Shown here piece by piece: positions 1 through 64,000 of a DNA stretch of 64,000 nucleotides. This DNA is from Allodiplogaster sudhausi (lineage: Eukaryota > Nematoda > Chromadorea > Rhabditida > Diplogasteridae), in NCBI GenBank assembly GCA_945643635.1, contig CALZFC010000095.1, forward strand, positions 1,263,501 to 1,327,500, read 5' to 3'. A program made the translations under genes and the position numbers. The notes under the pieces are model-generated. The model saw only the letters and a program-made list of their open reading frames with translations. It made no database searches and was not told the DNA's origin. The stretch's first letter is position 1, and each line of letters opens with the position of its first letter.

Positions 1-544
1 CAGACTCTACTTCAAGCAACAACTTTTTTTTTTAAATTTGCTTATTAAAAAGTCATCAAGAAAACAGGCTCATACATTCATACATGTATGTGCACAGAAA
101 GGGGAAGGCACAAGCAATTAGTCTTGAATGATTACGACTGTCTATGTCAGCATTACATATTAAACAGTGTCGACTAAAAAAATTAATTTGATTCTCTTCG
201 TTTGATGGGGGCGAACCGTGATGTTTGTTGGATGAGTCCTCTGATCGACTGGGTATAGACACCAACAAGAAGAACGTGGCATTTCTGACAGCAGTTGAGA
301 TTCCCTCCGCATCCAATGGCTTTCTTGCCCTTCGATGGTACCTCTTCGTTGCATGAGTGTTACATAAGAATGAAACTGAAAAGCTTGAAGTGAAATTTTT
401 ACTAGAAGCACTTAGCTGCTACGCAACGAAGCTTCAAGACAAGGATGGGAGTGCCGATGAAAGGACGAAATCATTTACGGATGGGCCAGTAGTCGGGAAT
501 TCCACCTCTGTGCGAAGCTTGTGGTGATTCTCATTTTACTACAA

Positions 545-1420
545 ATGCAGTACGCCTTTCTTCTCGTAAGCCTCCTTTTTCCGTCGATGGTAAGATATTC
601 GTTAGGATTGCATATGTATATACACTTTATATATGTACTTATAATCAAAATCGCTAATAATTTCTTTATAGACCGCAGCAACATTGACTCGGTTCCAGCG
701 GACTGACAAATCGAAACAAAGCATCATAGCAAGCGACCATAAGCGTTGCTTTGAAGATTGCAAAAATGCAAGTGACACTCTAATAAGCTATTCTGTTTAT
801 TTCTACCCATCTTCAGGCACCCAAATGCTTGGAAGTCGTGGTTGATCGAGGTCTTCCGTGCAGAGTCATCTTTCACGGAGAAGAGCCATACCCGGCAAGA
901 TCCGCTTACTTTCAGCGCCTAGAAGGCGGATCTTGCGCGGCCGGGACAGGGGAGATCTACAGCTTCTACGCGGAGGATCTACAGACAACCACAACCGCCA
1001 CAACGGTTGCTCGAGCAGTTATTGATTGCATAGAGTATACATCAAATTAATCAGCTTCCTGACATCTCCGAACAAGATATTCATAATCAAGAAAAGGATG
1101 GCGATGTTACATTCTCAGTTTAACATGCACACAAAAGTGGGCACTATCTATAATGACAATCTAACATAAACTCTGAGCCGTTCACGACCACAACGACCGC
1201 AAGCACCACCGAGGCGAAGACAACGACAACAACGAAAAGTATGTGGCCTCGCTAATAGTATTCAAAACTTTTTCTCGTAAATTTCTTCACCATCATTGCG
1301 TAAATAAAGTTCATATGTAATTTACCTGACTGGATTAGAAATGGTTATAGAGTCAACGACAACTTCTCTCGCTAGCACATCCGCAGTGGCATCGACTGCC
1401 AAAAATGGTGGCTTTATGGA
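545..1420 (+). CDS. Secreted Thr-rich mucin-like protein (copy T1)
   Basis: I do not recognise the family. A signal-peptide exon starts at 545 (MQYAFLLVSLLFPSM) and ends at a GT donor at 590. Exon 2 (672-771) carries two close cysteines (CFEDC). Exon 3 (from 817) has the core PCRVIFHGEE ... YFQRLEGGSC ... SFYAEDL and runs into a Thr-rich stalk, and further Thr/Ser-rich pieces follow at about 1180-1240 and 1341-1420. The product should be exported and O-glycosylated. A minus-strand copy at 17117-16690 keeps the core (PCRVVF, YFERLEGGSC), which supports this reading frame. The obvious exon 2 to exon 3 splice does not give the conserved frame, so either a splice site is missed or the gene has a small indel. 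The same SFY-ED-Thr stalk precedes the TSP1 domain at 11.6 kb, which links the two families. Confidence 0.5.
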
Positions 1421-2684
1421 AATCGTTTATTATATTTTACATATCCAAGTAGATCTATTTTTATTTTGGGCCATTTTGAAAAAAATGTGGAAGGGGACAA
1501 ATGTTGGCCTTTTGCCTGACATGAGAGCTTGTGATTTTGAGAGACGCGACAACAATAGTCAGGAAAATTTAAATAGATTACGATTGTGTTTCTTGCTCAT
1601 TTAAGACATCCTCTCCATAAGACTCGAGCACGGCATTATTGGGTGCTGCCCTGGGTAATTTTTTTCGATTTCGTTTATGAAAATTGGCTCACCTATACAA
1701 CTCGACGTTCTCTACAACATACCGTACATTTTAATTTTTTTCAGAAAAATTCCGTTCGAGAAACAGTACAGTACCCGTCAAAATATGATGAATCATAACT
1801 CAGCTAATGTTCCGAATTTGACAAAAACAAAGATACCGTTCGATAGCCCGTTGGACGCACTTCAATTTTGATCTCGGGTAAAATATTCAAAAAAATCCAT
1901 TTTCGACCCGAAACACGGCCATGAAAATTTTTTTGACCACTTTTTGGCAAACTTCTGTTCATTTTTGGAAAGAGTACCCTGCAGTTTTTTGACATGTTGT
2001 AGCGCGTGAAATTTGCTACAAGAATTTGTTTCCTTCAAAAAAATCCTGGTTGGCACACCTTGCGAAAAATGCGCGCGAGTCGGTCAAAATGGCGCATTTT
2101 CGGTCGCCGAGACACAGTGCAACCGCATTCATCGATCCATAACTACGCTCAATCTTAATATTACAAAATCTTCTAGGCCAGCGTGAACGTTGCAAAATAG
2201 GAGGGTGCTAATATCGCTAGCTCTCCACCCAAGATATTTAACATGACAATAATTAAAAATGATAAGATGAAAATCGTTCAGGCTTTCAGGATTATATGGC
2301 GAAACGAAGTGGATCATGCTTGTTAAGTATTGGGCGGAGATCTGTTTTAGTCAGTTTAAATAATTTAGTTCACATTCTCCCGTGTTGCTTCCGTTTATTT
2401 CTTGCGCGGTTACTCCCTCATTACTGAATTTGTCTAACAATAAGTTTTGCATTATATTATATCTGATCAAGCCTCTGCGAACGTGTCATATCGAACCAAC
2501 CATTTGCGGTGCTCGACACGTGAGAAAAATGAGCGAGGAACGCCACTGGATAGCTGTCGGATTTGAGGACCTTGTAAGAGAAGTAAACAACTCACTGAGC
2601 CAGCTCAAAAAAGGCTTTCAGTGCGGTTCGTGGCGGTATTTTTAACAAAAGACATTGCTCAGAAAGTGAAGGATATCTGCTATT
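1421..2684. other. No gene seen
   Basis: AT-rich DNA without a convincing exon chain. Short open stretches at 1586-1870 and 2382-2645 have no recognisable motif, no matching copy elsewhere in the window and no consistent splice borders. Confidence 0.4.
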
Positions 2685-4356
2685 TTAGAAGCACCGAAGG
2701 CGGAGAAGCTTGTAGATGAGTCCGATTGTGAGGGAGCAGATGAGCACTTGGGTTAGCCAAGTCGTGAACACCTGAATACAAGATTTTAACATTTTTCCAT
2801 ATCGCTTTCCTTTTTTTAACTGGCAAATATTCAAAGCCTATATTCCGTCAACCGGAAAAGCTAGTAGAAAAGCAGCGGGCAGTGCCTCGCCCTCTTTATC
2901 CACTTTAATTCTGTTCCTCTAGGAGGTTATTGTGAAATATGTAGTGGCTTGAGGCATGTTTAAGAAAATACGCTAGGTTTCGCGACAGAGTTTTCATTAG
3001 CACGTCTTACTATGATGTACGTTAAAAAAGTAAAGTAAAGTAAATTGAAGTAAGAGTAACAACGACCTGGTCAATTATGCGTTGTATAGCATATGCGTCG
3101 TGCAGGAACTCTGGCTCGTGGTGTTCGCTAAAGTGAAAAATGGCATTATCAGATACCTATGAATATGAATCAGATAAAATATGCATTTGAATCGTTGCCA
3201 CATTCCAAAATTTCAGATGCCTAAGAAAGAGTTCCCAAAGTGAAATTACTCCATGCTACCTTCGTGGATGTTGCTTATAACGAAGCCAGCGATAGCTACT
3301 GGGCAAATAAACAGGAAAAGCGCACCAACGATTGCCCCGATGGCAATGAGGCGATGTTTGTGAGCTGGCAATTGTTTTTTTTTAAATATATTTCTTCGTC
3401 TCTTTTTCCCACCATTTACTTCAGAAATGTACTAAAAATATGAGGTGATACAAAGGCGTGGGAGAACATTCTTCATCAGCATTTCTTTACTTCACCAAAT
3501 GTTAACTAATTGTTTTGAAGAAAAGCGGTCGATATACGGCGATGCATCGCTCTGTGCTCGTGGCAATTATGAGATATGCACTGGAATGCGAAAACGAGAG
3601 AGTTAGATATAAATAGATAGATATGGAAGAAAAATGTTAAAAAGTAGAAGACTGAGAACTTTTTTGCTTTCCGAGAGAGCTAAGAATGTGTTTAACCTGT
3701 TCATTCGCATCCACTGTGCAATTATATGGAAAAAACTATAAACAATGTTCGCCGTAAATGAACGGCTAGACCAGTCATGAAATATTAAGAGTAGAGTGTT
3801 GGAAACATATAAAATATCGGTAGCTATTGCGGCCTGAAATGAAATGACCCGGGTGCATTTTTTGTTTCTATATTAAAGGAGTCAATTACCTAATGATTCT
3901 ACGGCTTTCCATAAGGGCCATTTTGAATGCAAATATTGTTCGTTGAGTGAAATAGGATAGTGCAAAGCACCTCCTGCATACAGGAAACAAAATTTGGCCG
4001 AGCCACATTTTTTTTTGTAACTTTGTACATAACAAGTTTTAAAAAAGGTTCAAACTTTCTGGAACAATGTTTATTTGATTAAAATTAAATTCATAAAACA
4101 AATTATTCTGTGCAAGGTTCCTTTACATTTAAATTATGAATTATTTTCTATACTAAAGAAGCCTCGAAGCTAACCTTGAGGAAGATATACTTCTCCTACG
4201 GCATTCTGTGAAGTACGAATAAATTGATAGATTGATTTATTGCTATTGCAATGCGTAAGAATATTCATGGTTAGAAGGAAACAAAATAAACACGTACTTA
4301 CCAAGACAAAAAAGGGCGATGAGAACGTAGGAATAAAAGGGATATATATCGACCAT
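2685..4356 (-). CDS. Small multi-pass membrane protein, four exons
   Basis: Four minus-strand exons (4356-4302, 3364-3250, 3127-3067, 2771-2685) join in consistent phase into 105 residues. It opens MVDIYPFYSYVLIALFCL, has a strongly hydrophobic stretch RLIAIGAIVGALFLFICPVA in exon 2, a short charged loop (EHHEPEFLHDAYAIQRIIDQ) in exon 3, and a last hydrophobic helix LTQVLICSLTIGLIYKLLRL before the stop. I see three membrane segments and no catalytic motif. Exon 2 ends at a GTAATT donor; the nearer GTAGCA donor gives the wrong phase, which is why I chose this model. I do not recognise the family. The frame agreement over three introns makes a real gene likely although the protein is short. Confidence 0.65.
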
Positions 4357-6090
4357 GATTTTCGATGTGCTGAAGTCGAAGGAAGGAATATGAAGTTCTG
4401 CAATATGTAATTAATTTTTAGATAGAGATCACAATAGAAAGACCTAATGTTTCTTAGAATATTTTTCCAGCTTTTAGAAATGAATCAAAGAAATCTGAGT
4501 GAAAGGTAATTGCAAATAGTCTTATATGAGTAAAATGAGAAAGCACAAAATCAAAATGTTTGTTGAAGATAAGAGTGAAGCTTGAATAGAGGAATGTTGA
4601 ATCTATTGAATAGTCAGAGTCTGGGAAGAAGGAAGTCTAACAATAAGTGAAAATGATTCTCACATTCTATTTGTCTTTCTATTTCTATTTCTCACATTCT
4701 ATTTCTGATGCTGTGGATGTAGTACTTCGGGGAGGTGTCGTGTATATGAAGATATATCACGTAAGAAGAGATTATAATAGCTGCACTAGCTGCACTATGC
4801 CCTTGCCCTAATGAAAGTACTCCATCCTGAGCCCTATATATACCCGCCACATGGCCATTAATAAACTGTGTTCTACCCGGCTCCCTCTTGTGCTCTACAT
4901 TCCTTATGCTGCCTAGCAAGCAACATAACTCTCTCTCTCTCTTTCAATCACTCATTTTATATATCTCTCTCACTCACTGTCTCTTCAAATCTTGTCGGCC
5001 ACATCACAGCGCCTAAGTGATTTAGAGCAATCGCTAACCTGTTATATTCTTCCGAATAAAACAGAAATATCCTGCTAGACATCTTTTGAATACAAAGAGC
5101 TAACTAACTTGAAGCAAAGCTATGGCTCGGTGCAGCAGAGATGAAGGTCGTACAGCGAGGGCAGAGAGATTAAGAGAGTGAGAGTGAGAGAGAGGGAAAG
5201 GGATTTGAAAATTATCTTAGTGGCAACGCATGGTCGTGCTGCGCTGCGTTGCGGTCGCGAGCGCGGCTCCGATTCGCACATCGTGGAACCGTCTTCACGT
5301 CTTCCGACGCGTAAAATCGAATCATGAGATTCATGTCAACGGAGAAGTGTACGGAGCCATACGCATCCAAAATGATCTCTTTGATGTGCAAAATTGAAAT
5401 GAGGGAATTTCAAAAGCACAGGTTGAAATGATTCATTGGCCGTAGGTTATCATAGGACCGCGTTTTGTCCGTTGCAAGAACATACCATATCACGGTAGCG
5501 AATTGGGTCAAGCAACCCCCGCACGCGTTGCGGTTATTTTAAGGAGCTGCGTATACCATTCTTGATGACCGGTTTTGAATGGCCATGCGGTACCGCAGTC
5601 ATAAAGCGAGTGTCGCAGGTCGTGTGATGAAGTGGGAAATATTAAGATTGGCTAGTTCCGTTAATTTTGCCATAAAATTATATATCTCTTTGATATTGAG
5701 TTTTATTTCATTTAAGTATAACTCTATTAAATTGTTATTGAAAAAAATATATATACATTTAATTATTTTAAGGAGCTCCAATTCTTGCTCAGCTCGTCGG
5801 TGTTCGCCGTCACGACCTTGGCTTTGTTTTTTAATGGCCATCGAAATGATGTAACGGTCGCGAACTTTTACAGAAAGTACAGGTCGCATGCACTTTGTAT
5901 CACTCTCTCTCTCTCTCACTCTCAATGTGAATCAATCTCTCACTCTTCTCTCTTCACTCTTCTTTCTTCTCTTTTTTAACGTTGTAATGTTTTAAGATTA
6001 TAGTTGTAATAGATAGGGCGCGCACTCGGGGGACGGGGCAGACGCGTTGGCCGCGCAGAGCGACGCGCGAGGCGGAAAGGAAATCAGCTC
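4357..6090. other. Intergenic; CT/GA patches and an LTR-like 3' fragment
   Basis: No gene supported. Around 4790-4870 a TATA-like stretch (CTATATATA) is followed about 30 bases later by AATAAA, reminiscent of a retroviral-type LTR, but no paired repeat, primer site or coding region is visible. CT-rich patches lie at 4930-4985 and 5900-5975, and GA at 5165-5205. Confidence 0.3.
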
Positions 6091-6091
6091 T

Positions 6092-6148
6092 GACTCCATT
6101 GATCCCACATCTGGCAGAATGAAGAGTCAATGAAAGCAGCAGACATAC
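6092..6148 (+). repeat. Duplicated leader segment, also at 19727-19785
   Basis: The stretch beginning CAGCTCTGACTC and ending in AATGAA-AG recurs directly in front of the second cellulase start. There it touches the coding region, whereas here about 530 bases separate it from the first cellulase ATG. This is the upstream edge of the cellulase duplication, with an insertion in this copy or a deletion in the other. Confidence 0.6.
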
Positions 6149-6680
6149 ACTCATAGATCCACCACTTCTCGGGCACGTTGTGCTTAGGCACTCTGTGCAC
6201 GCCAAATCTCGAAACTGCACCGAACAGTTCCTGATCAAACAAAGCATTGTGAGTGATCAAACTCCCAAACAACAAACATTAGCATATCAAAATTTGTTCG
6301 TATTGTAAAGGAAGTGGAAGTTATAAACTGTTTGAACACTAAAGCATATTAGAATATATTAATCTCGTCATTTGAGATAATAGTCGAGTTAACTTGAGTT
6401 CGTTCTCTCTTCCTGTCTCTCATCTTCAATCCGTGGTCTTCAGTTCTCTCTCTTTTTCTCGTTTCCAATAAACCGTTCCCTATCTTACGCACACAACTCC
6501 CTATTCTTCATGAACAGAATAATGGAGCAATCCAATTCGAATTGGAAAATTGTACGTTGGCTCGAAACGTGGAGATAACCTCAGCTGTCCAAATATTGAG
6601 TCCTGGAAAGACCCAAATAATAGAAGAGTACACTACTTAAGCGGAGCTGGATTCGGTAAACACCAGTTCACCGCCACAGG
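6149..6680. other. Sequence present only upstream of the first cellulase copy
   Basis: This block separates the shared leader from the cellulase start and has no counterpart at the second copy. On the minus strand 6275-6150 is open and protein-like (for example RFGVHRVPKHNVPEKWWIYE), so it may be an exon fragment from an unrelated gene. I cannot assign a family. CT patches and an AATAAA at about 6468 follow. Confidence 0.35.
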
Positions 6681-7757
6681 ATGCTCCGACACACTCTCTT
6701 CTGTCTAGCAGTCATTTTGCTGGGAGCTTCCGCTCTCAGGCCGAAGAACCCGCCCTATGGACAGCTCTCCGTGAAAGGCACGAAGCTGGTGGGCGCCAAT
6801 GGACAACCCGTACAACTCGTCGGAATGTCGCTGTTCTGGTCTCAGTGGATGGGACAGTACTTCAACAGGGACACCGTCAACGCACTCGCCTGTCAGTGGG
6901 GCGCGAACGTGGTGCGTGTCGTGATGGGCGTCGACCAGGGCGGCTACCTCAGCAACAAGCAGAGCGAGCTTGCGAAGGTGCGCACCGTCGTGGACGCGGC
7001 CATCGAGCGCGGCATGTACGTCATCATCGACTGGCACGACCACGAGGCACACAACCACAAGTACCAGGCGATTGACTTCTTCAAGCAAATGGCCCAAACC
7101 TATGGCAAGTACCCGCACGTGCTCTACGAGCTCTTCAACGAGCCTCTCCAGGTATGTCTTTGATTCGGTCTCTTCGCGACTATAGCAAACTTTAGGTGGA
7201 CTGGAACAGCGTTCTGAAGCCCTACCACACCGACGTGCTGAAGGCGATTCGCTCCATCGACCCTGACAACGTGGCTCTGCTGGGTACCCCATCATATTCA
7301 GGAGCCACGGGCATCATCGACGCCAGCAACTCACCTCTGTGGGGTAAGCAGGACGCACGCTTCACTGATATCCTGTTTTAATTTAGGCCAGAAGAACATC
7401 ATGTACGTGCAGCACTTCTACTCGGGTTCGCACCGCGACAACGAGCGAAATGCTTACTCGAGGGCCGCGGCAAAGATCCCCGTGTTCATTTCGGAGTACG
7501 GAGTCTCCGAGGCTGACGGCGGCTCCAACGGACAGATCTACACGGACGAGGCGAACAAATGGTTCTCACTGCTGGACCGAAACAAGGCTTCCTATCTGGC
7601 GTGGTCGATCTGCGACAAAAACGAAGCCGCATCGGCGCTCAAGCCTGGCACCCAGCCCAACCAGGTGGGCAACGACTGGCAGTTGTCGAAGGCCGGTGTC
7701 TTCCTGAAGAATAAGATCAAGTCGAAGAAGCTGTTCTCGTGCAACTCCAGGGGCTAA
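6681..7757 (+). CDS. GH5 family cellulase (endo-beta-1,4-glucanase), copy 1
   Basis: A secreted enzyme expected to cut internal beta-1,4-glucan bonds. Three exons (6681-7151, 7196-7343, 7387-7757) join in phase into 329 residues, the usual size of a lone GH5 catalytic domain. Residues 1-19 form a signal peptide (MLRHTLFCLAVILLGASA). GH5 landmarks are present: the strand with VRVVMGV, YVIIDWHDHEAHNH, the acid/base Glu154 in LFNEP, the His/Tyr pair in YVQHFYSGSH, and the nucleophile Glu243 in FISEYG. There is no carbohydrate-binding module. Both introns are about 43 bases with nematode-type borders, so this is a resident nuclear gene and not bacterial contamination. Animal GH5 cellulases of this kind are held to come from horizontal transfer, and the exons are visibly GC-richer than the flanks. 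It differs from copy 2 at about ten mature residues. Confidence 0.93.
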
Positions 7758-9321
7758 AGGGGGATTAAAGCAACGACCCGCTCGACAGAGAGTGACGTCC
7801 ACCATGTCTTCTTCTCCGCAACTCTAAATCCACTTAGCGTTTTGCTGATAAACTCTATTCGATTAATTGCATTGTGTGTATAAGGAGACAACTGAAGATT
7901 AACGCGGTCACATATTGGTGCGTTGGGTGGGAAGTGTCTCTTTCGCCAATTTCTCTTTGGAGGTGGACGAGATTCTACGGCATCTCGCCTTCGTGCCCGA
8001 TTCTTACCGCCATCCCTCTAGAATGGGCTGCATCACCTCCCTGACAGTCTATGTATATGTATCTACGAACAGGAATAATGCTGTGATAGAAGACGGATGA
8101 AACTTCCAATGAAGACAATTAATAATCTATTATTCAACCGTTATATTAAAGATATTATCGAAACATAAACAATCTATTCAACAATAGTTGTACGACAAAT
8201 GGGACTTGTTTGGGCTAAAAAAAGCCGAATCAGTTCAGTAATATGTGTGCGAGCTGATTTAGGCTGTGAAACATTGGTAACTGAGAGAACGAGAGAGTAA
8301 GATAGAGAGAGAAGATGGAGAGAGCGAAAGAGAGACAGTGAAAAAGGCGATGCGAGGAACAGCAACGAGAGGAGTTCAAAAAAGGAGAAAACTGATTGAA
8401 GCTGTATGCAGGATCCGTCATCCTTTCTTTCTTCTTGTAACGAAGAGGTACCGTTTTTGTATCATAAAACACTCATGCAACGAAGAGGGGTCATGAAGAA
8501 AGCCATGTGTCTCGTGTTTGCGACTCCGACGTTCCATCATTCCTGAATTATAAGGCGATTAGTATCAGCTTAAACTGGGTAAGTACATTGTCGAACTGCC
8601 GTGAGTTGCATTGCGAGAGCCAGACTAGAGTCAAAGCAAGCAGCAGTGGCCGAGCACCCAGTCAGCCGAAGGAGAAAACAATTTGCATATCCGTGTTCGA
8701 GTTTCTCTTTTTCTCCTTGACATCGGTTTCTCTTTTCTGAACATGCACTCACATCATTCAATGATAATTCTAATAGTTCAAGCTCCAACTTTTTCTTCTG
8801 CCATTGCTCTGCTCAGTCTGCTGTATATCAAATGAAATATGCTCGAACGGAATTCATACAAAAGTACGATGGTACGATAACACCTTGCGTTCCATCAATT
8901 GCGGAGACGACTGCGGAACAGCGCTTGGTTTGTTCGGAAATTTTCATAACTATTTAGTGAGAATTTAGATCGAATGAAAGTATAATTGTTAATTATATTT
9001 TTTATACAATAATTCAGATTGCCTCGTGAATTGCGATGATTCGGTGTTTTTCGTCCACTGCCTTGGCCGCTGTTCTCATCTTCATCCTCTTCCCTTCCGC
9101 CGCAAATGCTTTCTTTGGATATTCAAAAAAAGTTTCCTTTCGACTTATTGCCCTTAAAATATGCTCAATGTCAACTTGATCTCTTCTCGTGCTATTAATG
9201 GCCAATACTATTTCATCTTACTCTTACAATTAGAGTCCATCCTATTCAGATCCAACCTTATCTTAATCATGAAAACGAAGCATAAGATAGAAGCTGATCA
9301 TTGACACGGATTTAGTCGCGG
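7758..9321. other. Cellulase 3' flank, then no clear gene
   Basis: About 7758-7915 matches the 3' flank of the second cellulase (20876-21050), marking the shared edge of the duplication. Beyond it I see no secure gene. A possible exon at about 8816-8930 is open between an AG acceptor and a GTTTG donor, but nothing supports a family. Confidence 0.4.
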
Positions 9322-9998
9322 ATGTTATCGGCGCTGTTGCTCGCGCTCTCAATCCACCCTACGTCGAGGTTTCTTTTTCGTACCTCGACTTTCACAGCAA
9401 GAAACAATTTAATATGCACACATATGTAAGTGGACAGTATAATGTAAAGTTCACTTCCTTCAGCAAATCAATGATTGATCAGTCAATTAATGCGTTCAAC
9501 TTATGCCAACTTTACATATCTATTTTTTCATGTAAATCAATAAATTTTGAGAATAAATGATAACAATGGATAATTCAATTTGTTAAATAGACCTACCAAA
9601 ATCTTTTGACTGTAAATGTAGCTCTTCTCGTCTTCCTTCCTCCTTTATTTCCTACAGTGCATCCCGACCTGGTCCGAGTGGTCGGAGTGGACGGGCGACT
9701 GCTCTCCGCCGTGCGGCTGGTGCGGGAATCATTCGCGAACGCGCGACTGCACTTCAAATTAATTAACAGAAAGTAAGTAAGTAAAGACACACAAAAGGTA
9801 TGTGGAAGAGTATGTCTGATTTTCAATTATATAAAAAAAAATTTTTAATGATGAAAATTAAAATAATGAAATATAAATATAAATTCCAGCGGTGACGCCA
9901 GCCAGACGGAGCCGTGCTGCGCGCGTGAGCTGTGTCGTTTTCCTGCGCCGAATTGCTGCACCCCTTACAAAAAGAACAGCGACTCTATTTGCGAATGA
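9322..9998 (+). pseudogene. TSP1-domain secreted protein, copy A, truncated
   Basis: A possible signal-peptide exon starts at 9322 (MLSALLLALSIHPTS). The exon at 9658-9762 encodes a TSP1 core (TWSEWSEWTGDCSPPCGWCG, then SRTRDC). The exon at 9900-9998 supplies the C-terminal cysteines (TEPCCARELC, NCC) and a stop. Compared with copy B at 11.8 kb the TSP1 exon has lost its 3' end, splice donor included, and runs into a TAA right after the last cysteine motif. The downstream exon can no longer be joined. The signal exon also joins in the wrong phase. I read it as a decayed copy. TSP1 domains normally mediate extracellular binding. Confidence 0.6.
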
Positions 9999-9999
9999 T

Positions 10000-10678
10000 T
10001 GAAGATAATGTGGACTGAAGTTTGCAATTGAATGCCGTATTCACTCCGTGTATATCCATAATACAATTGTTGATAAAATATGATGATATCCATTCAATCA
10101 GCTGATTTCCAGAATCGATCATGAGAATGAAGTAAAATGTGTTTAGCCAACTGTGCCTGGGATTCCAATGACTCTACTAGGCGAGCATTACATATGAACA
10201 AAGCAAACTATTTACATTTTGAGTCCCAGAATCTGCTGTTTGCTTAAGACTTTGGTAAATTTAAATTCATGCCGATGGCACTTAAAGTTAGCTGTGGCAA
10301 GCATAACGGTACAGATTTTGCACTTTGGACAGCAATTATCACTTCACTACGACAATACTGAGAACGACAGAGAAGTGAGAAAGAGACATAGACAGAGAGC
10401 TTATGTGGTAACTGCAAACGAATAAGTAGGTATTAAGATGTCTCGTCATGAGCGCAACTCTAATGAGGCTCAAAAAGAGTTTTCCTACTGCCTACACTCA
10501 TCATTCTCTACACGGATCGAATGATGGTCTAGTGCCCTCCAATCTTCTCCTCTCGTTCTGAACACGAGTATCTTCTATCTTCGTCTCTTTTCATCTGCTA
10601 GTCGCATACAACGACTATTAACATTCCTCCACCGTCCACATCCAAACTGCTCAACCGCCCGCTCCCAGTGTCTGCTAA
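10000..10678 (+). repeat. Duplicated segments (partners at 12.5, 17.6 and 21.1 kb)
   Basis: About 10000-10150 matches the sequence after the TSP1 stop at 12507 and at 21125-21270 (shared ATGCCGTATTCACTCC and CTGAT...ATCGATCATGAGA). About 10215-10740 matches 17620-18165 (shared ACGACAGAG, GAGCGCAACTCTAATGA, CCTCCACCGTCCACATCCAA). It is non-coding as far as I can tell and belongs to the duplication history of the array. Confidence 0.6.
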
Positions 10679-11140
10679 GAGCTCATTCGCAAGCTGATGA
10701 ATATTTATGACAAAGTCGTGTTTAACATCGAGCTTACTTGAACATATTTAAGTATTTCAAAGTAGTTATTAAAAAGAATATTTACAGACCAACACTGATG
10801 TCACGCAAAAATAAATTCGATTGCTGGGTATTACTCTTTAGATCCCAAGAAAGAAAAGGACCTGGGTCTTTTCGGGTTCTCCAGGAAGCTGCTCACCAAC
10901 TCAGGTTTTTCTTCCAAATAACCTCGTTAGATATAATTTTGCTCGTTTATGGTATTTCTTAAAGTACCATAGTCATTCTTGTCATTTCTTGCATTCAATG
11001 TTTAGAAAGGGTTCGAGACATCGTGATGCATGAAATGTCAGAAGGCAATACCGAATCATCGACTCCGATCATCACGGTCCAGGATGGGCAATGATGTGAG
11101 TTAACATTTATTACAAAAGCTGCGTTATAAATGAAATGTT
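10679..11140 (+). pseudogene. Gene X, copy 1 (broken)
   Basis: I do not recognise the protein. Exons alike in all copies encode ELIRKLMNIYDKVVFN, then KEKDLGLFGFSRKLLTNS, then ERIRDVVMHEMS. Compared with copies 2 and 3 this copy has a 10-base deletion after HEMS (the bases for DFAV are missing), which shifts the frame. The first exon has lost its GT donor and runs into a TGA. A LINE fragment replaces everything after the last splice acceptor. It is clearly a dead copy. Confidence 0.6.
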
Positions 11141-11530
11141 CCTGCCATTTCATTTATAACCAGGAAAAGTCGCTCCTTTGGTAGAAGTAGAGTTGCTAGA
11201 CGAGGAGAGAGGCCTTTGAACACGGCTCTTTGCGCGAGATGTGGTCGCAGAAGGAATGCAACGCCATGGGACGCAGTAGCGCCGCCCGAGTGGTAGATTA
11301 CAGTGCCTGATGAGGTAAGATTAAAAGAAGCCAAACCGACTATTCTTGCTTCCTGTACTGCAATCACGTCCCATTTGATCTTCTCGAGGGATAGTTCCAT
11401 CTCGGTCTGCTTATCCTTGGGGGCGAGCGTCCTGGCATTAATGGTGCCGATGTGGAAGTGTCGACTCATCAAGATGGCTTACAACTACCGCCTGCCGCGG
11501 CTTCTGGTAGAGGGAAACAAGTTCTAGGCG
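11125..11530 (-). mobile_element. LINE (RTE-like) endonuclease fragment
   Basis: Minus-strand frame 11472-11125 gives 115 residues like the N-terminal apurinic endonuclease domain of non-LTR retrotransposons: HIGTINARTLAPKDKQTE, WDVIAVQEARI with the catalytic Glu, and GVAFLLRPHL. The frame stops after FLVINEMAG, before the rest of the endonuclease and the reverse transcriptase, so only the 5' end of an element is present. This is unusual, because LINE copies normally lose the 5' end. The left edge lies at the splice acceptor of gene X copy 1, and the right edge lies just in front of TSP1 copy B. Confidence 0.75.
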
Positions 11531-11598
11531 GAGGAAATTGTTAACGAGAGCGAAAAGAGATTCAACCGCTCGCCATCCGCTTTTGAACCCGGAACAGC

Positions 11599-12507
11599 TT
11601 CTACCCGGAGGATTTTACGACAACCACGACCACCACAACAACCACCACGACCACAACGCTTGCTCCAGTAAGTTGGTTGCATGATGTCAGATTCATACAT
11701 ATCTGCATGTAAATCGATAAATTTTCAGAACAAATGACAAGAATGTATAATACAACTTATTCAAATGGCCTACCAAAAGCTTTTGTCTGTAAACCTCTTC
11801 ACTTCCATTCTTCTCTCCAGGCATGGTCCCAGTGGTCTGCGTGGGCGGGCGACTGCTCCCCGCCGTGTGGCTGGTGCGGAAAGCAGTCGCGCACGCGAGT
11901 CTGCACTTCAAGCGGCGCGTGCAGGTTCATTGATACACCCACAGAAAGTGATCTACGAAAAAGTATCGCAAAAGCGAACTATACTTTCTTCTTGATATCC
12001 ATTCCATTTCAGAACATATTGCAATAATTTCGCTTATTGTCAAATATATAGTATAGTATGGTGTGATGGAAATAATACTAATACGGGTAGGAATCAGTGA
12101 GTCCAGGGGGTGAAAAGAAGAGGCAGTCACTGCTCCTCTTGCACGATTTGCATCCCAATTTTCACGAAGGGATGAGTGATACAGTCGTTAGAGAAATGCG
12201 AGACAAATTGAGATATGTTAGAGACGCATGCGGTTCAAATTTGAAATTTTGTTGCGGGCCCTAAATGGCGGTTCATCCAGTTGGGGCTTTGGCACAGTTT
12301 GAAGCGTAATTTTATCAAATACAGTTTTCTCTCGTCGGGTACTTACCTTCTTTCAATTCTGAAAATTAAAATAATAGAGTAAATATAAATTCTAGCGGTG
12401 ACGCCAGCCAAACGGAGCCGTGCGGCGCGCGTGATCTTTGCCCGGATCCGAAGCCGACGTGCTGCGATCATTACAGAAAAAAGCATCGTCGATCAGCAGA
12501 TGATTGA
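11599..12507 (+). CDS. TSP1-domain secreted protein, copy B (5' end missing)
   Basis: Three exons join in phase: a Thr-rich stalk (11599-11667, SFYPEDF then a run of about 14 Thr), the TSP1 core (11821-11924, WSQWSAWAGDCSPPCGWCG, QSRTRVC, SSGAC) and the end of the domain with a basic tail (12396-12507, TEPCGARDLC, TCCDHYRKKH). The W..W..C, CG, R.R.C and final cysteine pattern of a TSP1 repeat is complete. No signal peptide is found upstream; a stop lies just before the stalk and the LINE fragment adjoins it. So the copy is either 5'-truncated or uses an exon I cannot see. TSP1 domains bind matrix and receptor partners outside the cell. Confidence 0.6.
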
Positions 12508-12820
12508 AGATACATACTATGGATTGGATTTTGCAATTCAATGCCGTATTCACTCCATGCATATCCATAATAGATTTGTTGATAAAAAAATATGTGAACC
12601 ACCTGATCAGCTTAATCGATCATGAGAGTGACGTAAAAATATGCTAAGCAAACGATAAGAAAACCGTGCCTAAGATTTCAATGACTCTTGGCCAACAACT
12701 TTGACAGTTAAAGAAAAGTTTTCAAGAGATGAAAAGGAAAGGTGTTGGAGATTGTAATATATTTTTATTGATTCAACAATTTATTTCAAGACCAACTACA
12801 TCATGATGGAGTATTTGCGA

Positions 12821-12892
12821 CTGCTACCCGACGTGTGGCTCGTGCGTAGAGCAAACGCGCATGCGCTTATGCACCTCAACCTGCCCGTGCAG
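12821..12892 (+). pseudogene. TSP1 exon remnant, copy C
   Basis: The frame TGC GAC TGC encodes CDCYPTCGSC, EQTRMRLC, STCPC and ends at AG|GTTCATT like the donor of copy B. The tryptophan half in front is gone and no partner exons lie nearby. It is a relic within the segment shared with 21.1-23.6 kb. Confidence 0.55.
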
Positions 12893-13120
12893 GTTCATTC
12901 ATATACACACAGAAAGAAGTCTAGGAGAAAATATCGTAGAAGCGAACTATATTTACTTCTTCATGCCCTACGGAAATATTTCGCCCCGAACATATTGCAG
13001 CAATATCGCAAGTTATCAACTAAATGGTTCATTTAAACCTTTTCTACTTCAAACTTAGTTTGGAAAGAAGTGATATTTAATGGAAAGGAGAGCATGCGAA
13101 GTATGTAGTTTAAGCCGCTG

Positions 13121-14200
13121 CTAAAACAGCTGCTTGGACTTCGTCATCAATTGTTTCAGAACGTAGAGGCCGGACTCTTCAGTGTCGTGGGCCTCCTGAA
13201 AAAACGTTTATCCCTACTTAGTCTGTTGTAAACTTTAGAATGGTTCGCACCATATGACCAGCGCGAAGAATGTAGATGAGCTGAAGATTCTTATAAGACT
13301 TTGTGAAGGTGGCCCGACGGAAGTTCGCAGTTGCAAATGACTTCTAAAGACGCTTGTATGAATACCAACATCTCAAACATTCATTATGTACATATATCAT
13401 TTGAATATATACAATATTACCAGTTATTCATGTTTAAGACTATAAAAGCAGATTTGACCTTTGGAGCGGAGAGGAAGTTCTTGAGATCAGGCCACTGAAG
13501 ACGGTTGATCCACTTTTCAGTGCCTGGAAAGATGTTACATCGTTGATGCGACTGTTTCAGAAGAACTTGCCAAGCATGTCACAGATGAGGTCGAGCTGTC
13601 CATTGAAGGCAGTCACTTGCAGGCCTTGCTTCAAGAGTTCATCCACTGCAATGGATTCAAGAAGAGAAAGATCGAAGATCACATTGGTTTTCAAGACATG
13701 ACAGACCGGTAGCGTAGTTTGGCTTCATGAAGTCGCCGGATTGGTGTCTGAAGACTTGAAGAGATTGGCCTGCAAGAGGCATGTCTAATGAATAGATAAG
13801 ATAAGGATTCAAAATCGACCGTTATGTCGCAAGAGGGTTATTTATCACGAATAGCTGACCTACAAAGTGAACATTGGCGGGGATGATTCCGAGTTTCTTC
13901 CTAACGACGGTGTTCATGTAATGATCGAGTTTCTCTGAATGGAGGGGACGGACGTGGTTGTCGAAGAGCAGCTCTCAACAAGAGATCTTTCAGTTTAGAC
14001 AAGAAGATCTAGCACGGAGAAATGAAAGAATGCACCGATGGAAGTTCGCTTTTCCTTCTCGTTCAAGGTGAATGACCAATCATCCTGGTCCCTGTACTTT
14101 AGTATATTGTACCAGCTGACGCCGCTGGTCTCCTGAGCATAATAACAATTCTTCAAAAAATTATAGATTTAAGTAAAATAAATACATATATACATATACA

Positions 14201-14242
<42 letters not shown>

Positions 14243-15335
14243 GTCGAAACAAACATTTCCGACGAGTTCCTGCATCCACCCGAACCACGCAGTCAGTGAA
14301 CGCTGCCCACTTGCCATTGTCTACCAGATTCTGACATGTCGCGGCTTGCTTGTTCACTCGCAGAAGCTGCTGCTCGTCCAGGTAAGACTAGGGCAAGCCA
14401 GTTCTTCATGGATGCCGATACAAATGTATGTATGTAAGTATGTACATTATGCACAGTTTTAAGCTCTATGAAACTATTTTTTACGTTTCATAAAAGTAAA
14501 TCCTTCTTCTACTTGTAAATGACCACCAAAGGCTAAGCAAACATTGGCATAGAGAAAAGGTCCCCAGGTGTTGACGTAATCCATGGAAGAGATCCACGAA
14601 TCTCCGAGAGCAACACCAGCAAACTTCTTCAGTGGCACGACGCCCGACTTCACGGCCTGCATGAATAGAGATTAACTGACGGAAAGCTATTGGCTTGCCC
14701 GCCGCTGACATTGTTGAGAAGTCGCGCAAACTCGGCCGCCATCTTTCCGCCGTAACTCTCGCAGACGACGTAGAACACTCGGTCTCGATACTCGGGATGA
14801 GCGGAGAAAAACGATGTCGCCCATCCAAGGAGATCCTAAGTCATTCATCAATAATCATTTTGGAGTGCTGGATATTACACGAAAACCTTTCCAATGTCCT
14901 CAACCGTCTCGTGTATGCATCCGAATTGTCGACGTAGGAGAAGCCAGTGCCGACCGGATTGTCAACGAAGACGAGGTCTCCGACTTGCAGCTGCAAATGA
15001 TCAATGATCATAGATCACTTGGTTAAAAATAAAGGATTGAAACGTTTACACGTGACCAGCGACGCTCACAAACAGAGGTAGACGCCCGATCATTGCCATA
15101 GAGATCCTTTGGTCCGAGTTCTTCAAAGTCTCCATAGCCGGCACCGGACGCTCCTGGTCCACCCTAAATTGGCCTTTCGAATCAGAGTGAACGAGTATGG
15201 CATGTGCAATGAAGAGACGGAACCTGCAACCAGAGGAAGAGAGGACGGGAGCTGCTGGCAGGAGAAGCGGCGTAGAGCCACCAGAAGAGGTGAGCACCCG
15301 GACGGATGTTGACGTACGCCCAGTCCTCAAGGAAT
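13121..15335 (-). pseudogene. Serine carboxypeptidase (S10, SCPEP1-like), copy 1, frame-shifted
   Basis: Exons on the minus strand follow the SCPEP1 (retinoid-inducible serine carboxypeptidase) order: DWAYVNIRPGAHLFWW (about 15.33 kb), WLQ|GGPGASGAGYGDFEELGP, VFVDNPVGTGFSYVDNSD, VCESYGGKMAAEFARLL with the catalytic Ser (14.72 kb), GVALGDSWISSMDYVNTWGP (14.6 kb), NILKYRDQDDWSF, a GQLDL with the catalytic Asp (13.6 kb), AGHMV with the catalytic His (13.26 kb) and the end YVLKQLMTKSKQLF. Lesions against copy 2: a 1-base loss after DAYT (near 14911) and a 4-base gain near 14275-14280. The N-terminal signal exon is not found. It would have been a secreted or lysosomal exopeptidase. As written it cannot be translated. 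Confidence 0.85.
14180..14237. repeat. (AT)n / TATA-rich microsatellite
   Basis: Alternating AT tract within an intron of carboxypeptidase copy 1. The matching intron of copy 2 (about 22780) has only a short version. Confidence 0.85.
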
Positions 15336-16162
15336 CACTCTTGATGTTATTCTAAAATTTAACCGTTAGCATTTCTTGAGCATGATCCTTTTCTTTGCCT
15401 ATCAATCCATCTCGTGCGCTTTGATGATTTATGCTATGTCTTCTGCGGACAAAAAATTAAAAGCGGAAATTTGGCATGAGTGCTGATAAATGCGTATTGC
15501 TGCAAGAAAAAGTGATTGTATCCACTATTTATTATCAACAAAATATATTTGTTCTATAAATTAACACATTTCGATAACAATATTGGAAAATAATAGTTCG
15601 ATACTTAAAGGAAGTCCCCGGTGAATGTTTGGACAAGCAATTCAAAATAGGCATTTGACCCATGAAGTGTCCCGCACGGAAGGGCCTCAAGCTGCCAATG
15701 GCTAAAATATGCCTGGTTCTCTACCCGTCACGTTTTCGTAAGGCTGTGATCCTCTCATTTCAGTGCTGCTGCCATTGCACTCCCTCCACAGAAATTTGTG
15801 GTCAAAGAATTGTATAGGGAGCTGACCTGTTGAGAAAATTCCAGCCAATATCGGTTGTGAGCTTGGATATGCACGCTTTGAAGAATGTGATTCGGGTTTG
15901 GCTTTGTTATACACGGATCTTTTTTCAAAATAGATGGATTTGGCGTTTTTGATGCGCTCGTTATATCGGACATTCGTCATGCTACATTAATTGTTTGTAG
16001 TATCCACCTTCTGAGTTTCATCGGGTCACAATTTAGTGAACACGAGATTTGCTTTGAACTGTTGAAACATCTTTTGTGCCTTGACAAGTAGTAACTTTAT
16101 TTAGCTAGATTTATTGGAATAGGAAGTTAATCGAGTTCTAAATCAAACATAGGAAGGGTCTT
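15336..16162. other. No gene supported
   Basis: Overlapping minus-strand open frames at 15980-15700 lack any motif I know and have no second copy in the window. The remainder is AT-rich. Confidence 0.35.
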
Positions 16163-16570
16163 TGGCGGAAAGTTACTGGAGATCGTGGTCAACTGTAGTC
16201 TTTGGCAGGGAGAAGAAGAAAGCCTTCTTGAGCCTGGCGGCGTTCCTGCAATGGCAGAAAGATTCCATGTATAAAGAGCAGCTTTTGTAAATGCTTACTC
16301 ACATCATAGGCAATCCTGGACCGTGATGATCGGAGTCGATGATTCGGTATTGCCTGACGGCAAAGTCTGACATTTCATGCATCACGACGTTTCGAATCCT
16401 TTCTAAATTACATTGAATGCAAGAAATGACAAGAATGACTATGGTACTTTAAGAAATACCATAAACGAGCAAAATTATATCTAACGAGGTTATTTGGAAG
16501 AAAAACCTGAGTTGGTGAGCAGCATCCTGGAGAACCTTTTATTGGTTCCGATTTCAACAAAAGTTGGTTT
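16163..16570 (-). CDS. Gene X, copy 2 (partial, inverted)
   Basis: This is the reverse-oriented copy of the 3' part of gene X. The frame reads LLTNS, then ERIR-VVMHEMSDFAVRQYR, IIDSDHHGPGLPMM and, after a short intron (about 16304-16247), NAARLKKAFFFSLPK ending TTVDHDLQ and TAA. The DFAV codons missing in copy 1 are present. The exon holding KEKDLGLF breaks off at about 16530, so the 5' part is absent. The C-terminus differs from copy 3 (SERA). Function unknown. Confidence 0.45.
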
Positions 16571-16689
16571 TAGTTTTCTTCCAAGATTAATCGCACGCCA
16601 GGTTAACAATGACCGGAAATCAACCATTCAGGAAGAGCTACCATTGGCAGACTAACTAGACACTGCGAACAACAAATGGGAACGTGCTA

Positions 16690-17117
16690 TACTAGAGATC
16701 CTCTGATTCGAAGCTGTAGATCTCCCCCGTTCCCGCCGCGCAAGATCCGCCTTCGAGGCGCTCAAAGTAGGCGGAGCTTGACTGGACGGGCCCTGATAAG
16801 GAAAAGACGACTCTGCACGGATAATCTTGACCGTCGATAACATTCGCGTGACTGAAGATGGGTAAAAAACAACGGAATAGCTAATCAGAGTGGGCACTTG
16901 CATTTTTGCAGACTGTAAAGCAGAGCGTATGGTCGTTTGCTATGATGCTTAGTTGCGATTCGTCAGTCCGCTGGAATCGGGTGAAAGTTGCTGAGGTCTA
17001 TAAAGATATTATAAGCGATTTTTAATAGAAGTACATAGGCCTAGGTGGATATAATCCGAGCAAATATCTAACCATCGACGGGAAAAGGAGGCTTGCGAGA
17101 AGGAATGCGCACAGCAT
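16690..17117 (-). pseudogene. Secreted protein T2, inverted partial copy of T1
   Basis: A signal-peptide exon starts at 17117 (MLCAFLLASLLFPSM) with a GTTAG donor. Exon 2 (CFTVCKNA) and the core exon (PCRVVFSLSG, YFERLEGGSCAAGTGEIYSF) follow as in T1. The Thr-rich stalk is missing; a stop arises soon after ESEDL. An 8-base length difference from T1 just before PCR shows that at least one copy is out of frame. Homology to the T1 upstream region continues to about 17250. Confidence 0.55.
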
Positions 17118-17250
17118 TTTCTGTTGAATGAGAATCGCCACAGGCTTCTCACAAAAGTGGAATTCCGGATGATTGTCCTATCCATAAATCCTTTTGCCCT
17201 TCCTTCGGCACTCCCATCCTTGCCTTGAAGTTTCGTTGCGTAGCAGCTAA

Positions 17251-18080
17251 GTGCTTCACATCACAGGCTCGCCGTTCACTTCCTCCTTGCAAGCTCGGGC
17301 GGTGCTCGGATCGCGGAGACCCTCTCGCGAAGAATTTGACTTTCTTCTGTAACAACCGAACCAGTATATCAAATGTTAGCCACTCTCTAATAATTGAATT
17401 GTTTTAAAGATAAACATTGAACTAGATTCATAGAAGTTTGCAAGTTTTAGCAGAATAACAAGGTAAAGCTAAATTTTTATATGTGTGTCTCAAACAAGGT
17501 GTCCTTATGTTAATTGTATACGACTAGACTTGAAAAGGACTGTTACTTCGTTCCTGTAATCGAACGTTTTACCAGAATGTTTCTTTGAAGAACATAAAAT
17601 ACATACTACCTGTACATATTGAGTACGAGAATCTATTGTTTGTTTAAGACTTTTGCAAATTCATGGCGATGCTACGTATAGCTTGATGTGGCAAGCGTAA
17701 CCAGAACAGATATTCGGCACTTTTGATATCAATTATCACTTCGCAATAATTATTCGGAGAACGACAGAGAAAAGCGAGGAAGAGACAGAGACAGAGAGCT
17801 TGTGTGGTAAATGCAAACCATTAATGAGGTATAAATATGTCTCCTCATGAGCGCAACTCTAATGATGCGCGAAAAGCGTCTTCCTACTGCTTCCCCCCTG
17901 ATCATTCTCTACATGGACCAAATCATGGTCTAGTGACCTCCAATCTTCTCCTCTCGTCATGAACACGAGAACCTTCTATCTTCGAATCTTTTCATCTGCT
18001 AGTCGCATACAACGACTATGAACATTCCTCCACCGTCCACATCCAAACTTCTCAACCGCCCGCTCCCAGTGTCTGGTGAG
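17251..18080. repeat. Duplicate of the 10.2-10.7 kb segment, otherwise empty
   Basis: 17620-18165 is the partner of 10215-10740. A TATAAATATG stretch at about 17830 precedes short open frames in both copies, but they do not agree in length or end, so I call no gene. Confidence 0.5.
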
Positions 18081-18084
18081 AGCT

Positions 18085-18957
18085 CATTCGCAAGCTGATG
18101 AATATTTATGACAAAGTCGTGTTTAACATCGAGCTTACTTGAACATATTTAAGTATTTCAAAGTAAAGTAGCATCATCATGTCTAGTAAGTGAAGTCTGC
18201 TTTCATGGTTTATTTTTTTCCAGTAGTCGATATAGTTAGAATTCGTCTATTTGTGGCAAATCATTGGAGATTATATTTGAAAAAAATTATATTTTGAGCA
18301 AAAAGCAATTTGTAGCAATAAGAAGAAAATTTTTTTGTCGCAAAAAGTAAATTTCCGGGATCCTGAGACCAACCTCGGCGATACGATGCGCTATGGCAGA
18401 CTACGTTTAGAGCTCATTCGCAAGCTGATGAATATTTACGACAAAGTCGTGTTCAATGTCGAGGTTACCTGAACATATTTGAGTAATATAAAGTATAGTT
18501 ATTATGTAAGTAGAGTATTTTCAGACCAACAATGATGTCAGGCAAAATTAAATTCGATTGCTGGGTATTAGTCGTTCGACTCCAAAAAGGAAAAGGACCT
18601 GGGTCTTTTCGGGTTCTCCAGGATGCTGCTCACCAACTCAGGTTTTTCTTCCAAATAACCTCGTTAGATATAATTTTGCTCGTTTATGGTATTTCTTAAA
18701 GTACCATAGTCATTCTTGTCATTTCTTGCATTCAATGTAATTTAGAAAGGATTCGAAACGTCGTGATGCATGAAATGTCAGACTTTGCCGTCAGGCAATA
18801 CCGAATCATCGACTCCGATCATCACGGTCCAGGATTGCCTATGATGTGAGTAAGCATTTACAAAAGCTGCTCTTTATACATGGAATCTTTCTGCCATTTC
18901 AGGAACGCCGCCAGGCTCAAGAAGGCTTTCTTCTTCTCCCTGCCAAAGTCGGAAAGG
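18085..18957 (+). CDS. Gene X, copy 3 (best preserved)
   Basis: Unrecognised protein. Exons: about 18370-18472 (DTMRYGRLRLELIRKLMNIY, DKVVFNVE, GTTACC donor), about 18572-18645 (SFDSKKEKDLGLFGFSRMLL), 18746-18848 (ERIRNVVMHEMSDFAVRQYR, IIDSDHHGPGLPM) and 18901-18963 (NAARLKKAFFFSLPKSERA, stop). The phases agree across all three introns. A second, decayed copy of the first exon lies at 18085-18150. No signal peptide or membrane segment is visible and no start exon is certain. Three copies in 8 kb, one inverted, make this a locally amplified family of unknown role. Confidence 0.5.
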
Positions 18958-18963
18958 GCATAA

Positions 18964-19349
18964 AGAAAGGAGGAAAGGGCAGAAAATAAGCAAACAAACC
19001 GTGTAATTAGGTTACATTAAAACCTATAGCAAATAACCAGCATAAAGAACACCCAATGACAAATAACAACAAAAATGACGTAAATTAGTGGTGTGACCTT
19101 GGCAGAGCAAGTGAAACTAAATTAGACGCTCTGGAAGGCATGACTATGCCAAAAGCTATCATATTTACAATTCCCTCACTCAGGGAAGCAGTTTGATTGG
19201 GTCAACGGGGTCAACAATAGCAAGATGGAGCAGAAATTCGCGCTAGAGCAAACAAGGATGATAAGTTTAGAGGAAGCACTGCTCAGAGAAGAACGTGTGA
19301 CGCTATGGCCATAGAGTCGATGGTTCTTCAGCGAGCAGAGCGAGGTTCT

Positions 19350-19387
<38 letters not shown>

Positions 19388-19796
19388 AACACTCTCTCGC
19401 TCTTCTGCCACCCTGCAGGAAGGATTCTCCTCCTAGCTACTTCAACGATTGACAACGAATCGGGCAAAGAGAAGAGAGAGAGCTACACCGCGCTATTTTG
19501 GGAGAAATTGAAAAGTGCATGCCTCACGAGATCTTCTGAGAGCTCTGTGGTTGGTCCGTGTTTTTGTAAACTCTTTGTGAATTTTCTTTTTTTTCGTTTC
19601 TTTATTTCTCACTTCCAATGCTGTCTGATTTCTCGAAAACACTATTAATGTTTTTGCACAACGTTGCCAAAAGGTCTATTCTTACAAAACGGATGATCAT
19701 GTACATGAAAACGGACCTCATGGTCAGCTCTGACTCTATAGATGCCACATCTGGAAGAATGAAGACTCAATGAAAACGACAGTTCAGCGCGGCAGC
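18964..19796. other. Intergenic with (CT)n tract
   Basis: No gene. A pure CT tract lies at 19348-19384. The duplicated leader of the cellulase unit begins at about 19727 and runs to the second cellulase start. Confidence 0.5.
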
Positions 19797-20875
19797 ATGC
19801 AACACGCACTCTTCTTCTGTCTAGCAGTCGTTTTGCTGGGTGCTTCTGCGCTCAGGCCGAAGAACCCGCCCTACGGACAGCTCTCCGTGAAAGGCACGAA
19901 GCTGGTGGGCGCCAATGGCCAACCCGTACAACTCGTCGGAATGTCGCTGTTCTGGTCTCAGTGGATGGGACAGTACTTCAACAGGGACACCGTCAACGCA
20001 CTCGCCTGTCAGTGGGGCGCGAACGTGGTGCGTGTCGTGATGGGCGTCGACCAGGGCGGCTACCTTAGCAACAAGCAGAGCGAGCTTGCGAAGGTGCGCA
20101 CCGTCGTGGACGCGGCCATCGAGCGCGGCATGTACGTCATCATCGACTGGCACGACCACGAGGCACACAACCACAAGTACCATGCGATTGACTTCTTCAA
20201 GCAAATGGCCCGAGCCTATGGCAAGTACCCGCACGTGCTCTACGAGCTCTTCAACGAGCCTCTCCAGGTATGTCGTTGATTCGGTCTCTTCGCGGCTACA
20301 GCAAACACTTTAGGTAAACTGGAACAACGTTCTGAAGCCCTACCACACCGATGTGTTGAAGGCGATTCGCTCCATCGACCCTGACAACGTGGCCCTGCTG
20401 GGTACTCCATCATATTCAGGAGCCACGGGCATCATCGACGCCAGCAACTCACCTCTGTGGGGTAAGCAAGACGCACGCTTCACTGATGTCCTGTTGTAAT
20501 TTAGGCCAGAAGAACATCATGTACGTGCAGCACTTCTACTCGGGTTCGCACCGCGACAACGAGCGAAATGCTTACTCGAGGGCCGCTGCAAAGATCCCCG
20601 TGTTCATTTCGGAGTACGGCGTCTCCGAGGCTGACGGGGGATCCAACGGACAGATCTACACGGACGAGACGAACAAATGGTTCGCATTGCTGGACCGAAA
20701 CAAGGCCTCCTATTTGGCGTGGTCGATCTGCGACAAAAACGAAGCCGCATCGGCGCTCAAGCCTGGCACCCAGCCCAACCATGTGGGCAACGACTGGCAG
20801 TTGTCGAAGGCCGGTGTCTTCCTGAAGAATAAGATCAAGTCGAAGAAGCTGTTCTCATGCTACGCCCGGGGCTAA
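19797..20875 (+). CDS. GH5 family cellulase (endo-beta-1,4-glucanase), copy 2
   Basis: Secreted endoglucanase with the same three-exon layout as copy 1 (19797-20267, 20314-20461, 20505-20875); each exon has exactly the same length, giving 329 residues. I start at 19797 because this matches the exon length of copy 1; an ATG at 19770 would add nine residues before the signal peptide. Catalytic Glu154 (LFNEP) and Glu243 (ISEYG) are conserved. About ten mature residues differ, for example KYHAI for KYQAI, MARAYG for MAQTYG, and VNWNNV for VDWNSV. Exon sequence is much better conserved than flanks and introns, which suggests that both copies remain under selection or were recently converted. Confidence 0.93.
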
Positions 20876-21119
20876 AGGGGGATTTAAGCAACGACCCCCG
20901 TTCAACAGTGAGAGTCGTCCACCGAGTCTTCCTCTCAGCAACTCTAAACATGCTTACCATTGCTGTCATTTGGTGTTGCTGATAAACTCTATTCGATTGA
21001 TTGCATTGTGTGTATAAGGAGACAACAGAAGAATAACGCGGTCACATATTTTCTTTATTTGACTGAAAGAACCAAATGTTGCAAAGTACGCCAAAAGCTT
21101 TATCGATGGTAAGTGTGTG

Positions 21120-21500
21120 TGCACATGATTGAAGAGAATATGGATTGAAGTTCGCACTTAAATACCGTATTCACTCCATGTATATCGATAATACATTTGT
21201 TGATAAAAATTTGTGAACCACCTGATCAGCTGAATCGATCATGAGAGTGACGTAAAAAAGATAAAGTAAATGTGCCTATGACTCTCGGCGAACAACTTTG
21301 ACATCTCAAGCAAAGTTTTCAAGAAAAGAAAAGGAAAGGTGTTTGATATTGTAATGTATGTATTTTTATTGAAGCAGCTATTTATTTCAAGATCAATTAC
21401 ATCATGATGGAGTATTTGTATTATTCGAATGGTCTGTGAGGGCTGCGACTGCACTTCGACTTGAGGCAGGTACATAGATTCATTCATATTCACACAGAAA
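21120..21500 (+). pseudogene. TSP1 3' region and exon remnant, copy D
   Basis: 21120-21300 matches the sequence after the TSP1 stop of copy B. At 21440-21480 a strongly decayed TSP1 exon end survives (GGCTGCGACTGCACTTCGAC, then TGA) in the same position as remnant C in the other duplicon. Confidence 0.45.
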
Positions 21501-21710
21501 GTAATCTAGGAGAAAATATCGTAAAAGTGAACTATTTTTACTTCTTCATGTCCTACGGAAATCTTTGACCCCGAACATATTGCAGCAATATTGCAGAAAT
21601 CAACTAAATAGTTCATAAACCTTTTCTACGTAAAACTTTAAAAAAAAAATCATAAAACTTGGAAAGAAGTGATATTTAATGGAAAGGAGAGTAGTAAATT
21701 TGATACGCTG

Positions 21711-23640
21711 CTAAAACAGCTGCTTGGAATTCGTCATCAATTGCTTCAGAACGTAGAGGCCGGACTCTTCAGTGTCGTGGGCGACCTGGAAAACGTTTAT
21801 ACCTACTTAGTCTGTTGTAAACGTTAGAATGGTTCGCACCATATGACCAGCTCGAAGAATGTAGATGAGCTGGAGATTCTTATAAGACTTTGTGAAGCCG
21901 GCCCGACGGAAGTTCGCAGTTGCAAATGACTTCTAAAGACGCTTGTATGAATACAAACATCTCAAACATTCATTATGTATATCATTTGAATATATACAAT
22001 ATTACCAGTTATTCATGTTTAAGACTATAAACGCAGATTTGACCTTAGGAGCGGCGAGAAAGTTCTTGAGATCAGGCCACTGCAGACGGTTGATCCACTT
22101 TTCAGTGCCTGGAAAGAGGTTACTTCGTTGATGCGACTAGTTCAGCAGAACTCGCCAAGCATGTCAAAGATGAGGTCGAGCTGTCCATTGAAGACAGTCA
22201 CTTGCAGGCCTTGCTTCAGGAGTTCGTCCACTACAATAAAAATATCAACTCGGCCATCTAGATATGACAAACCGGTAGCGTAGTTTGGCTTCATGAAGTC
22301 GCCGGATTGGTGCTGGAAGACTTGAAGAGATTGGCCTACAAGAGGCATTTATACATATCTACCACTTCTAGACAAAGTTTGTAAATATGAACAGATAAAA
22401 TAAAGATTCAAAATCGACCATTTTGTTGCGAGGAAGTTATTTATCAGGAATAGCTGACCTACGAAGTGAACATTGGCGGGGATGATTCCGAGTTTCTTCC
22501 TGACGACGGTGTTCATGTAATGATCGAGTTTCTCCGAGTGGAGAGGACGGACATGATTGTCGAAGAGCCGCTCTCAACAAGAGGTCTTTCAGTGAAGACA
22601 AGAAGATCTTGCATGGAGAAATGAAAGAATGCACCGATGGAAGTTCGCGTTTAAATCTCGTTCAAGGTGGACGACCAGTCATCCTGGTCCCTGTACTTTA
22701 GTATATTGTACCAGCTGACGCCGCTGGTCTCCTGAGCGTAATAGCAATTTGCCAAAAATTTATAGATTTAAGTAAAATAAATACACATATATATATATTT
22801 AAAAAAGATATATCATGAAATGTCGTGACAAACATTTCCGACGAGTTCCTGCATCCGAACCACGCAGTCAGTGACCGCTGCCCACTTGCCGTTGTCTACC
22901 AGATTCTGACAAGTCGCGGCTTGCTTATTCACTCGCAGAAGCTGCTGCTCGTCCAGGTACGACTAGGGCAAGCAAGTTGTTTACGGATGTCGATACATAT
23001 GTATTTATGTAAGTGGGATCATTAAACACAGTTTTATACTCTATGAAACTATTTTTTACGTCTATGACAAAGGTAAATCCTTCTTCTACTTGTAAATCAC
23101 CACCAAAGGCCTAAGGCAAAGGCCTGCAAGCTCAGAATGGAGATTAACTGACAGAAAGCAATTGGCTTGCCCGCCGCAGACATTGTTGAGAACTCGCGCA
23201 AACTCGGCCGCCATCTTTCCGCCGTAACTCTCGCAGACGACGTAGTCTCGGTCTCAATACACTCGGTCTCGATACTCGGGATGAGCGGAGAAAAACGATG
23301 TCGCCCATCCAAGGAGATCCTAAGTCATTCATCATTCATCACTTTGGAATGCTGAATATTACAGAAAACCTTTCCAATGTCCTCGACCGTCTTCGTGTAT
23401 GCATCCGAGTTGTCGACGTAGCAGAAGCCAGTGCCGACCGGATTGTCAACGAAGACGAGGTCTCCGACTTGCAGCTGAAAATGATCAATGATCATAGATC
23501 ACTTGGTTAAGAATAATGAATTGAAACGTTTACACGTGACCAGCGACGCTCACAAACCCAGGTAGACGCCCGATCATTGCCATACAGATCCTTCGGTCCG
23601 ATTTCTTCAAAGTTTCCATAGCCGGCTCCGGACGCACCTG
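21711..23640 (-). pseudogene. Serine carboxypeptidase (S10, SCPEP1-like), copy 2, truncated
   Basis: Same exon order as copy 1: GYGDFEE- at about 23.6 kb, VFVDNPVGTGFSYVDNSD, DAYTKTVEDIGKV (intact here), ESYGGKMAAEF, QVTVFNGQLDLIFDML, AGHMV and the end KQLF. Different lesions kill it: a 15-base partial duplication puts a TGA after EYRDRVY (near 23250), and the GVALGDSWISS exon is deleted near 23100. The 5' end is cut by the transposon at 23641, beyond which the DWAYVNIRPG exon is absent. Copies 1 and 2 share none of these lesions, so the ancestor was probably functional when it duplicated. Confidence 0.85.
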
Positions 23641-24709
23641 CCGCGGCATTAATCTTGCCTTTTGTCTTGAACATGTCATGGACAAGCGGTCATGACCATT
23701 TCAGAATGAAACGGACATATGTCCTGGACGCATTCACTTCTGCCTATGTTGATACGTGTCCTGGACAAAAAAAAGGAATAAAATCGTAATGGTCATGGAC
23801 ACTTTTGTGGGCTTGTCCCTTACGTGGTCATGACCATAGCGAGAGAGTGCATAAACGCGGAGAACGCAGAGTGACACGCTCGCGGTTAATACCGATGTCC
23901 CGGACAAATTATGTCATGCGACACAGTTTATGACATATGGCACCTCTTCTTTAATTTTTTTAAAAGTCAATTTGAAGGGAAAATTTTAAAAGAGGCAATA
24001 ATTCTCGGATGAAAGCAAGAACGTTCTTCTATGTTCTTTAACAGGCTGCACATATTTTGTGTTGTTTTGTTTTCTAAACTGATTTCGGCATGCTTCTTGA
24101 CGCCTTCGGGACCATTGTGCTGAAAAGCCTAGTTGAAGAGATGAGAGAAGCGTGCCTAGCGAAGATCCGCGTTGTGGCGGAATTACTGACTGGCTCCTAT
24201 GCTCGGCGCCATCGTATTCAAGCAGTGAATGTTGTAACATCTAAGTGTTTGAGCATGAGAAGATACAGGGAAACTGGCATGTAGGAAGGCCCTAGGGTGT
24301 AAGAGTTGTGGGATGGAAATGAATCTGATGGGTATTCGACAGTTTGAAGCATATGACAATTTCCAGCCTGTTTCTCCAGCCGGAGTGAGTGACCCTCTTC
24401 CAATTGATTGGTGCGTAAGTAAATAACTTGTCTAGTGCACTTCGACGTGAAAAGTTGAATTTTTTCAAAAGTGGACTTGGGGTGCACCGTTTTAGCTTCT
24501 CTTTTTTTTAAATTTTGATTGTTTTTGTGAAATAAATACAGAATAACGGTAAAAACAGCTGAAAATGTAAAAAAAAAGTATTTTAACGCACATTTGTGCA
24601 GGTGTCCATGACATGTTCATGACGTGTCCATGACATGGTAATGACCACGAACGGTCATGACCGCTTGTCCATGACATGTCCAGTACAAAAGGCAAGATTA
24701 ATGCCGCGG
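23641..24709. mobile_element. Non-autonomous DNA transposon with long inverted termini
   Basis: The left end CCGCGGCATTAATCTTGCCT is matched in reverse at 24709. The inverted termini stay aligned for roughly 57 bases with few mismatches, down to a shared GGTCATGACC-type core. Sub-terminal copies of CATGACATGT and GTCATGACC repeat inside both ends. A CTG flanks each side and could be a 3-bp target duplication. I find no transposase frame. The element sits exactly where homology to carboxypeptidase copy 1 stops. Confidence 0.85.
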
Positions 24710-24989
24710 CTGGATAAGAATGAACAAATAAAAAGTGTAAAACTATCCCACGGGATCAGGAATTATCAATACAATTTGCAAAGTAAAAAGATCACAATGC
24801 GGTTTCTGGGAACAATCTTGATAAACTGGAACGTTTCATGGCAAAACGGTTTATTATAGTTTAACAAAATAAGAATAACCTTATGAGACCAATATAAGAA
24901 TTTTGCAGGCGAAAAAGGATATCCCTTAAAAAAAGGACAAAAGGTCCAAAATGTTTTGCAACTGAAATCTTGAAAGTGTCTATATTACT

Positions 24990-26200
24990 TTATCTGGTTG
25001 CACTAAAAATCATGTTATACAACATCTTCGAACAGGAGTTAAGTTCACTTTTATTCGATTTTGGATCAATGGATAGCAGAAAAAACACAGTGAGCAAGAA
25101 GCCGAGCGTCGTCGCAGTGGAAGTATAGCAAGAATGCTTGATTTCCAAGACTGGAAAGAGAAGTTTTAAATGTGGCATCTAAACAGTTAATTAAAGGCTA
25201 AATTTGCAAAAAGAAAATTTAAAAATTGCAAAATTTGCTAAGCACAATTTGCATGCAAAATTTACAAAATAAAATGTGCACATAAAATGAGCAAAATAGA
25301 AATGTCACAACTGAAAATTCTAAGTCCAATTTGAGAACAACTACGAAAAATTTATGTTAGGGTTACGAAAGTTTTAATGAATTTTATTACATATTTCAAA
25401 TATCCTTAAAAAGGAAAAAAAATTGGCTCTAAAAAGGAAACCAAAACTGTTTAACAACTGAAATGTTGAAATTTTCGACATTAAAGGAGGTATCCGGGGA
25501 ATAATTAACCTATGTTTTGTTCTATGTGGATAAGTTCATATTGGCGTAAAACATATATCCTGAAAATTTGAGCGATTTTCCTTCATTACTTTCTGAGCAA
25601 TAGAAACCTGAAAACTGTAGAGAATTGGTTACGGTAGGTCATAGCCGCCCTCCTATTTCACACGCTCTCTCGACCGAGCGACAGGCAACTTTATGAGCGC
25701 GCGCATTCAAACTGGCTCTCTAACGCTACTGTATAATCATTAGCCGTATAGTTCCTTTAATCTATCTGTTCCCACTAAAAATCATGTTATACAAGAAATA
25801 CGGACAGGAGACAAGTTCAGCTTTATTCCTGGATCACTGGACAGTTAAAAAAGCAGTGGGAAGGAAGCCGACCGAGGGCGCAATGGAAGAATCGGAAGAA
25901 TGACGAGAATACGTGATTAACAAAATTGCAAAGGAGTAATTTTAAATGAGGCATCTGAACAGTTTGCATAATAAACGAAATTTGCAAAGCAAAACAAAAA
26001 CTTGCTGCCAAAATTTGCAAAAGAAAATAATGCATCCAAAAATTTGCAAAATTACGTGGTTTCGGGGAAGATTTTTGATAAACTACTCGAAGTTTTGACT
26101 TTATGGTTTAGTTCACAAACTCACGAAACATTGAACTTTCTTTGTTGGAACTTTATTATGCGAAAAAATCGGGGCATTGAAAGTGCATTCTGGGCAATAT
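24990..26200 (+). repeat. Left arm of inverted duplication: AT-rich TTTGCAAA blocks
   Basis: Two successive units (about 25010-25330 and 25780-26060) share CATGTTATACAA, CAGGAG-AAGTTCA, a stretch with AAGAAGCCGA or AAGGAAGCCGA, and then dense GCAAAATTTGCAAA motifs. The same units occur in reverse at 32.4-33.7 kb. No coding content is apparent. Confidence 0.65.
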
Positions 26201-26206
26201 AAAAGG
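26196..26206 (+). promoter_or_regulatory. TATA box of duplicated promoter
   Basis: AATATAAAAGG lies about 35-40 bases before a conserved exon start (CTCGAGGGATC). The inverted partner near 32280 reads AGTATAAAGAG on the minus strand at the same distance, so the motif is conserved between copies. Confidence 0.45.
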
Positions 26207-26538
26207 GGCGGTTCAGTCCATTTACTCGTCAACTTCCTTCTCTTCTCCTCGAGGGATCTCCGGAGAAATCTACTGCTGCAAAGGTTACTTTACCCTCTCC
26301 TCCCTCCCATTTTTCCTCTCATCTCCTCCCTCTCACTTTCCCTCTCATATCCGCCCTCTCACCTTTTAGTCTTCTTTCCCAATCATTCTCCTTCACTTCC
26401 ATTTTTCTCTTCAATTTCCTTCTTTCTCTGTTTTCCATTGTCTCCTTTCACGGAAACTATATTTCTTCCCGAACCTTAAAATATTTAAATTGTGCTTGAT
26501 CACCAACGAAATGCCTTTTTGCAGAGCAATCTGCCTCA

Positions 26539-26694
26539 ATGCGTGTCTTCACTCTTCTGCTCCCCTCTCTTACTCTCCTTCTGCTGTCCTGGCTCTCCAA
26601 AGCTGAGGAACTTTTCGCCAGAGAAGCTCGACCTCATCAAGGCCTTTGCCGTGCAGTGAAACACTGCCATCACGTGCGTTCAAGTCAAGGCTGA
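26539..26694 (+). CDS. Small secreted peptide made from a copied phosphatase 5' end
   Basis: ATG at 26539 after a TTTTTGCAG-AGCAATCTG acceptor opens a 51-residue frame. Residues 1-22 form a good signal peptide (MRVFTLLLPSLTLLLLSWLS). The rest (EELFAREARPHQ, VKHCHHV) has no known motif. The promoter, first exon, intron start (AAG|GTTAC) and signal-peptide exon match, in reverse, the 5' end of the receptor phosphatase locus at 32.3-31.7 kb, and similarity ends after the signal sequence. This may be an expressed new secreted peptide or only a relic. Confidence 0.4.
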   Translation: MRVFTLLLPSLTLLLLSWLSKAEELFAREARPHQGLCRAVKHCHHVRSSQG

Positions 26695-26790
26695 GAAGGC
26701 AAAGGCAGAGCCGCCAAAATAGGCTGGCAAGGAGACAGTCTGGGCCCCTAACATAACAAACGCTGTGACGCCTCTCCATCTATCCCCTTG

Positions 26791-26868
26791 ACACCTCCCC
26801 TGAACACCTCCCCTGAACACCTTCCCTGAACACCTCCCCTGAACACCTCCCCTGAACACCTTCCCACT
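26791..26868. repeat. 15-bp minisatellite
   Basis: About five units of CTGAACACCTCCCCT, some with CTTCCCT, just downstream of the small secreted frame. Confidence 0.85.
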
Positions 26869-26869
26869 G

Positions 26870-28006
26870 ACCCTCTGAATAAAAAGCCAAACGGCAAATT
26901 AAAAGAATGTTGTTATCGCATGAGCATCAAGTGAAGTCTGGAAATTGGTGGAAAACAATCAATCAATCTTTGAGCTGGAAGGTTCGAGGCAAAGAAATTG
27001 TAAAGTAGGAGCAAGGCAAAACAAGTGATAAAATTAAATTCAGTGGTCGCTCACTTTTCCTCCTTCAAAATCTGTCTTTGTTGTCTCCATTTCTTCTGAA
27101 GCATTTCTCATCATTGGGGAAACAAATTTCATATTCACCCTGTAGGTAAGACTTGCAGGTTTTACCCACCAATTTTGTAATTGAAAATCAACATTATCGC
27201 AGTTCAATCTTTCTGCACTTTTTATTATATGTTTATACGCCTAAAATAATGATATATTCGAAATTTCATTCAATTTTACCTATTTTTAAATTCATAGCCA
27301 TTTCAGTAGGGAGAGGCACAACCGTACCATATAGAAACACACCAAGCATTCATACCCCATATACGGTGATTGTGCAAAGTTTTTCCGGACATTGACAAAA
27401 AAGGAGACTAGACAAAAGCATGGGGAGTCCCGCTTTTGAAGGAGAAGAAGTATGCGAACAATGAATGCTATTTATCATCTTTTGGTATACCGTTTCTTTC
27501 ACAGAATCCTATAGTTATCTATAAATATCCAATAAAAATATAAATATAAACATTTCCATTTTCTCCTTGTTGTTCGCCTCTACATCCATTTATTTATATT
27601 TTTGGTATTTTCTCTTTTTTAACGAACTTTTTTTTTTTTTTTAACTTTTTTTTTTTTTTTTTTTTTTTTTCTTTTTATTATAATTTCTAAAACGTCAAAT
27701 TTCTTTGGCTTATTTCTGAAAGTTTCATTCCAATTTCGTTCTCTTCATCGTGTATTTCCCTCTACCATTTCAATTATTGATTGTGATTGGTTTCCCATGA
27801 ACAATTTCAAACTTCAATCGATGTTTAATGCGAAAACAACATCACTTATGCCATGCGGCAATTTTATTTAGAACGCAGATGTTAAGGGGACAGGGGGGAA
27901 GGTGCCCCTGATTGAAAGCGGTGGAGTCAGGGATGGAGTATGGGGAATCGGGGAAGTAGTGGCAGGAATAGGGGAAGGAGGGGTGAGCAGAAGGACCGTC
28001 GTGGAT
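26870..28006. other. Intergenic, with a long poly-T tract
   Basis: No gene. A T-rich homopolymer runs from about 27628 to 27670, interrupted by AAC. 27900-28006 is the 3' flank of the phosphatase gene. Confidence 0.6.
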
Positions 28007-31000
28007 CTAGACTGCGCTCCCTGGCTTCGATGCCTTGGCCTTTTCCTTCGCGGCGTCTTCTTTCTTTTCCTGAAGCTGCGCTTCCCTGAAATCACTCAAA
28101 TTGTTAGCCTCAACCTAACCACTAACCTTAACCATAGCCTCAACCCTAAACAATATCCCTAGCCCAAGAATGAACGTATGTGATGGCCTCGTTGCACTGA
28201 TCGGCAAAGCGCTTGATGCCGTCCACCTTCTCACGTGGAAGGCCAGCCAGCTTGATGAGCGTGTTAGCAGCGATGTAGAGGGCGAAGGCGAGCTGCTGCA
28301 AAGTGAGACGAGGTTAAGGAAGGGCAGGGTATGTAGATTAGCGTGAATGTGAGTTGAGGTTAGGTTAAGGCGAAATGATAAGGCCATGGTAGACCAAGAT
28401 CAAAATAAGACGAGATCCCCTCACACTCGGATGCTGAATGGCGTTGTAGCGATGGAGGCGGATGGATTTGGCAATCTCCTTGACCTCCTCCGTCGTCAGC
28501 TTCTACGTGCCCTTGTTGTCGAAGGCACGTTTCAGCATGAGCCTTTAACTTGTGGACGGGTGGGCGGAGCCTAACCAGGCTGACGAGGAAGGCGCCCGTG
28601 CGTCCGACTCCTCCGCGACAGTGCACGAGAGTGCACTTGTTGTCATAAGTCGCGTGTTTGAAGACTTGCATGGTGAATTCCTGAACGGTGAGCGGGATTA
28701 TGATTATGAAATCAGGCGTAATCAGGTGTGGACGGGTGGGCGGAGCCAAAACTAACGATGATGTCACCGCGTTCGGTGGGGAGTTTATGGTCCTGCCAGT
28801 CGAAGTACTGGAAGTGCTCGATGGGATGCACTCCAGACTTGCCGGTCTCGTCCTCCTTCACCTCCACTTCCAGACGGCGGCGCATGGACGACGTCTGAAA
28901 AAAAAATGACGATTGCATTAAGAGTCAGGGTCCAAAGTAGTCTATCAATCCAATAGGAAAGTGCGGGGGTGGTCTTAAACCTTCGTCTCGACATCGACGA
29001 CGCGAATGGCGATGCTCGCATTGCCGATCTTCCCCTTGCAGAAGCTGATGTTGGCATGGGTGGATGGCAGGTACTCTGCATTCTGCAAGAATAGGCAAGA
29101 ACAGCGAATGCAATACTAAGTTTGACTTATTTCCCAGATAAGCCTCTCCGATCAATTTTGGCCAAAAAGGAAAGATTCCTTTTTCCTTTTGGCTAAGTGA
29201 AGGAATAAGTCAGTTATAAGATGTCGAAAATTACGACTGGTTGACTAACGATCTTGCCGCCGTCGTTCATCTTCTCATTACGACGCGTGAGCTGCACGAT
29301 GCAAGCGACGCCGGCACGCACTGCGCTCCGGAAGAAATGCAGCAGCTGGCTCCGGTTCGGGCACTAAAAATGGATTGTTAGTCATTTGTCGACATCATTA
29401 TAATTAGGATCATGATTCTTTTACAGCTTTTTTAATCGATTGTTTTGATGGATAGATTGAACAGATTGATTCGCCGCGTCACTCACCATGGCCGCGATCA
29501 GCGACTTCTCTTCTTCTTACCGTCCGGGAACTTGGGATCGAACATTGTGGCCTTGACGAGTGGAATGAGGACGCTGCAAAGCAAGATTTGTGTTAAAGTT
29601 TTCCATTAATTTTATTAATCACTTAATCATGTGGATTACGTCCTTGTCGTGGGTGTCGGTGGGAATTCGCTCGTTGGCGGGAACATTGCCTCCCTGAAAT
29701 TATTTTATTTTATTATTTCTTTAAATTTTTTTTATTTTATATTTTATTCGTTATTCTGTTATTCGGGAGAAACTCATTCATCTGAAGAGGGCTTGTCCGG
29801 ACAGCGAAAGCGCAAAGTATTACCGTCGGGTCCTTGCTCCAATTGTGCCAGAACTGCATGACCTCTACGACGTCAACGTTGGTGAAAGCTTCGATGGCTT
29901 CTGAATCATATCATTCATCACATCCTTCAAATGAGAGGTTACTGTGTCATATTTAAGTTATAGCATAAATACAATGCAGTATAAAGTAGATGTCTGCGAA
30001 CCACGTGCGGTCGTGCGGATATCGCGGTCCAGCTGCGTTTCCTCCTTCGTTACTTCGACGACTTCGACTTCGGGCTTTCGGCACTTCCAAAAGTAGATCC
30101 CTCCTACCACTGAAAGCCGAAAAATATTGATTGGTTATCAACCGATTTTTACTTATTATCAGACTAAGTCTAATGGAATGCAGATTTATCGATTCTTTCC
30201 TAAACATACAGAGAAAGTTGAGCAGGAGCGCGGAGAGGCCACCGCCGACGCCACTGCCGATGTAAATCCTCATGCTGTCGCCTCCTCCATTTTTCGCATC
30301 CTGAAATTTAGAATTTATTTTTATAGCAATTTTCGTACTTTCATAACTCTACTAACATCGATTCTCTTATCCACTTCTTCTTTGTGCTTCTTGTCTGCGT
30401 CTTCTTTTTCCATCTTAAGCAGCCCAGCACATTCTTCTTCCCACTTGATCTTGCGATTTTTCTCCTGTAAATTTGTGTTATATATCTGCATCCCATGAGC
30501 TAACGCAAACATACAAAATTTCATTCGAAGTACACGCGTTTTTTCTGAGGTTTTAAACACCTGTTTCAGATCATTGCAGGCTCGGCCGACTTCGCTTTTG
30601 CAGAAGCACTCGAAGAGCGGGAGAGAGATGTTGAACGGCTCGATCTGAAAAAGAACCAATTATATCAGAAAATAGAATAAACAACACCCCACTTTATCTG
30701 CTCTCTCATCTATGAATTTGATATTCCAATGAAGTACTCAGAAACCTTGCGACAGCGATCCTCGAGACCCTCTTCTGGCAGCTTGTCCACACAGCCAATC
30801 CCGCTCTCGTTAGTCGGAACAATGAGTAAGAGCTTGGAGCTGCAGAAGTAGTTAACAGGGCAGGTCTTCTTATCAGCGCCGTCGAGGCAGTAGTGCTAAG
30901 ACCAGGTTGAATGAGAAAGTGCACTATTGGAAAAGTGCACAGTCGCTTCAGGAAACAATAGCCCTTCAGATGACAGGAATTAGTGCTAACGTTCGGATCG

Positions 31001-31790
31001 GGCGTGGTTGTGGGGGGACTAGTCGTGGAGTATTTCACTTTGTACATTGCAACCGCCTCAGCCGTCAGATTTTTCTGGAGATCATTCGAGCACTCGCTCA
31101 TTCTACGGCTGTCGCAGTAGCAGTCGTACCTGAACAAATAAGCCACTCATCTTTGCTTTGTTTTATTCTTTTCCAGCTATTAAAGGACGCATCACTCACT
31201 GTGGCTTATCTACAGTGGAGAAATCTGGCTCCTCACAGCCGTAGCCCGTTGCTTTCCGACATCCCACAAAATGGTAATCGTGAACTGCCTTCGGGTTAAA
31301 GATTTGCTTCGGTTGCAGCTTAATAAGGACGGCGCAGAATGGACGACTATCGGGGCACGGGCCAATCTCAATATCCTCACGACACTCGCCAGGAGCTCCC
31401 TGTAAAAGTAGTGTAATTTCAACAAAATATGCCGCTGAATCCATGTTTTGTTATTAATGGTGAGTATTGATAGGACATTCAGTTTCGCGCACGAGGGCTT
31501 TCAAATAAGTCAACTCTTGTTTCGCTCCAGTACCGGACCAGTGTACTGATGGTGAGGGCTCCGAGACCGGAAAATTGCCCTCTGCCAGAAGAGCATGTAA
31601 AAATCCTTAAAAGTGTTCTAGAAATAGAAGCAGACCAGGCTAGTAGTCGGAGAGATGATCGGGGTAGTCGTGGGCATGGTCCCATTCACTGTCCCGTTCG
31701 CTGTCCCATTATTGCCATCTGCTTCTTTCGCCTTGGCGAGCTCGGACGGCAGGAGGAGAGGAAGAGAGAGAAGCACAAGAGTGAAGAGAC
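28007..31790 (-). pseudogene. Receptor-type protein tyrosine phosphatase, with frame lesions
   Basis: About 18 minus-strand exons. Extracellular part: a signal-like exon with NGT glycosylation sites (about 31.79-31.62 kb, but no ATG), then Cys-rich exons (RPFCAVLIKLQ, YDCYCDSRRMSEC, CPVNYFCSSKLLL, FECFCKSEVGRAC). A membrane segment spans 30270-30080 (GSGVGGGLSALLLNFL, VVGGIYFWKCRK). The cytosolic PTP domain follows: SLIAAMCPNRSQLLHFFRSA, FQYFDWQDHKLP (WPD loop with Gln for Pro), and the P-loop VHCRGGVGRTGAF at about 28600 with Cys and Arg intact. The tail ends SKPGSAV at 28007. Lesions: a frame break after FPDGKKK (about 29505), a phase mismatch after the P-loop exon, and an in-frame TAG at 28505-28503 in the exon ending RLHRYNAIQ. 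It would have reversed tyrosine phosphorylation downstream of an extracellular sensor. Confidence 0.75.
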
Positions 31791-33720
31791 AAATTGAGGC
31801 AGATTGCTCTGCAAGAAAGGGGAACTTCGTTGATTGTCAAGCATACTGGAAATATTTTAAGGTTCGGAAAGGAATATAGTTTCCGCGAAAGGGGGTAATG
31901 GAAGGCAGAGAAAGAAGGAGATGAGAGGGAAAGTGAGGGGAGGAGCGGGATGAGAAGGGAGGGGGAAAGTGAGAGGGAGAAATGAGAGGGAAAGTGAGAG
32001 GAAAGAGGAGAGGGGTAGGGAGAGTGAGAGAGAACTAGAAGACGGATGAGAGGGAGGAGGCGAAGGGAGAAGGACGAGAAAGAAGACAAAGGAACGGAGA
32101 AGGGGAAGGGAACGAGGGAAAATGGAAACTGAGAGGGAGCACCCGAGAGGGAAGGTGAGAGGGAAGGTGAGAGGGAGGAGAGAGGAGAGGGGAAAGTAAC
32201 CTCAGCAGCAGAAGTCTTCAGCAGACGATCCCTCGAAGAGAACAAACGGAAGATGATGGGAAATGGACGAATCAGCCTCTTTATACTGTCCAGAATGCAC
32301 TTTCAGAGCACTTTTTCGCATAATGAAGTTTGGAACACAAAAACTTCAATTTTAAGTGAATGTTTGAACTAAAAATTATCTTGTTTATCAACAATCTTCC
32401 GCGAATCCACGTATTGACATTTAATATTTTGCAAATTTTTGATTGCAAATTTTATTTTGCAAATTTTGGGCAAAAATTTTGCTTTGCAAATTTTGCTTTT
32501 ATTAATATCTTCAGATGCCACATTCAAATTTCCCCTTTGGAAACTTTCGAAATCACACATTCTCGTCATTCTTCCACTGCGAACGCGGTCGGCTTCCATC
32601 CCACTTTTTTTTTTCAACATCCGTTGATCAAAGAATGGAATAAAATTGAACTTACAGCCACGTCCAGGATTTTGCTTCCAAGGATGCTTCGGATCCGACG
32701 CATCCAAATCCTTGTTAATAACTATTGTTCTAGGAAAGACTAAAATATTTTAAATGGTACATTTGTTTACTTATAGAGAACGGATATACTGTTTAAAAAA
32801 TCGATAATTTCTGATGTGCTTGCCTTTCTTCATGCTTCCCTTCAGCAATAAGCAATTGCGAAAGCTTGCGCATAAGCAATCCCGCAGAAATTTTTGCCGG
32901 AAACCACAAGGTGACATCTTTATTTCGCAGATTTATTTAGCAAATTTCCGGCTGAAAATTTTGCCTTTTTATTTTGCTTTGCAAATTTTGCTTTTTTTTC
33001 ATTTTACTTTGCAAATTCTGCTTTTTCATTTTGCTTTGCAAATTTTTCTTTTTATTAAACTCTTCAGATGCCACATTTAAAATTTCAGCCTTGCCGCCGC
33101 TGCAAACTCGGTCTGCTTCCTTTTTTTATGTCCGTTGATCTAAGAATGAAATAAAATAAACTTAATTCCAGCTCATCTTTCTTGTATCACATGATTTTTA
33201 GCGGAACAAGACTATCTAATATAGAAAATTGTAATAAGGGAGATCATTGTTTCTTAATGTAAAATTTATAAATTGGTGCCGGATGGTTATTCTAGTTTTG
33301 TTTCACCTTAAATAAACAGTTTTGAACACTTTGAATTGTTCCTGGAATCTACGTTGAAACTGATGAATTTTCTTGCACAGTAGTTTAATGTTTCGTGAGT
33401 TTTGCAAATTGGGAATATAACTTTCAGTTTATCAGCACTTTCCCAGAAACCACATAGTGAACTTTTTTTATTATGTCATTTTTTTTACCTTTTTATTTTG
33501 TAAATTTTAAAATTTATGGCATATTTTTGCACTGCAAATTTTTTTTATTATCGAAACTCTTCGACTGTAAGATTGAAAAAATTCCTTCGCAGGAAAGGAA
33601 ATCACATACTTTGTTTTCTTCCACTGCGAAATCGGTCGGCTTCCTGCCCATTTTTATTACTGTACATTGAATCAAGAACGCTATAAAACTGAACTTCGTA
33701 GTTATTGTATCATATGATTT
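31700..33720 (-). repeat. Right arm of inverted duplication
   Basis: Read on the minus strand it repeats the left arm in order: AT-rich TTTGCAAA blocks (33.7-32.4 kb, with three copies of a GATC-AAGAATG-ATAAAA motif near 33665, 33135 and 32625), a TATA box, an exon with CTTCGAGGGATCGTCTGCTG, a CT-rich intron (32.2-31.85 kb) and the signal-peptide exon. In the signal exon the ATG of the left copy is ATT here. Confidence 0.65.
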
Positions 33721-33929
33721 TTAACAGGGAGAGGGGCATTGAAATGCATGTAATGCAATGAATGTTGACGACCGCCAGCCGTAAGAAAGGTGAATAATGA
33801 TGCCTGTCCCATTTCTCGGCTTTTAAATGAAGGGAGTGTTTTGTAAATATTGAATAGGCCGACGAAATTATGTTGAGAAGAAAAAGACAATGGTGAGAAT
33901 GGGATATAAATTCGTTCATTACCTATTTC

Positions 33930-34285
33930 TCCCAGCGTTTCTCTGCTTTCACGCTCTCTCTGCCTCTCTCAGTCTCTCACGCTCTCTCTCACACTCTCTC
34001 TGCCTCTCTCAGCCTCTCACTCTCTCTCTCTCTGCCTCTCTCAGTCTCTTACGCTGACATTGTGCGCTTCTTACTCAGCGACTTTGCGGTGAGCGAGTTG
34101 CCTGTTCATGTCCAATTTGTAGTTGCCAATTTTAGGGTCCTTGCAAGATTTTTATCTCTAGAATTTTATGGATCTCACTTTGCAAACAACCTATTATACA
34201 ATTTCAGAAGCGTGACGCACTTTGCATCGCTTCCGGCTTCGACGATACGGAGGCGGATCCGCTTTTTCGAAGTTTCCTCTCTCTC

Positions 34286-34330
<45 letters not shown>
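33930..34330. repeat. CT-rich microsatellites around acetyltransferase exons
   Basis: Imperfect CTCTCT with interspersed TGCCTCTCTCAG units at 33945-34045, and a nearly pure CT tract at 34278-34327 inside an intron. Confidence 0.85.
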
Positions 34331-34331
<1 letters not shown>

Positions 34332-35771
34332 CCTTCCCCATACTTTTCCCAACTTCCCCTCATGTTCCCTTTCCAGCGATCACAACCAGCTACGTTCCCA
34401 ATGGCAGTTCCTACGTTATGTTCACGGAGAGGTTGGCAGCAAAATAAATAAAAAAGTTGTAAACTACTGAAGACATTTAATATTAAAACTATCATTAGAA
34501 TTACAGCACCCTTGCGATAATTGATGTGCAAAAAATAATAAAAAAAATCTTGTAGCAACGAGCTGGTCGGCGTGCGCCTTGGCGAAGTGATTCCCGAGAT
34601 CGGGCGAGTTCACGAAGAAAGAGAAGAAGGAGGAGGAGGGAAACGCAGTGAGGATGTCGGCCAAGTGCAAGCACATCGAAAAGCTGCTTGAGACCATGAA
34701 AGAGGATGTTGGAATGATCATTGATTTCCACGCTGTCTTTGTCATAATCTATTTCTCTATATGCTCGTTTCTGTATGTCTCTTTCTACTTCTCTATCTCT
34801 CTCTCTCCATCTCTCTCTGTCTCTCTGTCTCCTTCTCTATCTTTCTCTCTCTCTCTATCTTTGTCTTTCTCTCTCCGATTCTCTCCTCTCTGCCTCTCCA
34901 ATATTCAGATGTGGCAGCTCATTCCCGGCCACATCCACACTCTTCTCTACTTGTGCCTCGCATCGGTACGTTATGATTTCTCTAGGAATTAGCCTTCTAA
35001 TTATTCTGTAACTATTATTTATAATGAAATAAATGGACCATATTGTTGATATTATATATATTTTAAATAATAAAAGATTAAAGATTTGAATTAAAACTAG
35101 AAAAATAAAAATAGAGGAATCTTTCATTTCCCAGATCTCCTCCCGCGACAGCGGCCACGGCCTCGCCCGCAGTCTCTACGCTGGAAACATTCCCGTGGGT
35201 GTCCAGGGCGTGCTCTCCGAGAAGACGAATCTGGTGTCGCAGACGGTGAGAAGGGGCGGGGCTTGAGAGGGAAGAAGTAGTCGGGCTTGAAAGGGAAGAA
35301 GTGGGCGGGGCTTGAGAGTGAAGAAGTGGGCGGGGCTTGAGAGGGAAGAAGTGGGCGGGGTTTGAGAGGGAAAAAGTGGGCGTGGCTTGAGAGGGAAGAA
35401 GTGGGCGGGGATTGAGAGGGAAGAAGTGGGCGGGGCTTGAGGGGGAGGCAATGGGCGGAGCCTGGATTGCAAAGTGGGATGAGCATGGTTACTCATAAGG
35501 GCCGAGTATGGTAAAATATTGTTTGCAGCTGAAGAATTGGTCGTGATATTATATTAGAATTTATGGGCGGGGCTAGTTTTGTCTACTATATCGAAGGTGT
35601 TTTCTTTCACAGTTTCGTTTCTCTCTTACTTCTCTCTCTTTCTCTCTTCAGATCGGCCGCCGTGCTGGCTGCCTGGTCCTCCGCGAAGATTTCCTGGACG
35701 AGAAGGGAGCGCGCGTCTTCAACTGCAAGGACGGCACCGACCGGGCGCAGCTCGTTCTCAGACTCCTCTAG
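34045..35771 (+). pseudogene. GNAT-family N-acetyltransferase, one frame break
   Basis: Exons 34045-34088, 34208-34271, 34377-34431, 34556-34734, 34909-34965, 35135-35245 and 35652-35771. The chain reads ADIVRFLLSDFAKRDALCIA, then SSYVMFTERSNELVGVRLGEV, the helix KHIEKLLETMKEDVGMIIDF, IHTLLYLCLASISSRDSGHG (acetyl-CoA loop position), TNLVSQT and GRRAGCLVLREDFLDEKGAR. This order fits arylalkylamine or dopamine N-acetyltransferase-like GNAT proteins of worms and insects. All junctions agree in phase except within exon 4, where EVIPEIG and the downstream frame (KKEKKEEEGN) differ by one base near 34605. That is either a sequencing error or an inactivating indel. The start exon upstream of 34045 is not found. 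Confidence 0.6.
35255..35462. repeat. Minisatellite of about 25 bp in an acetyltransferase intron
   Basis: Seven to eight imperfect units of GGGAAGAAGTGGGCGGGGCT plus TGAGA lie in the last intron, directly after the donor at 35246. Similar GGGCGGAGC words occur singly in the phosphatase introns at 28560 and 28738. Confidence 0.85.
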
Positions 35772-36467
35772 GCGTGGTGATAGGATCCCCACCCAATTCC
35801 AAACATACCACCACCACCCGGCCAGCCTCTTCAAACCCCCTTTCAGCCCCTGTCCTCAAAAAAAGAAACTCATTCTCATGCTACGTTTGAAATGCAAATA
35901 AATAACAAGAAAATTAAAACGGCACGACTTGGACAACGTTCACTGGATGTGACTGTTGAGCACGGACCTTCAGCCTTTGAAAAAAAGCTCGGTCAACCCC
36001 TATGCTGAGCATGTCCCAACGCGTGACCGAATTCACGCGTTGCGGCTGTCTAATTTTCGCTGCGTTACTACTTCGCGAAAGGAATATTGCACATACGCAG
36101 CCCTGCGTAGCAGCGTTTTCTATGTTGTATGTGTAAAATGTAGCTTCCCGCCCATTTTGAGTTCAAACGGCCACTAAGATTTTGAGTTCAAACGGCCACT
36201 AAGTTCAAACGGCCACTAAGAGCAGCCCTATATGAGCTTCATCATCCCGCGCGGTTTGAAGGTCCGTGTGAGCAGGAAGGAAGGGGTCAGGTGATAAGGA
36301 AATGAGGTGCCAGTATGAAACTGTTTTAGCCGCCGGTCTGCACCATTATTCGTTTTCCCAGATGAAGCAATCACATAATACCCATGCCAACATACAAATT
36401 CCATCCTCTACAGGATTACAATCGGTTCGAAACAACGATAAATTGTTGAATCCAACTCCAAATTATC
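35772..36467. repeat. Intergenic; 22-25 bp tandem repeat at 36150-36220
   Basis: TTGAGTTCAAACGGCCACTA is repeated two full times and once partially (36156-36219). No gene is seen between the acetyltransferase stop and the hydrolase stop. Confidence 0.7.
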
Positions 36468-36838
36468 TCACAACTTGCATCGTTGATGTTCGTCCGGCAT
36501 ACTTAGACTGGAAATGGAGATGCTAGCAAGTGCTCGATCGACTGCCTCCGAGTATTCCTTGGGATGTCGATGGAGATGCTGGACGTGCGGAGAGTCGGCG
36601 AAGCAGTGAACAGCCACCGGAAGGCCACGTCGCACGGAGAGATAAGTGTGGAACTTCTGGAATGGAGAATGTCTTGTGGTACGGTATGTAAATAGATATC
36701 TGAAATAATTTTTTTACACCGAAAAAATATTTTGTCAAAAAAACACTCATAATAATGGTATAGTAGTGTTCATAGACATTTGCATCTTGTTCTCGAGTAA
36801 AAAATTAGCAAATAGCTGCAGAGAGAAAGAGAAAGAGA

Positions 36839-36880
<42 letters not shown>

Positions 36881-38012
36881 CCATACCCTGATCGTATCCG
36901 GCGGACACACCGTGTCCGTGTAGAAGAAGAGCAAGTTACGCGGCAAGTCCACGTGCTCTCTCAGGAAGTGGAAGTTGTCCACTTCAATATTTTAGTTTCA
37001 ATTTCAATTTGTTTATCGCATTCATTTAAGAAGCAGGCACTATTGGAATGTAATCATGTATTCAACGTGGCAGGACAAGAAATTGGGGTAAAAAGAGTGT
37101 AAATAAATAAATAAATAACTAAATAAATAAATAAATAAACCTTCTCTCAAAGGAACGCCTCCGACGGTCAGGGCGAGAAATGTCTTGATTCCCTCACTTG
37201 CAATCTTGAGCAGCTGCAAAATATTCTAACCATAAATTAGCTCTCGAAAATCAGAGAGCAGAGCAAGAAAAGTAAAAAAAAAGTAATGGATTAGAAATAA
37301 CAAAAGTAGAATCTAAATTATATGATAAATGGAAGGAAGAAAGAGAATAACTTGAAGCCTCTTCCACAAAGGATAGATGACGCATCTCTGCCACCAAGTG
37401 GCCCTTGAGAGCCATGCGGAATGGACGCTGTCCAGAACGGTGATGTATGGAGGAGCGACCTCGAAGAGTAAATAGAGAGAGGGGAGGTAGTGAAGAGAGA
37501 GAGAAAGGGAGAGAGAGAGAGAGAGATGAGATAGTGAAAATGGAGAGAGAGAGGAGATAATTAAGACAGAGAGAGAGAGAGAGACAGAGAGGTTACATAC
37601 GAGATATTGAAAGTGGAATTGAGTAGTCATTCTAATTTTTTAAAGTTGATTTTTGTTTCAATGCGGATTGACTCCCATTATAGAAAATAAGGCATAATTT
37701 GAAAAAACACACATAATTTGTCAAACTTTGAAAGGATGCGTGTAAATAGGGCAGCTGTCGAAGACGACGAGGTCGGCGTGGAGGAGGAGACGAGAAAACT
37801 GAGGAGTGAGGAGAAGAGAGACGAGAGTCTTGGTGCCGTTCATACTCATCACATGCAGAATAAGACGACGGCCAAGGAGGGCATCGGCGAGCGAGGAAGA
37901 GAGGCCAGAGACGTCGAGGTTGTTCTGTAGAGTTATAATGATAATGGTAATAGTAATAATAATAATTATTATTTTTATTATGATTATAATAATAATAATT
38001 ATTATTATAATG

Positions 38013-38059
<47 letters not shown>

Positions 38060-38478
38060 TATTATTATTATTATTATTATTATTAATATTGTTATTATTA
38101 GTTATTACATTTGTAAATAATGTGAAGGCGACAGAGTAAGAGAAAGAGAAAGAAAGAGAGATATGGAGAGTGGCTAGAGAGGAAAAAAAAAGAGGAAGAC
38201 AAAAGACTAGCCGAAAGCCCATGAGAATAGACAACAAACGGCGCAGTGTAGGCGATCGACTCGATGCCCTTTTGCGCGTAGAATTCGGCGTATTTCGCGA
38301 GATTCCGTCGGGTGGCTCCTGTCAATGGAGGGCATGTTAAGATCGAAGCGTGTTCTGATAAGTTCAGATCTGAATGAAGAATACAAGCTAAATTGACTGA
38401 TTGACTGACTGATTTTGATTGATTACAAGCTAAATTAACCAGCCCATCCGAGGAGAAGAACAACATGTGATCTTGACA
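36468..38478 (-). CDS. TMEM53/DUF829-like alpha/beta hydrolase
   Basis: Seven exons (38478-38440, 38318-38236, 37924-37727, 37459-37352, 37213-37141, 36981-36887, 36656-36468) join in unbroken phase for about 261 residues. Landmarks follow the DUF829 family: VVLLLGWAGATRRNLAKYAE near the N-terminus, RLILHVMSMNGTKTLVSLLL (nucleophile-elbow position, here with Asn-Gly-Thr), FDSCPIYTHPF, FFYTDTVCPPDTI and the His motif SPHVQHLHRHPKEYSEAV. The human family member sits at the nuclear envelope and its enzymatic activity is little known. One more N-terminal exon should lie upstream of 38478; I did not find it. The usual length is about 270-280 residues. Confidence 0.8.
37931..38108. repeat. (AAT)n / (ATT)n trinucleotide repeat
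   Basis: Imperfect AAT and ATT triplets with a switch of orientation near 38060, inside an intron of the hydrolase gene. The arms can pair as a hairpin. Confidence 0.9.
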
Positions 38479-38588
38479 CTGAAAAGCGCGGCTTCAACTG
38501 CTCGAGGCATCGCTTCCGAAATTTGGCATTGTCTTTTATTTTTTTAAATACCTCGAGTGTACATAGATCAGGTGAAATATGTAATTAC

Positions 38589-38627
<39 letters not shown>

Positions 38628-38630
38628 TTA
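38589..38630. repeat. (AT)n microsatellite
   Basis: Pure TA dinucleotides upstream of the hydrolase exons. Confidence 0.9.
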
Positions 38631-38880
38631 TATATCAAATATTTCTAAATAAACAGATAAAAGAAACACAGCAAATTAAGGGAATCGAACATCATCTTCA
38701 AGCTTAAATGCAAATCCTCCATTTCCCTTACAATTAGCGCAGGCGACGAAAACCAGTTTAAAATGCGAGAAGAGTGGACAATCACATACTCGGCATATCA
38801 AGACGATTGTAAGTAGCTTGGTTTGCAAAGAGTGATTAGTTATCTTGTGTCTTGTGCAAGCGGTGAGGAGGGATCATAGA

Positions 38881-38938
<58 letters not shown>

Positions 38939-39810
38939 TAAAAGTTCTCTTATTTTCTCCGTCTCTTAAATCATTCCTCTCATTCTCTCTCAATCACTTC
39001 AGCTTTAATCTTTTGTCCTCGCCAGAAAAGGATAGATTACAAGGTTTTCTCGCTCTCACCAAACTGGCCTCTCACACAAACTGGCCTCACCACAAAAAAG
39101 TCAACTAAAATATACTCGGCAGAAGTGTATTGTCTCCAAATGTCTCAGTGTCGATATGGCGAAAGAAGATGCGGATAGGGCGTGCAAGAGGCCAGAGTCA
39201 GCGGAGTGCACCACGAAAGACAACGTCACAGGAGGAAGAGTGGCCAGGAAAGCCTATCTGTTTTGTGTTTCTTACATCCAATGCAAGCGAAGTGCAACCA
39301 TACTCAAGAAGTACATGGAAATAGAGTAAACTGAGAGCATTAGCCCGCAAGACATTAATATATTAGGAAATCATCTAGTAAATCTCTGTGTGTAGCACTT
39401 TATTTTCATAGGTAAGAAATTATTTATTGCATTCGGATCGAACAACATTGTGCAGCGAGTCTTTCAATGAGTATTGCCATTCACAGAGAAATAGGGGAGA
39501 GTCTGGGAAGGGAGAACGAGAGAGGGCAGCAATCACTTGATATCTCACTCTATGAAATTTCTGAGGATACACACGTGTGCCATATTTTTGCACTTAAAAA
39601 TCACTAATTTTGCTTCGGCCTTTCTTTAATGGCCCCTCAAAACGATTAGGTTAAAGGGGGTTAATTCTACAGGAATAGCCGGGGCAGGTCCGGAGGGTTC
39701 AATGGCATAAAATTACGCATTTCTAACTTAACAAAATTAGCCTAAATTAACATTGAAGTTCAAAATCATACACGTATTTCATAGTTCGGTGATGGTAAGA
39801 GACAATGGGG
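38631..39810. other. Intergenic; 3' flank shared with other duplicons
   Basis: A GA tract (38880-38938). 39120-39480 is homologous to 42650-42950 and partly to 50800-50900 (shared TTATTTATTGCATTCGGATC or close variants), marking the downstream end of the endophilin-plus-small-gene unit. Confidence 0.6.
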
Positions 39811-40200
39811 TCAACAGTACGAGCCAGTTTCCTTCCTTCGCCGATAGAGCCATTGCTTCAGTGTTTTGGCTCCATGAGTGTAGTCGGGGACTTGGCTCAT
39901 GATGTACTTTACCGTAGCGATGGAAGTCATGTGCTTGGCCAAGGGGTTGTTGTCGTCGAAGAGCTTCTTGACGGCAGTGAGCAACTGCCGTTTGACTGCC
40001 ATGTCAATACGGCCCTTCCTCTTCTGCTTCTTCTCATCCTGGTTAGAGGCAGGGCGAGGAGCGCGGAGAGACGGGGAGGAGAGGGCTGATCCGGCCAAGC
40101 CATTGCTGACTTCGCAACCACAGGAGGCGAGAGCGTAGCGTCGATGCTGAAAGTATCTTTTTGTAAGATATCTCCCACTGCGATATCGTCTCCCCTTCAT
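39811..40200 (-). CDS. Small basic protein S1, unrecognised
   Basis: Single-exon frame of 129 residues. The N-terminal half is low in conservation and rich in Arg and Ser. The C-terminal half matches paralog S2: AVKRQLLTAVKKLFDD, NPLAKHMTS, YIMSQVPDYTHGAKTLKQWL and an end with KETGS. Protein-level conservation with many silent and conservative changes argues for a real coding gene. It lies 278 bases downstream of the endophilin-derived gene L on the same strand, as S2 lies just downstream of gene M. I know no family for the YIMSQVP-Y-HGA motif. The C-terminal half looks like a small helical domain; a nuclear role would be only a guess from the KKQKRK stretch. Confidence 0.6.
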   Translation of the reverse strand: MKGRRYRSGRYLTKRYFQHRRYALASCGCEVSNGLAGSALSSPSLRAPRPASNQDEKKQKRKGRIDMAVKRQLLTAVKKLFDDNNPLAKHMTSIATVKYIMSQVPDYTHGAKTLKQWLYRRRKETGSYC

Positions 40201-40478
40201 AATTATTGATTCATCCTATATATTACTAAATTATAGCCACTTTGCTATTTTTACTGTTATCATTATCCTCTAAACAAGCGTACTTACCTTATGTTCAGTA
40301 ATAAATAAACCAATCAATCAATCAAGTATATGTATATTGGCGTCAGCGCGCTGCCGCTATTTGGGGTTTTTTTTAAATATTAGTTTCACGCTTACTAACT
40401 TGTCTCGATTTTTACAAATTTTCACAATAAGTGTACTACTAAACTTTGCCTAAATTAGATATTCTGCTAATTTGGTAC

Positions 40479-41572
40479 TTAATTTGCATACACGTACGAG
40501 ACTTGGAAGAATGCAGCCCGGCCATTGCAGCGGCCCTCGTACCAGTTCTCGCTGATCTGCGAGACCAGTTCGATCAGTGCGCCCGCCTGGAAGATGAAGA
40601 AATCAGTCACTTTTGAATTTAGAGCAATTAAAAATTAATTAAATTAATACTTATTATAACTTCTAATAAAAAAAATTAATTTGTTGAACAATTCTTAAAC
40701 ACGAAATGCTCGCCTTAAAGTCAACTTCCGTGTCATTCTGCGCTTCGAAGTCTAAGAGAGTGGGGGTGGATTCTGGAAAGAGTTCTCTCCAGATCTCTCT
40801 AGATTCTCTCTTTCTCTTCTCTCCCTCTCTCCATCTTCTTCTTTCTCTACTTCCTTCCCCCACTTCTCTCCCCCCCCACTCCTCTCTCTCTCCCTCCCTC
40901 TCTCTCTCTCTTTCTCTCTCTCTCTCCATCTCTCTCCCTCTAACCTGCTGCCTTCTGCGGGAGTGCCTCCGCCTGCTGCTGATGCCACCCTCCTCCATTC
41001 ACTGCTGGTTCTGCATTCCCCGCGGCTGGGGACAAGGCTGGAGGAGGCGCGAACTTTCCTTTCAGCTGTTGGTGGAGAATCTTGAGTACTTGCGCAGTCA
41101 GTTGATGGAAGTCGAGCTGCGATTCGACCAGTGCAGACAGTTGCGACACTTGTACCACCTGGAACAATCTTTCTCTCTTTCTTTTCCTCCTTCTCTCTCT
41201 CTTTCTCTCTCTCTCTCGTTCTCTCTCTCTCGTTCTCTCTCTCTTTCTCTCTCGTTCTCTCTCTCTCTCTCTTTCTCTCTCTCCTCTCTCTCATGCTGAC
41301 ATCCTTCAGTTCGTTGTTCTGGAGATGAGAGAGTGGATCGATAAAGTTCCGCCTGATCGTATCCTCCATTTGATACTTGATGTCAGCGAGTTGACGGTAC
41401 GCTTCGCCAGAGTCCACGAGAGCCTTAAAAGAGCCAAAAAATTCACTCTTCAATCAATACGCATCTTTTTGCCTTACTCAAGGGCGAGAGAGCATGTGAT
41501 TTGGAGAGATGCCCACTACAATAGCCCTGTTTTTCGACTCCATTTTTCGCCCCTACCTCTCTCTCTCTCTCA

Positions 41573-41613
<41 letters not shown>

Positions 41614-42366
41614 TGCCCAGATCCGAGTCCTCTCCCAGCTTAATAGCGTATTTCGTCAGTGTCTCCGAGAGTAGTACCTCTGTCTGCACATACGGATAAG
41701 GCTGCGAACTTCATACATATAAGTTTATTTTATTATATTACCTAAATAAATATTACCCTAGATGAATAAATATATTATATTACCCAAGATGAATAAAAGA
41801 AGAGAAAAAGAAGCCGTAAAATCGTATATTATATATCACATGCACTAAACGATAACTAGCTTTAAATTAACATGTGTTTATTATTCAAGCACATTTCAGG
41901 TAGATAACCACTTGCGGCGCATCCTCCGAGGCTCGATTCGAAGCGCGTTGCTTGCGGTCGGCACGGTACAACTCGAGCAGGTACGCCATCGACGGGATGG
42001 CGTCATCATTTTCAGCCACCTCAAATAGAAGAGGTATTTGCAATCTTATTCATCTCACAATAATAACATTTACGCTCTTATTAACCTTATAATGCCAAAA
42101 AAAACCAGAGAAATAATCGCTGATATGCAAACTCTTCGCGAAAACCTATTCAGCCATTTCCTTGAATTTCCAAAAAGCGAAAGTTTCAAGTAATATAGAC
42201 TGATACAGACTTCGAGGTTCACTCGGAGAACAGAATATAATCACTTTCTTACCGTTTCATTGCTGTCGAAGAACACCGGAATCGCCTTGGGTTCACGAGT
42301 CCTGAGAGCCTTGTAGAGAATGGCGTCTTCGCTTAGCGCCTCATCGACTTCTGGAGCGGGTGCCAT
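40479..42366 (-). CDS. Endophilin-derived protein L (271 aa, new N-terminus, one SH3)
   Basis: Seven exons (42366-42253, 42019-41912, 41701-41612, 41423-41301, 41158-40945, 40772-40714, 40586-40479) join in perfect phase. Residues 1-74 are a module absent from canonical endophilin (MAPAPEVDEALSEDAILYKA, then AYLLELYRADRKQRAS). Residues 75-180 are pieces of the BAR domain ([50 protein letters not shown]). Then come a Pro-rich linker and an SH3 ([20 protein letters not shown]) with a shortened start (AKALF reduced) and an altered end (FFQVSYVYAN). Exon 5 fuses two exons that are separate in the canonical gene. The amphipathic helix, the [13 protein letters not shown] segment and the [11 protein letters not shown] exon are missing. 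The intron after exon 6 begins with GC. Membrane bending by a BAR dimer is unlikely; SH3 binding may persist. Confidence 0.75.
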
Positions 42367-43301
42367 CGGAGGAATCACTCGCTTTCGTGTGTAGTTACTC
42401 AGGGCTTAGCCTGAATTGGGCAGGTTTAATTAATTAGAAAAAAAACAACAAATCGAAAGTGAATACAAGAGGGCATTGCGATCAGAGAAATATGGAAAAA
42501 AAATGAAGTGGATGGGGGGGGGGTTGCCCCGGGGGCAATGGTCTGAATCTGGTGTCCATAAACTGCGTCAGTAAGCTTTTTTTTCAAGCACCAATTCTTT
42601 TTTATTTAGTGATGATAATAAACTAACCACGACATATGCTTTCTTTTCTTTCACAACAGTTTATTGTCTCCAAATTGTTCAGTGTCGAGACGGGACAAGA
42701 GCATGCGGAAAGGGTGAGGAAGAAGGAGTATACGGCAGGAGGGATATGGATATGGTACGGTCAAATTCCACCCATTTCGAGGCAGATATTGATTAATTAA
42801 ACGTATTGGGTTCGATGGCCTCTTTTGAAAGCGATATTAGGTAGTCGTTTCGTGATACATAACGAGTATTTCCTCTGTGTGTAACATTACATTTTCATAG
42901 GTAATAAATCATTTATTGCAACGAGTCCGGCAATGAGTGACAAACATTCACAAAGTAATAAATGGGAGTGGATGTGGGGAGGGAGAAGAAGAGTGGTTCA
43001 GCTGTCACTAGATACCGCTCTTTATTGATTTCTGAGGATAGATATGAGTGCCATATTTAAGGATTAAAAAAATCACTAATTTTACCTTGACCTTTCATTA
43101 ATGGCTTTCATTGAAGGGGAGGGGGGGGGAAACAATTGCACAAGAGGAGTCGGGCCTGGTCCGAGTGGGGGGGGGGGGGGTATAACTTACGTTAATTTGC
43201 ATAAATTAGTATTAACTTGACAAAATTTCTGAAATTAACACAAGTTTAAAATGATACACCAATTTCACGGTCCAAGGAGTCAGGAATGGGAGACCGGGGG
43301 T
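42367..43301. other. Intergenic between L and S2, with poly-G runs
   Basis: No gene. G homopolymers lie at about 42518-42527, 43116-43130 and 43167-43180. 42650-42950 is the flank shared with 39.1-39.5 kb. A TTCAG-G acceptor about 45 bases before the L start could be a trans-splice site. Confidence 0.5.
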
Positions 43302-43709
43302 TCAATACCATGAATACCACGAGCCAGTCTTCTTCTTATGGAGCAAAAGGAAAGCCTTCAGAGTCATGGCTCCATGAGGGTACTCGGGCACTTGGCTCAT
43401 GATGTACTCGAACGTATCGAGCGAACTCATGCGCTTGGCCAAGGGGTGCTTGTCGTCGATGAGCTTCTTGGATGCGGCGAGCAACTGCCGCTTGACTGCA
43501 CGGCCAACTTTTTTGCCCCGCCGCCTCTTCTTCGAGCCCTCCTCGATCCTCTCACCCTGCTTAGAGGGAGAAGAGGAAGACGCAGGGCGAGAAGCGGTGA
43601 GAGACACAGGAGGAGGAGAGGGCGGAACCGGAGAAGGCACACGTGGCGTCTGCGCCACATCAGAAGGCGAGCACTTAATCTCCATGCTGAAAGTGCACAT
43701 TTTGCTCAT
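43302..43709 (-). CDS. Small basic protein S2, unrecognised
   Basis: Single-exon frame of 135 residues. The N-terminal part is rich in Pro and Ser (PRVPSPVPPSPPPVSL), followed by a basic patch (KKRRRGKKVGR) and the conserved half shared with S1: AVKRQLLAASKKLIDDKHPL, AKRMSS, YIMSQVPEYPHGAMTLKAFL. The start lies 71 bases after the stop of gene M on the same strand, a spacing typical of nematode operons, where the second gene is trans-spliced to SL2. Function unknown. The basic patch would suit nuclear import or nucleic-acid binding, but this is inference. Confidence 0.6.
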   Translation of the reverse strand: MSKMCTFSMEIKCSPSDVAQTPRVPSPVPPSPPPVSLTASRPASSSSPSKQGERIEEGSKKRRRGKKVGRAVKRQLLAASKKLIDDKHPLAKRMSSLDTFEYIMSQVPEYPHGAMTLKAFLLLHKKKTGSWYSWY

Positions 43710-43780
43710 TTAATATTTACTCTGCTAATTTGACTTAATTTTCATTAACTTTCATATTTCCACAGTTGGAAATTACACCC

Positions 43781-44590
43781 TTAAGTAATACATAAAATAG
43801 CTGCGTAAGATTCTCGAGAACGGGCATTGAGAAGACGTGCCCCGGATGAGGCTGGCAGCTCACATGTCTCATTCTTACAGCGAATTTATCTGGCTGAGAA
43901 TGGGGGACATTTAATTTCAGTGAAAGCCACTAATGAAAACATCCACAAACTCCATAATTATTCTAATACCTGTCTCTCTTTCTCTCTATCTCCCATCTTT
44001 CCACTCCCACTCTCTTCATCATCTGTCTCTCTCTCATCTCTCTCTCTCTCTCTCTCTCTGTCTCATCTTTCTCTCTCTCTCTTCATCTCTTTCTCTCTCT
44101 CTCTCTTCATCTCTTTCTCTCTCTCTCTCTCTTCATCTCTTTCTCTCTCTCTCTCTTCATCTCTTTCTCTCTCTCTCTATCTCTCTCCAACCTTGTTCAG
44201 ATCCTCTCCCAGGTTCATCCCGTATTTCATCATAGTCGCCGAGAGGAGTCCCTCTTCCGTCTGTGTGCATCTCGACGTCTGATTGTGAGTTCTTCCGTGC
44301 ACCTTGGAAACGGCGCCAATATTTGCCACCTTTGCCTTTCTATTCGTGCCCTTGGGCAACAAACAAACAAGTCTATTATTTTATATTACTTAAACGCATT
44401 ATATTACCCTTGATGAATTTATTATGCTCCTCTAGATGTATTATATTACAGTGGATAAAAGAATAACACTATTTCGTCTTTCGATTAGCATCAAGTCACT
44501 TATATATATATAACAAGGCTTAAATATCTGCTTTCCTTGATTGCGAAGTAGGATATATATATATATATATCCTACTTCGCAATCAAGGAA

Positions 44591-44637
<47 letters not shown>

Positions 44638-45473
44638 TACTTCGCAATCAAGGAAAGCAAACTCCTCACTTTCATCGTCGTCTCCACACCCGACGAATCT
44701 GCGGAAGAAGAGTCCTTAGCCGGCACCGACTTCTTTGCCTGCCAAGGAGTAGAAAAGAAAAGTTACACTCCGAATGACAGTTTTTTATTTAAGAAAAAAT
44801 TAACACACTAAAATAAGATGGAATCAAATATAGTAGACATCAATTCCGTATGATACCCAAGCATGCGCTTTATTTGATGTTGATAAATAAATAAATAATA
44901 ACGAAATGTAAAGACAAAAGGTCGATACACCCTTATCATGACATGCCTTCCAAATAAAAGATGCTTCACATAAATACACGCCTTCAAGCACACTTCAAGT
45001 AGTAGGTTTTACCTGCGGTGCTCCGGCCGCGGCTCCATTCGAAGCGCGTCGCTTGCGGTCGGCGTGGTAAAACTCGAGCAGGTAGCCCATCGACGGGATG
45101 ACGTCATCATTTTCAGCCACCTCAAATGGAAGAGTTATTTACAATCTTATTCATCTCACAATACCAACATTTACGCACTTATTAACCTAATAAAATCAAA
45201 AAAGCCAGGAAAATTGTCGCAGATATGCAAACTCTTCGCAAAAACCTATTCAGCGGAATGTTCAATTCCTTGAATTCCAAGAAGTGAAAGTTGCAAGCAG
45301 TTCACACTGATACTGACTACGAGGTTCACTCGGAGAACTGAATAGAATCACTTTCTTACCGTCTTGGCGAGTCGCCAGTATTCGTTGGGGCCGAAGATCA
45401 TGGGCCCGCGCGTCTTCAGAGCCTTGTAGAGAATGGCGTCTTCGCTTAGCGCGTCTTCTGGAGCGGGAGCCAT
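43781..45473 (-). CDS. Endophilin-derived protein M (180 aa, no SH3)
   Basis: Five exons (45473-45360, 45120-45013, 44738-44670, 44350-44192, 43873-43781) join in phase. Residues 1-74 are the same new module as in L (MAPAPEDALSEDAILYKALK, FGPNEYWRLAKT, GYLLEFYHADRKRRASNGAA). Residues 75-97 form a Ser/Lys linker (AKKSVPAKDSSSADSS). Residues 98-150 match the endophilin exon with KVANIGAVSKVHGRT and EGLLSATMMKYGMNLGEDL. The last exon derives from the canonical linker exon (PVLENRTP) but is read in another frame and ends after 30 residues. The rest of the BAR domain and the SH3 domain are absent. It might be a truncated, decaying paralog, yet every frame is open. S2 follows 71 bases downstream. 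Confidence 0.6.
44505..44665. repeat. AT tracts bracketed by three copies of a 20-bp word
   Basis: CCTACTTCGCAATCAAGGAA occurs at about 44570 and 44635 in direct orientation and at about 44533 inverted. The copies border (AT)n tracts, so the first two arms can form a long hairpin. It lies in an intron of gene M, next to the exon at 44670. Confidence 0.85.
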
Positions 45474-46003
45474 CGCAGGAATCACTCGCTTTCGTGTAAG
45501 CGTACCCAGGGGTTTAGCCTGAAATATAGCTGGTTTTCTTAACACGGTTTTTATAAGAATTTTGTGATCTCGAGAAGAAAAACGAATAAACACGAAATAG
45601 TAGCCCAGGGGAATTAAAAAAAAATTAATTTAAAATAAGTTTACATGCGATCTGGAGAAATATGAATAATCAAGAAGGGCAAGCCGAGGGCAACAGCCTT
45701 AATTGGGGGGTAGTGTTAAAAAAAACTCCTACATTTGAAGTTCGAATAGCAGGAAGAATATAGGATAGGTCTTAAGTAAAAAAAAAAGTCAAACATGTTT
45801 AGCAATCCAGGTTGTCGCAAAGGTGTAAATAAAAGTGCATCAGCAAGTTTTGCATGCGCAGTTTTGGTTTCATGCCCCGAAAACTACGGATGTTCTTAAA
45901 AATGCTACCCAATTATCGTAACTTCCTTGGTTGCTAATTTGTCGGTTTCTTGGTATTGTGAGATGATTGAAAATGTATTTAAGGTGGCTTAAGACTGGCG
46001 ACT
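45474..46003. promoter_or_regulatory. Divergent intergenic region between M and N
   Basis: 530 bases separate the starts of two head-to-head endophilin-derived genes. Upstream of the M start a TTTCAG-G acceptor (about 45520) could be a trans-splice or intron acceptor. No TATA box is evident. Confidence 0.35.
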
Positions 46004-47094
46004 ATGCACTACTCCATGTCGTACGGCGAGATGTACTACGCCAACTGCAAGCGACTTGCCGCTTCGAATGCTGTCGCAGCCGGCGCACCGCAGGTTCAAC
46101 TAATATTTATTGATGCCAGGTAGAATCTGTATTGAAATGTGTGTCGGAATTATAATCGTGTATTCATTTGAAGCATATATTTTAACTGAAAGACTTGTAT
46201 TTATCAGTAGGTAAAACCCCTATTTTATCTACATACTGTATTCGACTTTTCAAAGTATTTTTTTATTCACTGTATAATAGAACATGACATCAAATGCAGG
46301 CTAAGAAGTCCACGCCAGCAAAGGACTCGTCTTCCTCAGCTCCCTCGGATAAGCATTCGGCGAAGAAAGTGGTGGTTTGTTTTCCTTTATTGAGTTGGCC
46401 ATCCTTGTATTTGACGAAATAGTGCTAATCAAACGATGAAATAGCTTCTTTTTTGTTGTTATTCATATAAGGTAAATGGAAGAACAACAATTGCAACTAG
46501 CTGCTATGGGCTAGGCTTGTCACCTTGTTACCTTTGTATCTTTTGAAAATTGTCTCACAATCAAAAATGAACGTGATATTCATTTTGCTCGCTTTCGAAA
46601 AACTCCCGTGGAGTGATTTTCGAGCAAAACATTATTTTTATTTTATTTTATTTTTGAAAATGTCTGTGTCAGAAGAATAAATAACGAGTTGTAAATAAGT
46701 AATAATAAATAAATAAAAAATTAATAATAAGTAAAAAAAATGAAGTAACCCAATAGTACCGGGTAATATAATATGTTTTGTTTGAAGCCCGCGGCCGCTA
46801 AAGATGCAAATGCATCATATGGCGCCAAGATTCCGACGTTGGACGCCATCTTGGCGCAGGCGGCTGCCGAGGTGCGCGCAACAGCGCAGGCGTTGCCGTA
46901 CTCGACATCGGCAGAGCGAGTCCTCTCGGAGACCATGACGAAATATGGGAAGAATATCGAAGAGCGCTCGGATCTGGGCAAGGTTGGAGAAGGAGAGAGA
47001 GAGAGTGAGAAAAGAGAGAGTGCAAGAGAGAGAGAGAGAGAGAAAAGAGAGAGTGCAAGAGAGAGAGAGAGAGAGAGTGAGAAAAGAGAGAGTG

Positions 47095-47132
<38 letters not shown>

Positions 47133-49585
47133 TTCTGCTCGGGCCGCTCGAACCGTATCACATGGCTCGTGGGCGGTACCGTATGCTCCCTCTCCCCAGG
47201 GTCTCAGGAAAAAAGGGCGCCAATACAAAAGTGAGTTTTAAGTCGCCTTTAAGGCTCTCGTCGACACAGGCGAAGCGTACCGTCAACTGGCACACATCAA
47301 AGATCAACTGGAAGATATGCTCAAGAAGAACTTTATCGACCTATTCACCAATCTTCGGAAGAACGTGCTCAAGGATGTCAGTATGAGAGAGAGAGAACGA
47401 GGGAGATGGAGAGAAGTCAGAGAAAGGAGATGAGAGAGAGAGAAAGAGAACAAGAGAGCTGGAGAGAGAAAGAGAGAGAAAAAAGAGAACGAGAAAGATA
47501 TAGAGAAAGAGAAGTCAGAGAGAGAGAGAGAGAGAAGTTAAGATAATGATTACTGTAGGTTGAACAAGTGGCGCTGCTGTCTGCACTGGTCGAAGCGCAG
47601 TTGGCGTACCATCGTCTAAGTGCGCAAGTGTTCGAGAGACTCCATCAGCAGCTCAAAAGAAGGTTCGTAAATGTGGGAGAGAGAGAGAGTAAGAGAGATA
47701 GAGAGGGAAAGAGAGAGAAGGGGAGAGAGACGAGAGATAATGAGGCCGCACGCGACATTAGCAACCATAAAAATGTATTTCTAACAATAAGGAAAAAATA
47801 TCGATTAAATAAATAAATAAAAAATATGTAAATAAGATAATCTATTTTGTAAATAAGTAGATTATCTATTTCTTGCTCCTTTAAAAAATATTGATTGATT
47901 ATCGATTTCCTTTCCAGGTCACCGGCAGCACCCGACAGCACTTGCAGCGGTGTTCCCGGCACGAACGCGGCCTTCGAGCCACCGCCAGCCTACTCATCGG
48001 CCACGGGGGCAGCGCCAGCAGTCAATGGAGTAGGGTGGCATCCGCAGCAGGCAGGGGCACTCCCGCAGAAGGCAGCAGGTTGGAGAGAGAGAGAGAGAGA
48101 GAGTGAGAGAGAGAAGGGGAGAGGGATAGAGAGAGGGAAGGGGAGAGGGAGGGGGAGAGTAAGGGGCGGAAAGAGAGGGAGGGAGGGGGAGCGAAGGTGA
48201 AGAGAGATGGGTTGGGGGAGAGAGAGGGCGGGGGAGAGAGGGAGGGAGAGCGAGAAAGAGGGATGGAGAGAGAGAGAGAAGGGAGAGAGAGAGAAAGAGA
48301 GAGAATGAGAGAGAGAAAGAGGACTCTTTCCAGAATCCACCCCCGCTGCCAAGGCTCTCTTCGACTATGTAGCGCGGAATGACACGGAACTTGGCTTTAA
48401 GGCTGGCATTTCGTGGTTTTCTTTAGCAAAAGAAATTTTATTTTAATTTAGCGAACTTGAGACATGTTTAGAAGAAATTTTTTTAATTGACGCTAAATTT
48501 AAATGAGTATTTTTTTGATTGGCGCTAAATTCAAATATTTTATATTGGCGGTAAATTCGAATTTTAATTTTCCCCCTCTTCCAGGAGGGCGCCTTGATCG
48601 AGCTGGTCTCGCAGATCGACAAGAACTGGTACGGGGGCCGCTGCAACGGCCGGGCCGGCCTGTTCCCCGTCTCGTACGTCGAGGTGGTCGTGCCCCTGAA
48701 GAACGCCTCTAACAAGCCCGTTCTCGAGAATCACACGCCACAAGCGAGGTATTCTTTTATTTATTTATTTATTTATTATATTTTAATTAGTATTTCTTGT
48801 TGCACATCGGTTTCTTGCTTATTTATTTATTTATTTAATTGTATTTTCTTGACTAATAAAAAAATCTCGTGTTTTGTGCATCTTGCTTCATAATAATAGC
48901 GAAGCCAGGAATCGCCATTAGGGCTTAAAAGGTACACAGTCTACTTTACGGACCCATCCTGATTTTGGTCCTCCCCGGTGCTATGCCCACGGGTGCGCAG
49001 GTCACTGTCGAAGATCCAGAAGAGTAGAGTGGGGACGGAGGTATTGGGTCCGGAAACCAGGGTGGGTCAGCTGTTTCTGCCTAAATTTTCCTCAAAAAAA
49101 TGGTGGGTTGAGGCTTTGGAGAGGCCCAAAACCAGGATGGGTCTGTCAAATCGGCAGGACCTTTTTCTTTCCTTTAAAGCTTTTGTTCATATAGAAAATA
49201 TCGATAAATGTAAATCAAAAATAGATTAATACGAAAAATTTTAGTGAATATTTCATGAACAAATTTCAAATGGATTAAAATATCGATTGTATATATTTTA
49301 AATTAAATATCGACTTACCGTAATTGATTATCGATTTCTTCTTCCAGATTGCCAGCACTCGACGGTAGTGGCAGCAGTGGACCCGGCACTAACGCTGCAT
49401 TACAGCAGCAGGCGAGCGCTCTCCGACAGGAGGCAGCAGGTTGGCAAGAGAGGGAGAGAAAGAGAGGAGAGAGAGAGTGGGGGAAATAGATAGAGAGAGG
49501 AGTGAAAGAGAGAAGGGAATAGAGAGAGAGAGAGGAGTGAGAGAGAGAGAAGAGAATAGAGAGAGAGAGGAGTGAGAGAGAGAAG

Positions 49586-49676
<91 letters not shown>

Positions 49677-49700
49677 GAGTGAGTGGAAGAGGGAAACCGA

Positions 49701-49732
<32 letters not shown>

Positions 49733-50123
49733 ATGGAGTGAGTGGAAGAGGGAAACCGAAAAACAGAGAGAGAGAAAGAGAGAGAGAGAACTCTTTCCAG
49801 AATCTAGACCCACCGCCAAGGCTCTCTTCGACTATGAAGCGAGGAATGACAAGCAACTTTGCTTTAAGGTAGGAATGTCGTGCCTTTTGTTAAATTGGCG
49901 CTAAATTCAAATGCTTTTTTAATTGGCGCTAAATTCAAATGTTAATTTTCCCTTCTTCCAGGAGGGCGCCCTGATCGAGTTGGTCTCGCAGATCAGCGAG
50001 AACTGGTACGAGGGCCGCTGCAACGGCCGCGCCGGCCTGATCCCTGCTTCGTATGTCAAGGTTGTGGTACCCCTCACTCAGATGATAAGGGGTGCATGTA
50101 GGCACCCAATTTTAATTGAATAA
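46004..50123 (+). CDS. Endophilin-derived protein N with two tandem SH3 domains (433 aa)
   Basis: Eleven exons (46004-46093, 46300-46374, 46788-46982, 47254-47376, 47559-47662, 47918-48078, 48334-48401, 48585-48748, 49348-49439, 49801-49868, 49962-50123) join without a phase conflict. Residues 1-30 are the tail of the new N-terminal module (YANCKRLAASNAVAAGAPQ). 31-55 is a Ser/Lys linker. 56-195 holds diverged BAR pieces ([60 protein letters not shown]), lacking the amphipathic helix and the RRLDYD exon. 196-249 is a Pro-rich linker. SH3-1 (about 250-312) has ALFDYVARND and [19 protein letters not shown] second linker follows. SH3-2 (about 358-420) has ALFDYEARND and [18 protein letters not shown]. 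Exon 8 fuses the end of SH3-1 to a linker exon (PVLENHTP). One intron starts with GC. Confidence 0.75.
46985..47120. repeat. (GA)n tract in N intron, placed right after the donor
   Basis: GTTGGAGAAGGAGAGAGAG: the GA repeat starts within ten bases of the 5' splice site. Equivalent introns of L, M and the canonical gene carry the same arrangement on the sense strand. Similar tracts lie at 47380-47540, 47675-47740, 48080-48325 and 49450-49795. Confidence 0.85.
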
Positions 50124-50345
50124 CTAGACTCAATTGAAGACTCAGAGGCTCATACCCGTTTCCAATTCCAAAAGAGGAGCAGAGAGAGAGAGAGAGAAAG
50201 CCACGTAGAGCGCAGAGTTTTGTGCACGTTTTAAATGGGGTTAATCTAAAATTTATTCTACGGATTACGGCATATTTTTTTTTAAAGAAATTTGATTGCT
50301 TAAAAATTTTTTTTACCCAACACGGTTCTCCTGCCACTCTCGTTC
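49960..50345. repeat. Inverted repeat arm, 3' end of N (partner 51790-52222)
   Basis: The last SH3 exon and 3' flank of N (GGTACCCCTC, GATGATAAGGGG, CCAATT-AATTGAA, GGTTCTCCTGCC) recur in reverse after the canonical endophilin stop. The arms are separated by about 1.45 kb. Confidence 0.75.
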
Positions 50346-50699
50346 TCCCTCTCTCTCAATCTCTCTCTTCCTCTCCCCTCTCTCCCTCGCTCTCTATCTT
50401 TCTTCACTCTGATTTTATAGTACTTTTTTCCTGCTACTTTGATCTGATATCGAAAATCACCGAACGTTTTACTATATCCCCAGCTTCTGCTGTATTCGTG
50501 TTGAGATACGGATTGATTTTGAAATAGAAGAAAAAAGAATCCTTCTGACATTGCGATACATTTTGCCGTGGCAGTAAATTAATGTTGATGTCGATGAAAA
50601 TTACTAGTATTCCTAGACAATGTTGTGACATTCATCATGAGCTAGACATATCAGTTCTCATTTATGTAAACATCTTGTACACGTGTATGCAAAAAAAGC

Positions 50700-51000
50700 T
50701 TTTCTTTCCTTTTTTGCCTCGAAATTCCCGTAACTCGAGGTCCCGGTTTGGATGCCCAGCCTTTGGAATAACTGTTTTAGGAAGTCATTTCGTAATGTCT
50801 TATGATAATTCCTTCGGTGTGTAATAAAGCTTTTCATTGGTAATAAATTATTTATTGCATTCGGATCGAACCACATCGTACAGCGAGTCAAAGTGAGTGT
50901 TGATTGATACTCACGGAGAAATCAGAGAAATAGGGAGTGTGAATGGGGAGGCAGCTTTTCGCTAAATACCGCACTCCTTATAACTTGACTCCTCAAGAGG
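50700..51000 (-). pseudogene. Remnant of the S-gene 3' flank (S3)
   Basis: 50790-50900 (TTATTTATTGCATTCGGATC) matches the 3' flanks of S1 and S2 in the same orientation. No S coding sequence survives between here and the canonical endophilin stop at 52101, so a third S copy seems to have been deleted. Confidence 0.5.
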
Positions 51001-51785
51001 AGTAAAAGGAGAGAGGTTGTTAATCCGCCAATCACTCCTGAAATCGCTCTCTCTAACCAAGTCGGATTTTCCTAGGAGAAGGGACTTTTTCGCTCTATTA
51101 GCAAAAAATAAAAGGAGACGAGTAGGAATTATGTGGCTTGAATTGGCTAAGAAAAAGTTGGCGTTTAGAATAACGACTTAAGAAAAAAAATGCGGTTATA
51201 ATAATATTCATTCACGGGGCGCGGCGAACATTTACAGCACATTTTCCATCTAAGACTCATCATCTACCGTATTCTTTTCAAAATGAGAAGGCGAGACTAG
51301 AACGCAAATAGTATAGCTTGTAATAAATGCCATCGGATATATCAGCAAGACAAGCAAGGAACAAAAGAGAGGACGTAATTCCGTCGCGAATATGAAAAAG
51401 AGCATGAAAAACAGCTACGTGAGTACGGTACAGATATTTCTATCGCTGATGGCACAATATTGTCTAGTATAATACTAATAAGTGTATAACTGGGTGAAAC
51501 AAAAGAGATGAGAGAAAGCTTGCTTCTTCTTCATGATCTAGTAGTAGTATTGCAACTTGAAAATATCGTAATCTCAAAAGGTTCCTTCTTTTTTCTCCTT
51601 TAAAATCAAGCCGGATCTCAACATGAATAGAGCAATCGAATGGGTTACGGTAAAAAAAAGTTCGGTCTTTTTTAATACAATGTTCAATCTAATCACACGA
51701 TAGTAAAAGGTAAAAAAAAGTGTTATCAATTATAGCAGTCATGATCAATACGCATTTTTATCTTTTGTCATGGCTCATATGAATG
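51001..51785. other. No gene seen
   Basis: Ordinary mixed-composition DNA forming most of the loop between the inverted arms. Short frames here have no motif and no paralog in the window. Confidence 0.4.
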
Positions 51786-51789
51786 GAGA

Positions 51790-52222
51790 GAGAGCGAGAG
51801 AGAGGCAGGAGAACCGTGTTGGGGAGAGTTCTTGTTAACAAAAAAAAATTCTTTGAAAAAGGTAAAATTTTTTCGTAAAATATCCACTTCTCTTTTAGAT
51901 CAGCCCCTTTTCCTAAAATTAAAATTGAATATAATGCTGCTCTCAACACGGCTCTCTTTTTGCAAAGGGGACTCTGAGTTTGAAACGGCTACGAAAGGGA
52001 CTGTAAGTTTGATGAATTGAAAGGGTTCTGAGTCTGAATCTTCAATTGGGTCTAGTAGTTCTCCGATGGTTACAAATGGGTGCTTGTATTCACCCCCTTA
52101 TCATCTGAGGGGTACCACGACCTGGACGTACGAGACGGGGAAGAGGCCGGCCTTGCCGTTGCAGCGGCCCTCGTACCAGTTCTCGTCGATCTGCGAGACC
52201 AGCTCGATCAGGGCGCCCTCCT
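51790..52222. repeat. Inverted repeat arm, 3' end of canonical endophilin
   Basis: Reverse complement partner of 49960-50345, covering the terminal SH3 exon and about 310 bases of 3' flank. Confidence 0.75.
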
Positions 52223-52783
52223 GGAACAAGAAACAATAATTAACATTTAAATTTACCGCCAATAAATATATATATTTGACTCTAGCGCCAAAATAGACTT
52301 TAAACATGCCTCAAGGTCGTCAAATAAAGAATTAAAAAATTATTTTCAATAAAAAAATTAAACATAAAATGCCCACCTTAAAGTCCAGCTCCGTGTCATT
52401 CTGAGCTTCAAAGTCGAAAAGAGCCTTGGCAGTGGGGGTGGATTCTGCAAAGAGTCCTCTTCCTCTCCCTCAGTCTCTCTCCTTTCCCCCCTCTCTTCGA
52501 TCTCTTTCTCTCCCTACTTCTCCCTCTCTGACCCTCCCTCTCTCTTCTCCCTCTCATTCTCTCCTTCTCCCACTCCCCCCCCCCCTCTTCTCCCTCTCTT
52601 CCTCCCTCTTTCTCTCTCTCTCTCCATCCCTCTTTCTCGCTCTCCCTCCCTCTCTCCCCCGCCCTCTCTCTCCCCCAACCCATCTCTCTTCACCTTCGCT
52701 CCCCCTCCCTCCCTCTCTTTCCGCCCCTTACTCTCCCCCTCCCTCTCCCCTTCCCTCTCTCTATCCCTCTCCCCTTCTCTCTC

Positions 52784-52831
<48 letters not shown>

Positions 52832-54899
52832 GCTGCCTTCTGCGGGAGTGCCCCTGCCTGCTGCGGATGCCACCCTCCTCCATTGACCGCTGGCGCTGCC
52901 CCCGTGGCCGATGAGTAGGCTGGCGGTGGCTCGAAGGCCGCGTTCGTGCCGGGAACACCGCTGCTGCTGCTGCCGTCGGGTGCTGGCGATCTGTGGAAGA
53001 ACGAGAAGAAATCAATCGATAACCAACAAGAAAGAAGAATTTCAGTAATTTATATGTAATTTAAAATATAAAATTCACGTTTTACGCTGTTTCCCCTTAA
53101 TTCATGACTATTGCTTTAGAAAAATAGGCGCCAGAAAAATATCGATAAAGCATTAATATACATTTTATTAACAAACATAAGCATAAATGCAAATACAAAT
53201 ACAAATATAAATAAATAAGAAAAAAAAAAATAAAATAATTAATAAAATAAAATAAAAATACCTCGATCTCGGCGTGCGATTCTCGAGAACGGGCTTAGAG
53301 ACGTGCTCCGGACGAGGCCGGCAGCTAGCATCCTTTATTCTGCAACAATAGAAAGAAGAAAGAGAGTGTCCAGGAAGGGAATGAGAGAGAGAGAGAGAGA
53401 TAGCGAGAGAGAGAGAGAGACAGAAAGAGAGACAGAGACAGAGAGAGAGAGACAGAGAGAGAGAGAGACAGAGAGAGAGACAGAGAGAGAGAGATAGCGA
53501 GAGGAAAAAAGATAAAACTGAAAAACTTCTACAAACATTTAAAACGGTACGAGTTACAAAGCACAGCAGGATACTGTAAATTACTTATTTCTATCATCTC
53601 TCGTTTCCCAATATTAATTTGTCTCGCTCTCTCTCTCTCTCTTTCTCTTCCTATTTTCTCTCTCTCTCTCTCTCTCTCTTATCTCCCGCTATCTCCCTTT
53701 CTCTCTCTCTCTCTCTTTCTACCTCTTCCTCGCTCTCTCTCTCTCTTTCTCTCTCGCTCTCCCATCTACGAACCTTCCTTTGAGCTGCTGGTGGAGTGTC
53801 TCGAGTACTTGCGCAGTCTGTCGATGGAAGTCGAGCTGCGATTCGACCAGTGCAGACAGCTGCGACACTTGCTCCACCTACAACAATACTTTCACTATCA
53901 CTGTCTCTTTCTCTATTCCTCTCTTTCTCCCTCTCTCTCTCCCTCTCTCTCTCTCCCTCTCTCTCTCTCTCTCTTCATCTCTCCTTCTCCCCCCTCCTGA
54001 CATCATTAGACAAGACGTTGAACATGGCCATCTCTGCGAGCTTCTTCGACTCTTCCAGCTTCTCTTCCGCTTGTATGAGTTCGTCATCTACAAATAAATT
54101 TTTTTTGTGACATTCTTTCCTTTTCATGCAATATCTCAGAGATAAGAATGATATATATATATAATAATAATAATATATATATATATATTATTATTATTAT
54201 TATTATACTTCATAATCATCTTAAATTAATTATTATTCAAAAGAGTAGTCTACAAAAATAAAATAACAGAAAAAAACTGCTACCCCTTGTCTGCTTTCGC
54301 TTCTTGCAGTCATAGTCAAGACGTCGTCCCTTCAGCTTGGTTCGGTGATGCTGAGCAAATTATTATTATTATTATTAATTATTTAATTTATCAACCGAAT
54401 CAATTTTGCTTATACAAAAAAAAATCATTTAAAGAACTGAAACTCGTTTCATTAAAAATAAATGTTTTTGCACATATTTTGAAAAAAAAAAGGAAATGCC
54501 AGCTGAATTTCCACTTATTTGTGTCCTTACATAGATAGAAAAAGTATGAGGTGAAAAAAAAACATAAATATAGTGCTGTCATTTCTGCGAAATACAAAAT
54601 CTGCCTGCCCGAACTTACGTTGACATCCTTGAGTTCGTTGTTCTGGAGATGAGTGAGTGGATCGATAAAGTTCCGCTTGATCGTATCTTCCATTTGATAC
54701 TTGATGTCTGCGAGTTGACGGTACGCTTCGCCAGAGTCCACGAGAGCCTTAGAGATATTTTTTTTATTAAATTTTAAAATTCAAGAGAATCAATTAGTTA
54801 ATAGCATTTATTCTCTCTTTCGTTCATTCTGCTCATCTCTCTCTCCCATCTTTATCTGATTCTCTTCATCTCTCTCCATCTCTCCCTCCCTCTCTCTCA

Positions 54900-54931
<32 letters not shown>

Positions 54932-56977
54932 GCTCTCTCTCCCTCTCTCTCTCTCTATCTATCTCTCCCTCTCCAACCTTGCCCAGATCCGAGTCCTCTC
55001 CGAGCTTCTTGCCGTATTTCGTCATGGTCTCCGAGAGGAGTCCCTCTGTCTGCGGGTACGGAGACGTCTGCGTCGTTCCTCGCACCTTGGAGATGGCTCC
55101 CATCGTCGCCATCTTGGCGCGGGTGGCTACAAATTTGAATTTGGCGCCAAAATAAAATTTGAATTTAGCGCCAATTAAAATATCTTCTTTTAAACATGTC
55201 CATAGATCGTTAAAATAAAAATAATTAATTAACCAGGCTTTTTTAATTATAATTAATTAATAATTAATTCAATTGAAAAACAACTAGTGCTTAAACATAA
55301 AATACGTATTTTGATCGTAAGTATATAATAAATAGAACAATTACACTATCGATTCCCGATAATATATAATTTCCCCTTCCTCCACCTCTACACTTATGAT
55401 TTATACTTCCATTTATAAATAACTAAATTTTCTATGTATAGTGCATCGCAATCTTTCGCACAATTGTAGAGAGATATGCAGTTTTTATTCTTGTAAATTG
55501 AGCGATTTCAGTCGTGTATTTTTGCCGTTAATAATAAAAGTTCTTATAACCTAAGATAAATAAAAGTTAATAAACACCTTGTTTCTGACGTTTCGCGCGT
55601 CTTTTACAGCGTTTTTGCTTTGTTTTGCTTGGTTTGCACTGGAATTCGAGTACGCTCATTACTAAGCGAACTTCTGTAATATAAAGGGAGCACGAAACTA
55701 ATTATGCACTTATTTAAACGTTCCTTAATTTGCAAATATCGCATCTCTCTCTACAAAGAGAATGCTTTCTCGCCCCAAAACAGCTCTAATTCAAGCTGGG
55801 TTTACACTCTTTTTAACAAGTGACTATATTGAAGATAGCTTTCTTGCCTAGAGAAGCTCCACTGTTGTGTGAAGTAATGCATTATATTCTGGCGGCGCCC
55901 TAGAGACAGAGTGAGGGTGAGACAGAGACAGCAAAAGAAAAAAAAGACTTTGTAAGCTCAGCACCAAGGTATTGTGGGGTCGTCCAAGCCGATTTTTGCC
56001 AACGCTTGATGAGCATACATCTACCTTTCAAATACGCCTAGCAAATATGGCAGTGATGAAAAGAGCGAAAAAAGAGAGACTTGAGAACCATTAAAATGAT
56101 GAAAGAGATTTACTGTAATTATTTAAGCGAAAATACAAATAAATGAATCATTATATTATTTTAATTTTTTAATTTTTAAACTTTTTTTTCCATTTTACGG
56201 CCCGGATTCTAACCCGGATTCGGCTGTAGGTATTCATTGACGCCAGCAACGAGATTCGTGATCATCTCGCATGTCGTGTCCACTTTCTGCAATCATTTTT
56301 TTTCGTGGTTGATAATAATTAATTTTCATTTTTCTTCAATAATTAAATTAAAACACTAGGTATTTATTATAAGTAAGATTAATTTATATTTTAAATTATA
56401 AACTTTAAGAAGTCATTTTTTAAATGATACATTTGAGACAATTATTCGAGTGAATAAAATGGAAATAGGGATAAAAATTCAATTTCAAATATATAGGCAG
56501 ATAAAAAAAAATAAAATTAAAAAAATTATCGCTGACCCTCTCCATTTCGTTGTACTCGTCATCCAGCTTGGTGGCCTCGGCCGCACCCATCGTCTCGCTC
56601 AGGTACTGAAATGGGTACTGTATCAAGTGAATTACGTAAATAGATTTTGGAGGGGGGGGGGGGAAATTACTCATCTTTTCAAGAATAACATTATAAATAT
56701 TAGAATAGTAAAATGCCGGAAAAATAGTTTCTTTCCAAAATTATCCAAGAAAAAAGCCCCAGGAGGAATGAGCGCGGCGACGTATAAAGAACAACAACTA
56801 TATGAAGTTCTTGTCGCACTATGCGCCAAATTTGTGTGAAATAAATATATAACAAAATAAATCATGTAAAAGAGTAGAAAAAATAAAACAAAAAGAAAAA
56901 AGTGAAGTAAACAAATATAGTATAAATCTGACCTGGTTAGCCTTGTTGAACTGCTTGCGCAGCCCGGAGAGCGACAT
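52101..56977 (-). CDS. unc-57: Endophilin A (N-BAR plus SH3), canonical, UNC-57-like
   Basis: Twelve exons (56977-56933, 56605-56537, 56286-56214, 55126-54978, 54747-54619, 54350-54284, 54087-54002, 53877-53774, 53339-53262, 52990-52830, 52444-52377, 52220-52101) join in perfect phase to 382 residues, close to other worm and animal endophilins. The N-terminal amphipathic helix is [20 protein letters not shown]. The BAR domain follows to about residue 240 ([75 protein letters not shown]). The linker at about 241-320 is Pro/Gly/Ala-rich. The SH3 (321-382) has [30 protein letters not shown]. Endophilin bends membrane at synaptic endocytic sites and recruits synaptojanin and dynamin through SH3. 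Introns carry GA repeats on the sense strand. This copy is taken as the parent of L, M and N. Confidence 0.92.
53370..53765. repeat. GA block switching to CT blocks in endophilin introns
   Basis: GA-rich with CAGAGA variants at 53380-53510, then CT-rich at 53625-53762. Further CT tracts lie at 52455-52828, 53925-53985 and 54835-54970. Confidence 0.9.
54150..54210. repeat. AT / AAT mixed microsatellite
   Basis: TATATATATA flanking AATAATAATAATA and TTATTATTATTA runs in an endophilin intron, partly self-complementary. Confidence 0.85.
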
Positions 56978-57512
56978 GGTTGGGCGGCTGGCTCTTTCTT
57001 TCTGCTCTTCTCTTCAAAGCCGTCAACCGACTTTCGTTCCTGAAAATATGAGGAAATAACTTTAAAAATTGTATTCAATTAGATAATGGAATAAACAATT
57101 TTCCTTATTTTCATGTCAACAAACTATGTATAAAAAAACTAGCAATTATCAAGGAATATGTTGTATATAGGGCGGCAAGTTTGTAGTGGAAATAACAGCT
57201 TTGTGACGAAATACGGAGGAAATGAGAGAAAGAAAATGAAGAGATATTGTAAGAGAAAAGGATGCAAAATATAGGAATACATCAAGGGATAAAAGGATGA
57301 CGAGGGATACATAGCCAGGAAGAGACGGCAGAGAAAAAAGAAACAGAGAAAAAAAGAAGCAGAATATATGAGAAATCTTCGTAGGGAACAGCAATCTACA
57401 AAGGGGGGGGGGGGAGTTGAGATATATTCCAGAATATGTCCAATAAGTGTGTGGAAAGCAAAGCGCTTCTGCTTTCTTCTAGTTTCTCTCACCCTTTCAC
57501 TGCGATTCTCTT

Positions 57513-57547
<35 letters not shown>

Positions 57548-57686
57548 ATTCTCAAAGACAAAGCGGATGTGCCTACTGCCGCATGGATAACAGCGTGCAA
57601 ACATGGGCCACAGCGCAATATTGGACAGCGGTGCATTTGAAGGAAAAGCCTAGAGGGAGCAAAAAGAGAAATGAGAGACAGAGTGC

Positions 57687-57724
<38 letters not shown>

Positions 57725-58439
57725 GAGAGCGAGAGAGAGCGAGAGAGAGAGGGATAGGGAGAAAGAACACGCGAGAGAGAGAGGCAGCGAGAAAGAAAGA
57801 GAGCACGAGAACAAGTTGAAATCAGCGGAATAGAGGCATTGAAGATTGGCAGAGATAAGCAGAGAAAACAAACAGGAAAAATCGAAGGAGAAGAAGAAAA
57901 AGGCAAACAAAGGAAATATTTCGTGGCAAAAGCGAGAAGGCAGAGACACAAAGAGAGCGAGAGAAGGGAGAGAGAGAGAGACAGCGAGAGAAGGGAGAGA
58001 GAGAGAGAGTGGAAGAGAGAAAGAGGGATGAGGAACAAAGAGGTTCGATAAGGCTGCATGTGATGCGAAGATAAAGAATGTGACGAAGGAAAAAAAAGTT
58101 CAAAGGACTGCTGCCGGAGGCTGTGAAAGTTCGACTGGAAGAGCGAGATGAGAGAGAGAGCGGGAGAGAGAGAGAGAGTGAGAGAGAGAAAGAGATTTTC
58201 ACTGGCAAATCAAATCGAATATGGCCATAAGGATTATGCTCACATTTCCAAGTTCTCACAAACTAGAACTAAAAGGGCTGAAGTAGAACAGAATAACCGG
58301 GGAATAGTGCAGCGTGCTGAAGTTTTAAGAAAGAAAGAAAAACACAAATGAAAGGCGACTAGTGAATAATTGCACTTGATGATTAACGTTTCAATGGCGC
58401 AAGCGGGTGAAACAACGAGTGGAAAGAGGGTGAAATGGG

Positions 58440-58497
<58 letters not shown>

Positions 58498-58893
58498 GGG
58501 GAGATAAATGGCGGAGCTAAAGCAGGTGTGAGAAAAAAACAACGTACATTTTTGCAGATATTGCACAAATCAGTACAAAACAAAAAAATTATCGATTTTT
58601 TTTAGTTTGCACTATCATATTTCAACATTTGCGCCAGAGACGGTATTACGGCATGGTTGAACTGAATAAGTAGATGCTTCTTCATTCACCAAGTGGCTAA
58701 GGAAGTGGTTTAGTGGAATGAAGTGGGTGGCTTATGAGTGGGTAACCGGAGAAGGGAATGGAGAGTGGGAAGAGAGAGAGAGAGAGAGGGTGAGAGAGAA
58801 TGAGAGAGAAAATTAGAGAGAGAGAGAAAGAATGAGAGAGCGAGAGAGAGAATGAAAGAGAGAGAATGAGAGAGAGAGAATGAGAGAGAGAAG

Positions 58894-58933
<40 letters not shown>

Positions 58934-59833
58934 TAGAGAGAGGGGGAGATAAATGGCGGAGCTAAAGCAGGTGTGAGCACTTTTTGCCACCTTTTTTCCC
59001 TTGCCCCCACGCCCTAGAAAAGTAGCAGCCGCGGAATAAGGGCATCAGTGTTCGATGATATCAGGCCAGAGAATACAGATCGAGGTACGGGGCAGAAGAT
59101 CTGGATTGAGAGAGATGGAGAGAGAGAGAGGGAGAGAGAGAGGGCGAGAGAGAGAGGGAGAGAGAGAGGGCGAGAGAGAGAGAGGGAGAGACAGATAGAG
59201 GAAAAGATTTATCAAGAAAAAAATATTTATAAAATAAAGAAATACCTATAATCCAAAAAAATATATACTTAAAAAAGCTATAATTAATATTTTGTCTAAT
59301 GACGCTTCTTCAAGAAGCTTCACTCTCATTCCAGAATACTGGGCGGAGCGTTCCTCGCTCTGGGATCAAAGCGGCTAAGACAACATACGTACTGAGAGTT
59401 TCAGGATAGAGAGAGAGAGAGAGAACGAGGAAAATAGATAGAGAGAGACGAAGAGAGAGAAAGAGGCAGAGGGTGAGACAAATAGATAGAGGACGAGGGA
59501 TAGTAAAAGAAGCAGAAGCTAAATATACGAAAAGCTGCTGGGATAAAGGCATGGGAGGAGGTTTACGAGAGAGAGACAGAGAGAGAGACAGAGAGAGAGA
59601 AACAGAGAAAAAGGGGAATTAGAGAAAAATAGTGCTTAGGATGGAAAGGGAAGGCGTGGCTTCCCACACAAGGCGAAAAAGGCCATCCTCCTCCCTCGCT
59701 CCTCTTACCGGGTCAATAGAAGACGCGGGCGCAGAAAAGAAGCAAAAAAAGAAGTGAAGAGAGAGTGGAAAAGAAGGAAAGAGAGAGAGGGAAAGAGAGA
59801 GAAAGAGAGAGCGAGAGAAAGTTAGACAGAGAG

Positions 59834-59869
<36 letters not shown>

Positions 59870-60073
59870 CCAGAATGATAGACCTGCAGAGATTAACCAG
59901 AGAGTATAGAAGCACTTATCTGACAATGAGAAAGATAAGAGCGTGAAGCGGAGAAATAGAGGAAGGGAGAGTGAGATTAAGAGACAGACAGCCAGCGAGA
60001 GAGAGAGAGAAAGATAGAGAGAGCAGAAAAGCTGCTGCGCACTGCTCTCGGCAAGCGCTTTTATCCCCAAAGG

Positions 60074-60111
<38 letters not shown>

Positions 60112-60154
60112 CTCCCTCTCTCTCCTCTATCTCGTCATACTCTCCTTCCCTCTG

Positions 60155-60194
<40 letters not shown>

Positions 60195-61071
60195 ACTTCC
60201 TTTCCTTTGCTTTTTTCGCCCTCTTCTCCAGTAAAAGCTTCTAGTCCGGGAAAGAGCGTGAGGCGATGGCAATAGAAGGAGCATACATCAAACGCGCGAT
60301 TGTGGGTGGAGGGCCGCGGGGTTCCTATATTTTACTAGGCTTAAGATTCGAAAGGGGGCGGGGCCAAGGGTTAAGCTTAAATCCTCAATTTGAGAGACAT
60401 TTATGCCCCCTAATTACGAGAAATGATATAAGCAACTTTGAAAAATCGATCTTCAAAACTTTGATATAAAGAATTTGCCCAACTAAGAATTTTACTACTC
60501 CATAATACAAATTTACAAGTCAATATCACGCGTGAAATCTTCACCCAAAATAAAATTTTGAATTTATTTACTCGGAAAAATAAGGCAATTATTTTGCCAA
60601 AAGGTTTTTTGTGTGTTGCGTGCTGCTCCTTCACGCCTTTGCTCACTCCCTAGCTATTGTAAATATCGCTTCCATTCTTCTTCGAGACCTAAAACCCGGC
60701 CCACCTTTTCTTCGCTCTCGCTTTCGCTCTCTCTCTCGCTCTCCCACTCTCTCTCTCTCCCACTCTCTCTCTCTCACGCTCTCCCTCTCTCTCTCTCTTT
60801 CTCTCTCTCAAAATCTGGGCCAGTTGCCGCCGCTCTTGCCAGAGACCCTCCAAAGGGCGCATACTTGATCGACTTCGGCATATGCGAGAAGGCTAGAAAA
60901 GCCGTGGAAGGGGAAAGCTGTCCGTCTCCATCTCTTTTCGCTCTTTTTCTCTACTTCTCTCCATCTCTCCTTCTCTCTATCTCTACTTTTCTCTCTCCAT
61001 TTCGCAAAGCCACCGGGATATTCTTCCAAGCTGGGACCGAACGCGAAAAAAAGGCTAGTAGAGAGTGGTAT

Positions 61072-61102
<31 letters not shown>

Positions 61103-61325
61103 CAGAGAGAGAGAGAGAGAGCGCGCGAGAGAGAGAGAGGCTGAAAAGAAAACAACTGCGTTATCCGAGAATATCCCCTTCCCGTCGCAATCCGCGGGAG
61201 ATATCCAAGCCTTTGGCTTATTTGGCAGCAGCGTGAGATTGGGCGGCGCAAATTGGCAATTAGCTAACAGCTCGCGGCTGGAGTCAGTGGAGATTACATG
61301 GAAATGGGACAAACAAAAAGGGCCT

Positions 61326-61368
<43 letters not shown>

Positions 61369-61419
61369 AAGACATGTGACAGAGTTAGAGAAAAATTTAG
61401 AGAGCGAGAAAGAGAGAGC

Positions 61420-61459
<40 letters not shown>

Positions 61460-61626
61460 GAGAGCGTAGAGAGAGAAAGAAAGTTTGAGGTTTTTTTTAA
61501 TTAGCACTAAAATAGCATTAGATAATTAAAAAAAAGCACTTCAAACAACTAAATAATTTTCAGGCAGTATTTTAAACCGCTAGAATTGGCGGGACAAGGG
61601 ATAGAGAGAGAAAGGGAGAAAGAGAC

Positions 61627-61659
<33 letters not shown>

Positions 61660-62247
61660 AATAGGCAGCGAAAGAGGGAGAGAGGGACAGAGAAATAGAA
61701 TGACAAATAAAGGGATCAGAATAGCGTTTCTAATCCCGTTACACGAAGGACGTGACGTTCCCGTTAGAAGGCAGTAAATATTTACGTATTCTTTTGTCTC
61801 TATAAATACTTCTCTAATATGACGTCACGAATAAAAAAAAACTAAAGACAAATTAATAAGATGCATATTCTGAATAGCGCATGGAATTTCAGTGGGCGAG
61901 TCTATGAAAGGATAATCTCTACTTGTAATATTCATCGTTATTCTTTCATAGAAAAAGGAAACATGAAACGAGAAACCATGCGGCAGCGTGAAGTGTGAAA
62001 TTGAATGAGCACGAAAAAGTGTGCGGCAGATGCGCAGCAATAAGAGGAGGAGGAGGACTGTCAAGTGGCACAAATTAGCTTCTTTTCATCAGCTCAAATA
62101 ACAAAGGACATGGGGGGGCGGAAATTGAAGAGAGAAAAAACCACCCTCGTGGGTAGGAGAGCGAGAGTCAGAGAGAGAGAGAGAGGGAGAGAGAGAGAGA
62201 AAGAGAGAGAGAGTGAGTGAGCGAGAGAGAGAAAGAAAGATGGAAAG

Positions 62248-62279
<32 letters not shown>

Positions 62280-63600
62280 TAAGAGGCAGAAAGAATAATG
62301 AGTTGGAGAGCGCTGAAGAGAAAGAGCATTATTAACACGAAAAAAACAAAAGATGCGACAAGAGATAGGCAAGCGAAAGAGAGCGTTTAGTCTCTCTCTC
62401 TGTCTCTCTCTCTCTCTCTTTCTCTCTCTCTCCCTCTCTTTCTCACTCTCTCTCTCTCTCTCTTCTCACTCTCTCTCTCTCTCTCTTTCACTCTCCCTCT
62501 TTTTCTCACTCTCGCGCTCTAAACCGATTCTTAGTCATTCTCTTTCTTCTTACTCATCTCAAAGTCTTCATCAAAATGTCGCAAGCCTGGGGAAACAGTC
62601 CGAGTGAGTCAGAGCAGGAACGCTTGATGTGCTCCAGTTTGCCTTTTGGGATGGGGGAGGAAGAGAGCGAGTCAGAGAGGGAGAGAGAGGGAGAGAGACA
62701 GAGAGAGAGACAGAGAGACAGAGAGAGAGAGACAGAGATAGATAGAGAGAGAGAAGAGAGAGAAAGAGAGAGAGAGACAGAGAGTGAGAGAGATGGTCGG
62801 AAGAGTTCATGTGTTGCGCCGGAAACGCTCTGATTGCGACCGTGGTGGAACATGGGAGACGGAGAGAGAGATAGAGAATGGGGAGGAAGAGCAAAGAGGA
62901 GTTAGAATGGGATAGACAAAGTAGGATAGGTGACAGCTGCGAGAGAGACAGAGAGAGTGAGAGAGACAGAGACAGAGAGAGAGAGAGATAGAGAGAGAGA
63001 CAGAGAGAGACGGAGAGAGAGAGCAGAGATGAGAAAGCAGAGATATCGAGAGAATGAGAAGAGGACAACATTATAGTTCAGACAGCGGAGAGAAGATTCG
63101 ACGGTAAACGAAAGAGCAAGGGAGTGGATGGAGCCAGATAGACGAGGGGATGACACGGGGAAAAAGTAGCAGGAAAAACGAGCGGCACCAAGTGACCTGA
63201 CTGGCCAGTGTTGAGAGATCGATGGAGTTGAAGTGAGGGGAGGAGAGAGCGAGAGAGAGAGATAGAGCGAGAGAGAGACAGAGAGAGACAGACAGAGAGA
63301 TAGAGAGAGTGAGTGAGAGAGATGGAGAGAGATAGAGTTAGACAAAAGATACTTGATAAACAAAGAACATGTGGTGAAGAGAACGTGCATTGAAAGTGGT
63401 CTCTCTCTCCATCTCTCTCACTTAAGCTATCTCTCTCTCTCTTTCTCTCTCTCTCAATCTCTCTATTTCTCTCCCGCTCTCACTCTCTCTCGCCAATCGA
63501 ACCTGTGTATCTATGAGTCATAATAAACAGAACGCGCCCTGACAATGAATGAAAGGAACGGATCTACGAGTGCGGTTGTTGATAAACTGAAGGGAGATGC

Positions 63601-63641
<41 letters not shown>

Positions 63642-64000
63642 AAAGAAGATAAGCAGAGAACGAAAGACAGAGAGAGAAAGAGAGAGAGAGAGAAGCAGAC
63701 ATAAAAACAAGGGCCGACAATGAGTCCTTCTCTGACGTGCCAGGCACATTCCGATTTAATGCAATTCACGTAGAGTTGCATGAATGGACAATTCCAATAA
63801 GATCCATCGAAACAACATGAATCAGCTGATTCGATTGCTCAATGAAAGACAGTGGGGGCATGCGGGGAAATGGAAGTGGAAGTGGTCACGGGGTTCTACT
63901 CTCTCTTTCTCTTCCTCTCTCTCTCTCCCTCTCTATCCTTCTCTCTTCCCCTCTCTCTCTCTTCTTCTTATCTCTCTCTCTCTCTCTTCCTCTCTCTCTC
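56978..64000. repeat. About 7 kb of purine/pyrimidine microsatellite blocks, no gene seen
   Basis: Plus-strand GA-rich blocks: about 57670-57830, 57950-58200, 58440-58500, 58765-58945, 59105-59200, 59400-59600, 59755-59870, 61070-61140, 61325-61480, 61600-61700, 62160-62280, 62660-62790, 62940-63030, 63240-63340, 63600-63700. CT-rich blocks: 57510-57550, 60075-60190, 60715-60810, 60930-61000, 62390-62520, 63400-63495, 63895-64000. Long Ser/Leu or Arg/Glu open frames here are repeat translations. Unique stretches between the blocks show no exon chain, signal peptide or known motif. The first few hundred bases must hold the endophilin promoter. A poly-G run lies near 57402. Confidence 0.8.

Follow-up and report, generated by a model that had tools for sequence, protein, structure and literature searches.

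Endophilin A (UNC-57 / SH3GL1-3) is a conserved synaptic protein with one C-terminal SH3 domain. Adaptors of the Grb2 and SORBS families, of which SH2 and SoHo domains are features, carry two SH3 domains in one chain. Chimeric genes formed from partial duplicates are known in Pristionchus, where, according to extracts of one report (PMC6643871), exons of two source genes were copied and joined in close proximity. The present analysis concerns a predicted gene, P (46004-50123, plus strand), in a 64,000-nucleotide stretch of Allodiplogaster sudhausi DNA (contig CALZFC010000095.1, referred to below as the window).

P resembles endophilin A in its linker and SH3 sequences, a similarity that bears out the descent from endophilin proposed in the initial annotation of this DNA. 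Unlike endophilin A, P is without canonical exons 1-3, 6 and 7, so that the N-terminal helix is missing and the BAR domain is disrupted, and its frame combines a foreign N-terminus with two SH3 domains. The presence of two SH3s in one chain, predicted for P from its frame, recalls Grb2 and SORBS, and when the double-SH3 part was compared with PDB sequences, SORBS1 and Grb2 chains ranked highest, ahead of single endophilin SH3s. In contrast to these adaptors, P has neither an SH2 nor a SoHo domain, and its SH3s come from a local exon duplication of endophilin. Relative to the Pristionchus chimeras, as far as the extracts of PMC6643871 describe them, P has a conserved synaptic gene as a source, exists among several chimera copies, and is the one copy in which the SH3 set is doubled. 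What would be new is thus the unusual domain layout, chimeric partial duplicates themselves being already known.

Searches returned 110 proteins, 103 of which had a BAR match; 100 of the 103 contained one SH3 and the other three contained none. Two SH3s were found in none of the 103 BAR proteins returned by the two protein searches, one of which scored only the 7989 candidates that shared most words, such that an unscored relative is possible. Within that scope, the earlier assertion that no described endophilin has this layout holds. Similarly, no double-SH3 endophilin was named in the titles and abstract openings of the endophilin literature that was searched.

The eleven exons of P join in phase to a stop codon and encode 433 residues, confirming the frame initially proposed:

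46004..46093, plus strand: exon 1, copied from exon 2 of orphan gene X, with the putative start codon
46300..46374, plus strand: exon 2, copied from X exon 3 (AKKS...)
46788..46982, plus strand: exon 3, corresponding to canonical endophilin exon 4, its 5' part being new
47254..47376, plus strand: exon 4, canonical exon 5, with donor GAT|gtcagt
47559..47662, plus strand: exon 5, corresponding to canonical exon 8; no canonical exon 6 or 7 is present
47918..48078, plus strand: exon 6, first linker, homogenised with parent gene M from about 47944
48334..48401, plus strand: exon 7, start of the first SH3, with a GC donor
48585..48748, plus strand: exon 8, end of the first SH3, with part of canonical exon 9 in place of the stop codon
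49348..49439, plus strand: exon 9, second linker
49801..49868, plus strand: exon 10, start of the second SH3, with a GT donor
49962..50123, plus strand: exon 11, end of the second SH3, with a 4-base insertion after VVVPL that gives a new tail

A Pfam search identified two SH3 stretches (1.8e-25), in agreement with the tandem arrangement and intervening linker that had been described, and a partial BAR domain (5e-15) in two stretches, the better of which spans residues 88-163. The description of the upstream exons as BAR remnants stands for this partial domain and fails for exons 1 and 2. These two exons encode 55 residues copied from the end of the neighbouring orphan gene X, which rules them out as BAR sequence. 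Exon 1 aligns to the first X copy (45119-45013) with 79% identity and eight gaps, and a tblastn search matched residues 9-35 and 30-54 of P to 45075-44998 and 44741-44667, respectively, of the minus-strand gene X. Outside of the parent gene, canonical exons 1-3 had only chance-level matches in the window (E 0.56 or worse), consistent with the proposed loss of the membrane-inserting N-terminal helix; the full set of absent exons (1-3, 6 and 7) had only weak matches there (E 0.06 or worse). At the other end of P, the insertion in exon 11 replaces the parental ending with a 15-residue tail. For exon 4 to stay in frame, the donor has to be an unusual one, for example GAT|gtcagt (after 47376). A donor four bases downstream of the exon end, TCA|gtatga, would break the frame, and other in-phase GTs occur nearby at 47365 and 47416.

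The source of the endophilin exons lies tail to tail with P, approximately 2 kb away:

52101..56977, minus strand: parent gene M, a complete endophilin A of 12 exons and 382 residues with one SH3 and a BAR domain (3e-72)

The M protein shares 80% identity with two Pristionchus proteins, one from P. fissidentatus and one, named unc-57, from P. pacificus, and M is identified as the unc-57 orthologue from this comparison. Of note, an SH3 exon of M (52444-52377, minus strand) encodes T where all 100 compared endophilin SH3s have G.

The linker, SH3-start and SH3-end exons each occur twice and in order in P. In the first SH3-end exon, the stop codon has been lost and the frame runs on after VVVPL into a piece matching the end of canonical exon 9 (48711-48749; 14 protein letters, E 0.002), the homologous donor of which is used. 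Judged from its sequence, the exon 8 joint is the in-frame joint of a local duplication. The internal repetition put forward at the outset is therefore upheld in that the exons recur in order and in frame. It does not extend to a clean copy, since the first linker and the intron that follows have been homogenised with M:

47944..48288, plus strand: tract near-identical to M, covering linker exon and intron, with 2 substitutions in 345 bp

Gaps in this tract occur at 48082 (18 bases, in a GA repeat) and at 48279. The surrounding exons are only 82-90% identical to M, and a simple tandem copy is ruled out by a first linker and intron that match M at 99% (gaps uncounted) when the rest does not. 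The tract is best accounted for by gene conversion after the duplication, which may have run in either direction. Sites within the SH3s of P and of a sister chimera, C, also conflict. The two SH3s of P share Y and R in their first half, S replaces D in the second half of both the second SH3 of P and that of C, and the first SH3 of P shares a GC donor with C. As a result, later exchange of sequence among copies is likely.

P is one member of a cluster. Self-BLAST and tblastn searches identified X together with endophilin sequence three times in the window, twice accompanied by a further orphan gene, Y:

40479..42366, minus strand: sister chimera C, X2 exons joined to endophilin exons; one SH3, 271 residues, GC donor
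43796..45473, minus strand: X1 with endophilin remnant B, containing pieces of canonical exons 4 and 9
45473-44637 (X1) and 42366-41912 (X2), minus strand: copies of orphan gene X
43709-43302 (Y1) and 40215-39811 (Y2), minus strand: copies of orphan gene Y, located behind B and C
50831..50922, plus strand: piece behind P of 92 bases, 81% identical to 39403-39492 downstream of Y2

Behind each X copy and in the same direction is endophilin sequence, either the remnant B (canonical exon 4 piece at 44335-44192, plus the exon 9 piece), C or P, and the orientation of P is inverted relative to the other two. Behind P, only the piece at 50831..50922 is present in place of Y; its match suggests that P, too, belongs to a copy of this X-endophilin-Y unit. 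The frame of C is open over the X2 exons, endophilin exons 4, 5 and 8, the linker and one SH3, with the endophilin part at 41701-40479. C has lost the intron that separates exon 8 from the linker, and the two exons are fused in frame (40945-41158, minus strand). Exons of two source genes are thus predicted to lie in one collinear frame, with fitting phases, in both P and C. Both genes contain X exons and lack canonical exons 6 and 7, and both have the GAT|gtcag donor after exon 5 and the GC donor within the SH3. They therefore probably descend from an ancestor that already had these losses and donors. For X, no Pfam family and no PDB match was identified; Y had a single Pfam match far below the cut-off; and X joined to Y as one query returned no homologue. 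A splice-acceptor-like site lies one base before the start codon of Y1, an arrangement seen in trans-spliced genes.

The binding faces of the SH3s were compared at 25 positions at which at least 95% of 100 endophilin SH3s agree, several of these SH3s being isoforms of one gene. M keeps 24 of these positions, the first SH3 of P 21, the second 20, and C 16. The first SH3 of P carries the changes E/D→K, E→G, F→Y and G→T, and its two lost acidic residues are E or D in 100/100 of the family SH3s compared. The second carries E→Q, D→S, F→I, F→Y and G→K, with the lost E, D and F at positions invariant in the 100 SH3s. Both keep the W, P and Y residues that form the core of the SH3 binding face. From SH3 biology, P might act as a bivalent protein that bridges or titrates endophilin partners such as synaptojanin and dynamin, a proposal tempered by the residues that both SH3s have lost. 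The site of the G-for-E change in the first SH3 (E of NWYEG) is, by numbering, presumably E329 of mammalian endophilin A1. Extracts of two reports state that E329K+S336K abolishes intersectin-1 binding of endophilin A1 (PMC7062783, PMC6861006). Since the mutant is tied to intersectin-1, E329 was dropped as a candidate contact for the proline-rich tail.

The open frame is compatible with the inclusion of both SH3s in one mature protein, which would require putative splicing through the GC donor of exon 7, AAG|gctggc. At this exon position the donor is GC in the first set of P and in C, and GT in the second set of P and in M. From extracts of PMC2490688, GC donors make up <1% of sites and usually occur in a near-consensus context, and a GC donor of C. 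elegans let-2 is used for regulated splicing. By this description, the context of AAG|gctggc is poor and without the strong match that usually compensates for the C. Two other routes were noted. Since phase 2, in which exon 5 ends, is also the phase in which both linkers start, the first set (161+68+164=393 nt) could be skipped in frame. In addition, an E-to-V change has created a GT at 48369 (TAT|GTAGCG) that is in frame and would remove 11 RT-loop residues.

Preservation of the frame was assessed from gaps between P and M. Ten exon comparisons, in which the first 36 bases of P exon 3 fall outside of the alignment, contained 9 gaps in 1027 aligned bases. Those with lengths not divisible by 3 were two in canonical exon 4, of one and two bases, which add up to 3, and one at a hand-set edge. 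In contrast, three introns and the 3' region contained 35 gaps in 447 bases, of which 27 were not divisible by 3, the 3' region comparison including the 4-base insertion that alters the last residues of P. Even with half of the intron gaps assigned to the M branch, neutral exons should contain approximately 30 gaps that break the frame. Gaps may accumulate more quickly in introns of low complexity or with repeats than in exons, but this could hardly account for a difference of the observed size. In the X-derived portion, X exon 3 had no gaps in 72 aligned bases versus 19 in 193 bases of the adjacent intron. X exon 2 had two single-base gaps and one at the edge upstream of the putative start, and downstream of it gaps of 4 and 1 with a net length of three.

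By three-taxon parsimony, leaving out 15 codons that differ in all three genes, silent/replacement changes numbered 14/36 for P, 22/20 for C and 5/1 for M. Branch dN/dS ratios were calculated with an in-house script on a star tree of P, C and M. The comparison with the canonical gene, which the initial annotation had called for, gave a divided answer: the P branch as a whole was 0.52, better than 1 (2ΔlnL 5.41), and linker 1 with the first SH3 was 1.03. The first SH3 alone was 0.73, and neither of these two values was better than 1. The C branch was 0.285 (2ΔlnL 17.5) and the M branch 0.135. When the linker and SH3 were removed from P, the test against 1 reached only 2ΔlnL 3.71. The first and second sets differ from each other with a dN/dS of 0.24 (bootstrap 0.13-0.40), a value that is low in part because linker 1 is M-like. 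The pairwise dN/dS of P and M, 0.50, was rejected as proof of function, since the same value would come from a neutral copy next to a parent under constraint. Absence of stops was likewise rejected as strong evidence; in a simulation, a neutral copy remained stop-free after 70 substitutions with a chance of 0.09. Constraint on P at the amino acid level is weak.

P looks like a young, fast-changing chimeric gene, and on balance is probably, with little to spare in confidence, a working gene in some form. The sequence shows a partial endophilin A copy, without the exons for the helix and for two middle BAR pieces, behind orphan X exons, and in P the linker-SH3 exons are doubled in frame, a piece of canonical exon 9 replacing the first stop. 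The gene would be expressed, and its product would be a soluble adaptor that keeps SH3 binding and not membrane bending. Its main form would probably contain the second SH3, with the first either included through the weak GC donor or skipped in frame, and it would compete with, or link, the proline-rich partners of canonical endophilin. The most specific version is a functional bivalent SH3 adaptor, derived from endophilin by stripping of the membrane-bending part, addition of a lineage-specific orphan N-terminus and doubling of the SH3, which links or titrates the partners of the adjacent synaptic endophilin, its two SH3s diverging in ligand choice and the GC donor serving as a one/two-SH3 switch. 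It is offered tentatively and, taken with all of its parts, is unlikely. A working gene may also be used only as a single-SH3 protein, a possible version that overlaps with the adaptor reading. Here exon 5 would be joined to the second linker as the first set decays, or the RT loop would be lost through the donor at 48369. The phases fit, this alternative donor is in frame, and the first SH3 is without measurable amino-acid constraint; yet the exons of the first SH3 are gap-free relative to M or to the second SH3, and the exon 8 joint is in frame with an intact GT donor.

A rival possibility, less likely than a working gene, is that P is a recently dead or dying duplicate, its frames held until recently by selection and gene conversion. 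The GC donor at exon 7 and the loose first SH3, which together with linker 1 evolves at a dN/dS of about 1, would then mark decay, and both the pairwise ratio with M and the indecisive stop simulation would be accommodated. Upstream of the start, the exon derived from X exon 2 reads GTG GCT TAA and gaps break the X frame, and after the exon 11 insertion the last residues are read in another frame. However, exons 3-11 have no stop and no net frameshift before those residues when the compared introns are full of frame-breaking gaps. Moreover, the GC donor is common to C and probably predates the split, yet the downstream frame was kept in both. An assembly artefact, in which collapsed or misjoined copies would have produced the tandem, is very improbable even in a region this rich in repeats and duplications, for the copies differ by roughly 10-25% outside of the converted tract and have their own introns, and exon 8 is joined by a clean in-frame fusion. 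If P is a working gene, the SH3 of a conserved synaptic protein, freed from the BAR domain and doubled, would provide a natural experiment on the SH3 alone. The cluster also displays stages of chimeric gene birth side by side, with the parent, a single-SH3 chimera, a double-SH3 chimera and a remnant.

Elsewhere in the window, positions 1-36000 contain many segmental duplications, both direct and inverted, that are up to 99.7% identical (16200-16536 versus 18948-18612). Two cellulase-like genes in the same direction (6660-7754 and 19734-20872, plus strand) are 93% identical over about 1.28 kb, and two pieces of the first match Pfam GH5 (9e-32 and 2.1e-12). A tyrosine-phosphatase-like piece (28363-28857, minus strand) contains VHCRGGVGRTG, with Pfam matches just below the cut-off, and a thrombospondin type 1-like piece (11713-12024, plus strand) scored 28.7 bits against a cut-off of 27.
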